64,000 bases of DNA, taken from contig NZ_CP113361.1 in NCBI RefSeq assembly GCF_026684035.1, positions 1,550,001-1,614,000 on the forward strand. Direction: 5' to 3'. The stretch is from Methanogenium organophilum (GTDB lineage: Archaea; Halobacteriota; Methanomicrobia; Methanomicrobiales; Methanomicrobiaceae). The notes beneath the pieces are model-generated. The model saw only the letters and a program-made list of their open reading frames with translations. It did no database searches and was not told where the DNA came from. A program made the translations under genes and the position numbers. This document shows, one piece after another, positions 1 through 64,000 of the stretch (positions within the stretch are counted from its first letter, which is position 1; every line of letters begins with the position of its first letter).

Positions 1-84
1 CTTACCATGCGCCAGTCGGGCCTGGGAACAACAACCTGGCTTGATGAAGAATTTGAAGCGGAGCAGGCTGAAAATGGCGCCTAA
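1..84 (+). CDS. rpoE1: RNA polymerase subunit RpoE' (Rpo7), C-terminal end only
   Basis: The first 27 codons of the window read in frame 1 to a TAA at 82-84 and encode a tail starting LTMRQSGLGTTTWLDEE, which I recognise as the typical C-terminus of archaeal Rpo7/RpoE'. In the cell this subunit forms the RNA polymerase stalk with Rpo4. The gene is cut by the window edge. Its stop overlaps the start of spt4 by 11 bases, the conserved archaeal rpoE'-spt4 arrangement, and that neighbour supports the call. The body of the protein cannot be checked here. Confidence 0.8.
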   Translation, partial: LTMRQSGLGTTTWLDEEFEAEQAENGA

Positions 85-271
85 AAAGCAACCCTATGTT
101 TGTCGCGGCTGCCACCGGGTGGTGGACGGGGAGTCATGTGTGATGTGTGGCTCTTCGAATCTTACACAGGACTGGGCTGGATATTTGGTTATTATTGATC
201 CAAAGCATTCCGATATTGCAAAAAAGATGAATGTGGACACTCCCGGACGGGTAGCACTGAAGGTCCGGTAA
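74..271 (+). CDS. spt4: Transcription elongation factor Spt4 (RpoE'')
   Basis: This 65-residue protein begins MAPKKQPYVC and carries the Spt4 zinc ribbon: CxxC near residues 10-13 and a second CxxC near residues 22-25, followed by the conserved segment DWAGYLVIIDP. Spt4 pairs with Spt5 to keep RNA polymerase processive. The reading frame is open further upstream, but the ATG at 74 gives the conserved N-terminus and the usual short overlap with rpoE'. The TAA stop shares one base with the ATG of the next gene, so the genes are translationally coupled. Confidence 0.93.
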   Translation: MAPKKQPYVCRGCHRVVDGESCVMCGSSNLTQDWAGYLVIIDPKHSDIAKKMNVDTPGRVALKVR

Positions 272-759
272 TGGATTATACCCTTCCCGATGAATACCGG
301 AAGTATTTCCGGGAACCATTTGGGCCTCTTTTTCAGGATATAATTGCCGCAAAGGACGAATTTGCGGACTGTATGATTATTGCAGTCGGTGATGTCGTTA
401 CACATAATCTTGTAGAGGCGGGTATTCTACCTGATTTGGCGGTGATAGATGGCAGCACGATGCGTGAACCCTGCAACCGGGAGGTGGATCTTTCTATTCC
501 GGAGGTAGGAGTATCAAATCCGGCGGGAATGATCACTGGGGCACTCATCAGGGCGATAGGGGATGCAATGCACGCAGGGCCGCGTCTTGTTCGTGTTGAC
601 GGTGAGGAAGACCTCGCAGTGATTCCGGCTATACGCGCCGCACCTGATGGCGCCTGTGTGCTTTACGGGCAGCCGGGAGAGGGTGTGGTTGTGATAACGG
701 TGGATGCCGATGCCCGGGATAAGGCTGATAAGCTCTTTCGCCTCTTTGTGGCGGTCTGA
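271..759 (+). CDS. GTP-dependent dephospho-CoA kinase (DUF359 family)
   Basis: This 162-residue protein matches the archaeal DUF359 family, which phosphorylates dephospho-CoA with GTP in the last step of coenzyme A synthesis. Visible family features are the N-terminal LPDEYRKYFREPFGPL segment, the stretch around IAVGDVVTHNL, the motif LAVIDGSTMR (the substrate-facing DG/K-type loop, here DGST), the NPAGMITGAL loop and GEEDLAVIPA near the C-terminus. The start overlaps the spt4 stop by one base. Its place between spt4 and rps24e is the standard archaeal context. No bacterial-type CoaE P-loop is present, consistent with an independent family. Confidence 0.9.
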   Translation: MDYTLPDEYRKYFREPFGPLFQDIIAAKDEFADCMIIAVGDVVTHNLVEAGILPDLAVIDGSTMREPCNREVDLSIPEVGVSNPAGMITGALIRAIGDAMHAGPRLVRVDGEEDLAVIPAIRAAPDGACVLYGQPGEGVVVITVDADARDKADKLFRLFVAV

Positions 760-793
760 ACCGGTTATCGTTTTTGATCACGACTTTTAAGTA

Positions 794-803
794 AGTATAT
801 TTA
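794..803 (+). promoter_or_regulatory. TATA box ahead of rps24e
   Basis: An AGTATATTTA element lies about 25 bases ahead of the S24e ATG at 823. With archaeal spacing of roughly 27 bases from TATA centre to start site, transcription would begin almost at the ATG, so S24e may be leaderless. No strong Shine-Dalgarno sequence is seen before it. Inference from spacing only. Confidence 0.5.
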
Positions 804-822
804 CAATATTGTAGGGATATCG

Positions 823-1128
823 ATGGATTTTGAATTTGCACGTGATGAATACAACGGGCTGTTAAAGAGGAGAGAACTTGAATTCCTCCTCACATTTGAG
901 GGGGCAACTCCCTCAAGACGGCAGATTCTCGGAAAACTTTGCGCTCTGCAAAATGTTCCTGAGGACCGTGTGGTGCTTGACTCAATTAAGACAAGCTTTG
1001 GAAAGCAGGAACTGAACGGATACGCACGTATTTACGAAGATGTTGAGACTCTGAAGGCAACCGAGCCCGGGTATCTCGTTGAGCGCAGCAGCGCTCCTGA
1101 GACTGGTGAAGGTGCAGAGGAGGCATAA
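823..1128 (+). CDS. rps24e: 30S ribosomal protein S24e
   Basis: This 101-residue protein has the S24e pattern: N-terminal beta strands with [17 protein letters not shown], then [27 protein letters not shown], then the conserved [16 protein letters not shown]24e is a small-subunit protein found in archaea and eukaryotes. The tail is acidic and Ser/Glu-rich. It sits one base ahead of rps27ae, its usual partner, and downstream of the CoA kinase gene. The assignment is firm. Confidence 0.95.
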
Positions 1129-1129
1129 T

Positions 1130-1285
1130 ATGGCTGTAAAACGCAGTGAATACTATACCATTGAAGGGAGCACCGCTGTTCCTCAGCGTAAGGCATGTCC
1201 GCGCTGTGGTCCGGGTGTCTTTATGGCAGAGCACAAGGACCGTGTTTCGTGCGGCAAGTGCGGATATACAGAATTCAAGCAATAG
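1130..1285 (+). CDS. rps27ae: 30S ribosomal protein S27ae
   Basis: This 51-residue protein starts [13 protein letters not shown] and carries a Cys4 zinc ribbon (CPRCG near residue 23, CGKCGYTEF near the end), as expected for the archaeal form, which lacks the ubiquitin fusion of eukaryotes. The start at 1130, one base after the S24e stop, gives the family N-terminus; an open frame further upstream only overlaps the S24e gene. It belongs to the spt4-S24e-S27ae-kae1 operon. Confidence 0.95.
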
Positions 1286-1288
1286 ACA

Positions 1289-2869
1289 ATGCCTGAAACG
1301 GGGCATATTCTTGGTATTGAGGGGACTGCATGGAACCTCAGTGCCGCTGTTTTTGGCGGTGATCGCATCATCGCACTTCATTCATCTCCATACAGGCCAC
1401 CCTCCGGTGGAATTCATCCACGCGAAGCGGCGCAGCATCATGCAGGTGAGATGAAGGCTGTCATTTCAGAGGTGCTGAAAGATCCATCGTCGATTGAAGC
1501 TGTTGCATTTTCGCAGGGTCCGGGTCTGGGCCCCTGTCTCCGAACGGTGGCAACTGCAGCGCGTGCAATTGCGTTCTCTCTGGGGGTGCCCCTGATCGGT
1601 GTGAACCATTGTGTGGCGCATGTGGAGATTGGCCGCTGGGCATGTGGGTGTGATGACCCGATTGTGCTCTATGCAAGCGGTGCCAATACGCAGGTGCTTG
1701 GGTACCTGGGTTCCCGTTACCGTATTTTTGGCGAGACGCTGGATATCGGTCTGGGTAACGGGCTTGACAAGTTTGCCCGGTCAAAGGGGATGACCCATCC
1801 CGGCGGGCCTCATATTGAGGCACTTGCACAGAAGGGTGAACCCATCCATCTGCCCTATACGGTCAAAGGTATGGATCTTGCCTTCTCCGGGCTTGTGAGT
1901 GCCGCTCAGGAGTCGCAGGCACCTCTTGAGGATGTCTGCGCGGGATTACAGGAAACGGCATTTTCGATGTGTGTGGAGGTGACTGAGCGTGCTCTCGCCC
2001 ACTCCGGCAAGGATGAGGTACTCCTTGTGGGTGGTGTCGGTGCAAACGGTCGCCTGCAGGAGATGCTTACAACGATGTGTGGGGAACGCGGTGCTTCGTT
2101 TTATGTCCCTGAGCGACGGGTTATCGGCGACAATGGTGCCATGATCGCGTACACCGGGTCATTGATGCTTGCAGCGGGCCAGACGCTCACCCCTGAAGAA
2201 TCGGCGGTTAATCCCGGATACCGGTCTGACGAAGTGGTGGTGGGTTGGCGGGATGCCGGAGCTGATGCTGCCTATGCCCGTGCGGATGTGATGGGCGGCG
2301 GGGGTGCACGCGGTGCCGAGGCAGCAGTGACACCGGCGGGTGATGATGTCATAAAGCGGCGCCTCCCGAAGGGCTACCGAACCCCGCCGCTGGACCATCG
2401 TCTGATCTCTGAGCGTACCCGTGCCGAAGCCCGAATGATTGCTGCTGCCCGTGCGGCAGGAGTCCGGACGCCTGTAATCCGTGATGTGACACCGGATGCC
2501 ATCCGAATGGAGCGCATTGAAGGGACGCTTCTGAAGCATCTGCTCACACCGGAGCATGTTTATGATGCAGGAGCCTGTGTGGGGCGTCTGCATGGGGCAG
2601 GAATTGTCCACGGGGACCTTACCACCAGCAATATTATCATCTCGGAAGGGGTGCCGGTATTCATCGACTTTGGGCTTTCCTACCGGTCTGATGAGACTGA
2701 ATCACAGGGTGTTGATATCCATGTCCTCTTTCAGACACTGGAGAGCACGTCACGCAATGCAGAGTGCCTGAAAGAGGAATTTGTACGGGGATATGCCACA
2801 ACCTTCTCCGGAGCGACGGATGTCATTCTCCGGGTGGATGAAATCCGCCAGCGTGGGAGATATTTATGA
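1289..2869 (+). CDS. kae1-bud32: KEOPS tRNA threonylcarbamoyltransferase Kae1 fused to kinase Bud32
   Basis: This 526-residue fusion carries out and regulates the t6A37 modification of ANN-decoding tRNAs. The N-terminal Kae1/TsaD part (about residues 1-325) shows GIEGTAWN, the metal-binding HCVAH motif and the ATP-site segments DIGLGNGLDKFAR and VGGVGANGRL. A variable linker leads to the Bud32 kinase/ATPase part (about 335-526) with the ATP-anchoring Lys in DVIKRRLPKGYR, the catalytic HGDLTTSNI and the DFG motif in FIDFGLS. Fusion of the two is common in Euryarchaeota. The gene ends in a 4-base ATGA-type overlap with the XTP pyrophosphatase gene. Confidence 0.96.
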   Translation: MPETGHILGIEGTAWNLSAAVFGGDRIIALHSSPYRPPSGGIHPREAAQHHAGEMKAVISEVLKDPSSIEAVAFSQGPGLGPCLRTVATAARAIAFSLGVPLIGVNHCVAHVEIGRWACGCDDPIVLYASGANTQVLGYLGSRYRIFGETLDIGLGNGLDKFARSKGMTHPGGPHIEALAQKGEPIHLPYTVKGMDLAFSGLVSAAQESQAPLEDVCAGLQETAFSMCVEVTERALAHSGKDEVLLVGGVGANGRLQEMLTTMCGERGASFYVPERRVIGDNGAMIAYTGSLMLAAGQTLTPEESAVNPGYRSDEVVVGWRDAGADAAYARADVMGGGGARGAEAAVTPAGDDVIKRRLPKGYRTPPLDHRLISERTRAEARMIAAARAAGVRTPVIRDVTPDAIRMERIEGTLLKHLLTPEHVYDAGACVGRLHGAGIVHGDLTTSNIIISEGVPVFIDFGLSYRSDETESQGVDIHVLFQTLESTSRNAECLKEEFVRGYATTFSGATDVILRVDEIRQRGRYL

Positions 2870-3441
2870 AATTCACTGTTGTAACAAGCAATGAAAATAA
2901 GGCACGAGAAGTGGCGGCCTTCTTTACAGGTGTGGCTGAAGTTGCTCACACATTTCTTGAGATTCCCGAATTCCGGGATAACGATGTGGGAGTAATTGCA
3001 GAGGAGAAGGCAAGATATGCATGGGATGCTCTTCACTGCCCCCTGATCGTTGATGATACTGGTTTTTTTGTGACGGCACTGAATGGATTTCCCGGTCCCT
3101 ATGCTGCGTATGTACTGGATACTATCGGCATGGAGGGAATTCTTCGCCTTTTGGAAGGGGCAGACGATCGGTCTGCCTACTTTGAGACGGCGATTGCTTA
3201 TGCAGATGATAGTGGCATCATTCGTGTCTTCCGCGGTGTGGTGGAGGGTACAATCGTTTCACCTCGCGGAGAGGGGGGATTTGGATATGATCCCATTTTC
3301 TCGGTGGATGGCAGGACGTTTGCCGAACGGACGCTTGCAGAGAAGGCTTCAATGTCCCACCGCGGGCGTGCACTCGCGGCGCTCCGGCAGTTTATGGCAT
3401 CGGATGGGTCCTCTGATGGTGCGAAAGAACCAAACTGTTAA
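2866..3441 (+). CDS. XTP/dITP pyrophosphatase (HAM1/RdgB family)
   Basis: This 191-residue protein removes non-canonical purine nucleoside triphosphates (XTP, ITP, dITP) from the nucleotide pool. Family motifs are plain: [11 protein letters not shown] at the N-terminus, DDTGFFV around residue 67, [11 protein letters not shown] near 138 and SHRGRAL near 165. Its length is normal. It overlaps the end of kae1-bud32 by four bases, so it is expressed from the same operon. Confidence 0.94.
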
Positions 3442-3494
3442 TAGTCTACAATGCAACGTATAAAGAACTGAACAGTACGAGGGTTAGAGCAATT

Positions 3495-3641
3495 ATGGCA
3501 CGTTTTCCTGAAGCAGAGGCACGCCTCCTTGATAAAAAAATTTGTATGCACTGCAACGCACGCAATGCACCGCGGGCAACAATTTGCCGCAAGTGTGGAT
3601 ATAAGAATCTCCGTCCGAAATCAAAGGAACGGAAAGGATAA
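3495..3641 (+). CDS. rpl40e: 50S ribosomal protein L40e
   Basis: A 48-residue reading frame starts ATGGCACG at 3495 and ends TAA at 3639-3641. The product begins [20 protein letters not shown] and has the L40e zinc ribbon with two CxxC pairs (CMHCNARN and [10 protein letters not shown]) and a basic C-terminus. This is the archaeal form without a ubiquitin fusion. A TATA-like GTATAAAG near 3458-3466 suggests its own promoter, and GAGGG lies upstream of the start. Confidence 0.93.
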
Positions 3642-3686
3642 TATTTTTCGGGGAATTTTGCCTGCAAAACCCCGTTTATGGTCTGG

Positions 3687-4334
3687 TCACGCCGTATAAT
3701 AAGTGACCTTTTTTCCTTTTTCGCTGTATTCTCCCTGGAATGTTTCGATGTTACGTTTGTAGCCTATTCTGTCTGTGACGCCGAGGTTCCTGAGCATCTC
3801 ACGAATACGCATGACGTCCTCTTCGTCTTCCCAGTCACTGGTGAATACATAGATAACCATCCGTTCGTCCCTGGAATCCGGATTCTGTTTTGCTGTAGAA
3901 ACTTTCGCTGATATGCCGAGTTCTCCTGCTGCGGTGGCATCACGGATCTTTTTCCATAACTCATCTGTCTGATCGGGTTCCAGAAATATGAGCCATTTGC
4001 CTGCTTTCTCTGCATCTGCACATCCGGGATCATAGCCCGGTGCATCGAGAAGAATCCAGAATATCTTTGTTGTCTTTGTGGGAATGACGCCTTCTCCTTC
4101 GGAAAAGAGGTTGTATATTGCATTTTCTGATCCATATTCATCAATCAGTGCATCACCCAGAAAGGGATAGTCAATAGAAAAAGATGCAAAGATGTCGGTA
4201 AATTCTGCAAAAAATTCAGTATTGGTTTCAACAAGTTCGAAAAGTGAGTGTCCCTGTTTGCGAAGTTCCTTGTTCAGGAAAACCTCAAAGAGTCCGTAGG
4301 CAACGTCAGCCAGTGCCTCCCCCTCGCTATCCAT
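3687..4334 (-). CDS. Uncharacterised protein with a possible BLES03/DUF1917-type domain
   Basis: This 215-residue acidic protein has no signal peptide or membrane segment. Residues about 110-145 (GKWLIFLEPDQTDELWKKIR, then a segment ending ISAKVST) resemble the 'GKWL...W..I..A...G.LG..AKVST' pattern of BLES03/DUF1917 proteins, sometimes named phosphothreonine-lyase-like domains. A YVFTSDWEDEEDVMRIREML segment near 165-190 and the final GYKRNIETF fit the same fold. The function is unknown and I do not propose a reaction. It stands alone, convergent with the L40e gene on one side and facing away from thi4 by a short gap. Confidence 0.7.
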   Translation of the reverse strand: MDSEGEALADVAYGLFEVFLNKELRKQGHSLFELVETNTEFFAEFTDIFASFSIDYPFLGDALIDEYGSENAIYNLFSEGEGVIPTKTTKIFWILLDAPGYDPGCADAEKAGKWLIFLEPDQTDELWKKIRDATAAGELGISAKVSTAKQNPDSRDERMVIYVFTSDWEDEEDVMRIREMLRNLGVTDRIGYKRNIETFQGEYSEKGKKVTYYTA

Positions 4335-4395
4335 GATATTCGGTTTTAACGCGGTATCATTTATACCACTCGATTTAATTGTGGGAAAAATAAGG

Positions 4396-5166
4396 TCATT
4401 GAAGGTTATTTTTTACAATTTCTGCCGCACGCCTTCCGGATAGGAGCATGCCACCAAAGATTGGTCCCATGCGTGTCTCTCCTGCAACAGCATTTGCTGC
4501 CATTCCGGCGACGATAAGGCCTGGGAAGACTTCTTTTGTGTGTCCGAAAATATTTGCCTCGGCACGGTCTGCCCACATGAACCCTTCTCCTGCGATGGGG
4601 AGGTCTCCTCCTTTGTTTTTTACCTGGTGGGCAACGGTTGCATCGTGGCCGGTGGCATCAATGGTGTATTTTGTCCTGAGGGTCAGCGGGTCGATATGGA
4701 GATGTGCCATCTCGACTGCAGTCCAGTTGATGACAAGGCCGGATACCCGTCCGTCGCTTTTGATGACAACATCTTCTACCATGGTTACATTGAAAAATTC
4801 CGCTCCTGCATCACATGCTGCTGCGGTCAGGTGGGATACTGCCTCAACAGACGATGCGACATAGTAGTTCTCCTGGTACTCTTTGTAAGTGATGTCGAAT
4901 TTATCGAGTATGGGGCGTGCCTCTTCCTGGACAACAATGCGCGGGAACATCATCCCACCGCCCCACATGCCGCCACCAATGGAGAGTTTCTTCTCAATAA
5001 CTCCGGTTTTAATGCCTGCTTCCGCAAGATATGCGGCTGCGGTCAGCCCGGCGGGACCGGCCCCGACGACTGCGCATTCGAGGTCAAGGTAGTCCATCAT
5101 AACTGAATTCTGTTCTGCGAGAATTGCGCGGCTGATTACCACTTCGTCAAGTTCCTTTTGGCTCAT
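4396..5166 (-). CDS. thi4: Thi4-type thiazole synthase (sulfide-dependent)
   Basis: Starting MSQKELDEVV, this 256-residue flavoprotein-like enzyme belongs to the Thi4 family, which makes the thiazole moiety of thiamine from NAD, glycine and a sulfur source. Seen: the dinucleotide-binding GAGPAG (about residues 35-40), the GGGMWGGGMMF loop, the IDATGHDATVAHQV segment, and the C-terminal GETRMGPIFGGMLLSG. The segment after ATGHD contains no cysteine, so the sacrificial Cys of yeast Thi4 is absent, as in archaeal enzymes that use free sulfide. A longer frame is open upstream, but a TATA box at 5193-5202 would then lie inside the gene, so I place the start at 5166, probably leaderless. Confidence 0.93.
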   Translation of the reverse strand: MSQKELDEVVISRAILAEQNSVMMDYLDLECAVVGAGPAGLTAAAYLAEAGIKTGVIEKKLSIGGGMWGGGMMFPRIVVQEEARPILDKFDITYKEYQENYYVASSVEAVSHLTAAACDAGAEFFNVTMVEDVVIKSDGRVSGLVINWTAVEMAHLHIDPLTLRTKYTIDATGHDATVAHQVKNKGGDLPIAGEGFMWADRAEANIFGHTKEVFPGLIVAGMAANAVAGETRMGPIFGGMLLSGRRAAEIVKNNLQ

Positions 5167-5192
5167 GTGTGGGATGAATGTTTGACGTTTGG

Positions 5193-5202
5193 ATATATTA
5201 AG
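5193..5202 (-). promoter_or_regulatory. TATA box of thi4
   Basis: On the minus strand this reads TTAATATATC, about 31 bases ahead of the ATG at 5166. It supports the shorter start of thi4 and a transcript with almost no leader. No TPP riboswitch can fit in the remaining space. Confidence 0.5.
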
Positions 5203-5277
5203 AGAGAGATCGTGTGAGTTTGTCGGAGATGTCACACTAAATATCTATATCTGATCGGCGATGAAACATTAGAGGTT

Positions 5278-6162
5278 ATGAAATGGAAGAGAGACTGGGG
5301 ACTGACCGGTCGTGTCTTTATGACCTGGGCATTGCTCCTGCTGTTGTACCTGTTCTTCCTTGGGTTCCTGAATTTGGTTCTTCCCAATGCATTCGGGATG
5401 CTGCTGGCGTTTGTTGTTGTATTTGGATTGATCCAGTATTTCTTCTCAGCAAAGCTGGTCTTAATGAGCACCCATGCTCGGGTGGTGGGAGAAGATGAAT
5501 ATCCTGAACTTCATCAGATGATAGGAAAGCTCTGTCAGGAGGCGGACCTTCCGATGCCAAAGATAGCAGTGATGCCGTCGCCGGTACCGAACGCCTTTGC
5601 AACGGGACGAAACCCTAAAAATGCAGTAGTTGCGGTTACTGACTCCATTATGCGGACACTGAACAGAGAGGAACTTGAGGCAGTGCTTGCCCATGAACTC
5701 TCGCATGTGAAGAATCGCGATATACTCACTATGACAGTAGCGTCCTTCGTTGCAATGCTTGCGTCGCTCATCATGCAGAATGCGATATTCTATTCAATAT
5801 TTGACAACCGGGAAGGTGGGGGTGCATGGATTATTGCATGGATTGTCTCCATTGTTGTCTGGCTGGTTGCGACGATTCTTATGATGAGCCTCTCGCGCTA
5901 CCGTGAGTATGCTGCTGACCGTGGCAGTGCATATATCACCGGAAATCCGGCGGCACTCCGGTCTGCCCTCACGAAGATCAGCGGCAGGATGGACCAGGTG
6001 CCTGCGAAGAAGAAGCAGGAAATGTCCGGGGCTAATATGTTCTATATTCTGCCTGCATTATCCGGGAAGAGTTTTATGGAACTTTTTTCCACTCACCCGC
6101 CGTTTGAAAAGCGACTCGCGGCATTGGAGGAGATTGAACGGGAGATGAAGGGTTACTCCTGA
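5278..6162 (+). CDS. htpX: M48-family zinc metalloprotease HtpX
   Basis: This 294-residue membrane protease has two hydrophobic segments near residues 15-60, the zinc-binding HELSH motif (H139, E140, H143) with the glutamate of REYAADR as third ligand region near 208-214, and two further membrane segments between them. HtpX homologues degrade damaged membrane proteins with the active site facing the cytoplasm. Shine-Dalgarno GAGGTT lies directly before the ATG, and TATA-like CTATAT lies at about 5245-5250. It is divergent from thi4. Confidence 0.94.
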   Translation: MKWKRDWGLTGRVFMTWALLLLLYLFFLGFLNLVLPNAFGMLLAFVVVFGLIQYFFSAKLVLMSTHARVVGEDEYPELHQMIGKLCQEADLPMPKIAVMPSPVPNAFATGRNPKNAVVAVTDSIMRTLNREELEAVLAHELSHVKNRDILTMTVASFVAMLASLIMQNAIFYSIFDNREGGGAWIIAWIVSIVVWLVATILMMSLSRYREYAADRGSAYITGNPAALRSALTKISGRMDQVPAKKKQEMSGANMFYILPALSGKSFMELFSTHPPFEKRLAALEEIEREMKGYS

Positions 6163-6236
6163 ATTTTTCCTCTTTAGATAATATATCTTTAATACGAATC
6201 AGATACAACGTTATCGGGCACAAGGGTTGCCTGTGC

Positions 6237-6307
6237 GCACCGATGGTCTAGTGGCATGACTTTGGCCTTCCAAGCCAATAGCCCGGGTTCAATTCCCGGT
6301 CGGTGCA
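6237..6307 (+). tRNA. tRNA-Gly (UCC)
   Basis: Acceptor arms GCACCGA (6237-6243) and TCGGTGC (6300-6306) pair fully, followed by discriminator A. The anticodon stem TTGGC/GCCAA encloses the loop CTTCCAA with anticodon TCC at 6269-6271, which reads GGA. The T-arm loop GTTCAATTC is regular. The gene has no intron, and CCA is not encoded. A TATA-like stretch ATAATATATC lies about 60 bases upstream. Confidence 0.95.
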
Positions 6308-6427
6308 TCGTTTTTTCTATCGCCATTCTTTGATACTTCTTTGTGTCCCGTTGCATTCCTCTCTATTCCATATTATCATCCGGTGATTTCGGTGTCTTTT
6401 TCTTTTTAGAGATGAAATTCAGATTTC

Positions 6428-7393
6428 ATGCAGAAGCAGGTGTGTATTGGTATTGTCTGCCTGTGTGTGCTCGGTGCAGTCGCGTTTGCCGGGTGCACGT
6501 CACAGCAGGGAACAGAGGTATATGATCAGTCGTCGATGACGGATCTCTCAGAATATGTGCAGGATGCGGCGGGATATGTCCAGACGGCCGGAAAAGAAAC
6601 CGCTCTTGCGACGTTTGACGCACCGGACAGCCGGTTCATCCTGGGTGACTGGTACATCTACGCCTATGATAACGAAGGGATTTTGCAGGCCCATCCCTAT
6701 GAACGGGATGCCGTCGGGACCTATCGCGGGAACTGGACGGACGTCCGTGGACTGCCGATGATTGCAATCGCCCAGGAGACGGCGGCAAACGGCGGCGGAT
6801 ACATCGCATATCTCTATCCGGCTCCGAAGGACGGTGTCATCAATGAGTCGGCCACAGAGACCTATGAACCGAAGGTCGGCTACGTCTACCCGGCCGGCGA
6901 TGACCTCTGGCTGGGGTCGGGGATGTACTTTGGTGATACCGCAGTAGCGGGCGAAGGCCAGTATCCGCCTGCCATAGCCGAGATGATCGCCCTTGTCGAG
7001 TCTGGTGCTCTGTATGCAGAGACCGAAGGAACAGAGGCAGCGCTTGCCGCAATTGGCAATGTCTCCGGGCCGTTCGTGGATGCAGAGGGGCATTACCTGT
7101 ACGCCTATGACTACAACGGCACCCTGGTGGCCCATCCGTACCTCGGTGACCGCGTGGGCGAGAACCTGATGGAGAAGGAAGGTCCCTTCGGGATGAAGAT
7201 GATCCGTGCCCTTTCGGAGACTGCGGCCGACGGCGGCGGATTTGTTGTCTTTGTCTGGCCCAACCCCGATAATGGCAACCTCGAGGAGCTCAAGATTGGG
7301 TATGTGCTGCCGGTGAATGACGAATGGTGGGTGGGTTCAGGGACCTACCTGAGCGAGATCACGGGCGCCCATTCCGCCCTCGATGTCCGGTGA
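6428..7393 (+). CDS. Secreted lipoprotein with two single-Cache domains
   Basis: The 321-residue product has a signal peptide ending in a lipobox (VAFAGC, Cys23) and two related ligand-binding modules of about 130 residues each. Each module contains the Cache-type sequence IYAYDNEG/LYAYDYNG, then AHPY, then a glycine-rich GGG region and GSGMYF/GSGTYL. Cache domains bind small ligands outside the cell, but no histidine kinase, methyl-accepting or cyclase domain follows, so it is probably a membrane-anchored binding protein. It is a single gene between two tRNA genes. The duplicated module arose by internal duplication. The ligand is unknown. Confidence 0.82.
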   Translation: MQKQVCIGIVCLCVLGAVAFAGCTSQQGTEVYDQSSMTDLSEYVQDAAGYVQTAGKETALATFDAPDSRFILGDWYIYAYDNEGILQAHPYERDAVGTYRGNWTDVRGLPMIAIAQETAANGGGYIAYLYPAPKDGVINESATETYEPKVGYVYPAGDDLWLGSGMYFGDTAVAGEGQYPPAIAEMIALVESGALYAETEGTEAALAAIGNVSGPFVDAEGHYLYAYDYNGTLVAHPYLGDRVGENLMEKEGPFGMKMIRALSETAADGGGFVVFVWPNPDNGNLEELKIGYVLPVNDEWWVGSGTYLSEITGAHSALDVR

Positions 7394-7506
7394 TGCACCG
7401 GACACCAATTCTTTTTCGCGGGTGCGCATGCCCACAGCAGCATCCGGGACGCATTCACTGTTTCAAAACCCTTATCCATCTGAACGAACAACCTATACTG
7501 GCTAGA

Positions 7507-7580
7507 GGGCTCGTGGTCTAGCTGGTTATGACATCGCCTTCACACGGCGGGGATCCTGAGTTCGAATCTCAGCGGGCCCA
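7507..7580 (+). tRNA. tRNA-Val (CAC)
   Basis: Acceptor GGGCTCG (7507-7513) pairs with CGGGCCC (7573-7579) with one G-U pair, followed by discriminator A. The anticodon stem TCGCC/GGCGG encloses TTCACAC, giving anticodon CAC at 7541-7543, which reads GUG. The T-arm GAGTTCGAATCTC is regular. There is no intron and no encoded CCA. It is followed by an atypical accessory stretch. Confidence 0.95.
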
Positions 7581-8248
7581 CTTTAACTCTGTATTTTTGC
7601 AAATTAAGATCAATTCTGCCGTTGTTTTTCTTTAGGGTTCATAAATTGTGTTATCGAGCAATTTACCGCGGCCTGATAGTTTTCCGGGGATACGAGGCGT
7701 TCACCGTATTGATGGCGGCGTCGAAGGTTCCGGACGAATCGGGAGAGAATGAATCGTTTCGCGTGCTATCCGGTTCTCAAGGGTTTCGTACGTGGATCGG
7801 GAAATGGATTGTCTTCTCTCCCTTTCAGGACAATGGTGTTGGCATACTCCACAGAGGTCCTCTCTCCGGGCGCAGGTCACACCGTGACGGGATGCCCGAC
7901 GCTGGTGATACCTACCCCCTCGGTGATGTAGTGGATGGACGCGCTCATTTCGTGTCGGAACTCCTCCGCATGGCCCGATTCTGTCTCTTGGTACACGACC
8001 CCGGCCGCGGGCCCCTCCGCCACCGCGACGCCCGGACCACAATTTCGCCCTTTCGCCCGAGCCGGCAGATCTGCACCGTCTGGCAACCCGCCAAAAATCG
8101 CGATATTCTCTGGGCAGACGCGGGTTTTGCTGCTTCATGGAAGATCGCGTTATCCCGGCAGGCTATTTCCGGGCGGCGGGGGGCGGTACCGCCCCCTATC
8201 CGAGCGCCGTTTTGTACAAGAAATGAGAGGGCCTTCCGATCCCGGCCC
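7581..8248. other. Stretch without a confident gene; GC-rich, possibly decayed coding sequence
   Basis: About 670 bases lie between tRNA-Val and the methyltransferase. The part from about 7850 to 8230 is clearly richer in G+C than its neighbours. On the minus strand a frame from about 8140 to 7877 reads like protein (for example PAAGVVYQETESGHAEEF and IHYITEGVGITSVGHPVTV), stops at a TGA, and then stays protein-like for about 40 more codons (SVEYANTIVLKG) before a TAG. I do not recognise the family. It may be a broken gene. Overlapping open frames on the plus strand are Arg/Pro/Ser-rich and look like shadows. Confidence 0.35.
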
Positions 8249-9091
8249 TCACCCTCTTCTCGCTAAAACGAACGTGATCATCTCGTTCGCTCCGTCGCCA
8301 TCGTCCGGCAACGGACTTTCGTAAAAAGCGACCTCTGAAAAGCCCTGTTCCTCAAGGATGGATGTAAGCGTTTCCGGATCGTAGTAATGTGTCCAGAACC
8401 GGTAAACGGCCTTTGTGTCCGGTTCCGAGCAGACGACATGCTGCTGAAGAATCACGTTCGCCTCTGCGTAATGGAACGTCTCCGAGAGGGCCAGGTACGG
8501 TTCGTCCTTCCAGAACCCGCATTCGGCGGTCTCCCAGGACCTGCTAGGGACCTCCATCGTCTCCGGTGCTTTCGTGTTGAGGGTGTCGAAGATAAACAGC
8601 CCTCCCGGCTTGAGAGAACGGTAGACGTTCTGCAAGAGTCGGTTCCGATCCTCGGGGATCAGCACGTCGAAGTCGCAGTAGATCATCATCGCGAGATCGA
8701 ACCGGTCTTTGAAGGGAAGGTGCAGATAATTCTCGTGGAGGTACTCGATATCGAGATCCTTCAGGGCGGCCTCCTGCCGTGCATAGGCAATCGTTCGCTG
8801 CGAAAAATCCACTCCGGTCACCCGGTGGCCGGCTTTTGCCAGCATTTCGCAGTACAGCCCCGGACCGCACCCGAGGTCGAGAATGTGCGTCTGTCCCTCG
8901 TGTAGGTGCGAAGTAATCCATTGTACGGTCTTCCGGATTGCAGATATCTTTCTGCTTGCGGCATCGATCTCCGGGTTGAGGTGCATCTCCAGGAGATGCC
9001 CGGATATGTGGTCGTCCTCCCACATACTTGCCGTGCCTTTTTCATAGAGCCGGGGAGCTTTCGTCATCTCCGGCAGTTTTGCTATTTGCAT
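8249..9091 (-). CDS. Class I SAM-dependent methyltransferase
   Basis: This 280-residue protein has the Rossmann methyltransferase motifs: ILDLGCGPGLYCEMLAKAG (motif I, around residue 70-88), VTGVDFSQRTIAYAR (motif II acidic residue), LAMMIYCDFDVL (motif IV/post-II region) and LKPGGLFIFDT (motif VI). An N-terminal segment of about 50 residues precedes the core, and a C-terminal beta-rich part with FHYAEANVILQQ may bind the acceptor. The substrate cannot be told. A Shine-Dalgarno AAGGAG stands seven bases before the ATG. It is transcribed away from the SnoaL-like gene's upstream side and is apparently monocistronic. Confidence 0.85.
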   Translation of the reverse strand: MQIAKLPEMTKAPRLYEKGTASMWEDDHISGHLLEMHLNPEIDAASRKISAIRKTVQWITSHLHEGQTHILDLGCGPGLYCEMLAKAGHRVTGVDFSQRTIAYARQEAALKDLDIEYLHENYLHLPFKDRFDLAMMIYCDFDVLIPEDRNRLLQNVYRSLKPGGLFIFDTLNTKAPETMEVPSRSWETAECGFWKDEPYLALSETFHYAEANVILQQHVVCSEPDTKAVYRFWTHYYDPETLTSILEEQGFSEVAFYESPLPDDGDGANEMITFVLARRG

Positions 9092-9450
9092 GCAATGCTC
9101 CTTTTAGTATGGTTGTTTTCGAAAATCGATCTGTTTTAGGGTCCCGAATGTCATGGTGTATGACCTTTTTTCGGGTATTGGTATGTCAGGCGGCTGTGAT
9201 ATTTTCAGAAAAAGCCTTTCCGGTTTATTTTGCGTTCAATGGCTACACATTGTCTTACAGAAATGATAAATCCTTCGTGTCTCCGGGTCCGGAACCGTGA
9301 TACGAATGTTTTCCGGGTTGCTGGCGGTCTCGAGTGTCAACCTCCGGGGCCGGAACTACCTGCACGTCGGCTTGCAATCCCACAACTTGCGGGAAGACTT
9401 CGATCTTCTTGTCCGGGAGGTGATATGAATCGCCAATGCACGCCTGCCGT
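9092..9450. other. Intergenic stretch with no supported gene
   Basis: About 360 bases separate two minus-strand genes. A 40-codon frame at 9306-9428 on the plus strand encodes a readable peptide (containing GRNYLHVGLQSHNLREDFDL), but it has no clear ribosome-binding site and no family I recognise, so I leave it unassigned. Nothing else structured was seen. Confidence 0.3.
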
Positions 9451-9924
9451 TCACCCCTCCGGAAAGATCTTCTCCCCTTTCTCTGTATATTCAAGAACAC
9501 CAATGGTTTTCAGGAAATCCACTTCGCTGTCGACTTCCCACCCCTCGACAAGTTTTCCGTTTGCTATGCGCCAGATGAAGACCATCATCATCGCCACCTT
9601 CTTCCCGGTGGGCGGGAGCGATACGCCAAAGAGATTCCATTCGCCGGTATGGGTCCCCGTGGCCTTCACGCATACCCACACCTTATCCCCCTCGGCAATC
9701 ATGTCCGTGATATCTTCATGCCAGTCGGGGAAGCCCTCGAATGCGAGTTCAAAGAGCGTTTTGAAGGATTCTCGACCTTCCTGTTGATGGGTGTGGTCAA
9801 GATAGCCGGGTGCCACCAGTTCATCGAATAGCTCCAGATTTCGTGTATTGTAGGCATCAATAAACCGACGGACAAGGGCTTTGTTATCTTCAGTGACATT
9901 CAGCATCACTCTTCGATGCATCAT
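9451..9924 (-). CDS. SnoaL-like / ester cyclase family protein
   Basis: This 157-residue protein has the NTF2-like SnoaL pattern: LVRRFIDAYNTRNLELFDELVAPGYLDHT at the N-terminus, then FPDWHEDITDMIAEGDKVWV and the conserved GTHTGEWNLFGVSLPPTGKKV followed by RIANGKLVEGW. Members include polyketide cyclases and many small hydrolase-like or binding proteins of unknown role, so only the fold is assigned. The start is uncertain: an internal ATG at 9906 gives MLNVTEDNKA and lies about 27 bases from a weak TATA-like CTAAATAG. It belongs to an accessory gene group. Confidence 0.82.
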   Translation of the reverse strand: MMHRRVMLNVTEDNKALVRRFIDAYNTRNLELFDELVAPGYLDHTHQQEGRESFKTLFELAFEGFPDWHEDITDMIAEGDKVWVCVKATGTHTGEWNLFGVSLPPTGKKVAMMMVFIWRIANGKLVEGWEVDSEVDFLKTIGVLEYTEKGEKIFPEG

Positions 9925-10095
9925 GGTACTATTTAGGCGTTATTGGCGCTGGTATGGAAGGGTATTCCGGATCGCAGTACAGGCATGATTCCTGTCAGGG
10001 GTCAGTTTTTTACCATTTTAATTCGAATACCAAGAGGAATTTTGTCTTTGCCCGTCTCTCATTGATTCGCATCCACAAAACCAGGATTTTACACT

Positions 10096-11505
10096 ATGTC
10101 GCTATTCAGGGATGCACAACTGACCCGCAAACAGACCATAATGACAATTGTGCTGGTAGCAGGGGCCTTCATCTCAGTATTAAACCAGACAATTGTTTCC
10201 CCGGCACTGCCGGGCATCATGTCCGAGCTTGGTGTTGACGTGTCAACGGCCCAGTGGCTTATAACCATATTCACGCTCGTTATGGCAATCATGATCCCGG
10301 TAACCGCATATCTGCTTGACCGGTTTTCCATACGAACGCTCTATATATTCGCGATGGCGCTGTTTGCGATAGGCAGTCTTCTTCTGGCCTGGGGCCCGGT
10401 ATTCTCGGTTCTCATTTTGGGAAGAGTTCTGCAGGCAATAAGTTCAGGCATGCTTTCGCCGATGATCATGTCAATTCTCATGTGGATCTTCCCCCTGGGG
10501 TTCCGTGGTCGTGCGATGGGTCTGTATTCTCTCGTGGTGGCATTTGCGCCCGCTATCGGACCGACCTATTCCGGAGTAATGGTCGATCTGGTTTCATGGC
10601 ATTTCGTGTTCCTCTCCATTGCCCCCCTTGCTGTCATTGCGGCAGTCATAGCATTCTTTACGATTGAAGACTTTGGAGAACGAAGGTCTGTTACCCTCGA
10701 CAAGCTGTCCCTCATCCTCTCGACATTCGGACTGGCCTCTCTCCTGTACGGATGCAGTATCATAGGCTCTGCAGGAGGGCTCTCCACCGAATCAGTCGGT
10801 GCAATTGCAGCAGGACTTCTTATCCTTGTGTTGTTTGGATTACGCCAGCTCAGTCTCGAAAAACCGATGCTTGAGCTAAGAGTCCTGAAGAACCGGAAAT
10901 TTCTCTCTGCAGCATCCATCATTATGCTGTTTCAGGCAGCCATCCTGGTGTTGAGTGTCATACTCCCGATTTATATCCAGACGGTTCTGGGATATTCCGC
11001 GACAATGACCGGTCTTGTCTTCCTCCCGGGAGCAGTATTTATGGCAGGTATGAGCATGGTCTCAGGAAGACTGTTCGACCGGCACGGTCCAAGGAAGCCT
11101 GTCCTTATGGGGGCGGCCGCATTGGTGATTTCGTTTCTGGGACTTGTCATTCTCGACGCAGGCAGTTCAGTCTGGCTCGTGTTCATCTGTTATGCCATAA
11201 GTGGTGGTGGGATTGCGCTACTGAACACCCCCCTCTCCACGTGGGCACTTAACTCACTTGATGACAAAGAGGTGCATCACGGGAGTGCTGTGCTAAACAC
11301 CCTCCGCCAGGCGGCAGGTGCCATAGGAACGGCACTACTGGTGACGGTCATGTCGATTGCAATGTCTGCGTATCCCGATCCTGACTCGATAGCCGCAAAC
11401 ATGGCCGGATTCAATGCCACATCAGTCTGCATGGCAGCAATAATGATAGTATTATTTATGCTGGCTTTCTTCCTGGTCCATGATACGAAATTGGCAGGAA
11501 ACTGA
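10096..11505 (+). CDS. MFS multidrug exporter, DHA2 (EmrB/QacA) family
   Basis: This 469-residue transporter has about 14 hydrophobic segments, the number typical of DHA2 drug:H+ antiporters. Family signatures include LNQTIVSPALPGIMSELG in the first helix region (motif D1), AYLLDRFSIRTLY (motif A region), GRVLQAISSGMLSPM (motif B) and GPTYSGVMVDLVSWHFVFL (motif C). It probably pumps lipophilic compounds out of the cell. No TetR-type or other regulator is adjacent. It stands with other accessory genes after tRNA-Val. Confidence 0.9.
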   Translation: MSLFRDAQLTRKQTIMTIVLVAGAFISVLNQTIVSPALPGIMSELGVDVSTAQWLITIFTLVMAIMIPVTAYLLDRFSIRTLYIFAMALFAIGSLLLAWGPVFSVLILGRVLQAISSGMLSPMIMSILMWIFPLGFRGRAMGLYSLVVAFAPAIGPTYSGVMVDLVSWHFVFLSIAPLAVIAAVIAFFTIEDFGERRSVTLDKLSLILSTFGLASLLYGCSIIGSAGGLSTESVGAIAAGLLILVLFGLRQLSLEKPMLELRVLKNRKFLSAASIIMLFQAAILVLSVILPIYIQTVLGYSATMTGLVFLPGAVFMAGMSMVSGRLFDRHGPRKPVLMGAAALVISFLGLVILDAGSSVWLVFICYAISGGGIALLNTPLSTWALNSLDDKEVHHGSAVLNTLRQAAGAIGTALLVTVMSIAMSAYPDPDSIAANMAGFNATSVCMAAIMIVLFMLAFFLVHDTKLAGN

Positions 11506-11648
11506 TCATTCCCTACGAAAGTTCCCCGGAGAAATCGGCTCCCGGAAAATATCTCACTTTTTTCCCTCCTGAATAGTCCCTGTCGCATATATCGCATTTA
11601 TATGGTTCTCATTCATATGGTGAAATATCCTGAAAAGGAAAGGAATGT

Positions 11649-11921
11649 ATGATGCTTTTTATTGCAATGGCAAAATTCAAACAGAACCTGAGCGAGGAAA
11701 TTGTCGCTCAGAATATGAAAGATATCGAGACAGACACAGAAGGAGGGGTTCAGTACCGCGAAATCTACTGGACGCTCGGCAAGTACGATACCGTCGTGAT
11801 CTTTGAAGCCCCGAACGAAAAAGTGGCGATGGAAATGATCTTGTGCCGGGCAGACCGGATGGATATCGAGACGCTTGTTGCGCTTCCGGCCGATCCCGAG
11901 CATCCGTTTGGACCGGCCTGA
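11649..11921 (+). CDS. GYD domain protein
   Basis: This 90-residue protein matches the GYD family, small alpha/beta-barrel proteins named after a Gly-Tyr-Asp motif (here the equivalent segment is YWTLGKYDTVVIFEAPNEKVAMEM). It starts MMLFIAMAKFKQNLSEE. The function of the family is not established. The ATG follows a purine-rich AGGAAAGGA, and a TATA-like CATTTATATGG lies about 50 bases upstream, so it has its own promoter. Confidence 0.85.
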   Translation: MMLFIAMAKFKQNLSEEIVAQNMKDIETDTEGGVQYREIYWTLGKYDTVVIFEAPNEKVAMEMILCRADRMDIETLVALPADPEHPFGPA

Positions 11922-12061
11922 TTCGGCTGTGAAACCAATCCGCTGGGAAGCAGACAGCCGGAGATAACAACCGGAAGAAGCAGGGAACCGGTTTAACTCC
12001 TTGCTGATTTTCGGTTCCTGATTCTCCGTCACCCACAGGAATCCATGCAGGAGGCTGGGTG

Positions 12062-12102
12062 TGTGAAAGTATTCTTTTTGTTATAAGCATCACACTTTCA
12101 CA
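12062..12102. promoter_or_regulatory. 9-bp inverted repeat, probable operator of the FmdE-ABC transporter operon
   Basis: TGTGAAAGT at 12062-12070 is matched exactly by its reverse complement ACTTTCACA at 12094-12102. The arm centres are 32 bases apart, about three helical turns. The repeat ends some ten bases before the TATA-like TTAAATATC at 12114-12122, where a bound protein could block or recruit the basal factors. The regulator is unknown; a metal-sensing protein such as a NikR- or ModE-class factor is a guess from the operon content. Confidence 0.55.
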
Positions 12103-12142
12103 AAAAATCCTTGTTAAATATCATAAGAATTCAAATAATTGT

Positions 12143-12586
12143 ATGAAATGGCATCCGCACTGCAAATATATGGAACTCTCAAAAGAGTACTCTCTTGAGG
12201 AGCTTGCTAAATTTCACGGGCATCTCGGCCCGAATATTGTGCTCGGATATATGATGGGGAAATATGCCTGCGAGAACCTGACAAATGATCCGTTCAGCCT
12301 GAAGGCAACCGTCTACTGCCCGAAAAAGACCCCTGAGAGCTGTATCGTCGATGGCGTACAGCTGGGGTCCGGCTGCACGCTCGGCAAGGGGAATATCGAG
12401 ATCATCGAGGATTCGAACATACACTGCGAGTTCCGGACCGAATCCGCCTCCCTCACCCTCACACCCATTGCAATGCCGCCGCTTCCCGAACGCGACGACG
12501 ACTATGAGCTTACAATCGAGCGATATGCCGAAGATCTCTATATGATGGACCCGGCATCTCTCTTTGCAATTACGCGGTCAGAATAA
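12143..12586 (+). CDS. FmdE-like protein (formylmethanofuran dehydrogenase subunit E family domain)
   Basis: The 147-residue product shows the FmdE fold signature: FHGHLGPNIVLGYMMGKYA near residues 19-38, then the cysteine-bearing YCPKKTPESCIVDGVQLGSGCTLGKGN. The usual cysteine right after HGH is replaced (HGHLGP). There is no zinc-ribbon tail. FmdE-domain proteins are found both in formylmethanofuran dehydrogenase complexes and as stand-alone metal or cofactor handling proteins. Here the gene directly precedes a complete metal ABC transporter with only a two-base gap, suggesting a role with the imported metal. A TATA-like element about 27 bases upstream makes the ATG at 12143 a likely leaderless start; 12170 is an alternative. 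Confidence 0.85.
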   Translation: MKWHPHCKYMELSKEYSLEELAKFHGHLGPNIVLGYMMGKYACENLTNDPFSLKATVYCPKKTPESCIVDGVQLGSGCTLGKGNIEIIEDSNIHCEFRTESASLTLTPIAMPPLPERDDDYELTIERYAEDLYMMDPASLFAITRSE

Positions 12587-12588
12587 GA

Positions 12589-13335
12589 ATGGTGGCAGAC
12601 ATTCCGCATCCACAGATTGAGCTCTCTGGTATCTATACGGCATATATGGGCGCTGAACTGCCGGTGATACGGGATCTCTCCCTTAATATCGGGAAGGGGG
12701 AGTTCGTCATGGTCGGTGGGCCGAACGGTGCCGGGAAGACGACGCTTCTTGAGACCATCAATGGCATGCTGTATATCACGCACGGGTCCGCACGGGTCTG
12801 TGGACTGGATGTCACGAAGCAGGGCGTCGAGGTAAGAAAGCGCACCGGCTACGTCATCCAGAGTTTTGCCTTCGACCCCCTGACTCCCTTCACCGTCGAA
12901 CATGTGGTGATGATGGGCCGGTACGGGATTCTCGGCTGTTTCCGCAACCCGTCCGAGCCGGATTATCGTGCGGCAGAAGAGGCGATGCGGATGCTGGACC
13001 TCGAAGACCTCGCGGAGAAGCCCATTGGCACCCTGAGCGGCGGACAGCAGCAGAAGGTGCTTATTGCCCAGAATCTTGCCAAAAAACCTGATATCATGCT
13101 CCTCGACGAACCGTTCAGCAACCTGGACCTCTGCACCCGTGAATTTGTATCCGGGGTGCTGGAGGATATCTCGTCCCAGGGGTGCACGGTATGCATGGTA
13201 TCGCATGCATTCGACGCCCTCCCTGATAAGGATCTACGCATTGTGGTGATGGATGAGGGGTGCATCCGCCTCAACACCATCTGCCATTCATCGGAGGTCG
13301 AGGATACCATCAGACGGATGACGGTGGTTTCCTGA
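12589..13335 (+). CDS. Metal ABC transporter, ATP-binding protein (ZnuC/MntA-like)
   Basis: This 248-residue ATPase has Walker A GPNGAGKTT (about residues 44-52), Q-loop VIQSFAF, signature LSGGQQQK (about 148-155), Walker B IMLLDEPF and the switch His in MVSHAFD. It powers import through the permease encoded next, whose ATG overlaps this gene's TGA by one base. It lies two bases after the FmdE-like gene in an operon of four. Confidence 0.93.
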   Translation: MVADIPHPQIELSGIYTAYMGAELPVIRDLSLNIGKGEFVMVGGPNGAGKTTLLETINGMLYITHGSARVCGLDVTKQGVEVRKRTGYVIQSFAFDPLTPFTVEHVVMMGRYGILGCFRNPSEPDYRAAEEAMRMLDLEDLAEKPIGTLSGGQQQKVLIAQNLAKKPDIMLLDEPFSNLDLCTREFVSGVLEDISSQGCTVCMVSHAFDALPDKDLRIVVMDEGCIRLNTICHSSEVEDTIRRMTVVS

Positions 13336-14165
13336 TGCTGGAATGTATCATCTCCAATAATATCGTCTGCCACGCGGTCGAGGCAATGTTCTTTGCGTCC
13401 GTTGCCTGTGCGGTTCTGGGCGTCATCATCACCCAGCTCAAGATCTCGTCCATCGGCTTTACGATGGCGCATGCCGCCTTTGCAGGGGCCGCCTGTGGAA
13501 TGTTTTTTGGGTTTGATCCCATCATCTCGGCAATTGCGGTCAGCATCATGATCGCACTCCTGATTGGTCCCCTTGCGGAACGGGCCAAAATGCCGGAAGA
13601 TACCATTCTGGGCGTTTTATTCGGCATCCTGATGGCCATTGCAATCTTCTTCATCGCGTACATGCAGTATGTCGGAAAGGGATTCAACGCAACCTCACTC
13701 CTCTTCGGGGATGTGATCTCGCTCTATCGTGGAGAGGTGTATGCCCTTGCCCTTATCTCCCTCGTGGCGGTCATCTTTGTTATTGCCTTCTACAAGGAGA
13801 TATCCGCGATCATCTTCGATAAAAAAATCGCTGAGGCGGCCGGAATAAAAGTAAAGCCGATATACTATGCCCTGTTGTTCATGATCGCGTTCACGGTGGC
13901 ACTCAGCCTGAACATCGTCGGAGGACTCCTCTTATATGTCTGGCTCATCACACCTGCTGCCATCGCATACCAGTTCATGTTCGATGTAAAAGGACTCTTT
14001 GTCATGGCACCGGTCATTGCCGCAGTCATCAGTGTGTCGGGTGCGCTCACCGGGCTGGAATACTGTCTCCCGGTCGGTCCGCTCACAGCGGTCATCTTCA
14101 GTGTAATATTTGTAATTTCCGTGTTATTTTCTCGAAAAAGAAAAATATCTCATCGTAAAATTTAA
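13335..14165 (+). CDS. Metal ABC transporter, permease of the ABC-3 (ZnuB) family
   Basis: This 276-residue protein has about eight hydrophobic segments and the ABC-3 family features: an N-terminal MFFASVACAVLGVIITQL segment, GFTMAHAAFAGAA, and the central cytoplasmic coupling region FDKKIAEAAGIKVKPIYYALL. Family members carry Zn2+, Mn2+ or Fe2+. The start at 13335 is set by its overlap with the ATPase stop. The basic C-terminus (FSRKRKISHRKI) is cytoplasmic. Confidence 0.92.
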   Translation: MLECIISNNIVCHAVEAMFFASVACAVLGVIITQLKISSIGFTMAHAAFAGAACGMFFGFDPIISAIAVSIMIALLIGPLAERAKMPEDTILGVLFGILMAIAIFFIAYMQYVGKGFNATSLLFGDVISLYRGEVYALALISLVAVIFVIAFYKEISAIIFDKKIAEAAGIKVKPIYYALLFMIAFTVALSLNIVGGLLLYVWLITPAAIAYQFMFDVKGLFVMAPVIAAVISVSGALTGLEYCLPVGPLTAVIFSVIFVISVLFSRKRKISHRKI

Positions 14166-14190
14166 TACTTTTTTAAATGAAGTTCATAAT

Positions 14191-15171
14191 ATGGAAGCAA
14201 AGGTATGGTTCTTTTCCGTGTTTGCAGCACTGCTGGTTGTTGCAGCGCCGTCCGCCGCACTGGATGTTGTGTCGACGACGAGTGTGTTGTGGGACCCGGT
14301 GCAGAGCATCGGCGGCGAGTATGTGGAAGCGATTTATATTGCAGACCCTGCGGTCTGTCCACACATGCAGGGAGACATTATCCCGAACAGAATTCAGATC
14401 GAGCAGGAATTTATCCGCTCCGCGGATCTCTTTGTCGCTCACAACGGGTCTGTTGATAAACAGTACGTGATGCCCTATGTTGATGATTTCATGGAGGCAA
14501 ATGATTACGGGACCGTTGAATGGGTGACCCTGAAGAACCCGGCGATGACCTGGAACACTCCTGAGAAAGCAACCGCGCTCGCAGAAGAAGTCCGGGACTG
14601 GCTCATCGCAGCAGATCCCGAACATTCGGTATACTACACCCAGAAGTGTGGCGAATATATTGAAGAGATCAACGCCGCCGGTCAGCTGTCCGCAGAAGAA
14701 GAGGCGATCATCCCCGGCCAGCAGGTGGTCGTGATGGTATGGCAGCAGGAGGCCGCAGAGAACTGGCTTGGTCTGGACGTAGCGGACATATACGCCCCGG
14801 ACTTCTATATGAATGGCGGATATACGGCAGTAAAACTCGTCGACCGGATCAACGAGAACCCTGACACGTATGCGGATGTGGTCTATGTGATTGAGAATAT
14901 GCAGTCCGGGGAACTTGGAAAGGGCGTGGAAGAGGCCCTGAATGACAAGGGATATGGCGTCAAACGCGTCATCTTCACCAACTTCCCGAAGTCCGTCGAC
15001 GGCGTGGACTCAATCCCTGATGTCCTTGCGTATAACAAGGGTCTTGTCACGCCGGTCGCTGACGATTCTACAGACGGGCAGCCTGAACCGACCCCATCTC
15101 CCGGGTTTGGCGTACTGGCGGGCATTTTAGGTGTCGGCCTTGTCTTCTGTGCACGGAAGGGTGTGGCATAA
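14191..15171 (+). CDS. Metal ABC transporter, substrate-binding protein with C-terminal membrane anchor (ZnuA-like)
   Basis: This 326-residue exported protein has a signal peptide (cleavage near APSAA/LD) and a cluster A-I binding-protein core: VVSTTSVLWDPVQSIGGE, the ligand loop VCPHMQGDIIP, LFVAHNGSVD, and a second lobe. Where ZnuA proteins usually have a histidine after the linker helix, this protein reads VMVWQQEAAENW, so the ligand set differs. It ends in a Pro/Thr-rich spacer, then PGFGVLAGILGVGLVF and a basic tail, similar to a PGF-CTERM archaeosortase-type anchor. The transported metal or chelate is not identified. It is the last gene of the FmdE-ABC operon. Confidence 0.88.
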   Translation: MEAKVWFFSVFAALLVVAAPSAALDVVSTTSVLWDPVQSIGGEYVEAIYIADPAVCPHMQGDIIPNRIQIEQEFIRSADLFVAHNGSVDKQYVMPYVDDFMEANDYGTVEWVTLKNPAMTWNTPEKATALAEEVRDWLIAADPEHSVYYTQKCGEYIEEINAAGQLSAEEEAIIPGQQVVVMVWQQEAAENWLGLDVADIYAPDFYMNGGYTAVKLVDRINENPDTYADVVYVIENMQSGELGKGVEEALNDKGYGVKRVIFTNFPKSVDGVDSIPDVLAYNKGLVTPVADDSTDGQPEPTPSPGFGVLAGILGVGLVFCARKGVA

Positions 15172-15210
15172 CCTCCCCCCTGATGTTCCTATTTTTCCAG
15201 GAGAGTGTGA

Positions 15211-15915
15211 ATGGACCCTAATGAAAACGGATGTTCCTGTGCTGAAAAGGACAAAGGAAGGGAGCACTTTGACGGAATCGAAAATGAATACGAGAGAATG
15301 ATCGTTCAGATTGTCCCCTCCCCCCGGGACTTCTTCGGTTCGGTACTCTCGCTCATCCCCGACGGTCCCGTCCGGGTACTGGAACTGGGAAGCGGCACGG
15401 GTTTTGTCACCGCGATGCTCTGTGCACGGAACCCTGAAGCGGAGATCACGGGAATCGATCTCTCGCCCGGCATGCTGGAGGTGGCGAAGGCCAAACCGGA
15501 GCTCTCAGATGTAACATTCATCACCGGAGACTTCCGGGAGGTCTGGGGAACGGGGACATTCGATGTCATCTTTACGACCCTCTGCCTCCACCATCTGCCG
15601 GACGCGGACCGGGCCGCCCTGCTGAAGACGATCCACGATTCTCTCAGGGAAGGGGGCGTCTTTGTGAACGGCGATGTCTTTGCGGCGGAATGTGACCGGG
15701 AAGAGGCATTGAATATGGCGTGGTGGCGCGATGCGATGCAGAAAAATGGCCTCTCTGCGGGTGAGGCAGAGGAAATGATTCAAAAGCGAAGAGATAACAC
15801 GGCATATCTCGACACCATCAGCGGGTACCGGCAAAAGATGGAAGCCGCGGGATTCGGGACCACCGTTCATCTGTATAAAAACCGGATCTACAGTACATTC
15901 GCCGGATTCCGGTGA
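15211..15915 (+). CDS. Class I SAM-dependent methyltransferase
   Basis: This 234-residue protein has motif I VLELGSGTGFVTAMLCARNP, motif II ITGIDLSPGMLEVAKAK, motif post-II FITGDFREVW, and FTTLCLHHLPDADRAALL followed by LREGGVFVNGDVF, the arrangement of UbiE/Tam-like small-molecule methyltransferases. A C-terminal helical part (YLDTISGYRQKMEAAGF) completes the fold. The substrate is unknown. It follows the metal transporter by 39 bases with its own GGAGAGTG ribosome-binding site, so it may be read from the same transcript. The cysteine-bearing N-terminus (NGCSCAEKDKG) is unusual. Confidence 0.85.
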   Translation: MDPNENGCSCAEKDKGREHFDGIENEYERMIVQIVPSPRDFFGSVLSLIPDGPVRVLELGSGTGFVTAMLCARNPEAEITGIDLSPGMLEVAKAKPELSDVTFITGDFREVWGTGTFDVIFTTLCLHHLPDADRAALLKTIHDSLREGGVFVNGDVFAAECDREEALNMAWWRDAMQKNGLSAGEAEEMIQKRRDNTAYLDTISGYRQKMEAAGFGTTVHLYKNRIYSTFAGFR

Positions 15916-16261
15916 ATCCTTCTATTTTTCCTGAATCGGGGGATGCACATAAGGTGAGGGCTCCGTTTTTGTGGCAGCGGTTGCAGAAGGGAAAATTATC
16001 CGTCGCTTTTATTCAGGCACGTGCCGGGAATGCTCTCTCAGGTTCTCCCCTGTGGAATATGTCTCTCCGATCATCTGAAGATGGGGATCCATTCCGGAAA
16101 TTGCTGATACCATAAATGTACTACCGGACGATTTCTGCGTCGGCCGGGCGGGACAAATGCCATTTCAGGGCTTTTAGTTTTGTCTGTTCGTCAGTTTCTA
16201 CAATTTCAAAATACGAAACTTGCGGGATGGGAGTCGGCCCTATCCCGCCGGTCATCGCAGG
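15916..16261. other. Intergenic stretch between convergent genes
   Basis: About 350 bases between the plus-strand methyltransferase and the terminator of the minus-strand TIG protein. I see short open frames only, none with family features or a ribosome-binding site, and no tRNA or repeat. Confidence 0.5.
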
Positions 16262-16295
16262 AAAAAAGGGAGATCCCTTTTATCCGTAATCTCCC
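16262..16295 (-). terminator. Hairpin plus T-run terminator after the TIG protein gene
   Basis: On the minus strand the stop codon at 16304 is followed after eight bases by GGGAGAT (plus-strand 16289-16295), a 14-base loop, the complementary ATCTCCC (16268-16274) and then six T residues. This is the textbook layout of an intrinsic terminator, which in archaea is less often hairpin-based than U-tract-based. Confidence 0.65.
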
Positions 16296-16303
16296 TCTCC
16301 CTC

Positions 16304-17950
16304 TCAGGGACCAAGGTCGGCCACTTTAAACTTCCACCAGGGACCGTCATTCGTATCATCACTATACCAGGCAGTCAGTTCGAACCCGTAGAAGAGGTAG
16401 AAGTTATCGTTATACATTGCCCCATTGGGCTGCCATTGGAATGTATATGTCCCCTGAGCGGTTCCGAGATCGGGTAAAGCATAGAGCTGGTACCCGTCGC
16501 TCCAAACGCCTGTCGTTTTATTGAACTTCTTGATGTATGGAAGGAACCAATCGCCGTTTATAACAGCATTCGGTGAGTGGTTCTCTCCGTACACCAGCGC
16601 GATGGTGCCATCGCCAATGTCCGTCAGGAACGGCCGCCCCATATTTTCCACATTTCCGGTATCCAGGATTTCCGAACTGAACACTGAACTCATCGCAATG
16701 TGACAGAGCCGTATCTGCTGAGATGTGTCCTGTACCGCCAGGAGTACATCTGTTGACGGGATATCAGGAGGAACGTAGAAGACGGCGCCGGGCGACGACG
16801 TCACTACAGGAGAATCGTACACTTTTCCACCATAATGCCAGTCGTATCCAAAATTATCGCTGTAAACAAAGTAGAGGTAATCTTTGTAATCCTTGGCGTA
16901 GTAGACATATATCCGGTTGGTTATCGGGTTGAATACCGGAGCAACCTCCCATCCTTCTGCTTTTGTTGTTGGAGTTACGCCTGTGAAAGTGTCCTGTATC
17001 TTCAGCCAGTCGCCGTCCTCCCAGACATTACCATTCAATCTCGTGAAGTAGAGATTTCCATTGCGTCCTGTAACAAACACAAACAACTTCTCCGGGCCAC
17101 CTGGGTATTGAACTACCAACGGTGCGGGTTCGGCATAGGATGTGCCATCCCACAACTGGGAGGCGCCGGAGAGCACACCATCCTTGAACGTCCTGACCTC
17201 GATGCGATAGAAATTATCTGAGAATACATTTGTACTCGAGTACCAGAGGGAGAAGACGTAGAGTTGGTCGTTGTAATAGACCCCTCTGGCGTTATCTGTG
17301 GATTCGTATTGTCCCCACCCGTCCGGCCAGACCATGCCCACCAGCGGTGCACTGCCGTCAAGATCCAAGAGGGCATAATCCGTTCCAATAACGGTATCGA
17401 CTGCCAGAATAAACCGTCCGATCAGCCCTTCAGGTACCCTGAAGGTGATGGAGTCCATGCTCCAGTCCACGATCTTTCCCTTCTCTATTTCAATTTCCAT
17501 CCCTTCTGCGACATCAACATACGCGAGGCGGATTACTCCCTGCTTATCGCCGAAGAAGTCTCCTTCAACTGTGACAATCTCACCGTCCAGTGTCAGTCTA
17601 TCTACTGAGATCTCCGGCTTTTTGATGGTGAATGAGGAATAGGTCATCGGATCGGCGGCTTTTTTGTCCCCCTGCACCAGGACCGTGATGGTGTACTCCC
17701 CGGCGGGATGAACTTTAAACACCTTACAGGTGATCTCTGTGTCGCTCCAGTCCAGCACCTGGAGTTTATCATCACCCAGCAGGACCTCCCCTCTCTTATC
17801 GCCGAAGCCGGAGCCGGTGATTGTCAGCTCGGATCCCACGGTCCCCTCTGAGCGACTCACGTCGGATATCCCGGCTGCAGCCACACCCGCGACACCCGTC
17901 AGGGTGAGCAGAATAACGGCAAGAGCCAGAATTAAAAATTTCTTTGTCAT
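16304..17950 (-). CDS. Exported TIG-domain protein with beta-propeller-like region
   Basis: The 548-residue product starts MTKKFLILALAVILLTLTG, a clear signal peptide. Two IPT/TIG immunoglobulin-like domains follow (about residues 28-205), recognised by SDVSRSEGTVGSELTITGSG and the parallel LTLDGEIVTVEGDFFGDKQG. The remainder (about 215-548) is rich in aromatic repeats such as FSLWYSSTNVFSDNFYRI and YVYYAKDYKDYLYF, which suggest a BNR/beta-propeller surface domain. There is no C-terminal anchor. The start at 17950 is chosen because GGAGATGG lies six bases ahead; the frame is open further upstream. The role is probably at the cell surface, with ligand unknown. Confidence 0.82.
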   Translation of the reverse strand: MTKKFLILALAVILLTLTGVAGVAAAGISDVSRSEGTVGSELTITGSGFGDKRGEVLLGDDKLQVLDWSDTEITCKVFKVHPAGEYTITVLVQGDKKAADPMTYSSFTIKKPEISVDRLTLDGEIVTVEGDFFGDKQGVIRLAYVDVAEGMEIEIEKGKIVDWSMDSITFRVPEGLIGRFILAVDTVIGTDYALLDLDGSAPLVGMVWPDGWGQYESTDNARGVYYNDQLYVFSLWYSSTNVFSDNFYRIEVRTFKDGVLSGASQLWDGTSYAEPAPLVVQYPGGPEKLFVFVTGRNGNLYFTRLNGNVWEDGDWLKIQDTFTGVTPTTKAEGWEVAPVFNPITNRIYVYYAKDYKDYLYFVYSDNFGYDWHYGGKVYDSPVVTSSPGAVFYVPPDIPSTDVLLAVQDTSQQIRLCHIAMSSVFSSEILDTGNVENMGRPFLTDIGDGTIALVYGENHSPNAVINGDWFLPYIKKFNKTTGVWSDGYQLYALPDLGTAQGTYTFQWQPNGAMYNDNFYLFYGFELTAWYSDDTNDGPWWKFKVADLGP

Positions 17951-18546
17951 TGTTCCATCTCCTGGCCGCGTTTTCTCTTTTGGAGCCGGGCCGGCGGCCA
18001 CGTTCATCGCCCGGAACACAAGGCTGTGGCAGAGCGATATCGCTCCTGCTCAGCTCACCCCCCCGGTTCTGCGGTAGAAAAGCACCTCTGGCGTTGAACG
18101 TGGGCATCGGGCCGCAGACATGAGGTACGCAACGATGGACATTCTTATTGATAAATATTTCTCACGGATCTATACTGAAAAACGAATATACGGTGCCTAT
18201 TTCAAGATATACTTGGAATAAAGGATTTTTATGGTTTGGTGTCACATTAATTCGCAAAAGGTAATTATATTCATTATACAGGAAAATTTCGGTTCAATCT
18301 GTTCTGTATTCCTGAAGCTGCGGGGCAGCAGAACCACCGCTCGCTGTTACCGTATCTCCCCCTGTTGCGCATCCTCCCTTTCCGAAAATGACGCCAGCTG
18401 CATCCCGATCGTACATTATCCGTAGGGGCCCTGGTGTTGTGGGCGTTCGCGGTGGCGATAACAGGTAATTCATATGACTGGCATGAATCGCCCCGTGCCT
18501 TCCTTTTTGGGATATATTATCAGCCCCTGCCGGAAAACCTATAATA
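17951..18546. other. Intergenic stretch between divergent genes
   Basis: About 595 bases containing the promoter side of the TIG protein (minus) and of the small protein at 18547 (plus). A TATA-like GATATATTATC at about 18510-18520 fits the plus gene. AT-rich sequence at 18150-18300 and a short frame at 18231-18425 carry no recognisable features. Confidence 0.45.
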
Positions 18547-18831
18547 ATGGCATCGGTTTTTCAGGATCCTGTTCCGCCCTTCCCCGGCTGGGAGCGTCGC
18601 ATCTTTCATGTATTTCGCCCGGTAACTGACAGCGATATTCAGGAGTTGTTGGGGGATGAGGATCTCTATGTGCGTGATACAGCGGCTGGTCGGGTGAATA
18701 TCATCCATAAATACGGTCTTGCAGAACTCCACTGCATCGTTGGTGAGGCAGATATTGAAGTATGGTATGATCCTGAGAACGGAGCCTATATTATGGAATA
18801 TCTTGATGCAATACTCTCGGTCCGGTTTTAA
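18547..18831 (+). CDS. Small hypothetical protein
   Basis: This 94-residue protein contains FPGWERRIFHVFRPVTDSD, a central RVNIIHKYGLAELHCIVGEADIEVWYDPENGAY and the final YLDAILSVRF. I do not recognise the family. It has no signal peptide, membrane segment or cysteine motif beyond a single Cys. Composition is ordinary and codon use is like its neighbours. A TATA-like GATATATTATC lies about 30 bases upstream, so the transcript would be nearly leaderless. It faces the molbindin gene convergently, with only 32 bases between them. Confidence 0.6.
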   Translation: MASVFQDPVPPFPGWERRIFHVFRPVTDSDIQELLGDEDLYVRDTAAGRVNIIHKYGLAELHCIVGEADIEVWYDPENGAYIMEYLDAILSVRF

Positions 18832-18863
18832 CAAATGACACAGATGAAAAGAAAAGAGATTAA

Positions 18864-19073
18864 TTAATCCGTCCCTACCATCACGCCGGTCGCCTTCATG
18901 ATGGCATAGACTTTTGATCCTTCCTTCAGGTTCATCTGTTCAGCCGAATAGGTGGTGATGGATGAGACAATTTCAATGCCATCTCCAACACTAATGGTCA
19001 CTTCTGTCGTCACAGGTCCTTTCCGGATCATTTTGATGGTGCCTGGAATCTGATTTCGTGCGCTGACTTTCAT
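18864..19073 (-). CDS. Molbindin (Mop/TOBE domain, molybdate or tungstate binding)
   Basis: This 69-residue protein begins MKVSARNQIPGTIKMIRKGPV, the Mop-family signature, and continues EVTISVGDGIEIVSSIT, EQMNLKEGSKVYAIMKATGVMVG. Mop proteins bind molybdate or tungstate oxyanions in a ring of subunits and serve as storage or buffer. That fits an organism with a tungsten-type aldehyde oxidoreductase elsewhere in this window. GGTGA lies five bases before the ATG, which decides the start over a GTG nine bases upstream. Confidence 0.92.
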   Translation of the reverse strand: MKVSARNQIPGTIKMIRKGPVTTEVTISVGDGIEIVSSITTYSAEQMNLKEGSKVYAIMKATGVMVGTD

Positions 19074-19315
19074 AGTATTCACCAGGATCCCGTATTTCTG
19101 TAATATTTTTTAAGGTATTGCCGGGATATTCTATATTCTCAATATTTCTATTGTCCCTGAGCTTCTTCTTTCGTATTGTTCCTGATACTATCATGAAAGC
19201 TGTATATCAGCAGAAAAAGGGAAGATTTTCGGAAATGGCTGCAAAAGGAGGATGCTGTTCATTCATGCCGGAACATTCAGGTTATGGACGAAAATGAATA
19301 ATATTGTCTGTTTTC

Positions 19316-21364
19316 TTACATCCTGAAGATAAACAGATTCCAGTAGTTCACCCACCATACCAGCATGAAGAGCCCGATGGTAATAAGCGTGTAATGCACC
19401 CGGTGCCACAGGGTCCAGTATGCCTTTCTCCAGACAAAAACCGCACTGGCGGCAGTTGCTATCGACAGGATAGTTGCAATGACAGGAACACTCAGGACCA
19501 CCCCAAGGTCGAGGGGAGCGGTTCTTTCGAGCATATATGCCTGAATAAGCGCCGTATCACCCGTTACCGCCGGAAGCAGAAAGAGTACAAATAATATGAA
19601 GAGCACGGAAGCCGTCCCTGCAAGTAGTCGTGCATAGAACGGGAACGGTATGTCTGAATTATCCTGTTCGTCATTCCTCTTCTCACTTTCCTCCTTCTGA
19701 GGTCCGTAGACATATTTTCCAATTGCCATAAGCGGCCACAGGAACACCGAGAGAAGAATTATAATACCAAGATTTCTCACTGAAGCCATGGCTGCATTCG
19801 TCCCGTACCACGGCACCCGTTCGAAGGCCATGATCGGGACGTTTTCAAGGCAGAGGAACGTCACGTCACCGTCTGTATCCTCCCGGAAGACCACGTTCCC
19901 CGCATAGGTCTCGGTCCCGTCCGCCTGTACAAAGACGCCCGGTTCGACCTCTGTGTACGCAACGGGGGGCCTTCCGCCACGGCTCATCAGGATTGTTCCC
20001 TCTCCCTCTCCTGCTTCTACCTGCATCTGCTGTGGGGGCGTAAGCCAGAATTCAAACGTCCGGTAGTTGTGGCGGGTCGACTGGTAGGTGCCGGCATATG
20101 TATCGGCAGATGTAGTGGTTTCAGCCGTAACTTCCGGTTCTGTTGTTTCAGGGACAGGATAGAAATGGTCCACAAACGCCATCAGGAGATCATTTCTCGC
20201 TGAGTTCCCGCCGGCGCTGTTGTAGGAGACGAAATATCCTGCCTTTCTCTCCGGGATGATGACCAAGAGGGAATGGAAGGTATCGGTGTCGCCGCCATGG
20301 GTGATGATTCGCTCATCACTGATGTGGTTCTCGTAGAACCCGAGGCACATGCTGCTCACACGTGGGTCGTTTGCAAACGCCGGTGCGTGCATCAGGAGGG
20401 CGGTGTCCGCTGCGAGGATCTGAGCGCCGTTTACGGTGCCATTCTCCATATGCATCGCGACGAATTTCGCCATGTCGGTTGCGGGAGCGCTGATCGTACC
20501 TGCGGGACCGATCACAAAGACCGTGTCGGGTACCGCGACGTTCGTTCCACCGACAGAGTGATACCCGGAAGCGGTAATTGCATCGGCTTCCGGGGCCTCG
20601 GGATAGGAGACGATGGTGTCCGTCATACCGATGGGGGTGAGGATGTTCTCCTGCACATACTCGTCGTACGGGACGCCGGTCACGTCCTCGAGAATCACCG
20701 CTGCAAGGGTGGTGCCGTAGTTGGAGTAGGAGGAGACGGTCCCTGGCGGATACACGATGGCAGGAATGTTCTCCTCGCAGTAGATCCGGTATGAGTAGAG
20801 GTCGGCCGGTTCAGCAACCGCGAAGTGGATCTCCTCCTCCTCGAATCCCGCGGAGTGTGTCATCAGGTGACGCATGGTCACCGGCTGGCCTGGATAGGTC
20901 TCCGGGATAGAGAAGTCCTTCAGGTAGGTGTTGACATCGGCATCAAGGTCTATTGTCCCCTTCTCCACCTGCTTCATCACGCAGGTCCAGGTGAAGAGTT
21001 TGGTGATGGAGCCCACGTGAAAGAGCGTTGCCTCCGGGTCGACCGGCGCCTGTGTTTCAATATCTGCATATCCATATCCATTCGCATAGACGAGTTCCCC
21101 GTCAGCGACGACGGCGACCACCGCACCGGGGATGTTGTATTGTGCCATTCCCGCCGGAACCGCCGCGTCAAAGAATGCCTGCACGTCAGCAGGGTTTGAG
21201 ATCTCCGGCAGATCACCCGTTCCGTCGGCGGGCAAAATGGTGGCAGAGGCGGCCAGGACCGCAGGGCATGTGAGGAGAATGAAGATGATGACGGTACAAA
21301 GGAGAGAAGCAGAGGGCATCCTGCATGGTATCGATTCCAGTGGTCGGGGGCGGAAGGGTGACAT
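19316..21364 (-). CDS. Membrane-anchored serine hydrolase, beta-lactamase class C family
   Basis: This 682-residue protein has an N-terminal signal/anchor (about residues 17-40), then a class C beta-lactamase-like domain with the catalytic S119-x-x-K122 (SITK), Y213-x-N215 (YSN) and HGG (ITHGGD). A beta-rich linker with QSTRHNYRTFEFWLTP follows, and the C-terminus holds four or so hydrophobic helices. Relatives include penicillin-binding-like peptidases and esterases, so the substrate is open. A TATA-like GTTAAATAG about 28 bases before the ATG suggests a leaderless start at 21364. Methanogens have no murein, so a role on peptides or esters is more likely than on cell wall. Confidence 0.87.
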   Translation of the reverse strand: MSPFRPRPLESIPCRMPSASLLCTVIIFILLTCPAVLAASATILPADGTGDLPEISNPADVQAFFDAAVPAGMAQYNIPGAVVAVVADGELVYANGYGYADIETQAPVDPEATLFHVGSITKLFTWTCVMKQVEKGTIDLDADVNTYLKDFSIPETYPGQPVTMRHLMTHSAGFEEEEIHFAVAEPADLYSYRIYCEENIPAIVYPPGTVSSYSNYGTTLAAVILEDVTGVPYDEYVQENILTPIGMTDTIVSYPEAPEADAITASGYHSVGGTNVAVPDTVFVIGPAGTISAPATDMAKFVAMHMENGTVNGAQILAADTALLMHAPAFANDPRVSSMCLGFYENHISDERIITHGGDTDTFHSLLVIIPERKAGYFVSYNSAGGNSARNDLLMAFVDHFYPVPETTEPEVTAETTTSADTYAGTYQSTRHNYRTFEFWLTPPQQMQVEAGEGEGTILMSRGGRPPVAYTEVEPGVFVQADGTETYAGNVVFREDTDGDVTFLCLENVPIMAFERVPWYGTNAAMASVRNLGIIILLSVFLWPLMAIGKYVYGPQKEESEKRNDEQDNSDIPFPFYARLLAGTASVLFILFVLFLLPAVTGDTALIQAYMLERTAPLDLGVVLSVPVIATILSIATAASAVFVWRKAYWTLWHRVHYTLITIGLFMLVWWVNYWNLFIFRM

Positions 21365-21486
21365 TACTAAATGAATCCTTGCTTTGGTGACTATTTAACG
21401 GGTTGGATTGGCTGGGATGAGATAATTCAGAATATATATGAATTGATGGAGAATATGGGAGGAAAACGAGATGTACGCAACGAAGT

Positions 21487-21495
21487 GCTATAAAC
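21487..21495 (+). promoter_or_regulatory. TATA box of the transglutaminase-like gene
   Basis: GCTATAAAC lies about 27 bases before the ATG at 21518, so the transcript would start at or next to the start codon. Confidence 0.5.
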
Positions 21496-21517
21496 CAGAT
21501 GGGAGATACTATCACAC

Positions 21518-23068
21518 ATGAGCCCTGTTATTCCCGGACGGTTCGCTGGTTTTGTCCTTCTCGTCATTCTGTTTGTCGCTGCTGCCGGATGCCTGTCGAC
21601 CTCCGATGATGAGATGACGGAGAGCAGCATTCCGGCCACCAATACGGCAGATGATATTGCCCTTCAGGCAGATGCGGCAATGGCGAACACCGAATACCAG
21701 ACGGCGGCAGCACTCTATGAAGAGGCATATGAGTTGTTCACGGTCTCCGGCGACACCGCAAATGCCCTCCTCGCCCGAAACGGCATGTTCCGTGCAAAGC
21801 GGGCGGTTATTGAATACCCGTACAACCGAACAGCCGCTGAGGCAGCGATGCAGGAGAGGATTCCCATGCTCACGGAGGCCGACATGAATGCCTGGCTCGA
21901 TGAGCGTGCCCAGACGATTGAATCGGACGGGGAAGTGTTCTACTTCGAAAATGTTGCGGCCGATTTCCTCTATGCACACTTCGACTACATCCGACCGATG
22001 ACAGGCAAGATGATGAACTTCGGATATGTAAGCCGGTATGCGGTTCCCGGGGAGTCGTCATCTGCCGCTGCGGATGGGGCGCTCCCGTACGTGAATCCTG
22101 TCCGGTATGGCGGCACCGAAGAGCTTGTGCTCCCCGCAGATACCCTGCCGGAGACGGGGACGCTCTCCATATGGTATCCCCTCCCGCTGGAGACCGAGTC
22201 GCAACAGGACGTTGTTGTCACAAACCTCTCCTATGCAGAGTATATTGTCAAAGGGCCGGTGACCGATGGGCAGATCGCCTATGTATACTACGAGATACCT
22301 GCGGATGCCATCGAGGGTGATCTCGTCATCACGGCCGATATCGCCTTCACGTCCTATGAACAGCTCTTCGCGGTCGACCCTGCGCTGGTCGAACCGTACG
22401 ATCCGACGGACCCCGAGTATCTCCTCTACACCTCTTCGTCCCGGAACATTGATATCTCGGACGACGTCCGTGCTCTCGCGAAGGAGATCGTTGGTGGCGA
22501 GACAAACCCGTACCTTCAGGCACAGGCAATCTATCGGTACATCATTGATACCTACCCGTACAGCACTGTTCCCCATGTGTCTATTGATACTGTCGAGCCA
22601 AAAGTCGCAGAATCGGATTACATGCTCTCCACCGGTCATGGCGACTGCGGGACCCAGAGCATGCTCTTTACGGCGTTGTGCCGGTCGCTGGGGATTCCCG
22701 CACGGGCAACGGGCGGCTACCAGATGCTCCTGACCGGGAATGCGGGCAGCCACTTCTGGGCGGAGTATTATATCGAAGGGTACGGATGGATTCCCTGTGA
22801 CAAGACCGTGGCAGAGATTGCCGACTGGGTGGAGATTGGAGAAGATGAGCGGGAAGCCTTCAAGACGTACTATGCCAATAACCTTGACCCGGCACGGTTC
22901 GTAATCCAGAAAGACGTCGATGTCATAATGGACCCTGCCTTCCCTAAGGATGCAGTCGTCTTCCGGCTGGTCCGGCAGGCCCCGGCCGTCGTATGCGATT
23001 CGGCGGACGTGGATTTTGGTACGTACATAGGGACGAATTTTAGCATCCATATTGAGGCAGAGGAATAA
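21518..23068 (+). CDS. Lipoprotein with transglutaminase-like protease domain
   Basis: The 516-residue protein has a signal peptide ending in lipobox AAAGC (Cys25). An alpha-helical part with QTAAALYEEAYELF is followed by a beta-rich region and a transglutaminase-like core holding the triad: Cys in HGDCGTQSMLFTALCRSLGIPARA, His in GSHFWAEYY and Asp in PCDKT. Such domains usually act as cysteine proteases or amidases. Export and lipid anchoring put it outside the membrane. It is divergent from the serine hydrolase gene, with about 150 bases between them, so the two may share regulation. Confidence 0.88.
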   Translation: MSPVIPGRFAGFVLLVILFVAAAGCLSTSDDEMTESSIPATNTADDIALQADAAMANTEYQTAAALYEEAYELFTVSGDTANALLARNGMFRAKRAVIEYPYNRTAAEAAMQERIPMLTEADMNAWLDERAQTIESDGEVFYFENVAADFLYAHFDYIRPMTGKMMNFGYVSRYAVPGESSSAAADGALPYVNPVRYGGTEELVLPADTLPETGTLSIWYPLPLETESQQDVVVTNLSYAEYIVKGPVTDGQIAYVYYEIPADAIEGDLVITADIAFTSYEQLFAVDPALVEPYDPTDPEYLLYTSSSRNIDISDDVRALAKEIVGGETNPYLQAQAIYRYIIDTYPYSTVPHVSIDTVEPKVAESDYMLSTGHGDCGTQSMLFTALCRSLGIPARATGGYQMLLTGNAGSHFWAEYYIEGYGWIPCDKTVAEIADWVEIGEDEREAFKTYYANNLDPARFVIQKDVDVIMDPAFPKDAVVFRLVRQAPAVVCDSADVDFGTYIGTNFSIHIEAEE

Positions 23069-23332
23069 TCTTCAGATCTCCTATTTTTTGAGCCATTCAG
23101 CTCTCATTTGCGGGAATATGTCGGAAATTGAGATATGTTTAGGATCACATCAGGGATGCCATTTTATCTGAATATCATACGGTGTGTGCTGCCTCCGGAA
23201 AGATTGCCGTGGTTGGTATGGACGATGATCGGGATGAAGGTACCGGGGAATTGAATGGTGACCCGTGTCATCCGTTCTTGTTTGCGGTAGGGCAAAGGCT
23301 CATATTACAGCAGGGATATTAAACCCCTGTCC

Positions 23333-24640
23333 ATGACCGAACTGAAGCGCACCCTCGGGATATGGCCTGCCGCAGCGGTCAGTATCGGAGCCATCATCGG
23401 GGCGGGAATATTTGTACTGGTGGGTGTTGCATCTGGTATTGCCGGGCCATCGGTCATTCTTTCCTTTATCATTGCCGGTTTTGTCGCCCTCTTCACGGCG
23501 CTGAGCGCTGCAGAACTCTCGTCCTTTATCACCGAATCCGGAGGATCCTTCATCTTCACCCATCGTGCCTTCGGGAAGTTCTGGGGATTCGTGGTGGGCT
23601 GGATGCAGTCGGCGGATTATATCATCGGTGCGAGTGCCGTCTCCATAGGGTTTGCCGGGTACTTCCTGTACTTCATCGGGTTTTCGTCCACCCAGGTTGC
23701 TCTCATCGTCGTCGGGTGCCTCCTTCCGATTATCCTCGCCCTCCTGAACCTCTACGGCATGCAGGAGGCGGCCGGAGCAAACAGCATCCTCGTCCTTTTA
23801 AAGATCATCGCGCTGGTTCTCTTCGTCGTCATCGGGGGCACCTTCATCCTCTCGAACGGCCCGACCGGGACCTACCAGCCTTTCTTCCCATATGGAATGT
23901 CGGGAACCATTCACGGCGCGGCGGTTATATTCTTCGCATTCGTCGGGTTCAATACCGTCACCGTCATCGCAGAGGAGGTGAAGGATCCGGAAAGAACCGT
24001 CCCGAGGGCGCTCCTGATCGCGTTTCTGGTCAGTACGGCCATATACATCAGCGTTTCCGTCGTCGCCATCGGCCTTCTTGACTGGAATATCCTTGCGACC
24101 TCCACCGCACCGCTTGAAACGGCCCTGATGCAGGCGACGTCGAATATCGTCATCCTGAAGTATGTCTCGATTGCCGCACTCTTTGCCACCGCCTCCGTCG
24201 TCATATCCAGCATCTTCGGGGGCTCGCGGGCGATATTTGCGATGTCCCGCCAGGGGATTCTTCCAAAGAGACTTTCGGTCATCTCCAAGAAGGGAGTGCC
24301 GCTTTATTCCGTCCTTCTGGTTGGATTCGTTGCAGCGGCGATCATTCTGGCGGCACGAGGGAATCTCGACGCCCTTGCGCAGATATTCAATTTTGGCACT
24401 CTGACCACGTTCTTCTTCATCAACCTGAGCCTCATTAAGCTCCGGTGGGATGAGCCGAACCTCCAGAGAGGGTTTACGGTCCCGCTCTATCCCCTGACTC
24501 CGCTTCTGGGGATTGTCTCGTGCAGTCTGCTTCTCATCTTCCTTAGCAAGTATGCGATGCTCTTCGGCATCGTCTGGCTTGCCATTGGGGTTTTTGCCTT
24601 CGAGCTGCATACAAAGACGCTTCCGGAACAGACGGGATGA
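23333..24640 (+). CDS. APC-family amino acid permease
   Basis: This 435-residue transporter has about 12 hydrophobic segments and the APC signature GAIIGAGIFVLVGVASGIAGPSVILSF at the N-terminus, the ITESGGSFIFTHRAFG region, and FVGFNTVTVIAEEVKDPERTVPRA in helix 6 and its loop. It likely imports or exchanges an amino acid. A GGATATTAAAC promoter element lies close upstream. Not obviously in an operon with the Lon-like gene, which starts about 200 bases downstream. Confidence 0.9.
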   Translation: MTELKRTLGIWPAAAVSIGAIIGAGIFVLVGVASGIAGPSVILSFIIAGFVALFTALSAAELSSFITESGGSFIFTHRAFGKFWGFVVGWMQSADYIIGASAVSIGFAGYFLYFIGFSSTQVALIVVGCLLPIILALLNLYGMQEAAGANSILVLLKIIALVLFVVIGGTFILSNGPTGTYQPFFPYGMSGTIHGAAVIFFAFVGFNTVTVIAEEVKDPERTVPRALLIAFLVSTAIYISVSVVAIGLLDWNILATSTAPLETALMQATSNIVILKYVSIAALFATASVVISSIFGGSRAIFAMSRQGILPKRLSVISKKGVPLYSVLLVGFVAAAIILAARGNLDALAQIFNFGTLTTFFFINLSLIKLRWDEPNLQRGFTVPLYPLTPLLGIVSCSLLLIFLSKYAMLFGIVWLAIGVFAFELHTKTLPEQTG

Positions 24641-24838
24641 ACGGTTGAGGTTCACTGCATTCTCTCCTTTTCTCCGTGGCCCATCATATCGGTGGTGATG
24701 CCGGCGCAGGCCGATGCAAAACGTTCTCACCGGGAGGGTCACTTGTTTTCGGGGCACTTCACCGGGCACTTCTCCCGAACCACCCGCATAAGACTGATAT
24801 GGTATTGAAACCATTGCACGCATACGGAGCTGACCAAA

Positions 24839-27235
24839 ATGATCACACCACTGCCGCCGGATCAGTACCGGCACCGGTTCGACACGACGCTCGTAGACTG
24901 CATGAGCACCCGCGACCTCAAACCGCTCGAGGAGATCGTCGGGCAGAAGCGTGCCCTTGGAGCGCTCACCCTGGGCTTAAACATCGGGGAGAAGGGATTC
25001 AACATCTATGTCTCCGGCCTCCACGGGACGGGGCGAAAGACCGCGGTTAAAAAGTTCCTTGCCGAGTTTGCAAAGACCCGGCCGCAGGGTCATGACTGGA
25101 TCTACGTAAACAACTTCACGAATCCCTACGAGCCAAACGCCATTCTCCTTCCGCCGGGGATGGGAAAGGAGTTCAGGGACGACATGGCGGCCTTCATCGA
25201 GGAGGCAAAACGCTTCATCCCGAAGGTATTTGAGAGCGAGGACTATTTCAATCGCCGTGATGCCGCCATTCGGGAGATCGAGGAGGAGAAGGCCCGGCTG
25301 CTCTCCCATATCGACGAAGTGGCAAAAGAAAAGGGATTCGTCATCCAGTCCGGTCCTCAGGGTCTGCTTACCACCCCCCTGAAAGAGAACGGCGAGCCAT
25401 ACCTGCAGGAAGAGTTTGTGGTACTCCCGCCCGAGGTCCGGGCAGAGTACGAGAAACGCAAGGATGAGCTCATGGCCGAGCTCAGGAACACTTTCCGTCA
25501 GGTGCGCGACCAGGACCAGAAAGGCGGTGAGGTCATCGGGCAGCTGAATCAGGAGGTCGTCCTCGCCGCGATCGGGCACCGAGTGGCAGCGCTCAAGGAC
25601 AAGTATGAGGGGATCGACGAGATCCACACGTATATCGACGCTGTCCAGAAGGATATCGTCGAGAACCTGATCCAGTTCATGCCCGAGGCGGCCCAGCAGC
25701 AGCTCCCGCCCCAATTCCAGAACCCCTTGTTCCGCGAACTTGCCCTGCGTAAGTACGAGGTGAACGTCATCGTGGACAACACGGCAAACGGCGGTGCCCC
25801 GGTCGTCTTCGAGCAGAACCCGTCCTACCAGAATCTCTTCGGTAAGATTGAAAAGGAGGTACAGTACGGGGTTGTCGCGACCGACTTCACGATGATCCGT
25901 CCGGGTTCGATTCACAAGGCGAACGGCGGTTTTCTGGTGATGCTCGTCGAGGATCTCTTCAGGAACCAGTTCTCCTGGGATGGACTGAAGACTGCGCTGA
26001 AAACCGGTGAGGTCGTCGTCGAAGAGCCTGGAGAGCGAATGGGTTTCATCTCCACGAAGGGGATCAAGCCGGAGCCGATTCCCCTCTCTCTGAAGGTGGT
26101 CCTCATCGGCACGCCGGAAATTTACCAGATCCTCACCACCGGAGACCCGGACTTCTCAGGATTCTTCAAGGTCCGGGCAGACTTCGACACCGTGATGGAT
26201 CGCACGGAGGAGAATGTCCGCAACTACGCCTCCTTCATCTGCGGTCTCTGCGAGGAGTACGACCTCCGGCACCTCGACCCGTCGGGAGTGGCCCGTGTGA
26301 TCGAGTACGGCTCGCGTCTCGCGGACGACCAGAACAAGCTGACGACCCGCTTCTCCCGGGTGGCCGACATCATCCGTGAGGCAAGCTACTATGCCGGAGT
26401 GGACGGGGAAGAATACACCAGCGACCGGCACATCATGAAGGCGATTGAAGAGAAGATCTACCGTTCGAACCTCATACAGGAGAAGGTGCAGGAGTACATC
26501 ACAAAGGGGATCTTTCTTATAGACACCGAAGGGGAGACGGTCGGGCAGGTGAACGGCCTCTCCGTGATGGGATTCGGCGACATCGCCTTTGGCCGCCCGT
26601 CACGGGTTACGGCCTCCATCGGGATCGGCCGGGGCGGGATCATCGACATCGAACGGGAGGCGGCCATGGGCGGGCCGACGCACACGAAGGGCGTCCTCAT
26701 CCTCTCGGGATATCTGAATGCGACGTATGCGCAGGATAAGCCCCTTTCCCTCTCGGCCCGGCTCGTATTCGAGCAAAGCTACGGGGGCGTCGACGGCGAC
26801 AGCGCCTCGAGCACCGAGCTCTACTCAATTATCTCGGCTCTCTCGGGGCTCCCCATTAACCAGGCGATCGCGGTCACCGGGTCGGTTAACCAAAAGGGGG
26901 AGGTGCAGGCCATAGGAGGCGTGAACGAGAAGCTCGAGGGCTACTACGAGGTCTGCAAGGCGAAGGGGTTCACGGGAAAGCAGGGGGCGATGATTCCTGC
27001 GAGCAATGTCCAGAACCTGATGCTGAAAGATGAGATCATCGAGGCCGCAAAGGAGGGGATGTTCACCCTCTATCCGGTCGCGACGATCAACGAGGGCATC
27101 GAGGTCCTCACGGGCGTGAAGGCAGGAGAGCGGCGGCCCGACGGTACGTTCGAGGAGGGGACGGTGAATTATCTGGTGGACAGGCGGCTCCGGGAGATGG
27201 CGGAGACAATGAAGGAGTACCGGGTGGCCGATTGA
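24839..27235 (+). CDS. Lon-like ATP-dependent protease (COG1067 type)
   Basis: This 798-residue protein has a P-loop in GLHGTGRKT (about residues 60-68), a long helical insertion with charged segments (about 110-240), an AAA region with KANGGFLVMLVEDLF and GTPEIYQIL, and a Lon proteolytic domain at the C-terminus. The Ser-Lys dyad is visible: S655 in GDSASS and K698 in GGVNEKLEG, 43 residues apart as in classical Lon. There is no membrane segment, unlike the archaeal LonB. COG1067 proteases are poorly characterised and occur patchily in archaea. GGAGCTGA precedes the ATG. Confidence 0.93.
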   Translation: MITPLPPDQYRHRFDTTLVDCMSTRDLKPLEEIVGQKRALGALTLGLNIGEKGFNIYVSGLHGTGRKTAVKKFLAEFAKTRPQGHDWIYVNNFTNPYEPNAILLPPGMGKEFRDDMAAFIEEAKRFIPKVFESEDYFNRRDAAIREIEEEKARLLSHIDEVAKEKGFVIQSGPQGLLTTPLKENGEPYLQEEFVVLPPEVRAEYEKRKDELMAELRNTFRQVRDQDQKGGEVIGQLNQEVVLAAIGHRVAALKDKYEGIDEIHTYIDAVQKDIVENLIQFMPEAAQQQLPPQFQNPLFRELALRKYEVNVIVDNTANGGAPVVFEQNPSYQNLFGKIEKEVQYGVVATDFTMIRPGSIHKANGGFLVMLVEDLFRNQFSWDGLKTALKTGEVVVEEPGERMGFISTKGIKPEPIPLSLKVVLIGTPEIYQILTTGDPDFSGFFKVRADFDTVMDRTEENVRNYASFICGLCEEYDLRHLDPSGVARVIEYGSRLADDQNKLTTRFSRVADIIREASYYAGVDGEEYTSDRHIMKAIEEKIYRSNLIQEKVQEYITKGIFLIDTEGETVGQVNGLSVMGFGDIAFGRPSRVTASIGIGRGGIIDIEREAAMGGPTHTKGVLILSGYLNATYAQDKPLSLSARLVFEQSYGGVDGDSASSTELYSIISALSGLPINQAIAVTGSVNQKGEVQAIGGVNEKLEGYYEVCKAKGFTGKQGAMIPASNVQNLMLKDEIIEAAKEGMFTLYPVATINEGIEVLTGVKAGERRPDGTFEEGTVNYLVDRRLREMAETMKEYRVAD

Positions 27236-27345
27236 TGCACCGGGATTGTGTCCCGGCAGAATGCTCTTTGCCACCTGCCGTTCCTCAGGCGGTATCATAA
27301 TAGATGGAACCGGGTGGCACCCGCGAAAGGGAAACATGATGAGAG

Positions 27346-28056
27346 ATGGATGAGATGGAGGGACGTCCCACCGTCCCCTGCCAGATTTGCGGCAGGGAGA
27401 TGACCCACGGCGAGGTTGTTCCGGCAGGTTCGGTTGGCAGTGCCGTGGCGGACATCATCCGGAGAGACCATCCCGACTGGTCGGATGAAGGGTATATCTG
27501 CCGCCCGGATCTCAATCATTACCGGGCGCGATATGTCGAGGAGCTTCTGGAGAAGGAGAAGGGGGAGGTAAGCAGTCTTGAGGAGAAGGTTATCTTTGCC
27601 ATGAAGGAGCGTTCCGTCCTCTCCGAGGATACCAGCGCGGCATTCGATCGGCAACTGACCCTCGGGGAGCGGGCTGCCGACCGGTTTGCGAATTTCGCGG
27701 GCAGCTGGACGTTTATCATCCTCTTTTTTGCCGTCCTGATCGTCTGGATTGCCGTCAATTCGGTGCTTCTCCTTTTCCGGCCGTTCGATCCCTATCCCTT
27801 CATCCTGCTTAATCTCGTCCTCTCCTGTCTTGCGGCAGTCCAGGCTCCCGTCATCATCATGAGCCAGAACCGCCAGGAAGACCGGGACCGGCTCCAGGCC
27901 CGGCACGATTACCAGGTGGACCTGAAGGCGGAACTGGAGATCCGGAACCTGAATGAAAAGATCGATTACCTCCTGGTAACACAAGGGGAACGACTCCTCG
28001 AGATTCAGAAAATTCAGGTCGAGCTGATGGAGGAGATCGCCCGCCAGAAGTCATGA
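27346..28056 (+). CDS. DUF1003 membrane protein
   Basis: This 236-residue protein has an N-terminal zinc-ribbon-like CQICGREMTHGEVV, a linker, then the DUF1003 core: GERAADRFANFAGSWTFIILFFAVLIVWIAVN, PFDPYPFILLNLVLSCLAAVQAPVIIMSQNRQ and a charged, coiled-coil C-terminus (DLKAELEIRNLNEKIDYLL). Two transmembrane helices connect a short extracellular loop. The function of the family is not known. Confidence 0.9.
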   Translation: MDEMEGRPTVPCQICGREMTHGEVVPAGSVGSAVADIIRRDHPDWSDEGYICRPDLNHYRARYVEELLEKEKGEVSSLEEKVIFAMKERSVLSEDTSAAFDRQLTLGERAADRFANFAGSWTFIILFFAVLIVWIAVNSVLLLFRPFDPYPFILLNLVLSCLAAVQAPVIIMSQNRQEDRDRLQARHDYQVDLKAELEIRNLNEKIDYLLVTQGERLLEIQKIQVELMEEIARQKS

Positions 28057-28112
28057 AGAGTGCCTTCGGTGTCTGCATGAATGGATCTCTCTCGTGAGGG
28101 TGACGGACGGCG

Positions 28113-28754
28113 TTACGGCCGCCGGAACCGCACGGTATAATTCCAGAGGCCGCCCGCCGTCTCCTCCGCAACGAACCCCGCGGCCTCTCCCAGCAGGCGT
28201 GTGGTGGATGAGAGCGGGTAGTCCGGGTCGATGAAGAGTTCGGTGACACCGAGGACGCCGCCGGGCCGGAGCACCCGGAAGACTTCTGCGAGCGCCCGGT
28301 GGTTTTCCGGGATCTCCTGGAGGACGGTGACCATGCAGACGGCATCGAAGGTCCCGTCGCAGAAGGGAAGTGCCGTCGCATCACCCCGGATTATCGTGAT
28401 CGGCGGGATGTCTGCGTGTTTTTGACGGGCGAGTTTTCTCTGCAGCTGCCGGAGCATATTTTCCTGGATGTCGAAGGCGACGACCCTCCCTTCCGGCCCC
28501 ACCATCCGGGCGATGTCCGTCGTGAAAGCACCACTCCCGCAGCCGAGGTCGAGAACCTGCATGGAGGGGCGGATACCGCTTCGTTCGATGACGAAGGAGG
28601 GGGGCTGGATATGTCTGCGGTAGTCACTGTCGAGGAGTCCGCCGATCCACGCCGGGGCGGGGAAATGCCAGAACCTGCGGATGATTCGTGCGACGACGAG
28701 TACCCAGAGGAGAAGGGTCAGGACGATGATGAAGAGGATGGTGAGGAATGACAT
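28113..28754 (-). CDS. Membrane-tethered class I SAM-dependent methyltransferase
   Basis: The 213-residue protein opens with a hydrophobic helix (LTILFIIVLTLLLWVLVVARII) and continues into a methyltransferase core: MQVLDLGCGSGAFTTDIARMVGP (motif I), VVAFDIQENMLRQL (motif II), GDATALPFCDGTFDAVCMVTVLQEIPE, and LRPGGVLGVTELF. An N-terminal membrane anchor suggests a lipid or quinone-like substrate, in the style of ArsM/UbiE relatives, but this is an inference. It is transcribed toward the DUF1003 gene's end. Confidence 0.85.
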   Translation of the reverse strand: MSFLTILFIIVLTLLLWVLVVARIIRRFWHFPAPAWIGGLLDSDYRRHIQPPSFVIERSGIRPSMQVLDLGCGSGAFTTDIARMVGPEGRVVAFDIQENMLRQLQRKLARQKHADIPPITIIRGDATALPFCDGTFDAVCMVTVLQEIPENHRALAEVFRVLRPGGVLGVTELFIDPDYPLSSTTRLLGEAAGFVAEETAGGLWNYTVRFRRP

Positions 28755-28951
28755 GGGCGGACGGTTCCTGATGCAATGTGTGTCGCTGGAACGATAGGTT
28801 TTCCTGTGGGATGCGGGTATCCGGCCCCTTCATTGAATGGTGGCGGAAGAAAACCGCCGGAAGGAAAGCGGTGCGGGTGATAACGCCGGATGAGCCCGAG
28901 TGTATGGATTGACCCCCATCCTCAGGCGAATGACGGGAAGACGGTATCTGC

Positions 28952-29614
28952 CTACTCGTCCACCGGTTCATCTTCGAATATCCGCTCTTCTTCGACCACC
29001 GGCTTTCGGATCATCCCGGTGTGCACGATTCCGGACCCCGGCAGGGTGACCTGCTCAACTACCCGGAACCCGAAGTGCTCGTAGAGCCCGATATTCTCCT
29101 CGTTCTGGGTATTCAGGTAGCAGGCCATCCTATTATTGTCCAGCCATTCGAGCATCGGCCGTATCAGCCTCCCTCCGTACCCCTGCCCCTGATGACGGGG
29201 GTCGACACCGATGAAAAAGAGGTAGCAGTGGGGGCCGGGAAGGTGCTTCTTATGATAGATATCGACCTTTTCGGAAAATGTCATGAGCCGATCCATCGTT
29301 TCCTTCCCAAGTCCTCTTTGCAGCGCCATGCCCCCACAGAAAATCGCCCGCCAGAAGGTGATCGCCGCCTTTTCGGAGGGGATCCAGGTGGCAACGCCTT
29401 CGAGGTTGGGCGAGGTGGCATATACCTGGCCGTACCGCAGGCCATAGCGGAGTTCGAACGCGAAGAGGTGCCTTCCTTTCTCGGTCCGGGAGTCCCCGTC
29501 GGGGAGGATGTACGTCAGCTTTGGATCATCGAAGAATGAGCGGACGAGCATCTCGCTTGCCGCTACGATCCGGTCCTTCGGGAGACGGATGAGATCTGAA
29601 TCGGTGGTTTCCAT
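28952..29614 (-). CDS. GNAT-family N-acetyltransferase
   Basis: Starting METTDSDLIRLPKDRI, this 220-residue protein shows the GNAT core: HCYLFFIGVDPRHQGQGYGGRLIRPMLEWLD (the acetyl-CoA pyrophosphate loop Q/RxxGxG/A) followed by CYLNTQNEENIGLYEHFGFRVVEQVTLP. The upstream frame is open but carries no family sequence; GGTGAT lies right before the ATG at 29614, which decides the start. The acetyl acceptor is unknown. Confidence 0.88.
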   Translation of the reverse strand: METTDSDLIRLPKDRIVAASEMLVRSFFDDPKLTYILPDGDSRTEKGRHLFAFELRYGLRYGQVYATSPNLEGVATWIPSEKAAITFWRAIFCGGMALQRGLGKETMDRLMTFSEKVDIYHKKHLPGPHCYLFFIGVDPRHQGQGYGGRLIRPMLEWLDNNRMACYLNTQNEENIGLYEHFGFRVVEQVTLPGSGIVHTGMIRKPVVEEERIFEDEPVDE

Positions 29615-29853
29615 ATCACCTTCACTGAAGGATGATACCCTGCGGCAATATATATTGGTCTTTCGGTCCCGGAGGGGCAGAGAATAATCGGACTGTCTCT
29701 GGTGGTATAGGTTTCTCGTGAAACGGTTTTTGGAGTTCTGATGGTATATCCTGCATCTGTAAGGATTTTCCCTGAATGATGTCATCAGGAATGTAAAACC
29801 ACATTTTTGCAATTGGTCTGATAATGATGCAATATCGGTGTTAACTAAAACAC

Positions 29854-29877
29854 ATTGTCAAAATAAGTATTGACAAT
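29854..29877. promoter_or_regulatory. Perfect palindrome just ahead of the giant gene's TATA box
   Basis: ATTGTCAA (29854-29861) and TTGACAAT (29870-29877) are exact inverted copies with an 8-base spacer. A TATA-like TATTTATTA follows directly at 29879-29887. A factor bound here would overlap the BRE position, so the site could control the giant surface protein. Only the sequence symmetry and position support this. Confidence 0.55.
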
Positions 29878-29878
29878 C

Positions 29879-29887
29879 TATTTATTA
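29879..29887 (+). promoter_or_regulatory. TATA box of the giant surface-protein gene
   Basis: TATTTATTA directly follows the palindrome. A start site near 29910 would leave a leader of about 40 bases, which contains AGGGGAA ahead of the ATG codons at 29940 and 29949. Confidence 0.45.
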
Positions 29888-29948
29888 GTCCGGTGCGGAG
29901 ACTATTGCACCTGATAATGTGTGGTATACTTCAGGGGAAATGATTTAT

Positions 29949-32900
29949 ATGAGTATGGTTGACTTGGTTAACAAAAAGGGTCTGCCCTTCCTTTTTGCAC
30001 TTCTTCTTGTGTTAGTAGTATGTGCCGTACCGGTAACTGCTGCTGCCTCAACCGAGGTGACGGTGCAGAAAATAGCGGCAGACGGCACGACCGTCCTTGA
30101 TGAGAGGACGATCAGTGCCACAGAGATGGAAGCGACTCTCCCCATCATGGGAGACGGAACAACGCACTACTATGGGCATGGCCCTACTTTTAATCCTGAC
30201 AATCTCTGGGATGAAGCTGAGGAGATTAACTGGGAAGATAAGGACTCCGGTGCTGTCAGGGGTACTGACATTAAAGACCTCTGCGATCTGGTTGGTGGTG
30301 CCAATGCCGGTGAGACCATTCAGATTGGAGAATGGATGGGCACGTACATGGGATATTCAAAGACGTTTCCATACGAAAATGTGTATTCACCTGATGCCCG
30401 TCAGGGTCAGATTGTGCTTACCTGGGAGACGAACGGCGATTCTGTGAATGACGGGTCATATAGTGATGGGATGCGTACGGTATTCTTCGCCGACACTTCA
30501 TCAAATCCGCAGGGAAAACATGTCTATGGTACATGGGATATGCATGAGACACTATCTGAGGAGTATTGGCACTTTTTCAGTTCCGATGGAGTAGATTATC
30601 CCGCGACAACAGGACTGTACGTAAAGTGGGTCAATATGATCCGGATTTATTCAGATGATCCTGCTCCTGTTAATGTTTACGATGGCAGTGTCACGCTTCC
30701 GGATGGGACCTTCTCCTGGACGGATTCCAAGGGAGACTCCTATGACATCAGCTGTCAGACACCTCTTGGCGCCCTTGATGCTGCTGCAGAGAGTGGTGAA
30801 TTTACCTATGAAGGGACGTGGAAAACGAACATTAATGGCGCTGTTTTGGATAATGTTCTTTCAAACGGTGACTGGTATAACTATACCGAGACGCACGGAT
30901 GGAATTATCAGCTGAATGGTGAGTACATCAATTACTGGTCCGCCACTGATGGCATCTCTGCAAAAGCGCTTTCAGATGGCGATACACTGGTATTCTACTA
31001 TGGTCCGCAGGACGACACCACGACCGAGAATGCAACGGCTCTCATCACGATTGATGTAAATATTGGTGGTGCAGGTCCGGTACAGGTCTATGACGGTAGT
31101 GTCACGCTTCCGGATGGGACCTTCTCCTGGACGGATTCCAAGGGAGACTCCTATGACATCAGCTGTCAGACACCTCTTGGCGCCCTTGATGCTGCTGCAG
31201 AGAGTGGTGAATTTACCTATGAAGGGACGTGGAAAACGAATATTAATGGCGCTGTTTTGGATAATGTTCTTTCAAACGGTGACTGGTATAACTATACCGA
31301 GACGCACGGATGGAATTATCAGCTGAATGGTGAGTACATCAATTACTGGTCCTCCACTGATGGCATCTCTGCAAAAGCGCTTTCAGATGGTGATACACTG
31401 GTATTCTACTATGGCCCGCAGGATGACACCACAATCGTCAATGCAACAGCTCTCATCACGATTGATGTAAATATTGGTGGTGTAGGGCCGGTACAAGTCT
31501 ATGACGGTAGTGTCACGCTTGCAGATGGTAGCTTCTCCTGGACGGATTCCAATGGAGACTCATATGATATCACCTGTCAGACACCTCTTGGCGCCCTTGA
31601 TGCTGCTGCAGAGAGTGGTGAATTTACCTATGAAGGGACGTGGAAAACGAACATTAATGGCGCTGTTTTGGATAATGTTCTTTCAGATAGCACCTGGTTC
31701 AACTATAGCGATGACGATGTTGGATGGAATTATCAGCTGAATGGTGAGTACATCAATTACTGGTCCCCCACTGATGGCATCTCTGCAAAAGCGCTTTCAG
31801 ATGGCGATACACTGGTATTCTACTATGGTCCGCAGGACGACACCACGACCGAGAATGCAACCGCTCTCATCACAATTGATGTTTCGATTCCGGGCAACAC
31901 GCCTACCGGCGCGGTAGACGTCCTTTATGAGGGTTCAGTCGAGCTCTCAGATGGTACGTTCACCTGGGATGGCCATGATATCGCAGAGATGACCCCGCAT
32001 GGTGCGCTTGAAGGAGCATCAGACATTGCCGGGTTTGAGTATGTCGGCTTCTGGAGTGGTGATAAGAATACTGCAGCAGTTGATAACATCGGAAGTGGAG
32101 ATACCTGGTATAATTATACAGAAATTGATGGAGTTCAGTATGCCTGGAACTACCAGATCAACGGTGTCTACCAGTACTACTGGTCTGACACAACCGGCAT
32201 CTCAAACAATGTGATTGAAGACGGTGACTACGTAGAATTCTACTATGGACCAAAGGAAAGCGAGACACTTGAGGATGCTGAAGCAGTTATCCGCATCTGG
32301 GTGAACCCGGAAGAACCAATTGGTCCTGTTGATGTCATATACGAAGGTTCCGTCCAACTTGGCGATGGCACGTTCACCTGGGACGGCCATGATATCTCAG
32401 AGATGACCCCACATGGTGCGCTTGAAGCAGCATCAGACATTGCCGGGTTTGAGTATGTCGGCTTCTGGAGTGGTGATAAGAATACTGCAGCAGTTGATAA
32501 CATCGGAAGTGGAGATACCTGGTATAACTATACAGAAATCGATGGAGTTCAGTATGCATGGAACTACCAGCTCAACGGTGTCTACCAGTACTACTGGTCT
32601 GACACAACCGGTATCTCCAACAACGTCATTGAGAACGGGGACTATGTAGAGTTCTACTATGGCCCAAAGTCAGATGAAACAACGGATAATGCAACTGCTG
32701 TCATCCGGATGCGTGTGTCTGATGGTAGCGGCCCCACACCGGGTGAGGACTGGGAGATCACCGTCATCAACGGTGATTGCACGTTCACCGTAGACAAGGC
32801 GTACTTTGAATCAGGCGTGGCATGTGGTCACGTAGCATCGTACACGGACGACGATGGCACATGGGCCGGTATGCCGCTCTACTTCCTCGTGGGTCTTGTA

Positions 32901-35900
32901 GATGACGATGTTGAACATGGGCCCGGGGCCTTCAACCGCGAACTGGCGGCGGCGGGCTATTCGGTTGAGGTGACTGCATCCGACGGCTACTCCATCAACT
33001 TCGAATCCACGGATATCGCGGACAATGACAACATCTTTGCCGCAAACACGCTCAATGGTGCTGAACTCCCTGCGACCATCGGCGATAACAAAACCTGCTG
33101 GCCGCTCCGGATGTCCGGGTCAGAAGTGGTTGCAGGAAAACTCGTCGGCGGTATCGCCACCATTGAACTCATTGGCGTCCCCGAGCCGTCCGCCGGCTGG
33201 GAGCTTGGCGTCAACGGTATCATATCTGACAAGGTGACCGAAGCAGAGTTCAATGACTTCTGCATGCACGCCGTCACCTGGACCGACGGCAACGGCGATG
33301 TCTGGGAAGGTGTCCCGCTCTGGGTCATTGCCGCTGTTTCAGACAACTATGAATCGACCACGCACTGGACCTTCGATGACGCGGCGGCAGCTGAAGGCTA
33401 CACTGTCCGCATCACTGCAGGCGATGGATTCAATAAAACATTTGCCAGTGCCGACATGGCACGATCAGACGACTACATCCTTGCAAGCGTCTGCAACGAC
33501 GAACCTCTCTCCCGTGAGGGCAACCCCTCTCCGTATCCCCTGCGGCTCGTGGGACCAGCGGTCTGGAACAATGACAGTGGGTCATTCACCGGCTCAGCTA
33601 TCTCGAACATTACCACCATCGACCTCGTCGAACTGATCCCCCCCGAACCGGCAGAGGGTTCCTGGAACCTCCTGACGAAAGGTATCATAACGAGTGTCAT
33701 CACCGAGGAATTCTTCGAACAGGCACTTGTCTGCCACCACACGCAGACCTGGATGAATGAAGAGACCGGTGAACTATGGAGTGGTATTCCGCTCTGGATC
33801 CTTGCCGGATGGGTCGACGACCGCACTCCGCATGGCTCAGACGGGTTCAACGACGCCGTCGCCCTTGCAGGCTACACGGTCATCGTCACCGCAGAGGACG
33901 GATACTCCAAGAGTCTCCCGAGTTCCCTTATAGCACGGAATAATAATCTCATCGTTGCAAACACCCTGAACGGATCGCCGCTCGAAGACAGCTTCCCGCT
34001 GCGTCTTGTCGGCCCTGACCTGCCGGAGGCAAGCTTCGGCGTCGGCAACATTGCAAAGATCGAGCTGACCGACTTCTGCGAACCGGAAGGATCAATTCCG
34101 CTAACCATCGTCAAGTACGCAGATGACGGTGTCACCGAACTTGCGAACGTTACCGTCACCTGGGACTGGATGGCGGATAACATGCCGGTATATGGCGACG
34201 GAGTTACCGAATACAAATTCGAGGGTCTCTGCTTCCCGCCGAATGATCCGTGGGACATGAACGAGACCTATCCGGGTGGCTTCAAGATCAGCGAGAAGAT
34301 AAAAGGCACCTCTATCCGTGAGCTCTGTGAGCTTGCAGGTGGGATGGACTCCGGTACGGAGATCAAGTTCGTTGCAACAGACGGGTGGACCAGCAAACTC
34401 TCGTACGATGTCATCTATGAACCGGCCGATTGTGTCGGCGAACCTGTCCTTGCATGGTATAGCACCGACTGGGGCGGCCCGATGCCCGCCTACAGTGACG
34501 GGTTCCGTATCTTCTTTATAACAGACGATGCCATCTTCGGCCAGCGGGATATGTATGAGGGCATTCCCTTCCAGTACTGGCACTACAACTCCGGTCTTCC
34601 GTCCTGTGCGGGCCTCTCCGCAAAACTGGTGACCCGCATCGAGCTGACGACCTATGCAGATCCGATGTGGAACCTTACGGCACTTGGTGCTATCCCTGCG
34701 GAACTCTCGAAGGGATTCTTCGAGGGTGCAATGGGCTGTACGATGTCCGGCAACCACAAGGCGACTTACACCGACACCTCCGGCAATACCTGGGAAGGTA
34801 TGCCGCTCTGGTTGATCTGCGGATATGTTGATGACGACAATCCGCATGTCGGTAAGTCATACAACGAGACACTCGCTGAAGAGGGCTATGATATCCATAT
34901 CATCGCCGAAGATGGTTTCGAGACGGTCATTGACAGCCGGAATACCATCAAAAACAACAACTACATCATTGCAAACACCCTGAACGGCCAACTGATGCGG
35001 CCGGATGACGGAAACGGCTGGCCGCTGCGCCTGGTCGGTCCGAATGTCACCGCCCATTATGACGGAGTGAAGGGTGTCAGGAACATCGTAAAGATCATCC
35101 TGGATCTCCCCTATGCGCCGGATATGTACTCCGGCACAGTAACGGCAGAATGGGGCGACATCGCGGCAGGTGCCCCGGTGCAGGCATTCATCGGCAGCAT
35201 TGCAGCCGGAACCGGTGTGATGGCTGACACCAATGTGTATGCAACCGAAGGTGTCCCCTTTGCGGTCACCGGTACTCAGTACCTGGTAGGTGAACCGATC
35301 ACCTTCATCGTGGACGGTGTGGAGGCGCTTGAGCACCCGACATTTATGGGCGCTCAGACAGTCGCCCTCGACCTGACCTTCCCAATCGGCAGCCTGCCTG
35401 TTGGCGAAGAGGACTGTGACGGTGTGCCACCCTGTGTGGAGGTCGTCGATGAGAATGTCACTGTTGACCTTACCGGTGGCAATGTAGATGTCGATGGATC
35501 CAACATCGCAATATTCCCCGCCGGCAATGGCTGGGAGAGCATGCTCATTGAGACAAGCGGTGTAACAGAAAATGCGACCGCTGCAACCGGTGGCGTTACC
35601 GGTGTTGTTGCAACAGGTATTCCGGTATCAGGCATAATTCCTGAAGTTGGAAATGTAACTGCTGGATTTATGGTCAACCTGACTGGAATGCCAGGAAATA
35701 ACGCATCTATCACCTCAATGATATCAAAGGAGCCCTCATCTGAGATGCTTTCGTACTTCCAGATTGCTGCATCAGAAGAGGGTGTAGGTATCACAGATGT
35801 GGCCTACACGCTTAACATCCAGAAATCCGGAATTACCAATGGTGGCGACATCACCAGTGCGGTCATCCGGATGGCAGTGACGCCTGAGTGGGTCAATGCC

Positions 35901-36938
35901 CACGGTGGAATGAATGCAATCCGGATCATCCGCCATGGTGAGGAAGGACTCACTGAAGTGCTCGAGACGGTCTTTGCCGGCTATGATGTAGACGGTCTGA
36001 TGATATTTGCTGCTGATTCACCCAATGGCCTCTCGCTCTTTGGTATGGCAGCAGTCGCAACAGCATCCTATGGTGACAGTGATGACTCCGGATGGGTGCC
36101 GACTACCACCCCGACACCTGAAATCACCAAACCGGGAACGGTTCCTGAGTATGCGATCATCTCCTCAGCGGTGACCTTCAGCACGGCTGATGGAACAAAG
36201 ACGTTCTCCATCGACCGCCGCGTTGCAGAAGCAAACGATGCATCTGTTGTCATCGTCGGTAAGGATGTGCAGATCCGCATGCCGAACGGAACGCTTCACA
36301 TTGAGGCCACCGGTATTTCCGAAGATGGCAATCTCATCTCCGGTGACGTCACCCGTGTATTCTATGAGGCGAATCCTGTGACTGCCACACTGAATGGCAT
36401 TGGTGGTATCACAGGTGGCATCACGCTTGACCTCCTTGTTGTGCCCACCGCAGATGACGAGATGCGCATCTATCTTTCCGGAGACGTGCCTGCATCGGTC
36501 AAAAACGGTCTGAAACAGGCAGCAATATCTACCGGAAAGATTGCGGGTGACGTGGCGTTTATCATGCCGCTCTCCTTCTCAACTCCTATAGCAGGCAGTG
36601 CAACCGTGACCCTCACGGCCCCCTCACTCTGGGTTGAGAGCAGCGGCGGGGCTGGTAATGTGATGGTTGCCGGCTACCGGTCCGACGGTACAGCAGTCCT
36701 GCTTCCGACGACAGGCACAAGTGAAGGTGTATTCACTGCAGAATCTCCTGTACTCTATGATGGCTACGGTCTTGTTGCAGTCAGTGCGGCAGAGACCGAA
36801 GACGTGGTGACGACACCTGCACCAACTGCTACCCCGGATGAAGCAACGCCGACTGCATCAGGCAGCATCTTCACCACCCTTGCACTCATTTGTGCAGTCT
36901 TCGGCATTGCCGGATATGCGGCAATGAAGAAGAGATAA
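29949..36938 (+). CDS. Giant modular cell-surface protein with transcobalamin-like and other repeats
   Basis: About 2,330 residues begin MSMVDLVNKKG, then a signal segment (LPFLFALLLVLVVCAVPVTAAA). After an N-terminal module of about 200 residues come five DUF4430/transcobalamin-like modules of about 137 residues, each with SDGTFTW or ADGSFSW, GALDAA or GALEAA, WYNYTE, WNYQLNGEY and YYGP. The first three and last two are nearly identical within each group. Four modules of another type follow (AGMPLYFLVGLVDDD, GVPLWVIAAVSD, GIPLWILAGWVDD, GMPLWLICGYVDD, each ending near PLRLVGP). A second copy of the N-terminal module lies at about 34.1-34.65 kb. The C-terminal half is beta-rich, with a Thr/Pro linker, one membrane helix and KKR at the end. 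It is probably a long stalk anchored at the membrane; its ligand is unknown. Starts at 29940 and 29955 are also possible. Confidence 0.88.
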   Translation: MSMVDLVNKKGLPFLFALLLVLVVCAVPVTAAASTEVTVQKIAADGTTVLDERTISATEMEATLPIMGDGTTHYYGHGPTFNPDNLWDEAEEINWEDKDSGAVRGTDIKDLCDLVGGANAGETIQIGEWMGTYMGYSKTFPYENVYSPDARQGQIVLTWETNGDSVNDGSYSDGMRTVFFADTSSNPQGKHVYGTWDMHETLSEEYWHFFSSDGVDYPATTGLYVKWVNMIRIYSDDPAPVNVYDGSVTLPDGTFSWTDSKGDSYDISCQTPLGALDAAAESGEFTYEGTWKTNINGAVLDNVLSNGDWYNYTETHGWNYQLNGEYINYWSATDGISAKALSDGDTLVFYYGPQDDTTTENATALITIDVNIGGAGPVQVYDGSVTLPDGTFSWTDSKGDSYDISCQTPLGALDAAAESGEFTYEGTWKTNINGAVLDNVLSNGDWYNYTETHGWNYQLNGEYINYWSSTDGISAKALSDGDTLVFYYGPQDDTTIVNATALITIDVNIGGVGPVQVYDGSVTLADGSFSWTDSNGDSYDITCQTPLGALDAAAESGEFTYEGTWKTNINGAVLDNVLSDSTWFNYSDDDVGWNYQLNGEYINYWSPTDGISAKALSDGDTLVFYYGPQDDTTTENATALITIDVSIPGNTPTGAVDVLYEGSVELSDGTFTWDGHDIAEMTPHGALEGASDIAGFEYVGFWSGDKNTAAVDNIGSGDTWYNYTEIDGVQYAWNYQINGVYQYYWSDTTGISNNVIEDGDYVEFYYGPKESETLEDAEAVIRIWVNPEEPIGPVDVIYEGSVQLGDGTFTWDGHDISEMTPHGALEAASDIAGFEYVGFWSGDKNTAAVDNIGSGDTWYNYTEIDGVQYAWNYQLNGVYQYYWSDTTGISNNVIENGDYVEFYYGPKSDETTDNATAVIRMRVSDGSGPTPGEDWEITVINGDCTFTVDKAYFESGVACGHVASYTDDDGTWAGMPLYFLVGLVDDDVEHGPGAFNRELAAAGYSVEVTASDGYSINFESTDIADNDNIFAANTLNGAELPATIGDNKTCWPLRMSGSEVVAGKLVGGIATIELIGVPEPSAGWELGVNGIISDKVTEAEFNDFCMHAVTWTDGNGDVWEGVPLWVIAAVSDNYESTTHWTFDDAAAAEGYTVRITAGDGFNKTFASADMARSDDYILASVCNDEPLSREGNPSPYPLRLVGPAVWNNDSGSFTGSAISNITTIDLVELIPPEPAEGSWNLLTKGIITSVITEEFFEQALVCHHTQTWMNEETGELWSGIPLWILAGWVDDRTPHGSDGFNDAVALAGYTVIVTAEDGYSKSLPSSLIARNNNLIVANTLNGSPLEDSFPLRLVGPDLPEASFGVGNIAKIELTDFCEPEGSIPLTIVKYADDGVTELANVTVTWDWMADNMPVYGDGVTEYKFEGLCFPPNDPWDMNETYPGGFKISEKIKGTSIRELCELAGGMDSGTEIKFVATDGWTSKLSYDVIYEPADCVGEPVLAWYSTDWGGPMPAYSDGFRIFFITDDAIFGQRDMYEGIPFQYWHYNSGLPSCAGLSAKLVTRIELTTYADPMWNLTALGAIPAELSKGFFEGAMGCTMSGNHKATYTDTSGNTWEGMPLWLICGYVDDDNPHVGKSYNETLAEEGYDIHIIAEDGFETVIDSRNTIKNNNYIIANTLNGQLMRPDDGNGWPLRLVGPNVTAHYDGVKGVRNIVKIILDLPYAPDMYSGTVTAEWGDIAAGAPVQAFIGSIAAGTGVMADTNVYATEGVPFAVTGTQYLVGEPITFIVDGVEALEHPTFMGAQTVALDLTFPIGSLPVGEEDCDGVPPCVEVVDENVTVDLTGGNVDVDGSNIAIFPAGNGWESMLIETSGVTENATAATGGVTGVVATGIPVSGIIPEVGNVTAGFMVNLTGMPGNNASITSMISKEPSSEMLSYFQIAASEEGVGITDVAYTLNIQKSGITNGGDITSAVIRMAVTPEWVNAHGGMNAIRIIRHGEEGLTEVLETVFAGYDVDGLMIFAADSPNGLSLFGMAAVATASYGDSDDSGWVPTTTPTPEITKPGTVPEYAIISSAVTFSTADGTKTFSIDRRVAEANDASVVIVGKDVQIRMPNGTLHIEATGISEDGNLISGDVTRVFYEANPVTATLNGIGGITGGITLDLLVVPTADDEMRIYLSGDVPASVKNGLKQAAISTGKIAGDVAFIMPLSFSTPIAGSATVTLTAPSLWVESSGGAGNVMVAGYRSDGTAVLLPTTGTSEGVFTAESPVLYDGYGLVAVSAAETEDVVTTPAPTATPDEATPTASGSIFTTLALICAVFGIAGYAAMKKR
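30675..31898 (+). repeat. Three tandem copies, period 411 bp, inside the giant gene
   Basis: Copies begin at about 30675, 31086 and 31497, exactly 411 bases (137 codons) apart. Copies 1 and 2 differ by only a few bases over more than 350, including synonymous positions; copy 3 is slightly more diverged at its edges. Such DNA-level identity means recent duplication or gene conversion. Confidence 0.9.
31920..32720 (+). repeat. Two tandem copies, period 414 bp, inside the giant gene
   Basis: Copies begin at about 31920 and 32334, 414 bases apart. The central 300 bases are almost identical (for example the stretches encoding HGALE, GFEYVGFWSGDKNTAAVDN and WYNYTEIDGVQYAWNYQ). They are a diverged branch of the same module as the upstream 411-bp repeats. 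Confidence 0.88.
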
Positions 36939-37113
36939 TCTTCTTTTTTCCGTCCGTTTTTTGTTCAGCGGGTTTACCGCTGCACACTGCTCAGGAACGG
37001 ATGATTTTCCCGAATCGATATCGAATTTTGGGTGTGAAAAAAGGGGTATGCCGCCAAAAAGAAAATATAGTATCCCGATAGCCGGTTTATCGTGATATTT
37101 CCGGAGAGAAGAA

Positions 37114-37791
37114 TTATTTCTGCTGTCTTCGTTTCCACCAGGACAGTCTGAGCCACGCAAGTTCATCCCTGACATATTCTGTCCAGGTGTGGGTCTCTTC
37201 TGCGAGCCGGGTGATCCGTGTGTCATTTTGGTCCAGCTGGCTGTCAACATGTGTGATCCAGGTGTCCACTGCTTCCATCTGTTCCTGGATGGCGGCGACC
37301 TGTCGTTCAAGCCGGTCGATACGTTCTCCGAATTCTTCCCGGTCTCTGACCATTTTCTCTTCCAGGGAGGTGATACGGTCGGCAAACCGGGAAAACTGCT
37401 GCCCCTGCATTGCAACCGTCTGAATGAGATGATTGGGAACACTACCGTGACCTGCCGTTATTTTTTGTTTCTGCACGGTATTCTCATCTTCACGTGTTTT
37501 GGAAATGGAACTGAGACGGGACGCAGGCGCGGGTTTCCCTTTGTGTTTTCTGAGCTCTTCTGAATGTCTTGTTTGCGCGGTTTTTTGTCCTGCCTGCTTC
37601 TTTTGTTCTTCATCAGCGATTGCCGTAAATACATCTGCTGCCCGTTCGTCGTATACCTGAATTCTTCCTACCTGCCGGGAAGATATCCGGTTGCCATGGC
37701 GGTGTGCGATATCATGTACCTGTTCTTCAGAGAGCCCTGTCATCTCTGCAATATCTGCTGCCTTCAGCTTTTTTCCGGGTATCTGTTTCAT
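37114..37791 (-). CDS. Putative DNA-binding coiled-coil protein
   Basis: Starting MKQIPGKKLKAADIAEMTG, this 225-residue protein has an N-terminal segment that looks like a MerR/Xre-style helix-turn-helix (ADIAEMTGLSEEQVHDIAHRHG, then RQVGRIQVYDERAADVF), a basic Lys/Arg-rich linker, and a long coiled coil (RITSLEEKMVRDREEFGERIDRLERQVAAIQEQMEAV) to the end. GAGGAG lies nine bases before the ATG at 37791 and decides the start. I do not recognise a named family; a chromosome-organising or regulatory role is a guess. Confidence 0.7.
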   Translation of the reverse strand: MKQIPGKKLKAADIAEMTGLSEEQVHDIAHRHGNRISSRQVGRIQVYDERAADVFTAIADEEQKKQAGQKTAQTRHSEELRKHKGKPAPASRLSSISKTREDENTVQKQKITAGHGSVPNHLIQTVAMQGQQFSRFADRITSLEEKMVRDREEFGERIDRLERQVAAIQEQMEAVDTWITHVDSQLDQNDTRITRLAEETHTWTEYVRDELAWLRLSWWKRRQQK

Positions 37792-37892
37792 TGATTGTCT
37801 CCTCGGGTGCATTGCACACAAAACGGCCCTGCTAACACGTTGAGTACTTCTGTACCGGTATACATTAATGCTCTCGTCCCGTATTCTGAGGT

Positions 37893-38375
37893 ATGGGGTT
37901 CTTTCACCAGGTGCTTCCCGGCATCGGGACGAAATATGAACTGGAGACAGATAGCGGAGACATTATTTCTGTCATCTTCATGGCAAACGGCAGGGTTCAG
38001 CTGTACACCCAGCCGGCACGATGTCCGGAATGTTATGCCGCAGATCTAAATCCAATGGAGACACGCCGATTGGGGAATGTCCTTACCGGCGCCATTATGG
38101 AGGCGGAGGAGGAAGGGGTGGAGATTGCATTCTCCGCTCTGGCAGATCTCAGGATTGTGGTACACACCTATATCATCGGTGCGAAACTCGCCGGAAAGGC
38201 AATCAGTGATCTCGATATCCGTTCCCGCACCGGAGTGACCGTCCTCGCGGTTTCACGTGATGGGAAAAATACGGTGAATCCGCGTCCGGATTTCAGATTT
38301 ATTTCGGGAGATGCTGTTGTCGTTATCGGAGAATCCGACCAGATCCGTGCATTTGAGCAGGAGTTTATGGAGTAA
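37893..38375 (+). CDS. TrkA-C (RCK-C) domain protein, KhtT-like regulator of the K+/H+ antiporter
   Basis: This 160-residue protein has an N-terminal domain with a CxxC (ARCPECYAADL, C44/C47), and a C-terminal TrkA-C domain (about 75-160): KLAGKAISDLDIRSRTGVTVLAVSRDG and FISGDAVVVIGESDQIRAFEQEF. KhtT-type proteins gate a partner antiporter in response to ligand or ionic state. The antiporter gene starts five bases downstream, and TGAGGT precedes this ATG, so the pair is an operon. The CxxC is not a typical feature and might give redox or metal sensing. Confidence 0.85.
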   Translation: MGFFHQVLPGIGTKYELETDSGDIISVIFMANGRVQLYTQPARCPECYAADLNPMETRRLGNVLTGAIMEAEEEGVEIAFSALADLRIVVHTYIIGAKLAGKAISDLDIRSRTGVTVLAVSRDGKNTVNPRPDFRFISGDAVVVIGESDQIRAFEQEFME

Positions 38376-38380
38376 ACCGG

Positions 38381-39493
38381 ATGGAAGGAATTGCCGTTGC
38401 ACTGGCAGTATGTGTAGGAGTGGCACTCATTTGCCGCCGATATGCTATTCCGCCCATTCCCTTTTATATCATCACTGGTCTGCTCTTAGGGACTGCGGGC
38501 CTTGGTGTTGTGCATTCGTCTGAGGTTTCTGAATGGATCGCCCACATGGGTCTCTTGTTCCTGCTCTTCACGATGGGTCTTCATCTTCACCCGGGTGAGG
38601 TTGCGAAGCGGCGCAGCTCGTTTCTGAAGGCAGGAATTATTGATCTCTGCATTAATTTTTCTGCTGGGTTTGCGGTCGCATTTATCATTGGGTTGCCACT
38701 CTATGATGCGGTGGTGCTCGCAGGTGCATTTTATATTTCAAGTTCCGCAATCGCGCTCTCATCGCTTATTGATAACCGTAAACTTGGGTTTCGGGAATCT
38801 GATACGGTTATCTGGCTGATGGTCTTTGAGGATATTATACTCGTTGCACTGCTGATTATGTTAGCCTCACAGGACGTGTCCCCCCTTCGCACAATAGGAA
38901 TTATCCTCTGTGTGGCAGTGGCTGCCTTTACCTTTGCATGGAAATTCAGGGGTCATCTCCACCAGTTCTTTGCACGGGAAGATGAACTTCCAATACTGGT
39001 AGTTTTTCTCAGTGTTGTGCTCGCCGTCGCCATCGCTGGTGTGACCGGTGTACCTGACAGCCTGCTTGTCATCATTCTTGGTTCAGCCATATCACTTGTC
39101 GCATCAGAACGTGCAGAAGCGGTCGCCCGCCCGTTCAGAGAGGTGTTCCTGGTTGTATTTTTTGTCTTTTTTGGGATATCTGTCAGTTTTTCCGGTGCAC
39201 CATCGCTGATTCTCCTCGCATCTGTGATTATTCTTGCAATTGTCACCAAGTTCTGTTCAGGGGTTTTAATCGGGAAAGTTATTCATGGAAGAGCTCTCTC
39301 CGGAATTGATATATGGGCAGATACGACATCACGGGGAGAATTTTCTATTCTTCTGGCACTGTTATACGGGTCATCTGCTGTCGTCCCTGTCGTTGCTGCC
39401 CTCGTGGTTGTAACATCATGTGTTGGTTCATTCACCGGAAAATATAGCATACGTATCCGGCGGTGGTTTGGGGGTATCACTGCCGGAAAATAA
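38381..39493 (+). CDS. CPA2-family K+/H+ antiporter (KefB/KhtU-like)
   Basis: This 370-residue membrane protein has about 12 hydrophobic segments and typical CPA2 sequence: YAIPPIPFYIITGLLLG, ISSSAIALSSLIDNRKLG and DTTSRGEFSILLALLYG. There is no fused RCK domain; the regulatory module is the separate protein just upstream. It probably exports K+ (or Na+) in exchange for protons to control pH and turgor. GGAG lies 13 bases before the ATG. Confidence 0.88.
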   Translation: MEGIAVALAVCVGVALICRRYAIPPIPFYIITGLLLGTAGLGVVHSSEVSEWIAHMGLLFLLFTMGLHLHPGEVAKRRSSFLKAGIIDLCINFSAGFAVAFIIGLPLYDAVVLAGAFYISSSAIALSSLIDNRKLGFRESDTVIWLMVFEDIILVALLIMLASQDVSPLRTIGIILCVAVAAFTFAWKFRGHLHQFFAREDELPILVVFLSVVLAVAIAGVTGVPDSLLVIILGSAISLVASERAEAVARPFREVFLVVFFVFFGISVSFSGAPSLILLASVIILAIVTKFCSGVLIGKVIHGRALSGIDIWADTTSRGEFSILLALLYGSSAVVPVVAALVVVTSCVGSFTGKYSIRIRRWFGGITAGK

Positions 39494-39710
39494 TCCCGGT
39501 TACCTGCAATTTTTATTTTTATTGCAGTAGGTATCCCAGGATTAATGGGGTTTCTTTCCTGTTCGTTGTGAATAGCATGATGAGAGGGTATCAAAATATG
39601 GGGAATATCTTGCTGAATGTCTTCTTTGGGAGTGAATCTGTTACTGTTGTATGCATTTGCCTGAAATAGCGATGGCTTGTTTTGCCATTTAAATCCTACA
39701 AAATTTATTT

Positions 39711-39737
39711 ATATGGTTATTGAAGAATATACCATAT
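39711..39737. promoter_or_regulatory. 7-bp inverted repeat overlapping the TATA box of the recombinase-like gene
   Basis: ATATGGT (39711-39717) and ACCATAT (39731-39737) are exact inverted copies with 13 bases between. The left arm is the end of the TATA-like TTTATTTATATGG (39704-39716), and the right arm lies near the expected transcription start. A protein bound here would compete with TBP. Because the gene 20 bases downstream encodes a DNA-binding protein, autoregulation is plausible. Confidence 0.5.
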
Positions 39738-39756
39738 CCTCCTATGATGTGATAAT

Positions 39757-40395
39757 ATGAAACAACAGTCAGTGGTGTATCTGAACAGTCGTAAACCCGC
39801 TGATTTTGAGAAACAAAAAGTTGATATTGAAAATTTTTGCAAATATCGGTTTGAGATTGAGCGGATATTTCATGATAATCAGTCTCCTTTCATTCCTGCG
39901 TCAAATCGTTCCGAATTCATTGAAATGGTTAATTACTGTGCGGAAAAAGGCATTTCGAATATCATTTTTTATGATCTGGATACAACGCTGAAGATCCCTG
40001 ATGTTTTCATTAGTGAGCTTTCCATCGTTTTAGAAAGGGGGTATATCCCATACTGGGCCCGCGGCGATTTTATTTCAGGAAGGTATGATTCTGATGAACG
40101 GAGGGAAGCTGTAAATGCATTTTCCCGGTATCTTGAACAGTTTGCCGCCCAGAATGGTCTTGAAAATCGGATAAAAAAACGATCCGGTGTTTCCACCCGC
40201 AGGCCCGGTCGTCCGGCAGCCCTGGATGAGAAGGGGATATCTGATCTTCTGGCAGCACGGCGGTCAGGAAAGACAATTGGTGAAGTGTGCCGTATCTTTG
40301 GTGTTTCCCGTAGCACGGTGAGCAAGATCCTTCGTGATTATCCGGAACTGAAAGGAGAATGGAAGGGCCCTGTTTCTCCGGGAAAACGGAACTGA
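39757..40395 (+). CDS. Serine-recombinase-like DNA-binding protein with lost catalytic motif
   Basis: This 212-residue protein has an N-terminal part shaped like a resolvase domain (QSVVYLNSRKPADFEKQKVDIENFCK, then FYDLDTTLKIPDVFISELSIVL) and a C-terminal Hin/resolvase-type helix-turn-helix (about 150-195: RRPGRPAALDEKGISDLL, then GEVCRIFGVSRSTVSKILRD). In active enzymes the N-terminus reads Y-x-R-V-S; here it is Y8-L-N-S-R, so the Arg and the aligned Ser are gone (S11 is shifted by one), and the Arg-rich D-R-x-x-R segment is replaced by DLDTTLK. It probably binds DNA as a regulator instead of recombining. It converges with the RPA operon. Confidence 0.8.
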   Translation: MKQQSVVYLNSRKPADFEKQKVDIENFCKYRFEIERIFHDNQSPFIPASNRSEFIEMVNYCAEKGISNIIFYDLDTTLKIPDVFISELSIVLERGYIPYWARGDFISGRYDSDERREAVNAFSRYLEQFAAQNGLENRIKKRSGVSTRRPGRPAALDEKGISDLLAARRSGKTIGEVCRIFGVSRSTVSKILRDYPELKGEWKGPVSPGKRN

Positions 40396-40399
40396 TTAA

Positions 40400-40924
40400 T
40401 TAAAACAGACGATATATGCAGAAATTCTTATAGCGGTGTTCACGCTGGTCATAATCTGCGAGAATGTTTGGCCGGTTTCCCAGTTCAAGCATTCGTGAAG
40501 TAAGTGTCTCCATTCCGCAGGTACGATTAATAATTGCACGCAGCTCATCATTGACATGAAAGAGCGGCTCTTTCCCGATAGCTTCTATTGCATCTGATGG
40601 ATATGCATCAATACCAAAATATTCAAAGATTGATTCCAGCGCGATAACCCATACACGTTCGGAGATTGCTTTTTGTGCTGCCTGTTCCGCTTCCTCTTCG
40701 CTGAGGACCAGGTATGCCTGTATTCCATCGCAGTAATATGCGTGGTAGCCATAGAGTCTGCCCGTCGATTGTGTGATGCGACCCGCTGATACACCAAGGA
40801 AACTCGCCAGTATCTCCGTTTGTGATTGGGGCTCTTTTGGGTTCAGTAAATCATCACCTGGGGGGGTTGGATTGAATGCTACAGATCTGCCTGGATGTGG
40901 TCTTATAGTATCAATATGACACAC
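40400..40924 (-). CDS. Uncharacterised protein at the end of the RPA operon
   Basis: This 174-residue protein has an N-terminal, Pro-rich segment, then a region with TEILASFLGVSAGRITQSTGRLYG, reading like a small DNA- or protein-binding domain, and a C-terminal helical part (SEEEAEQAAQKAISERVWVIALESIFEYFGI). I do not recognise a family. The likely start is GTG at 40924, 14 bases after the stop of the RPA-associated gene on the same strand, so it is probably co-transcribed with the RPA genes. An alternative later start cannot be excluded. Confidence 0.55.
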   Translation of the reverse strand: MCHIDTIRPHPGRSVAFNPTPPGDDLLNPKEPQSQTEILASFLGVSAGRITQSTGRLYGYHAYYCDGIQAYLVLSEEEAEQAAQKAISERVWVIALESIFEYFGIDAYPSDAIEAIGKEPLFHVNDELRAIINRTCGMETLTSRMLELGNRPNILADYDQREHRYKNFCIYRLF

Positions 40925-40938
40925 AGGAAAAAAAGGTT

Positions 40939-41535
40939 TTAGAATGTAATCCGCTGGAGTGCATGGAGTGCCATCTGGCGGTAGGTTTCCGGGTCGTTTG
41001 CATAGAATTCCCGTGCTTTTTTGCTGTCTTCGGTCTCCCCAAAGGCATCCGCACGGTCAAGTGTCTGGGCTGCCGTTTCATCCACCCATTTCCGGTAGGT
41101 GTCCTCGTCAATCTCTGCAACCGTTTCTGCCCGAATAGAGACAAAGGTTGCACCGTCAGGAGTATTGCGTGCCTGTGCCTTTCCAACGACCGCCACCCAG
41201 GCACTCTCATCAATTCGTGAGATCTGTTGTTTTGCCTCAGGCTGGTAACTGCCGGCGTTCACAAAGAATATCCCGGTCGGGTCCTGCACACGCACCGAGT
41301 AAAATGCATTTTCGTCTCCTTTCAGCTCTTTACGTATCATCTGTCCGCAGAAAAAGAGACGGTTGGAGCGGATTCCGCTGGGAAGCATCACATAGACCGG
41401 ACTTTTCTCATCTTCCCCGTCTTTAAAGGTGAGGCGGATTTCCCGGACTTCCGCTGCAAATGCTCTGCGTGCGGGTTCACGGATATAGCGGCGTTGTGTG
41501 TTTGCAGGTGTTGTTGTTTGTGTTGGTGTACTCAT
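40939..41535 (-). CDS. RPA-associated protein (COG3390 family)
   Basis: This 198-residue protein is the partner typically encoded next to euryarchaeal RPA. It contains TQRRYIREPARRAFAAEVREIRLTF, an OB-fold segment with GDENAFYSVRVQDPTGIFFVNAGSYQPEA and a C-terminal helical part (RKWVDETAAQTL). Such proteins associate with the RPA core and help bind single-stranded DNA. The ATG overlaps the RPA stop by four bases, so expression is coupled. Confidence 0.9.
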   Translation of the reverse strand: MSTPTQTTTPANTQRRYIREPARRAFAAEVREIRLTFKDGEDEKSPVYVMLPSGIRSNRLFFCGQMIRKELKGDENAFYSVRVQDPTGIFFVNAGSYQPEAKQQISRIDESAWVAVVGKAQARNTPDGATFVSIRAETVAEIDEDTYRKWVDETAAQTLDRADAFGETEDSKKAREFYANDPETYRQMALHALQRITF

Positions 41536-43496
41536 GAGTGATCCCCTCCTGTCTGACCTTCGGCCCGGTTGATGAGCATCGCATGTTCTCCCTGGTCGTA
41601 GGTTACCAGGGCGACAGTATCGGAGTCACGGACAAGGACGGTTCCGTCAATATTCGGACCATTGCAAGAGATGTATCGTCCCATCAGACGTTCCTGGAAC
41701 TGCATGAAGACATCATCCGGCCCAAGTGGTGAATTTTCTGCAATTTCAATTGCTTTTTCAAGGGTTAGGCCTGTTACCTTTTCGACAGCTTCTCGTTGCA
41801 TGATGATATTTGTTGCAGTGATACCGTCATCAACAACACCGGTAATCCTGAGGTCATAGCGGAAATCCTGCTGCATTTCATGAACCGGGCAGAAATTCTG
41901 ACGCGAAAGTGCACGGTTGCATCCTTCAACCCTGCAGCGTTTGATCAGGCCTGACCCCGTACTCATGTGAACAACCGCACCGACAATTGTTTCATTGCGT
42001 CCGTCACTTCCGATTTCAATGTCCGCTCCTTCTTCCTCAAGAATGGTTGCCCCGGAAAGATTGAGAGAATATCGTTCGTTGTATTCCTCAACACCTGCAT
42101 AATAGATGCTGTAGACGCGGTCTTCCTCAAGTGTGATCTCCTCTGCACTCTCGTCCCTGTTCTTCCAGATGATAAATTTCATCCGGTCGGTTTCATCACC
42201 GACAAGACCGGTCTGGAGCATCCGGTCCGTTCGCACTTCCCAGTTGGTGAGCATTTTTACGCGGACGCAGGCGACCCCTGGAGTGAGGTCTGCGAGGGGG
42301 GTGACAACTGGCATCAGAGCACGGTCCTCTGCAATTGGGGTGATGGTTGTGCCGGAGTGAATCTTCATATTGGGGGCACCCCGGAATTCGTCGATGGTTG
42401 CGTTCTCCAGTCTGTACCACTTGTGTTCTTCAAGCGGTTCTGCACCTGCTTTTTCCCAGATGACAAATTCCATTGCACCGCTTGGGTCTGCGATAATACC
42501 CTTCTGTGCAATGGCAGGGCTGGGGGATGGCTGAAGGGCTACAATTTTTCCTTCGACAGTCACCCAGTCGTTTGGCTTTGCGGATCCAATCTCGCCGACG
42601 GTATCCGGACTGCCTGATGTGGTATTCAGTGATTCCGCCATTTCATCCGCTGCTGATGCCACCGTATTCCCGGTATCAGTGATTGGAGTTACTTTAGTAC
42701 CTGAATGGAGCTTGAGATTCATCTTTTCTTTAAAGCTATCAGCAACAGCCGACTCAATTCTGTACCATTTTTCTTCTTCCAGTGGTGGAAGTTCTGATTT
42801 ACTCCAGATGACAAATTCAATCGCATCAGTTGCATCTGCAATAATTCCCCGTTGTGAAATCGCAGGATTTCCCCCTTCTGATGTTTTCGTCACCTTTCCT
42901 TCAATAGTGACCCACTCATCAGGATTGAGTGATGCGATGGTTCTCAGTTCAGACGAATCTGCAGACGTACCGGTCATCCTTTCGGCAATTTTGTGCCAGT
43001 CCTGGCTGACAATCCTGCTCATCCCAGGCACCGGGACAACATTTGTACCGGAGTGTAGTTTGACATTGAGATTATCCCTGAATTCATCTGTAACACAGGA
43101 TTCAATTCTATACCATGCATTTTCTTCAAGAGCTGGTATCTGTGCCTTCTCCCAGATAACAAATTCAATGGCACCGCTTTCGTCTGCAATAATTCCCCGC
43201 TGAGCGATTGCAGGATTTCCTCCGGCAGTGACCATCACAACTTTTCCTTCAATGGTGGCCCAGTCGTTTGCCTGAAGTTCTGCGATCTGCTTTTTATCTT
43301 CTGCTTCACGTTTCGGGGTGATCTGCTGTTCACGCATCACTTCATTTGTGACCTGGCGTTCGGCGTCTTCTGCCGGGATAAGAAACTCATTGATAAGAAG
43401 GCGAAGTTTTGCCGCAATCTTTTCTGTTTCCGGCGTGCCCCCCCGTTCTTCAATTGTTCTGGAGATTCTTTCTGCTGTTTGGGTAATTTGATCCAT
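41532..43496 (-). CDS. rpa: Replication protein A, large subunit with repeated OB folds
   Basis: This 654-residue single-stranded DNA-binding protein contains three consecutive near-copies of an OB-fold module (ANDWATIEGKVVMVTAGGNPAIAQRG at about 75, SLNPDEWVTIEGKVTKTSEGG at about 190, SAKPNDWVTVEGKIVALQPS at about 300), then a fourth OB fold and a zinc-finger segment CRVEGCNRALSRQNFCPVH near residue 520. This is the multi-OB RPA architecture of Methanomicrobiales-like archaea. It carries out ssDNA protection in replication and repair. GGAGATGG precedes the ATG. It heads the minus-strand operon. Confidence 0.94.
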   Translation of the reverse strand: MDQITQTAERISRTIEERGGTPETEKIAAKLRLLINEFLIPAEDAERQVTNEVMREQQITPKREAEDKKQIAELQANDWATIEGKVVMVTAGGNPAIAQRGIIADESGAIEFVIWEKAQIPALEENAWYRIESCVTDEFRDNLNVKLHSGTNVVPVPGMSRIVSQDWHKIAERMTGTSADSSELRTIASLNPDEWVTIEGKVTKTSEGGNPAISQRGIIADATDAIEFVIWSKSELPPLEEEKWYRIESAVADSFKEKMNLKLHSGTKVTPITDTGNTVASAADEMAESLNTTSGSPDTVGEIGSAKPNDWVTVEGKIVALQPSPSPAIAQKGIIADPSGAMEFVIWEKAGAEPLEEHKWYRLENATIDEFRGAPNMKIHSGTTITPIAEDRALMPVVTPLADLTPGVACVRVKMLTNWEVRTDRMLQTGLVGDETDRMKFIIWKNRDESAEEITLEEDRVYSIYYAGVEEYNERYSLNLSGATILEEEGADIEIGSDGRNETIVGAVVHMSTGSGLIKRCRVEGCNRALSRQNFCPVHEMQQDFRYDLRITGVVDDGITATNIIMQREAVEKVTGLTLEKAIEIAENSPLGPDDVFMQFQERLMGRYISCNGPNIDGTVLVRDSDTVALVTYDQGEHAMLINRAEGQTGGDHS

Positions 43497-43677
43497 TTTC
43501 CATCTCCGTGGTTTTTTTAATTATCTAAGTGTTCATCATGCGATACATAATACCTGATTGGTTTGAACATTTTGTATCCATACCTAATGATTAATACCTC
43601 GCCGTGGAGGGTGAAAGTGAATTTGCGAAAGCAATATGATATAATAATAAATACTCCGGATGTCAAAGAGAAATGCC

Positions 43678-43869
43678 ATGACTGTTACCGCAGACAGTAC
43701 AATTGCAGATGTATTAAGAGAGAAACCAGAAGCAGCAGATATCCTATTCAGATTTGGTATGGGATGTATCGGTTGCGCTCTTGCAAATGGAGAATCTTTA
43801 CGACAGGCAGCCCTTGGTCACGGGATCCCTCTTGATGAGCTCCTTGAAGCTTTGGGTATGGAAGAATAA
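43678..43869 (+). CDS. DUF1858 protein
   Basis: This 63-residue protein (MTVTADSTIADVLREKPEAA, then DILFRFGMGCIGCALANGESLRQAALGHGI) is a complete DUF1858 domain, which contains a CxxC (C-I-G-C). The fold is related to the N-terminal part of hybrid-cluster or sulfur-handling proteins, but the role is not established. The start at 43678 is chosen from the family N-terminus. The gene faces the CbiZ gene with only a few bases between stops. Confidence 0.88.
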   Translation: MTVTADSTIADVLREKPEAADILFRFGMGCIGCALANGESLRQAALGHGIPLDELLEALGMEE

Positions 43870-43875
43870 GAAATA

Positions 43876-44775
43876 TTATTGGTAATTATTCTCTTTTTTG
43901 TGTATATTTTTCAGTTCTTCGGCTGATGCCTCTGGATGTAGTGTAAGGTATTCTGCTACAACGGGTTCATGTACAAGAGTGCATCCTTCGCAGGACCATA
44001 TTCTCCCGCCGTTCTCGCGCTCAAGCCATTTTCCCAGTGTTTTGTCGCCGCAAGGGTATAGCGGGCAGTAACAAAAGTCACATATTTGCTCTTTGCTGGA
44101 CGGATGGCAGGGGTAATAGGGACATCCTTCTGGATTCCATCGCGTCCACCGCTCGCCGCCAATAGAACTGTGAATATAGAATGGCGGCCTTCTCATGGAT
44201 TCTGTCTCATGGGGCGCCCAGGTTTCGGGAATACCGTATGTGATTGTTTCATATACCAATGCCTGTGCCCGTTTTATCCGTTCTTGTTCATTCTTTGATT
44301 CTTCCATTTCCTCACAGCAGATCAGTATGGTATTCGCTTCTGCTTCAGTTTCAGAAAACCCCGCGGAGATAAATGCCTGATCTCGTGCATCCTTTGCAGT
44401 ACGCAGAAGTGCCCGGAGTCCCTCTTCAGGGAGCGGTTCGCGTGAATTAACAATGACTGTTACCGGGCCGGGCTGGTTATTTGACCCAACCGGTTGTGAA
44501 TGGATGAAGACCATAATGCCGTCGTAGGCAAAGACGCGAAAATTGTCTACGGATGTTGTGACGTGCAGACCGACTATGTCAGTACCATATCCGTTTTTCC
44601 TGAGAATCCTCTGAAAAAAAGATTGAGAATCTTCCTTTGTACTGGTATGATGCAGATGAGCTGCGATGACGGTCGATAGGCGCATACCTCCCTCTCCTCT
44701 ATGCTGTGCACCAGACATAATCGCAGTGAATGGACCCCGTATAACGAATGCTCCGTCCCGGAGAAAATATCGCAT
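43876..44775 (-). CDS. cbiZ: CbiZ-like adenosylcobinamide amidohydrolase fused to a Cys-rich small domain
   Basis: Starting MRYFLRDGAFVIRGPF, this 299-residue protein has an N-terminal part resembling CbiZ (ALRTAKDARDQAFISAG, GLHVTTSVDNFRVFAYDG) that in archaea cleaves adenosylcobinamide for salvage. The C-terminal part, about residues 215-285, is the cysteine-rich small domain: CPYYPCHPSSKEQICDFCYC, then PLYPCGDKTLGKW and WSCEGCTLVHEP, a probable zinc site. The longer frame starts 33 bases upstream, but a TATA-like T-rich element about 28 bases before 44775 supports the later start. The amidohydrolase call is moderate: it rests on pattern recognition, not alignment. Confidence 0.68.
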   Translation of the reverse strand: MRYFLRDGAFVIRGPFTAIMSGAQHRGEGGMRLSTVIAAHLHHTSTKEDSQSFFQRILRKNGYGTDIVGLHVTTSVDNFRVFAYDGIMVFIHSQPVGSNNQPGPVTVIVNSREPLPEEGLRALLRTAKDARDQAFISAGFSETEAEANTILICCEEMEESKNEQERIKRAQALVYETITYGIPETWAPHETESMRRPPFYIHSSIGGERWTRWNPEGCPYYPCHPSSKEQICDFCYCPLYPCGDKTLGKWLERENGGRIWSCEGCTLVHEPVVAEYLTLHPEASAEELKNIHKKENNYQ

Positions 44776-44840
44776 ATAACTATACTTCGTATCAAAAATA
44801 AAAAACACTGTGGATATAAAACAATTAAATGTAAATGAAA

Positions 44841-45251
44841 TCAGGCTACGTTGTAGCGGGCCCGGTCTTTAAGTTCCTGCTGCTTGCCCTGGTTCCATCC
44901 GGCCACATCTGCAAGATAGCCGGTCACCCGGGATACCTGAGACACGTCATGGCTACCGCATTCAGGACAAACGGCCTGACCACAGAGTGGGCAGTATTCA
45001 ATCGTTTCAGTGATATTGTGGGTGCAGTGGCAGTGGTCGAGCGGGCACATTATCTCCAGTTGTGTTTCGCCGCAGCAGGGGCATGGAGTTTCATCGACAA
45101 CGTGGTGACAGGTGTGGCATTTGTACCTGCGTTCTTCAACAGGAATATCTTCAAGAGTAGAGTACTTTTTCTTCAGAGCAAGTTGTTCGGATGTCCAGTT
45201 CATAGAAATATTCTCAGCAACCGGGACGATAAAAGTATGGGTGTCACTCAT
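44841..45251 (-). CDS. Stand-alone glycyl-radical domain protein (NrdD C-terminus-like)
   Basis: This 136-residue protein carries the C-terminal end of anaerobic ribonucleotide reductase: YCPLCGQAVCPECGS (C87, C90, C95, C98, the zinc site) and SRVTGYLADVAGWNQGKQQE, with G111 at the glycyl-radical position. An extra zinc-ribbon-like part with C45/C48 and C57-C60 is at the N-terminus. There is no catalytic barrel domain, so it cannot be a complete reductase. A YfiD-like repair role or a companion to a separate catalytic subunit is possible. CAGGGGC precedes the ATG. Confidence 0.85.
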   Translation of the reverse strand: MSDTHTFIVPVAENISMNWTSEQLALKKKYSTLEDIPVEERRYKCHTCHHVVDETPCPCCGETQLEIMCPLDHCHCTHNITETIEYCPLCGQAVCPECGSHDVSQVSRVTGYLADVAGWNQGKQQELKDRARYNVA

Positions 45252-45464
45252 GGTAATGCCCCTGAATTATGCGGCATTATCCTGAACTCCTCTTTTCCCG
45301 CAGTTTGCGTAATTAATTTCTCTTTGCATGCCGGATAAAAATCATCCGCAGATTTCTTCGGGAGGAATACTGCTAAATTACCATCCAAAAAGGGTTTGCC
45401 TCAGGTGACTCATAGGGTTCATCACCTGCCGGCCGTTATGGCCCGCATCAGAATCGGTCACTCA

Positions 45465-46100
45465 TCATCGGCGGAATCGGGCATAAGTACGTGCTGCCTC
45501 TGCCGGATCCTCTGCAGTGTAAATACTCCTGCCGACGATCATGCCATCGATCAGCGGGGCAATGGTTTCGGGATCTCCACCCTGTGCACCGACACCGGGA
45601 GACAGGATCTTCTTATCGCCGATGATCGCACGTAGGGTCTGCACACGTTCCGGGCGTGTAGCCGGTGCAATGATGCCGTGCGCCCCGGCGTCTACCGCCA
45701 TCTGTGCCAGCAGTTCAGCATTCTTTCCGCTCAGGAATTCAAGGGCTCCGGGATGACTCATCTCCGCCACAACATAACATTCTCCCCCGGCGTCATCTGC
45801 GGCCTCCACGCAGGCAGCAACAGAGTCACTCCCGCAGAATCCCTGGCAGATGATCGCAAAAAATCCGGCGGCAAAGACCTGCTGTGCAATCAGACTGTTG
45901 GTGTTCGGGATATCGGCCACCTTAAAGTCGGCGATAAGAGGGATCCCGAATTCACTCAGGGGTGCTGCAATATCAAGCCCTGCCGCGAGCACCAGCGGGT
46001 AGCCTATCTTTATCGCATCGAGATGAGGTGCTGCAGCTTCTGCCACGCTGAGCGCCTCCTCGCGGGAGAGCACGTCCAGGGCAAGGATCAGATCAGGCAT
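45465..46100 (-). CDS. pyrF: Orotidine 5'-phosphate decarboxylase
   Basis: Starting [18 protein letters not shown], this 211-residue TIM-barrel enzyme makes UMP from OMP. Seen: the catalytic stretch [19 protein letters not shown] (DxKxxDIP), the [15 protein letters not shown] segment, and [12 protein letters not shown] with the phosphate-binding GMIVGRSIY. The start at 46100 overlaps the stop of deoxyhypusine synthase by eight bases, so the two are coupled. Upstream in-frame codons would only lie within that other gene. Confidence 0.94.
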
Positions 46101-47046
46101 GGGACATCCGCTCCCGCACGGCCGCAATTATTAGCGGCAGGGTGATGGTCGCATCACCATAGACGGTCTGTGCATGTGCTTCACCGGTCACCTTTCCCCA
46201 TGACTTTGCTTCGTCCAGTGTTGCACCGGAAAGCCCGCCAAGATCAGGTCGGTCACCGGTTAACTGGACTGCGTAGTCAAAGCCATTTGGCGTCATGAGC
46301 ATACTCTGGAATATATAGTTTTTCGGTACACCACCGCCGATCAGGAATGCGCCTGCCCGCTTTGCGTTGAAACAGGTGTCCATCAGTCCGTTCATATCAC
46401 CAAATGCGTCAATTGTCACTTTATGCATCTGGTTGAAGAGCCAGTACTGCAGACCGATCATTGAGTCCTGAATGGCGGGGCAGTAGACCGGAATGTCTGC
46501 CTCTGCCGCTGCGGCAAGAATGCCGGTGTCAAGGTGTTCGCCGATGTGGCGCAGGAGGCCGGATATTGAAAGGGTTGTTCCGTCCTCAAGCTCTCCGAGT
46601 GTCTCCTGCATGAACTCCTCAAAGGTTACAAAGGCGTCTGATGGCAGGAAGATGTCGTAGATACGATTTATTTCCTCTTCAAAGAGTTCATCATCATCAC
46701 AGATCTCGGTGCCGTGGTAATGGTGGCATCCGATGGCCTCGATAGTGTCATGCGTCAGGTTGGCACCGGTTGATACCAGTACATCAATGTACCCGTCACG
46801 GATGAGGTCCTCCACAATTCCCCCCATGCCACCGGGAACCATTGCCCCTGCAAGACCCAGAAACCGTGTTGTATCTGCATCGGAAAACATTTCTGTGCAG
46901 ATGTCGGTTGCCCGTGCAAGATATCCTGCATTATACGCTCCGGCATTCCCCAGTTCTTCCACAAGTTCAGCCACTGTCATGCCTGCCCTGACCCGCGCCT
47001 GTATGACCGGGCTGGTGCAGGCGGTCTTCCCGTTCTCACCGTGCAT
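46093..47046 (-). CDS. dys: Deoxyhypusine synthase
   Basis: This 317-residue enzyme modifies a lysine of initiation factor aIF5A with spermidine and NAD. Family segments: [26 protein letters not shown] (Rossmann part), [24 protein letters not shown], and [18 protein letters not shown] with the conserved catalytic Lys in PKNY, followed by [16 protein letters not shown]. Normal length. The start at 47046 is the only suitable ATG near the family N-terminus. Confidence 0.95.
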
Positions 47047-47648
47047 ATAAACTGATTATGTTATTGGCTGGATACTGCATTAAACGAATGGGCACCGGAA
47101 AATATGAATGGTATGGGGGGCTGGATTATCAGGCACAGGCAATCCCACCTAACTGAAGGGGACCTGTGCCAGCGGGTATCGTTTTTCCTGTCAGCACTCT
47201 TCTTCGACAGCCACCCTGTATCAGGAATCAGCCATACTGAATATAATTTCCTTCGAGGCGGTGTACCGGATTGAATCCTACATCCACAACTGTCTCTGCG
47301 CCGGATATACCCGGCAGCGTCTGTGTGGCAGTAAATAAGATACGAACCGGTGTTTTTATCCGTAGTCTTCAGTTCTCTCTTAAGAGGTGCAAGCAGCATG
47401 TTCACCCTACCGGCAATGTGTCCTTCTGGCAATACCGGTGATACATCAACCGCCAGCGTAGAGGCTTTTTGTGCAATAATGACACGGTCTCAGCAGCCAT
47501 ATCCGTGTAACAGGAAACGGAATTGCCCCATGTCCTGGTTCCCGGTATGCAACAATAGGCATGGGACTTGTTTGGGTTCAGTACCGGGTGACAGGAAGCA
47601 AGGATTAATGTGTGTTTATCATGCAACTGACAGTGTATGAGGTGGTGA
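47047..47648. other. Intergenic stretch ahead of the redox island
   Basis: About 600 bases between the divergently transcribed deoxyhypusine synthase and NuoE-like genes. Short open frames on both strands (for example 47061-47432 minus) have no family features, so I see no supported gene. A likely promoter for the redox operon lies in its right end, but I could not find a strong TATA box within the usual distance. Confidence 0.4.
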
Positions 47649-47759
47649 AAGACGGAATCTCTTACTAAGTCAATAATAGCATCATATCCCGCACAACCAC
47701 GCTATCTGCTTGCAATTCTCCAGGATGTTCAGGAGAAAGAGCATTACATCTCTGTTGAT

Positions 47760-48116
47760 GTGATGCGGTCAGTTGCCGCGTACCTGAATGTACCTGAAAG
47801 CCGGGTTTACAGCGTTGCCACGTTCTACAAGGCACTCAGCCTTGTTCCTCTCGGAAAGAACGTCATAAAAATGTGTGACGGCACGGCATGCCATATCCGT
47901 GGATCGCCTGAGGTGCTGAAAGCATTTGAGAAGGAACTGGGAATCAAAAACGGGGAGACAACTGAAGATGGCATGTTCACATTGCAGACAGTAAACTGTC
48001 TGGGTGCCTGTGCACTTGCACCGGTAGTGACTATAAATGATCGCGTCTTTGGGAAGGTCAGGGTAAAAGATGTGCCTGGTATCATCCAGGAGGTTCTTGA
48101 AGATGAAACTGAATAG
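47760..48116 (+). CDS. NuoE-like [2Fe-2S] subunit (thioredoxin-like ferredoxin)
   Basis: The clearly supported part is 118 residues: [23 protein letters not shown] at ACHIRGS, and the second pair in [16 protein letters not shown], the four ligands of the 2Fe-2S cluster with the earlier MCDGTAC. The reading frame continues upstream to a TGA at 47646-47648 and encodes a helical N-terminus typical of NuoE (IASYPAQPRYLLAILQDVQEKEHY). That part is conserved-looking but contains no ATG, GTG or TTG. The codon at 47760 is GTG and 47763 ATG, so the printed start is a minimum. It is the first subunit of a NuoE-F-G-like complex; its stop overlaps the next ATG by 14 bases. Confidence 0.85.
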
Positions 48117-49974
48117 TCCGAAAGCACTTGATGAATATCGTAATTCTCTCCCCCCGAGAGGAGGGGGTGCTCCCATACGTATACGTGTCTGTGCCGGTAC
48201 CGGCTGTCTCGCAAGTGGAAGTCAGGCGGTCTATGATGCATTTGTATCAGAGGCGGAGAACCATGGCATGGAAGTTGGTGTTGATTTCGCTGCTGATACC
48301 ACCGGATGCCATGGCTTCTGTGAGAACGGACCGATTGTGCAGATCGATCCGGTCAATATTTTCTACCAGCATGTAACCCCGGATGATGTCCCGGAGATAT
48401 TTGAGAAGACGATTGTGGGAGGTGAACCTGTTCAGCGCCTGCTCTACCGGGATGCGGCAACCAAAACGCGGTGCAAAAGCGAAGAGGAAATACCCTTCTA
48501 TGCCCATCAGCAGAGAATTGTCCTCCAGCGGACCGGGCATGTCGACCCGACCGATATCAATGACTACATACGTGAGGGTGGCTATGCAGGCCTTGCAAAA
48601 GCGCTCTCAATGTCGCCAAAAGATGTTGTGGATGAGGTCATTGCCTCCGGCCTCCGGGGACGTGGCGGCGGTGGATTCCCGACCGGAGTGAAATGGGAGT
48701 CCGCCCGGATTGTGGAAGCCGAACAAAAATATGTGGTCGCAAACGGAGACGAGGGTGACCCCGGCGCCTTCATGAACCGGAGTCTCATGGAAGGAGACCC
48801 CCACAGTGTCATTGAAGGCATGATCATCGGTGCCTTTGCAGTCGGGGCAGGCAGCGGGCATATCTATGTCCGTGAAGAGTACCCCCTCGCCGTATCCAAT
48901 CTCAGGCGGGCAATCGAGGAAGCGCAGCGTCTTGGCCTCTTAGGCACCGACATTCTCGGAAGCGGGTTTGCCTTCGATATCGAGATCACCCGTGGCGGTG
49001 GTGCCTTTGTCTGCGGGGAATCAACCGCACTGATGGCATCCATTGAAGGCATGCCGGGCGTCCCGCGGGTGAAATACATCCGTTCCACAGAAAAAGGGCT
49101 CTGGGATGCCCCTGCGTTGCTCAATAATGTGGAGACATGGTCCGATATTCCCACGATTATCCTCAACGGTGCGGCATGGTATGCGGGAATCGGGATTGAG
49201 AATAACAGCGGAACCAAGGTCTTCTCGCTTGTCGGCAAGGTAAAAAACAGCGGTCTTGTTGAAGTGCCGCTGGGAATTCCCCTGCGCAGCATTATCTTTG
49301 ACATCGGCGGCGGGGTGATGAACAACCGTGCATTCAAGGCGGTGCAGTCCGGCGGTCCCTCAGGCGGGTGTCTGCCGGAGTCCAAACTGGACACTCTGGT
49401 CGACTTTGATCATCTGAAAGAGGCAGGGGCCATGATGGGGTCCGGCGGCCTCATCGTCATGGATGACCACACCTGCATGGTCAATGTAGCCAGTTACTTT
49501 ATCGATTTCCTTGTGGGAGAGTGTTGCGGAAAATGTACTCCCTGCCGGGAAGGTCTGCGTGCCATGCAGGTGCTTCTTCACGGCCTGACATCGGGAACGG
49601 CCAAACCCGGTGACGTGGCTCTTCTGAAAGAGATCGCAGAATCCGTACGCGACACTGCTCTCTGTGGTCTGGGCCAGACATCAGCGAATCCGGTGCTCTC
49701 GACGATGAAGTTCTTCATGGAGGAATATGAGGAGCATGAGAAGGAAGGGTTCTGCCGGGCAGGAGTTTGTTCCGGTCTCTATGCGGTTGCAGTCGATCCG
49801 GAAACCTGCACCGGATGTGGGATGTGTGCACGGGTTTGCCCGGCGAATGCCATAACCGGTGAAAAAAAGCAGGTGCACCTGGTGGACCAGGAAGCCTGTA
49901 TTACCTGCGGGTCCTGTGTGGATGCCTGCCGGTTTAATGCTATTCTCATTGAACGGAGGAAGGCCGATGACTGA
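48103..49974 (+). CDS. NuoF-like FMN/NAD(P)H-binding subunit (HydB/StnB type)
   Basis: The 623-residue product starts [14 protein letters not shown]. It has an N-terminal 2Fe-2S thioredoxin-like domain (C30, C35 in VCAGTGC, then TTGCHGFC), the flavin/nucleotide part with [14 protein letters not shown] (about residue 186) and [12 protein letters not shown] (about 215), the 4Fe-4S motif [11 protein letters not shown] (about 474), and a C-terminal double [4Fe-4S] ferredoxin ([12 protein letters not shown] and [12 protein letters not shown], about 565-615). This is the layout of HydB, the bifurcating hydrogenase flavin subunit. GGAGGT precedes the ATG. It is the core of the redox island; its nucleotide is not established. 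Confidence 0.93.
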
Positions 49975-50710
49975 GATGATTGAGATTACCATTGACGGGA
50001 AGAAGGTAACCGTTGAAAAAGGAACAAAGATTCTTGCAGCGGCTAAAGAGCTGGGTATTGAAATTCCCACCCTCTGCCATCATGAGGCCCTCCCTCCCGA
50101 TGGCAACTGCCGCCTCTGTCAGGTAGAAGTGGAAGAACGGGGAAAGCGAAAGCTGGCAGTCGCCTGCATGTATCCGGTCCGTGGACCGATGGAGATATTT
50201 ACCGATACTGACCGGGTAATGGATGCACGGCGGTCGGTGATCCGGCTTCACCTGAACCGGTGTCCGCAGGCAACTATCCTGCAGGACCTTGCCCGTGAAT
50301 ATGACGTGGAACCGCTGGATGAACGATTTGTTGTGGAGCATGACGATCTCTGTATCCGGTGTGGACGTTGTGTAAGGGCCTGTACGGCACTTGGCAACAA
50401 CTGCCTCAGTTTTGCAGGGAGGGGGTGGGATCGAACCATCGTGCCGCCATTCAATGAACCCCCGGTAGGATGTGTTGGCTGTGCCGCCTGTGCAGAGGTC
50501 TGCCCGACGGGTGCGATAAAGGTCCGTGAAGAGGGGAATATCCGTGAGATCTGGGGCCGGGAATTCAGGCTTGTCCGCTGTCCGGACTGTGGGGAATACT
50601 TTGCGACCGAAGAACAGCTTGAGAAAGCAGACACCTTTGGAGCGGGGATTCCTGAACTCTGCCCCCGGTGCCGGAAACGGGATGAGGCAGAGCGCATAAT
50701 AAACCCGTAA
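49967..50710 (+). CDS. NuoG-like iron-sulfur subunit without hydrogenase domain
   Basis: The 247-residue product starts [20 protein letters not shown]. It has a 2Fe-2S site (C37, C48, C51, C67), and two [4Fe-4S] motifs (C129-C139 in [11 protein letters not shown] and C169-C179 in [11 protein letters not shown]). The His-Cys cluster region normally present in HydA/NuoG keeps only H95 and C99 (HLNRC), so that cluster is lost. The tail has two CxxC pairs (C205/C208, C232/C235), a rubredoxin- or zinc-ribbon-like end instead of an H-cluster domain. Its ATG overlaps the NuoF stop by eight bases. Resembles the StnA/HoxU-type subunit. Confidence 0.9.
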
Positions 50711-50927
50711 TGGAGGGAACTCAGAAATTCCTTTTTTTTGTTCATTCCATTAACCTGAGGTTCCTGTAAATTATTGATAATTTACACATTTCTGGTTTTT
50801 TTTAAATTTGGGCCATAATCGTCCGTTTTTTTTTGGATGCAGACATGAATACATTAATCTATGTTGTCGGGATATGTGACGTTTGTAATGATCTGATTAT
50901 AGAATCCGTTACAGGAGTTGAAATCCA

Positions 50928-51416
50928 ATGGAAAATGCCAGAAAACTGCTGATGATCGCACCCGAGAAGTGTATCAGCTGCGGAACATGCGAACTGGCCT
51001 GTTCCCTTGCCCATGAAGGGGAATTCAGACCTTCCAAATCACGAATAACAGTATACCGGTTTGAGATGGGAGTCACCATCCCGATGACCTGCTTCCAGTG
51101 TGACAGTCCTGCCTGTGTTGCAGCGTGCAGAACCAATGCACTGGTAAAGGATACCGAAAGCGGAATTGTCAATATCAACAGAGAAAAATGCATCGGATGC
51201 AGGATGTGTGAGATGGCCTGTCCGTTTGGCAATATTGCATACAATGCGGTCACAAAGACACCAATGAAGTGTGATCTCTGTGGCGGAGACCCGGAATGTG
51301 CGAAATACTGCCCGACACATGCCATTGAGTATGTACCTGCAGATGCAGCAGTTTCCAAAAAGAAGTTTAATTTTTCAGCAAAAATTGCTGCAGCAATTGG
51401 GGAGGGGAATATATAA
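50928..51416 (+). CDS. Four-cluster ferredoxin (HycB/AorA-like electron carrier)
   Basis: This 162-residue protein has 16 cysteines in four [4Fe-4S] ligand groups: [36 protein letters not shown] and [15 protein letters not shown]. This is the DmsB/HycB-type fold found as electron-transfer subunit beside catalytic molybdenum or tungsten enzymes. Its stop shares a base with the ATG of the aldehyde oxidoreductase gene, so it is probably that enzyme's electron acceptor or a link to the upstream NuoEFG-like complex. GGAG precedes the ATG. Confidence 0.9.
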
Positions 51417-53227
51417 TGTACGGCTGGACAGGCACAGTGCTGCGTGTGAATCTCACGGAAGGCACAGTAATCAAGGAACCCCTGAGAACAGGTGATGCAA
51501 ACGAGTATATCGGAGGTCGTGGCCTCGGCTCAAAGTACTTTATGGACGAAGTTGATCCGACAATCGATGCACTGGGACCGGAAAACAAGCTCATTTATGC
51601 GACCGGACCCCTGACCGGGACGATGGGTATCTCCACAGGACGCCATGACATCATTGCAAAGGGTCCTCTGAATGACACCCTTGCAGCATCCAACTCCGGC
51701 GGGTATTTTGGCCCGGAAATCAAGTATGCCGGATACGATATGGTCATATTCGAAGGGAAGGCAGAAAAACCGGTCTATGTCTATGTCTACAATGGCAGTG
51801 TTGAGATCCGCGATGCAGCACATCTCTGGGGTAAAAATGTCCCGGATACAACGGATCTTCTGCTTGCAGAGACAGACCCTGACGCAAAGGTCAGTTGTAT
51901 CGGACCTGCAGGGGAGAATCTGGTCCTTTTTGCGGCCATCATCAATGACAAACACCGTGCCGCAGGAAGGACCGGTATCGGTGCGGTGATGGGGTCAAAG
52001 AACCTTAAAGGATTTGTCGTCCGTGGAACCGGCGGAGTAAAGATAGCTGACAAGGCCGGTTTTATCAAAGCCATCCAGGACGGGCGTACAAAGATAACCG
52101 AAAACCCGGTCACATCCGGTGGTCTCCCGGCATTTGGCACAAATGTGCTCGTCAATATTATCAATGAAGTGGGAGCACTCCCCACCCGCAACTGGCAGGA
52201 GTCGTACGATACAGAAGCGGATAAGATCAGTGGTGAAACCCAGGCAAAAGAGAATCTCGCCAGTGCCAAGGGGTGCGCCGGCTGTGTTGTTGGCTGTGGG
52301 CGTGTTGAAAAGGCCCACGGAAAATTCGCCTCATCCGGTGAGGGCCCTGAGTACGAGACGACATGGGCTTTTGGATCTGACTGCGGTGTATCTGATGTCA
52401 ATGCAGTCCTGAAGGCAAATTTCCTCTGCAATGACCTGGGTCTTGATACGATCTCGATGGGCAGCACCATCGCCTGTGCGATGGAGCTCTATGAGAAGGG
52501 AATCATCGACCGTTCGACGACACTCACTGACCTCCGGTTTGGAAACGCGGATGCCATGGTTGAGATGGTCGAAGCGACAGCGTACCGGAAAGGGTTTGGC
52601 AATGACCTTGCCGAAGGTTCATACCGGCTGGCGGATACCTACGGTCACTCCGAACTCTCGATGACCGTGAAAAAGCAGGAGATGCCTGCCTACGACCCGC
52701 GTGCCATTCAGGGCATCGGGCTTGAATATGCCACATCAAACCGCGGTGGTTGCCATGTCAGGGGATACACGATCTCTCCCGAAGTGCTCGGCCTTCCGAT
52801 GAAGATGGACCCTGCGACAACAGAGGGGAAACCTGATATCCTGAAGATATTCCAGGACCTGACTGCAGCACTCTCTGCCTCAGGCACCTGTCTCTTCACC
52901 TCCTTTGCGATTGGCGGTGACGATATTGCTGCCGAACTCACGGCAGCAACCGGTGTCACCTACACCGCAGACGACATCATGAAGATCGGTGAACGGATCT
53001 ACAATCTGGAACGCCTTTTCATCATGAAGGCGGGATACACCGGGGCAGATGACACGCTTCCGCCCCGTCTGCTCAATGACCCCATCCCTGCAGGACCTTC
53101 CAAAGGCACGGTGAGCCATATCGGTGAGATGATGCCGGTCTACTATGACGAACGCGGCTGGGATGAAAACGGTGTGCCAACAAATGAAAAACTTGAAGAG
53201 CTGGGCCTCACCGCCTATGCTCTCTGA
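51416..53227 (+). CDS. aor: Tungsten-dependent aldehyde:ferredoxin oxidoreductase
   Basis: This 603-residue enzyme oxidises aldehydes to acids and reduces ferredoxin (or the reverse) with a tungstopterin cofactor. Family features: [15 protein letters not shown] and [16 protein letters not shown] (N-terminal domain), [34 protein letters not shown], the 4Fe-4S ligands in [11 protein letters not shown] with a later Cys (SGTCLFTSF), and the [10 protein letters not shown] region for the pterin. Normal length. It follows the four-cluster ferredoxin directly, as in AorAB-type complexes. The molbindin at 18.9 kb fits a metal supply role. Confidence 0.94.
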
Positions 53228-53323
53228 AATTTCCTCTTTTTTATTCCGGGACTGTCCTGACTGACATACTCCGGTACCATTGGGAAATCGGGGAATCAGA
53301 TCCTCGAAAAAATGGATGAATGG

Positions 53324-54544
53324 TTATTCTGTAGGTGTCCCGCGGCAGAGCGGTTTTACCAGATGACGGCGTGCAGATGGCGGGACTTCATACCATCCGG
53401 GTGATACCGTCCGCGATTCATGGATTATCTCCGGTTCTTCTGCCCGTGTTTTGCAGCGACGACATTTCCATCCTTTATTTACCCCGTCGCTCTTCATTCT
53501 CTTCCCACAGGAAGGGCAGAGGGGTGGGCGCTGCCGGACAATCTCCGGACAGGTGATAATCCGGATCTTCTCCAGGTTGATGCTCCCGTTTTTATAACTG
53601 CCGCAGATGGTGATCCCGTCACCCGGCGCAAGGCCGCGGATGACATCCCGGAATCCTTTGGTGGGTTCATACGCCATGCACCGGACTTCCTCTGACATGT
53701 CCCGGAGATGAAACGAGACATGCCCGCCGCGTCCTGTCTCCGGTATATCTGCAACGACTCCCCTGAGGCGGTATGAACATCCTTCAGCAAGAGAGCCAAT
53801 TTCCCCCTCCAGCAGGTGAGCATCTGTTCCCTGGTTGGTGTGGTAGATGACTTCCATCACCGGTTTCTGGGACCGTACATATTCCCGTGCTTTTATCACC
53901 CATTCCGGAGATTCTCCCCGTATACCGAAGATGACCGGATCGGGTGTATGGGGGAAACAGACAATGCAGTCGTTTTCGATGTCCACGGTGTCCCAGGTAT
54001 GGGGGAAGGTCTCCTTTTCTGCGCGAAAGAGGCTCTCTCTCTCAACCATGCGTTCCCCCTTGTCCTCAGGATTACGGTATGCCAGGAGTTCCCAGGTCAT
54101 ATCTTCCTGTTTGGCTGCAACTGCGGCAGTCGCCCCGATGATGCCCCTCCCGTTCTTCCATTTTCTGGTGCGTGCCCCTGCCGCATGACAGACAGCTTCG
54201 GCCTCGTTTATGGTGCAGAACCCGGTGACCGCCTGTCGGTAAAACGAAACGGGGAATGGATTTTCAGCCACTACAAGGCCGGGATTTGTTTTTTCCTCGT
54301 CAAATTCAGCCAGCTCTTCGATGCAGGCCGATGCAATCCTGAATGCCTGTTCTGCGTCCCCCTCTGCATCAATACAGATGGCTGCATTTCCTCGTGTTTT
54401 ATATATCACATTTGGGTTCAGGCGGATGAGGCTCTGGCCGGTTACCTGTATTCCTGCCTTTGTGAGCCGGTGAATGAGCACAGCTCCAAGATAGGTAGTG
54501 CACATTCCTGCCGGTGAATCTGTATCGTCAATACCAATGCGCAT
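53324..54544 (-). CDS. tiaS: tRNA-Ile2 2-agmatinylcytidine synthetase
   Basis: Starting MRIGIDDTDSPAGMCTTYLG, this 406-residue enzyme modifies the wobble cytidine of tRNA-Ile(CAU) with agmatine so that AUA is read. Seen: the N-terminal DDTDS catalytic segment, the KGERMVERESLFRAE part of the ligand domain, an OB fold around FHLRDMSEEVRCMAY, and the C-terminal zinc ribbon CPSCGKRMKSDGVNKGWKCRRC. An in-frame ATG nine bases upstream is also possible. Promoter sequences of this gene and the divergent HTH gene are interlocked. Confidence 0.94.
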   Translation of the reverse strand: MRIGIDDTDSPAGMCTTYLGAVLIHRLTKAGIQVTGQSLIRLNPNVIYKTRGNAAICIDAEGDAEQAFRIASACIEELAEFDEEKTNPGLVVAENPFPVSFYRQAVTGFCTINEAEAVCHAAGARTRKWKNGRGIIGATAAVAAKQEDMTWELLAYRNPEDKGERMVERESLFRAEKETFPHTWDTVDIENDCIVCFPHTPDPVIFGIRGESPEWVIKAREYVRSQKPVMEVIYHTNQGTDAHLLEGEIGSLAEGCSYRLRGVVADIPETGRGGHVSFHLRDMSEEVRCMAYEPTKGFRDVIRGLAPGDGITICGSYKNGSINLEKIRIITCPEIVRQRPPLCPSCGKRMKSDGVNKGWKCRRCKTRAEEPEIIHESRTVSPGWYEVPPSARRHLVKPLCRGTPTE

Positions 54545-54555
54545 AAATGCCACTC

Positions 54556-54590
54556 TTTATATGGAGTTCGCTGCTATAACAGTTTATAGC
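54556..54590. promoter_or_regulatory. Interlocked divergent TATA boxes with palindrome (tiaS / HTH gene)
   Basis: For the plus strand, CTTTATATG (54555-54563) is 31-38 bases ahead of the HTH ATG at 54594. For the minus strand, TATAAAC (plus-strand 54582-54588) lies about 40 bases ahead of the tiaS ATG. Each TATA box therefore sits about where the other gene's transcription would start. Within this segment GCTATAA (54573-54579) and TTATAGC (54584-54590) form a perfect inverted repeat with spacer CAGT. Confidence 0.55.
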
Positions 54591-54593
54591 CAG

Positions 54594-55505
54594 ATGTCAT
54601 CCGAACGGTTGCTCCAGACAGTCACCAGTATTCTGATTATGGCAGGATATGCCGTATCTGAACGATGCGGAATGCGTCCACGGAGTTTTGACCTGATTGC
54701 CCGGCGGGCTGATGAACTTCTTGTCATCAAGGGAGTGGTGCACATTGACAGTATGAGCGAGGAGATTGCTCATGAACTAGCTGCAATAGCACATTTTCTT
54801 AAGGGAAAGCCGCTGGTTGTCGGTGAGAAGGCACGTGATGCCGAACTCGAGCGCGGTGCCGTATATATACGGTACGGTATTGTATCTACCAGTGCCATGA
54901 CGCTCTATGACTTCTTTGTCGAAGAAGTGCCCCCGCTTGTCTATGCACAGCCGGGCGGGCTGTATGTGAATATCAATGGAGGTCTTCTCCGGACATTGCG
55001 GGAAGAGCAGGGAATGTCACTGGGTGATCTTGCATCTGCTCTCGGTGTTTCCCGGCGAACTATATCAAAGTACGAGAGCGGGATGGGTACGACCCTTGAT
55101 ATTGCATTCCGGATGGAAGAGATATTTGATATGGCACTCGTTGAGGCGATTGATCCGCTCTCACACCCGAATCCGTTTGCAGAAGGTATACCGGATCACT
55201 CTGAGGAACTCCCTCCTGACTTCAGCCGGATTGGGGTGGAGTATTTTAGTACCCGCAATGCGCCCTTTGAGGGGCTTGCGTTCTATGGCGATGAGACCAT
55301 TCTCACCGGATATGGTCCTGCGCAGAAAGTGATGAGGCGGGCGGCCCTTATCGCCAATCTCTCAAATATTACAAATTCACGTGCGGTTTGCGTGATAAAA
55401 GGCTACAATAAACAAAAGAGGATTGGTATTGCTCTGATTATTGGAGAGGCCGAACTTGAGTCTCTTGAATCCGGATCTGACCTCATAGATCTGATTGATG
55501 ATTAG
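54594..55505 (+). CDS. HTH-type transcriptional regulator (COG1395 family)
   Basis: The 303-residue product starts [20 protein letters not shown]. The N-terminal half (about 1-120) resembles a nuclease-like fold with [25 protein letters not shown]; an XRE-type HTH follows ([29 protein letters not shown]). A C-terminal domain (about 210-303) is uncharacterised. COG1395 proteins are conserved archaeal regulators next to tiaS or the thermosome, but their targets are poorly known. A TATA-like element about 33 bases upstream suggests a nearly leaderless start here; the frame opens further upstream inside the tiaS promoter. Confidence 0.85.
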
Positions 55506-55510
55506 AAATA

Positions 55511-55518
55511 TTTATATA
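55511..55518 (+). promoter_or_regulatory. TATA box of the thermosome gene
   Basis: TTTATATA preceded by a purine-rich GAAATA (BRE-like). The start site is expected near 55541, leaving an 18-base leader with GGTGAT at 55549-55554 ahead of the ATG at 55559. Confidence 0.7.
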
Positions 55519-55558
55519 GAACCACAAACCTATTTTTGTATCGCATTTGGTGATAACT

Positions 55559-57214
55559 ATGGCAGCAAATCTTGGAGGCCAGCCGATTTTCATTCTGAAA
55601 GAAGGCAGCCAGAGAACCCGTGGCCGCGATGCACAGAGCTCTAACATCGCAGCCGCAAAGGCCGTTGCAGGCGCAGTCCGCACCACACTCGGTCCGAAAG
55701 GCATGGACAAAATGCTCGTTGATACTATCGGTGATGTCGTCATCACAAACGATGGTGTGACCATCCTCAAAGAGATGGACATTGAGCACCCGGCAGCAAA
55801 GATGATGGTCGAAGTCGCAAAGACCCAGGACGATGAGGTCGGCGACGGAACGACAACCGCTGTTGTCGTCGCAGGTGAACTCCTGAAGCGCTCAGAGGAT
55901 CTCCTCGAGCAGGATGTCCACCCAACCGTCATTGCACACGGATACCGCCTCGCAGCAGACAAGGCACAGGAACTGATCAAAGACATTGCAATCGAAGTGA
56001 AGGCTGACGATATTGAGATGCTCACCAAGATTGCTGACACCGCAATGACCGGCAAGGGTGCAGAAGCCGCAAAGGAAAAACTCTGTGACCTCGTCGTCCG
56101 TGCAGTTACCATGGTCGCTGACGAAGACAATTCGGTTGACACCGACTTCATCAAGATCGAGAAGAAGGTCGGCGGCACTATCGATGACTCCGAGATCATC
56201 GAAGGTGTTGTGATCGACAAAGAGCGTGTCCACCCCGGCATGCCAAAGGTTGTCGAGAACGCAAAGATTCTGCTCCTCAACGCTCCGGTCGAGTACAAGA
56301 AGACCGAAGTTGACGCAGAGATCTCCATCACCAGCCCTGACCAGCTCCAGATGTTCCTTGACGAAGAAGAGAAGATGATCAAGGCAATCGTCGACAAGGT
56401 CATCAATTCCGGTGCAAACGTCCTCGTCTGCCAGAAGGGTATTGACGACATCGCACAGCACTACCTTGCAAAGGCAGGTATCCTTGCAATTCGCCGTGTC
56501 AAGAAGTCTGACCTGACCAAGCTCTCCCGTGCAACCGGCGCATCCGTCGTCTCTTCCATCGATGCAATCGAAGAGTCTGAACTCGGTAATGCAGGTCGTG
56601 TTGAAGAGAAGAAGGTCTCCGGCGAAGAGATGATCTTCGTGACCGAGTGCGTTAACCCGAAGGCAGTAACCCTCATTGTCCGCGGTGGCACAGAACACGT
56701 TGTCGATGAACTTGACCGTGCACTCGAAGACGCACTCCGTGTGGTCTCTGTTGCCGTGGAAGACAAGAAGTTCGTCGCTGGCGGCGGTGCACCTGAAGTT
56801 GAACTCTCCCTGCGTCTCCGTGAGTACGCAGCAACCGTCGGCGGCCGTGCACAGCTTGCAATTGAAGCATTTGCAGCAGCACTTGAGATCATCCCCCGCA
56901 CCCTCGCAGAGAATGCAGGTCTTGACCCCATCGACATGCTTGTTGAGCTCCGCTCAGAGCACGAGGCAGGACGGAAGACCGCAGGTCTTGATGTCTTTGA
57001 GGCAAAGCCTACTGACATGCTGGTTGCAGGTGTCATTGAGCCGATGCGGGTAAAGACCCAGGCAATTGCATCCGCAGCCGAGGCTGCTGTGATGATCCTG
57101 CGTATCGACGATGTCATTGCATCATCCGGCGCTGGCGCCGGCCCTTCACCTGAAGAGATGGCTGCCATGGGTGGCATGGGCGGAATGGGCGGAATGCCGC
57201 CTGGCATGATGTAA
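55559..57214 (+). CDS. ths: Thermosome subunit (group II chaperonin)
   Basis: This 551-residue chaperonin starts [20 protein letters not shown]. Motifs: [27 protein letters not shown], the ATPase motif [15 protein letters not shown], the apical domain with [14 protein letters not shown], and a Gly-Met-rich tail ([14 protein letters not shown]). It forms a double ring that folds proteins in an ATP-dependent way. Codon use is strongly biased in the way of a highly expressed gene. It has its own promoter downstream of the HTH gene. Confidence 0.96.
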
Positions 57215-57235
57215 TCACCACCCATCTAAATTCAT

Positions 57236-57250
57236 ATTTTTATTATTTTT
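57236..57250 (+). terminator. T-rich terminator after the thermosome gene
   Basis: A run ATTTTTATTATTTTT lies about 20 bases after the thermosome stop. Archaeal RNA polymerase commonly terminates at such T-rich tracts. No hairpin was found. Confidence 0.45.
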
Positions 57251-57574
57251 CCTGACAGGGGAATGTGGCGGGAGACTGTGCAGGTTTTTATTCACAGCCT
57301 ATCTGTCGGAATTGGCAGAATGATCTGATCCAATATTGGTGCAATGCAAATTACTAGATCCGGATGGGATTTGAATCTGCAGTCAGGTACCGCCGGTTTG
57401 ATTATCTCAAACAGAGCAATGAATAGTGCATGTTTTACTTCCTGTCAGCGATGGTGACCCGGGAAATTTGGGTATTCTCATCTCTCGTTCTTCCTGCAAA
57501 GAAGCTGTAGTGTCCCGCCTCCCTTCCGGTGAATATATCATCCTGACCATTTGAAAATCCGTTGACTTTCCCCT

Positions 57575-57676
57575 ATGGAAGCCTGCAGTCATTGTGCTGT
57601 TTATGGCCGCTGTCAATGGTCTAGCTATGTTGCGGGTATTGCAGATATGCGATATGAGGGTCTGCGAATCTTTTAG
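57575..57676 (+). CDS. Possible Cys-bearing miniprotein
   Basis: A 33-residue frame, MEACSHCAVYGRCQWSSYVA and 13 more residues, carries a CxxCxxxxxC pattern like a small metal-binding protein. It has no clear ribosome-binding site, and an in-frame stop codon lies nine bases upstream. It lies in the intergenic region after the thermosome gene. Weak support, based on the cysteine pattern only. Confidence 0.25.
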   Translation: MEACSHCAVYGRCQWSSYVAGIADMRYEGLRIF

Positions 57677-57731
57677 CTGATAAAATATAAACCCAAATTA
57701 TTTTGCGGGTGGTTTCTTCTCACCAAAAAGC

Positions 57732-57739
57732 TATTTATA
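57732..57739 (+). promoter_or_regulatory. TATA box of the zinc-ribbon protein gene
   Basis: TATTTATA lies about 27 bases ahead of the ATG at 57762, so the transcript is probably leaderless. Confidence 0.55.
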
Positions 57740-57761
57740 CCGTGCCTGTGTAGTTTTCCGC

Positions 57762-58133
57762 ATGACAGAAGATTTCATCGGTATGCGGTACCCGACTACC
57801 TGCTACAACTGCGGCAAAATGGCCGATCAGGAGATCGCCGCCTCTTCTTCACGGGCAGAGGTTGTCTGTTCAAACTGTGGAGCAACACGGATATTCGTGC
57901 CACGATTTGAAGACCCGGCAGAACCCGGTGAATTCACTCCTGTTGAGTGTTATGATGTCTGGGATTTGCTGACCGACGCTACCTGTAAAAACTGTCATGT
58001 CACTGGTCCGCACCGTTTGATCATTGGGTGCCGAAACTTCTCAACCCACTGTGAGAACTGTGAGTATACCCATTTTTTCCGGTTTGATGTGGAGTATATT
58101 CCGGAACGCGACGGCCCGTCAGATATCAGATAA
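57762..58133 (+). CDS. Zinc-ribbon protein of unknown function
   Basis: This 123-residue protein has eight or more cysteines in CxxC pairs: YNCGK-type near residue 14-17 (CYNCGK), CSNCG near 36-39, CKNCH near 75-78 and CENCE near 96-99. Two zinc sites are likely. It starts MTEDFIGMRYPTTC. I do not recognise a family; its monocistronic position, with a leaderless promoter, tells little. It might be a transcription- or translation-associated protein. Confidence 0.7.
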   Translation: MTEDFIGMRYPTTCYNCGKMADQEIAASSSRAEVVCSNCGATRIFVPRFEDPAEPGEFTPVECYDVWDLLTDATCKNCHVTGPHRLIIGCRNFSTHCENCEYTHFFRFDVEYIPERDGPSDIR

Positions 58134-58135
58134 TT

Positions 58136-59275
58136 CTATTCTTTCTTTCTGCGGCACCTGCGGGTAACGAAAAGCATGACCGCAACGAGTGAAATACTTA
58201 CAGGTACGAGGGATCCGGATGCGAATTCGGGTTCGGGTAACGGTTCCATTGTTATATTGAATTTTTGCGGATTATCCGGTAAGAGCACAAATGATTTCAT
58301 ATAGTCATGGTATCCCGCCTGTGTCATTTTTACCTGATGTATGCTCGGGGTCAGGCCGGTTATGGTAATGGGGGTGACACCCTTACTCACCGAATCAATG
58401 TATACCATTGCACCTGCAGGCGATGACGTTATAGAGAGTGAACATGGCCCTTTTGGTGGCTCTGTTATGGATATGAGTGGGTATGTTTCCGATATTTTGG
58501 TATTTTCCGTGACATTGACTGTTGTGGTGAAGTCTCTGAACCCGTCCATAGTTATTTCAACAGTATGCGAACCTGTTGTAATGCCGCCCACCATTATCGG
58601 GGTTGTGCCATAATCCAATCCGTCCAGGAATATTTTTGCACCCTCCGGGTCTGAATTCAGGGAGATTGATCCGAATGCATGAGTCTTCTCCATCCGGACA
58701 TATACTTCACTGGTTTCACCGGCGGTGACAATTGTCGTCCCTTCCCATGTTTCATAACTGGGACGTACAAGTTTTATTATATACAAACCGGGTGCCAAAT
58801 CAGGAATTGTATGTGGGGTTATTCCGGATTCTTCCTCGTCAATATAGATATCTGCTCCCCGGGGGTTTGATTCAATAAAAATACTTCCATTTATGGCCTC
58901 CCAGGGTACCATGGTAATAAAGACGGATTCATGACCCAGATCGTCTTCTGATTCAGGGAGGAATGCTATTGCAGAGCTGTATCCGTCCTTGTGAAGAATA
59001 ACACGTTTGTATGTCGGGTCATCATCATCGTCATCGTCATCATCATCATTGTCATCGTCATCGTCATTGTCATCGATATTGATCACACGCACGGTCAATT
59101 TTCCCTGTGCAAGGTCCCCCATGTAATCACCATCAAAATATACTGCAGCTGTGTCTACATTTGAATAGATACTGTAGAAGCATACGGTATCTGCTTCTAC
59201 GATTTCTACAGGGATTATGCAACACTGGCATATCAGCATGAAAATGAACAACAGACCGGCGCGGGATGATGGCAT
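58136..59275 (-). CDS. PEGA-domain surface protein with Asp-rich linker
   Basis: This 379-residue exported protein has a signal peptide (GLLFIFMLICQCCIIP), an N-terminal module ending in a run of about 19 Asp/Asn residues (about 66-85), then three PEGA domains (GSIFIESNPRGADIYIDEEESG, GSISLNSDPEGAKIFLDGLDYG and CSLSITSSPAGAMVYIDSVSKG), and a C-terminal membrane helix with Arg/Lys-rich tail. PEGA domains are found in archaeal surface proteins. Its ligand is unknown. It is near another PEGA protein on the same strand. Confidence 0.87.
   Translation of the reverse strand: MPSSRAGLLFIFMLICQCCIIPVEIVEADTVCFYSIYSNVDTAAVYFDGDYMGDLAQGKLTVRVINIDDNDDDDDNDDDDDDDDDDPTYKRVILHKDGYSSAIAFLPESEDDLGHESVFITMVPWEAINGSIFIESNPRGADIYIDEEESGITPHTIPDLAPGLYIIKLVRPSYETWEGTTIVTAGETSEVYVRMEKTHAFGSISLNSDPEGAKIFLDGLDYGTTPIMVGGITTGSHTVEITMDGFRDFTTTVNVTENTKISETYPLISITEPPKGPCSLSITSSPAGAMVYIDSVSKGVTPITITGLTPSIHQVKMTQAGYHDYMKSFVLLPDNPQKFNITMEPLPEPEFASGSLVPVSISLVAVMLFVTRRCRRKKE
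59020..59078 (-). repeat. GAT/GAC trinucleotide tract encoding Asp-rich linker
   Basis: A run of about 20 codons made almost only of GAT, GAC and AAT on the coding strand (CAT/CGT/CATT units on the plus strand). Such low-complexity tracts are prone to replication slippage, and the number of copies may vary between strains. It lies in frame within the PEGA protein, so length changes would keep the gene intact. Confidence 0.8.
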
Positions 59276-59422
59276 ATGAGATCAATGCACGTAATATTAC
59301 GCTATCTATTTAGATGTTTGCCATCCCGTACGGTCAGAATGGTATTATTTTTTGAAAATGTTGTTTTTTGGGTGTATGGTATATTGGTTTCTGGTGTGGT
59401 AAAAAGGAAAACTGTTATGGTT

Positions 59423-59450
59423 CCCACATGAACCCCGTCCGGTATGTGGG
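59423..59450 (-). terminator. Possible terminator after the second PEGA gene
   Basis: CCCACAT (59423-59429) and ATGTGGG (59444-59450) form a 7-bp hairpin just after the stop at 59455 on the minus strand. A T-rich stretch (revcomp TTTTCCTTTTT) follows about ten bases later. The distance to the T-run weakens the case. Confidence 0.4.
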
Positions 59451-59454
59451 GGAA

Positions 59455-60828
59455 TTATCTGGATTTATCCCGTCTGAATATGCAGGAAAGAACAATGCTG
59501 CAGATAGCAAAGGAGATAATGATTGCAGGAATACCTGTGGGTGACTGTTCGGGTGCAGGATCAAGGTTCACGTCAATGGATGCCGTTTCCCCGGCGGACA
59601 AGTCGACAGATGATCGATGTTCAAGGTATCCTGTGAGGGTGACTCTCACTTCATGCACACCGGGGGGGATGTTCGGTACAGTGACTGGTGTGGCACCTGC
59701 CAGAACATTATCCAGATATACCTGTGCACCGGAAGGTGCAGATGTCACTCTCAGTGAGGCTACAGCAACATCCGGGCTCAGCGGGGTGAGGGAGAATGAT
59801 ACCGGTGTTGCCGCGCCTGCATTAACAACGACGGACGTTACTGCATCATTATAACCGGTCAACGTGGCCTTCACAGAATAGCTTCCGGGTGCAAGACCAC
59901 TGACGATGAGAGGTGTTTCAGGTTTCGTATCCCCATAATAAACCCCGTTCACAAAGACTGAGGCATAGGCGGGGTTTGATGTCACCTGAACAGAACCTGT
60001 GGAAGGATATGAGATCTTCTTTAAACTCTTTGATACGGTTGTCACCTGATCCGTGTAAATTCTTACACGCATCACAGAATCCTCATATCCCGCCTTTGTC
60101 AGTTCAAGGTCATGCAGACCCGGCACGAGTCCGCTGATGGTTTTCGGGGTGATACCATAATAGATACTATCCAGGTAGATGGCAGCTCCGGAGGGATTTG
60201 ATCTCACCGTGAGCGTTCCCTGATCCTGCTTTGGGGTGAGCACCGCCATTACTGTAATAATCTGGCCCGCAGTGACTCCCACTGTTTGCGACCATGGTTC
60301 ATATCCGGAATGGGTTATCTGAACCAGATGGTTTCCGGGGGTGAGACCGGGGACTGTCTGTGGGGTAATGCCATAGTAGACATTGTTTACATATACTGCT
60401 GCACCGGAGGGTGAAGAAGAGACGGAGAGCGTTCCGGATACAGGTTTTAATGGGTTTAGGGTAAGGTATACTGAGGTGTGCTCCCCTTCCGGCGGGACTG
60501 GGGGCAGGGTTCGCTGTGTAGGATTATAGCCTGTCTTCACGGCGGATACAACAGAATATGGTGTTCCTGTGGTATGGACGGGAACACTCAGGATCCCCCC
60601 TGTAGTTACTCCCTGGTATTCTCCGTCAAAGGAGATGGCAGCACCATCGACATTGGTATAGATATCATAATATGAGGTGCCCTCTCCCGGCAGATGGGTC
60701 GGTACCGGGAGGATGGTTGCCTCCGGTTCACCCGGAAGCACAACAGCTTCATCTGCGAGGGCCGGCCCTGTCATCCAGACGGTGGCACAGGCAATACAGA
60801 GGAGGAGAAGAATGAGACGACATTTCAT
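59455..60828 (-). CDS. PEGA-domain surface protein (five PEGA modules)
   Basis: Starting MKCRLILLLLCIACATVWM, the 457-residue protein has a signal peptide ending near GPALA/DE, an N-terminal PEGA-like module (DIYTNVDGAAISFDGEYQG), and further modules with GTLSVSSSPSGAAVYVNNVYYG, GTLTVRSNPSGAAIYLDSIYYG, SVQVTSNPAYASVFVNGVYYG and SLRVTSAPSGAQVYLDNVLAG. A C-terminal hydrophobic segment with a short basic tail anchors it. The TTG at 60837 is an alternative start. PEGA arrays may work in surface adhesion, but no ligand is known. Confidence 0.88.
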   Translation of the reverse strand: MKCRLILLLLCIACATVWMTGPALADEAVVLPGEPEATILPVPTHLPGEGTSYYDIYTNVDGAAISFDGEYQGVTTGGILSVPVHTTGTPYSVVSAVKTGYNPTQRTLPPVPPEGEHTSVYLTLNPLKPVSGTLSVSSSPSGAAVYVNNVYYGITPQTVPGLTPGNHLVQITHSGYEPWSQTVGVTAGQIITVMAVLTPKQDQGTLTVRSNPSGAAIYLDSIYYGITPKTISGLVPGLHDLELTKAGYEDSVMRVRIYTDQVTTVSKSLKKISYPSTGSVQVTSNPAYASVFVNGVYYGDTKPETPLIVSGLAPGSYSVKATLTGYNDAVTSVVVNAGAATPVSFSLTPLSPDVAVASLRVTSAPSGAQVYLDNVLAGATPVTVPNIPPGVHEVRVTLTGYLEHRSSVDLSAGETASIDVNLDPAPEQSPTGIPAIIISFAICSIVLSCIFRRDKSR

Positions 60829-60899
60829 GGTGATCAACCGCTAATGCCGCACTACACTATAAAAAATATTCGTCGTATCCGGGCAACCGATTGCAATGG

Positions 60900-60936
60900 A
60901 AAAGATTGAAAAGATAAAAATGAAGAAAAGGATGAT
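60900..60936 (-). terminator. T-rich terminator of the por operon
   Basis: Directly after the porD stop codon on the minus strand are several T-runs (CCTTTTCTTC, CATTTTTATC, CTTTTCAATCTTTT). These are typical of archaeal termination regions, although no hairpin is present. Confidence 0.5.
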
Positions 60937-61182
60937 TTACTTTTCTTCCCGTTCCATTGATATCGCTTTTTTAGGGCATTCTTCAGCACAGATGCCACAG
61001 CCTTTGCAATAGTCCAAATCAATTATGAGGTCTACACTTATCGCTGCATCCGGGCAGTAGAGGCGGCAGAGACCACATTCATTGCATTTTTCCCGGTCCA
61101 CAACAGGTCGGAAAGTCCGCCATGAACCGCTTTTTCCCGCTGCACCTTCGCGAGGCCGGGAGATCGCCAGTTTTGCACTCAT
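60937..61182 (-). CDS. porD: Pyruvate:ferredoxin oxidoreductase, delta (ferredoxin) subunit
   Basis: This 81-residue protein has two [4Fe-4S] motifs, [13 protein letters not shown] and [12 protein letters not shown], and the [15 protein letters not shown] lead-in that is typical of PorD. It passes electrons from the thiamine/FeS core to ferredoxin. Its start overlaps porG by four bases at the end of the porBAGD operon. Together with porG, porA and porB it forms the four-subunit pyruvate synthase. Confidence 0.93.
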
Positions 61183-61706
61183 ATCTTCAGCTCCTCATAG
61201 GCACGCAGTGCCGCTTCAACATTTCGAACGTCTTTGAATGTCTCTGCAATGACTTTTTTTGCAGATTCCTTTGATACCAGACCAAGTTTTGCGATAGCGC
61301 CAATAAGTGGCGTATTGAGGATGGGGTTTCCGGCAAGTACCAGATCCAGTGAGAGGGAAATACCGGTGAGGTCAACCGGGTATGTCCGGTGCCCTTCCAC
61401 GTCCGGCTCCGTCTGGCTGTTTATCAACACTTCGCCGTCCGCCTTTAATCCATTCAGGACATCCACCAGTTGCATGATCGATTCATCAAGAACAATGACA
61501 AGATCCGGGTTTCTGATCTGGGAATAGACCCGGATGGGTTCGTCATCAATGCGGATGAAAGAGACCACAGGAGCACCCCGACGCTCGGCACCGTAAAGCG
61601 GTGTCGCAGTCGCATGTTTTCCATCCAGGAATGCTGCGTACGCAATCAGTTTTGCTGCAGTTACGCCGCCCTGTCCACCGCGTGAGTGAAGACGTATCTC
61701 ATACAT
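61179..61706 (-). CDS. porG: Pyruvate:ferredoxin oxidoreductase, gamma subunit
   Basis: This 175-residue protein starts [20 protein letters not shown] and continues [20 protein letters not shown] and [13 protein letters not shown], the 2-oxoacid:acceptor oxidoreductase gamma-domain signature. Its stop and start are tied to the neighbours by short overlaps. It holds the interface for coenzyme A. The sequence alone does not distinguish pyruvate from related 2-oxoacids, but the alpha and beta subunits favour pyruvate. Confidence 0.93.
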
Positions 61707-62812
61707 CAGTCATCCACCCCGAACCAGTGTTCTTTCCCGGGACATCGTATCCGGACAAATTCGGCAATATCATCATAGGTTACTTCCTGTCCACCAAGAC
61801 CTGCGATCACGCTGAACGGTTTGCAGCCGCACTTTGCCTGCAGTTCGTTTGCAACCACACCGCCAAATCCAAACGAGTAGTCACGGTCTATGACGACCAC
61901 CTCTTTTCCATCAAGGTCGGGGACAATGAACGGACGGAACCACCGCATGCGGATTGCGCCTGCGGCAACTCCTTCGTCGCGGAGAATGTCGACTGCGACT
62001 TCCATCTCTTTACCGAGTGTGCCCATTGCGATGATGACCACATCTGCATCCTCACAGCGGTATTCCTCGTAGAGGTGGTATTCGCGCCCGAAGCGGCGTG
62101 CAAAATCCGCCTCCGTCTCAACAATTACCGGAACGGATGCCTGCATTCCACGCTCGATATCGTGGCGGAACTTGAAGTGGGTATTTCCGGGTGTCAGTGT
62201 GCCGTATCCGCCGGGGTTATTGATGTCAATTGCATGAGGGGTTGCAGTTGGCGGTATGAAGTCCCCCGGTTCAACAGTTTCAAAGGTCTGGGTGATATGT
62301 GTCAGGAGGAACCCGTCAAGGTTGATCATAACCGGAAGGAGGACATCTGTGTGCTCTGCAATCCGGAATGCCATCACGGTGGCATCATATGCTTCCTGTA
62401 CGGTTGAAACGTAGACCTGCAGCCAGCCGGTATCGCGCATCGATATTGAGTCTGAATGCTCTGCACCGATGTTCCAGCCTGGGCCGAGTGCACGGTTTGC
62501 ATTTGCCATCACGATCGGGAGCCTCGCACCTGCGGACATATGCAGCATCTCGCACATGTAGACAAGCCCATGTGAACTGGTGGCGGTAAATGTCCGCACA
62601 CCGGTAGCTGCAGCACCAATACAGGCTGCCATGGATGAGTGTTCGGATTCTACCGGGATGTAGCGGGCGTCAAGTGATCCGTCCGTTACAAAGTTTGCGA
62701 TTTCTTCTACGATCTCCGTCTGCGGAGTAATGGGATAGGCTGCAACAACGACAGGTTTTGCATCCCTGACCGCCATTGCCACCGCTTTGTTGCCTGTTCC
62801 GAATGTCAGCAT
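61706..62812 (-). CDS. porA: Pyruvate:ferredoxin oxidoreductase, alpha subunit
   Basis: This 368-residue protein has the 2-oxoacid oxidoreductase alpha pattern: VVAAYPITPQTEIVEEIA, VESEHSSMAACIGAAATGVRTFTATSSHGLVYM, then the PorA-specific SDSISMRDTGWLQVYV and PVMINLDGFLLTH region, and AMGTLGKEMEVAVDILRDEG in the C-terminal domain. Pyruvate synthase makes pyruvate from acetyl-CoA, CO2 and reduced ferredoxin in autotrophic methanogens. Its start overlaps porB by seven bases. Confidence 0.93.
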   Translation of the reverse strand: MLTFGTGNKAVAMAVRDAKPVVVAAYPITPQTEIVEEIANFVTDGSLDARYIPVESEHSSMAACIGAAATGVRTFTATSSHGLVYMCEMLHMSAGARLPIVMANANRALGPGWNIGAEHSDSISMRDTGWLQVYVSTVQEAYDATVMAFRIAEHTDVLLPVMINLDGFLLTHITQTFETVEPGDFIPPTATPHAIDINNPGGYGTLTPGNTHFKFRHDIERGMQASVPVIVETEADFARRFGREYHLYEEYRCEDADVVIIAMGTLGKEMEVAVDILRDEGVAAGAIRMRWFRPFIVPDLDGKEVVVIDRDYSFGFGGVVANELQAKCGCKPFSVIAGLGGQEVTYDDIAEFVRIRCPGKEHWFGVDD

Positions 62813-63684
62813 ATGCCATCCACCTCCCGCTGGAGACGGGCAATAGTATCTTCAACGGTCTTTTGGACCTCTGCTGTTTCCGCAGCAGTTATCTTCCTGA
62901 AACGGCCCTGCACCGAAAGATAATCCTCTACCGGAATACGCTTCTTCATCGCCGCCTTTGAAGCACCGGTGATAGAGAGTTTTCCGTTCTCGCGTTCATA
63001 GAGCACCCAGAGGCCTGACTTCACCGCAAGCTTTCCCATCTCAATGGTCTTCTCCGATGGGAAGCGCCATCCGGGAGGACAGGGTGCGAGAACATGCATG
63101 AACTTCGGTCCCGGAATAGAGAGTGCCTTTTCCACCTTATTGTAGAGATCCTGCGGATAGGCGGCGCAGGCAGTTGCCTGGTACACCGGATTGTGCGCCG
63201 CAACAATCGCATCCAGATCCTTTTTTTGATCTTTCTTACCGCCGGGAGTGGTCGTTGTCATCGCACCCAGCGGGGTGGCACCCGACCGCTGCATGCCGGT
63301 ATTTGAGTATGCCTCATTGTCGTAGCAGATATAGAGGAAGTCTGTCCCGCGTTCAAGTGCACCGGAAAGTGCCTGAATGCCGATGTCAATCGTTCCGCCG
63401 TCACCGGCGTAGCAGATCACATTTGTCTTGCGTCCCTCTGCACGGAATGCCTCACTCATTCCTGATGCAACAGCGGCAGCAGAAGCAAATGCGACATTAT
63501 AGACAGGTATATTCATTGCGGTTGTAGGGTAGACTCCCTGTATCACGCTGGTACAGCATGCCGGGATTACAAGCACCGTATCCGCTCCTGCAGCTTTTGT
63601 CACATAGCGCAGAATGAGGGATGACGGGCACCCAGCACACGCAGATGTGGTTTTGAGTAAAAACTCTTCATCAGGTATGGCCAT
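62806..63684 (-). CDS. porB: Pyruvate:ferredoxin oxidoreductase, beta subunit (TPP-binding)
   Basis: This 292-residue protein binds thiamine diphosphate: YAGDGGTIDIGIQALSGAL and YICYDNEAYSNTGMQRSGATP form the GDGxxxD-NxxxSNTG motif. N-terminal CAGCPSSLILRYVTKAAG and the later ACCTSVIQGVYP hold 4Fe-4S ligands, with the extra cysteine in ATACAAYP. It is the first gene of porBAGD, so gene order here differs from the common porGDAB order. Confidence 0.93.
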   Translation of the reverse strand: MAIPDEEFLLKTTSACAGCPSSLILRYVTKAAGADTVLVIPACCTSVIQGVYPTTAMNIPVYNVAFASAAAVASGMSEAFRAEGRKTNVICYAGDGGTIDIGIQALSGALERGTDFLYICYDNEAYSNTGMQRSGATPLGAMTTTTPGGKKDQKKDLDAIVAAHNPVYQATACAAYPQDLYNKVEKALSIPGPKFMHVLAPCPPGWRFPSEKTIEMGKLAVKSGLWVLYERENGKLSITGASKAAMKKRIPVEDYLSVQGRFRKITAAETAEVQKTVEDTIARLQREVDGIC

Positions 63685-63772
63685 GGTATCCAGTCTCTCT
63701 TAAAATATTTCTCATGAATAATAATGAAGTATTGGTTTGACACTGGCAATAAGCAGGATGCCCTCCTTGTAT

Positions 63773-64000
63773 TCAGTCAGTGGCAGGAGATGTAAAATCG
63801 ATCACTTCATCTGTGAAGGTGGAGAGATGTGACATTAAAACCGGGTTGAGCCCATTTTCTACGGCAACAAAGAATACTGGCATACCAAGAATTGCCAGTT
63901 TGCTTGTCATGAAATGAACAAACTTTGAGATGTCTTCTGATGACAGGTAGATAAGCATCGTACTGATACTGTCCAGAATAACACAGGTATCAGTGCCTGC
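63773..64000 (-). CDS. KaiC-like ATPase-domain protein, C-terminal end only
   Basis: The last 75 codons before the window edge read on the minus strand and contain the Walker B-like DTCVILDSISTMLIYLSSED and LAILGMPVFFVAVENGLNP, then a C-terminus at STFTDEVIDFTSPATD. I judge this to be the end of a RecA/KaiC-type ATPase, a family common in Methanomicrobiales; the N-terminal part lies outside the window. The ATG at 63958 is an internal methionine, not the start. Confidence 0.6.
   Translation of the reverse strand, partial: AGTDTCVILDSISTMLIYLSSEDISKFVHFMTSKLAILGMPVFFVAVENGLNPVLMSHLSTFTDEVIDFTSPATD

Follow-up and report, generated by a model that had tools for sequence, protein, structure and literature searches.

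The locus considered here raises the question of whether a gene that looks like a small serine recombinase still encodes an enzyme that cuts DNA, or whether, as an earlier note on this DNA proposed, its fold has been recycled as a repressor that controls itself. The gene lies in a 64-kb stretch of DNA, referred to as the window, and the host genome is a single contig of 2.65 Mb, with Methanogenium as its closest kin. The range assigned to the protein by the earlier note, 39704-40395, does contain an open reading frame on the plus strand (39757-40395), but it also includes the promoter of that frame. The features discussed below are collected in Table 1.

Table 1. The recombinase-like gene, its promoter and its downstream neighbours, in positions of the window.
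Feature	Position	Strand	Basis or remark
TATA-like element, overlaps left arm	39704..39714	+	Kept in most Methanogenium congeners
Left arm ATATGGT	39711..39717	+	Exact
Right arm ACCATAT, near expected transcription start	39731..39737	+	Not conserved in congeners
Inactivated serine-recombinase-like protein, 212 aa	39757..40395	+	ORF, orthologues, fold
Serine-recombinase N-terminal fold and long helix, residues 1-132	39757..40152	+	AlphaFold, profile matches, hhalign
YLNSR, residues 8-12, in place of Y-x-R-V-S	39778..39792	+	Residue 12 R/K in 59/59
DTTLK, residues 75-79, in place of D-R-x-x-R	39979..39993	+	R68 equivalent never Arg
Resolvase-type helix-turn-helix, residues 151-194	40207..40338	+	PF02796 E 6e-8; conserved columns
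174-aa protein between RPAP and recombinase-like gene	40400..40924	-	No clear Pfam match; part of family f1
RPA-associated OB-fold protein (RPAP-like), convergent with the gene	40939..41535	-	Name inferred from context
RPA-like protein with OB folds	41532..43496	-	PF01336 E 6e-12; synteny; name inferred from context

The protein belongs by descent to the serine recombinase superfamily, since both the N-terminal fold with its long helix and the C-terminal resolvase helix-turn-helix (HTH) are present. In a Pfam search of the 212-aa frame the HTH was a good match to HTH_7 (PF02796, E 6e-8), and the Resolvase N-domain match at residues 16-75 was below threshold (21.1 bits against a Pfam cut-off of 23.3). 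The statement of the earlier note that the HTH end is kept extends to the whole family: PF02796 was matched in 42 of 42 members, the core S-R-S-T-x-S-K is invariant across families and the orthologue alignment is nearly invariant from S184 to L192. Such an invariant core fits a DNA-binding protein with a conserved target. The AlphaFold model, built from an alignment of 42 orthologues, has a pLDDT of 82.6, with N-terminal blocks mostly near or above 90, and places the long helix at residues 112-132, followed by a loose hinge and the HTH. The relative position of the domains is not fixed in the model (pTM 0.61, low-confidence hinge at 139-152). Recombinase matches among PDB structures found with Foldseek include Sin (2r0q), Tn3 (5cy1/5cy2) and gamma-delta (1gdt) as well as 3g13. 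By sequence, the family profile matches resolvases in the PDB with E values of 7e-8 to 1e-4 (N-domains 7e-8 to 1e-6), and hhalign against archaeal resolvases of the same order gives a probability of 99. Foldseek TM-scores of 0.20-0.28 to response regulators were taken as a similar domain layout and not as kinship, and a phmmer match to AAC/APH (E 0.5) was dismissed as noise.

The catalytic residues were compared in 59 unique orthologue sequences. Both motif replacements described in the earlier note, of Y-x-R-V-S and of D-R-x-x-R, are read in the protein as in Table 1. Within residues 9-14 an invariant Ser is found at no position, in any plausible register. When Tyr8 is set as the canonical Tyr, the nucleophile position (S10 of gamma-delta) is Arg or Lys in all 59 sequences; a merge of the profiles shifts the register by two, and this position is then mostly Lys or Arg, with Ser in three sequences. 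Relative to the canonical enzymes the N-terminal register could be off by as many as two residues, and the R8 equivalent depends on it. The equivalent of R68, the second active-site Arg, is lost in 59/59, and those of E118 and E124, the Glu residues of the E-helix, in all or nearly all. The expectation that alignment with resolvases would reveal loss of the Ser and the Arg is borne out for the Ser and R68. The R45 equivalent is kept in 55 of the 59, and at the place of R71 Arg or Lys stands in 57. Seven true resolvases of Methanomicrobiales carry the Y-x-R-x-S motif with the R8 and S10 equivalents, R45, R68 and the Glu residues; one of them (L124) comes from a genome that also has the inactivated gene. 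Relatives elsewhere in the phylum also read as canonical. Because the R68 and E118/E124 equivalents and an invariant Ser at residues 9-14 are lost, the comparison makes it very unlikely that the protein is an active serine recombinase.

Orthologues are present as single copies in 68 of 232 Methanomicrobiales genomes, distributed over four families. They are 36-80% identical to the protein, have 209-223 aa and lack internal stops, and the dN/dS ratios of 12 close pairs that differ (0.07-0.22) indicate purifying selection. In the gene tree they form one clade (support 100/100), grouped largely by genus and parted by a long, fully supported branch from the canonical resolvases found in the order and in the wider phylum. 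Instead of the multi-copy or sporadic spread of a mobile element, the family has a single copy per genome, vertical descent and conserved neighbours, and a search of 2.9 million viral contigs confirmed no relative. The gene is missing from several genera of the family to which the window belongs, and is thus not essential to the order. The view that a recombinase fold was reused without its catalytic function is strongly upheld by the fold and homology, the residue losses in 59/59, the selection, the fixed synteny and the single clade.

The neighbourhood suggests how the gene came to its place. An RPA-associated protein gene and/or an RPA gene lies downstream, in convergent orientation, in 27 of 32 representatives. 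On its upstream side the gene has ribK and ribB, except in Methanogenium and the genus closest to it (g9). Methanogenium has genes for a TrkA-C protein and a Na+/H+ exchanger there, which in the window (37893-39493) occupy the ribK-ribB place of other genera, so that this block was rearranged in the lineage of Methanogenium and its nearest genus. Empty loci, in which ribK-ribB face RPAP-RPA, were found in five of 14 gene-less genomes checked, from two other families (f3, f6). In these loci ribB and RPAP overlap by 21 nt at one extreme and lie about 500 nt apart at the other, and nothing resembling the gene stands between them. Since ribB faces RPA directly in several gene-less genomes, these arrangements suggest, on the simplest reading, a single ancient insertion into the ribB-RPAP interval, with some genera losing the gene afterwards.

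Some further observations concern the surroundings. The 174-aa protein of Table 1 follows RPAP in several Methanomicrobiaceae genera, also where the recombinase-like gene is missing (L183-L187). Two genomes, G120 and G119, have two RPA-RPAP pairs about 2.3 kb apart (L185/L197 and L186/L198), a tandem duplication of the RPA operon. Upstream in the window, 37114-37821 encodes a coiled-coil protein that, on weak matches only, may have an HTH at its N-terminus, and this gene is conserved upstream of the TrkA-C gene in the loci of Methanogenium and its nearest genus. The frame at 29919-36938 encodes a repetitive protein of 2339 aa with an N-terminal signal-like segment, DUF4430 repeats and a stretch resembling oxidoreductase molybdopterin-binding domains, possibly a large surface protein.

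The earlier note also saw an operator in inverted arms that cover the TATA box and the start region. The arms form an exact dyad with a spacer of 13, and the left one does overlap a TATA-like element and the right one does lie near the expected start; their span of 27 bp falls in the size range of resolvase subsites. However, the dyad is within chance for such AT-rich DNA. At spacers of 3-20 the window has 105 perfect 7+7 dyads, and such a dyad turns up in 18% of composition-matched shuffles of the AT-rich 70-nt promoter. Shuffles of the whole 64-kb window gave none with the exact dyad sequence, a test of one sequence chosen after it had been seen. Six congeners match three to six of the seven dyad positions, and among them there is no compensatory change: no pair is altered in both of its members, and pairing is the same as in reshuffled columns. 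A special conservation of the promoter, as a footprint of binding, was ruled out, since control promoters are conserved to the same degree; over the 70 nt upstream, mean identity among Methanoculleus orthologues is 0.77, compared with 0.78-0.83 for three neighbouring genes with intergenic upstream regions.

No convincing regulon emerged from searches for these arms upstream of other genes, whether by near-dyads or by the promoter block. The exact dyad is unique in the genome. Allowing up to two mismatches there are 22 sites, compared with nine for a reversed control; of the other 21, 15 fall within ORFs and six do not, and three of these six are within 150 nt upstream of an ORF. In each of four Methanogenium and four Methanoculleus genomes the complete conserved promoter block was found at a single place, the promoter of the gene itself, and outward dyads of the form ACCAT-N11-13-ATGGT are scattered. 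The core word of the arms, ACCATA (or TATGGT), behaves differently: it is over-represented within 70 nt upstream of the orthologues, with a lineage-weighted sum of 5.5, a value reached by none of 300 dinucleotide shuffles (0.66 for the shuffles), and is found in 16 of 36 family promoters compared with about two of 188 neighbouring ones, in a test made after the fact on related, non-independent sequences and with family promoters that are AT-richer than the controls. Its position varies between genera, some copies overlap TATA-like AT-rich DNA, and in two species the arms are reversed (ACCAT-N12-ATGGT), which argues against one conserved operator. The recurrence of the word makes self-repression possible and may serve as a lead.

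In view of these results, several functions can be considered. In the first place the protein could repress itself, a dimer on ATATGGT-N13-ACCATAT blocking access of TBP/TFB to the TATA box and start and thereby limiting its own level. The exactness and span of the dyad and the frequency of ACCATA in orthologue promoters are compatible with this, and there is precedent in TnpR of Tn3, which represses its own promoter and that of the transposase (PMC7157771). Yet the HTH core is invariant across families and the dyad is not; its arms are not conserved in the genus, and chance, the equal conservation of control promoters and the wandering, partly TATA-like half-site word weigh against it as well. 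Self-repression on these arms, as the earlier note described it, we consider rather unlikely. Binding of the protein to its own promoter in some form is a slightly broader proposition, although also one that we would sooner doubt than accept. The protein could, alternatively, have a non-regulatory role in DNA architecture, in synapsis or bridging, in chromosome structure, or together with RPA at single-stranded DNA. At accessory sites serine resolvases can play a purely structural part, which in Sin involves HTH-HTH contacts (PMC2428073), and the gene adjoins RPA in most genomes. However, it is convergent with RPA and not co-transcribed, and gene-less loci keep the rest of the gene order, so the RPA link may reflect only the site of insertion; an architectural role appears rather improbable.

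Two further readings would deny the protein a purely DNA-binding function. It might still recombine DNA with another nucleophile, S/T11 or Y8, for which the invariance of Y8, the Thr or Ser at residue 11 in 56 of 59 orthologues and the largely kept R45 and R71 equivalents could be adduced. Y8, however, is the conserved Tyr of ordinary recombinases in the Tyr-aligned register, residue 11 is Ala in three orthologues, R68 and the E-helix Glu residues are missing, and the single copy with conserved synteny is unlike a mobile element, which leaves very little room for such an enzyme. The recombinase-family origin and the catalytic loss would also fit a decaying, functionless remnant of a mobile element, a reading already contradicted by the dN/dS values and by the intact frames of uniform length in four families, and one to which we give practically no credence.

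The protein is accordingly best described as an inactivated, domesticated small serine recombinase that is probably a dimeric, sequence-specific DNA-binding regulator, as far as comparative sequence and model data can tell. The probable course is that a gene of the resolvase/invertase type entered the space separating ribB from the RPA operon in an ancestor shared by several families of Methanomicrobiales; its catalytic residues then disappeared, and it was retained as a vertically inherited host gene. The former catalytic domain could serve for dimerisation and as a scaffold for the DNA arm, while the C-terminal HTH would read a half-site. The disarmed protein may thus regulate transcription or shape DNA locally without cutting it. 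The computations establish the homology and fold, the catalytic losses, the purifying selection, the single copy, the synteny and the empty loci; the dimer, the DNA target, the regulatory role and any self-control are what we infer from them.

Among known systems, the Tn3/gamma-delta resolvases (5cy1, 1gdt) share domain order, fold and resolvase HTH with the protein, but here the catalytic Ser, R68 and Glu residues are lost and the gene is a single-copy chromosomal one; no transposase or res array was seen near it. The best structural match is the Sin regulatory complex (2r0q), in which a serine recombinase dimer binds DNA at a regulatory site and does not cut it (PMC2428073), although Sin itself is an active enzyme at site I. 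The canonical small resolvases of Methanomicrobiales and their relatives (L119-L125, L171-L182) are homologous over fold and HTH but have intact catalytic motifs and a sporadic distribution. Host takeover of a mobile-element DNA-binding protein, as proposed here, is also described for Ner/SfsB, in the consulted passages of a review of host-recruited mobile-element proteins (PMC8987985); the regulators treated in those passages are of the Xre or RHH type, not of the recombinase fold, and no recombinase-derived transcription factor is named there. In the open-access literature searched, no description was found of a catalytically dead serine recombinase as a host regulator.

Host capture of mobile-element DNA-binding proteins is well known for small HTH and RHH repressors. 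Databases may label genes such as this one 'resolvase', which would mislead scans for mobile elements. More tentatively, and with the balance still somewhat against it, the orthologues might be archaeal transcription factors, forming a family at the level of an order and derived from an entire serine recombinase whose dead catalytic domain serves as a dimerisation scaffold; the family would go back to a single, dated insertion with known empty sites and control a small set of genes that includes its own. Insertion-free loci are on hand for comparison with the gene-bearing ones. If the proposed role is true, this family would offer a clear example of how an enzyme becomes a DNA-binding protein: a full serine recombinase, catalytically disarmed, fixed in the genome and retained in several families of archaea.
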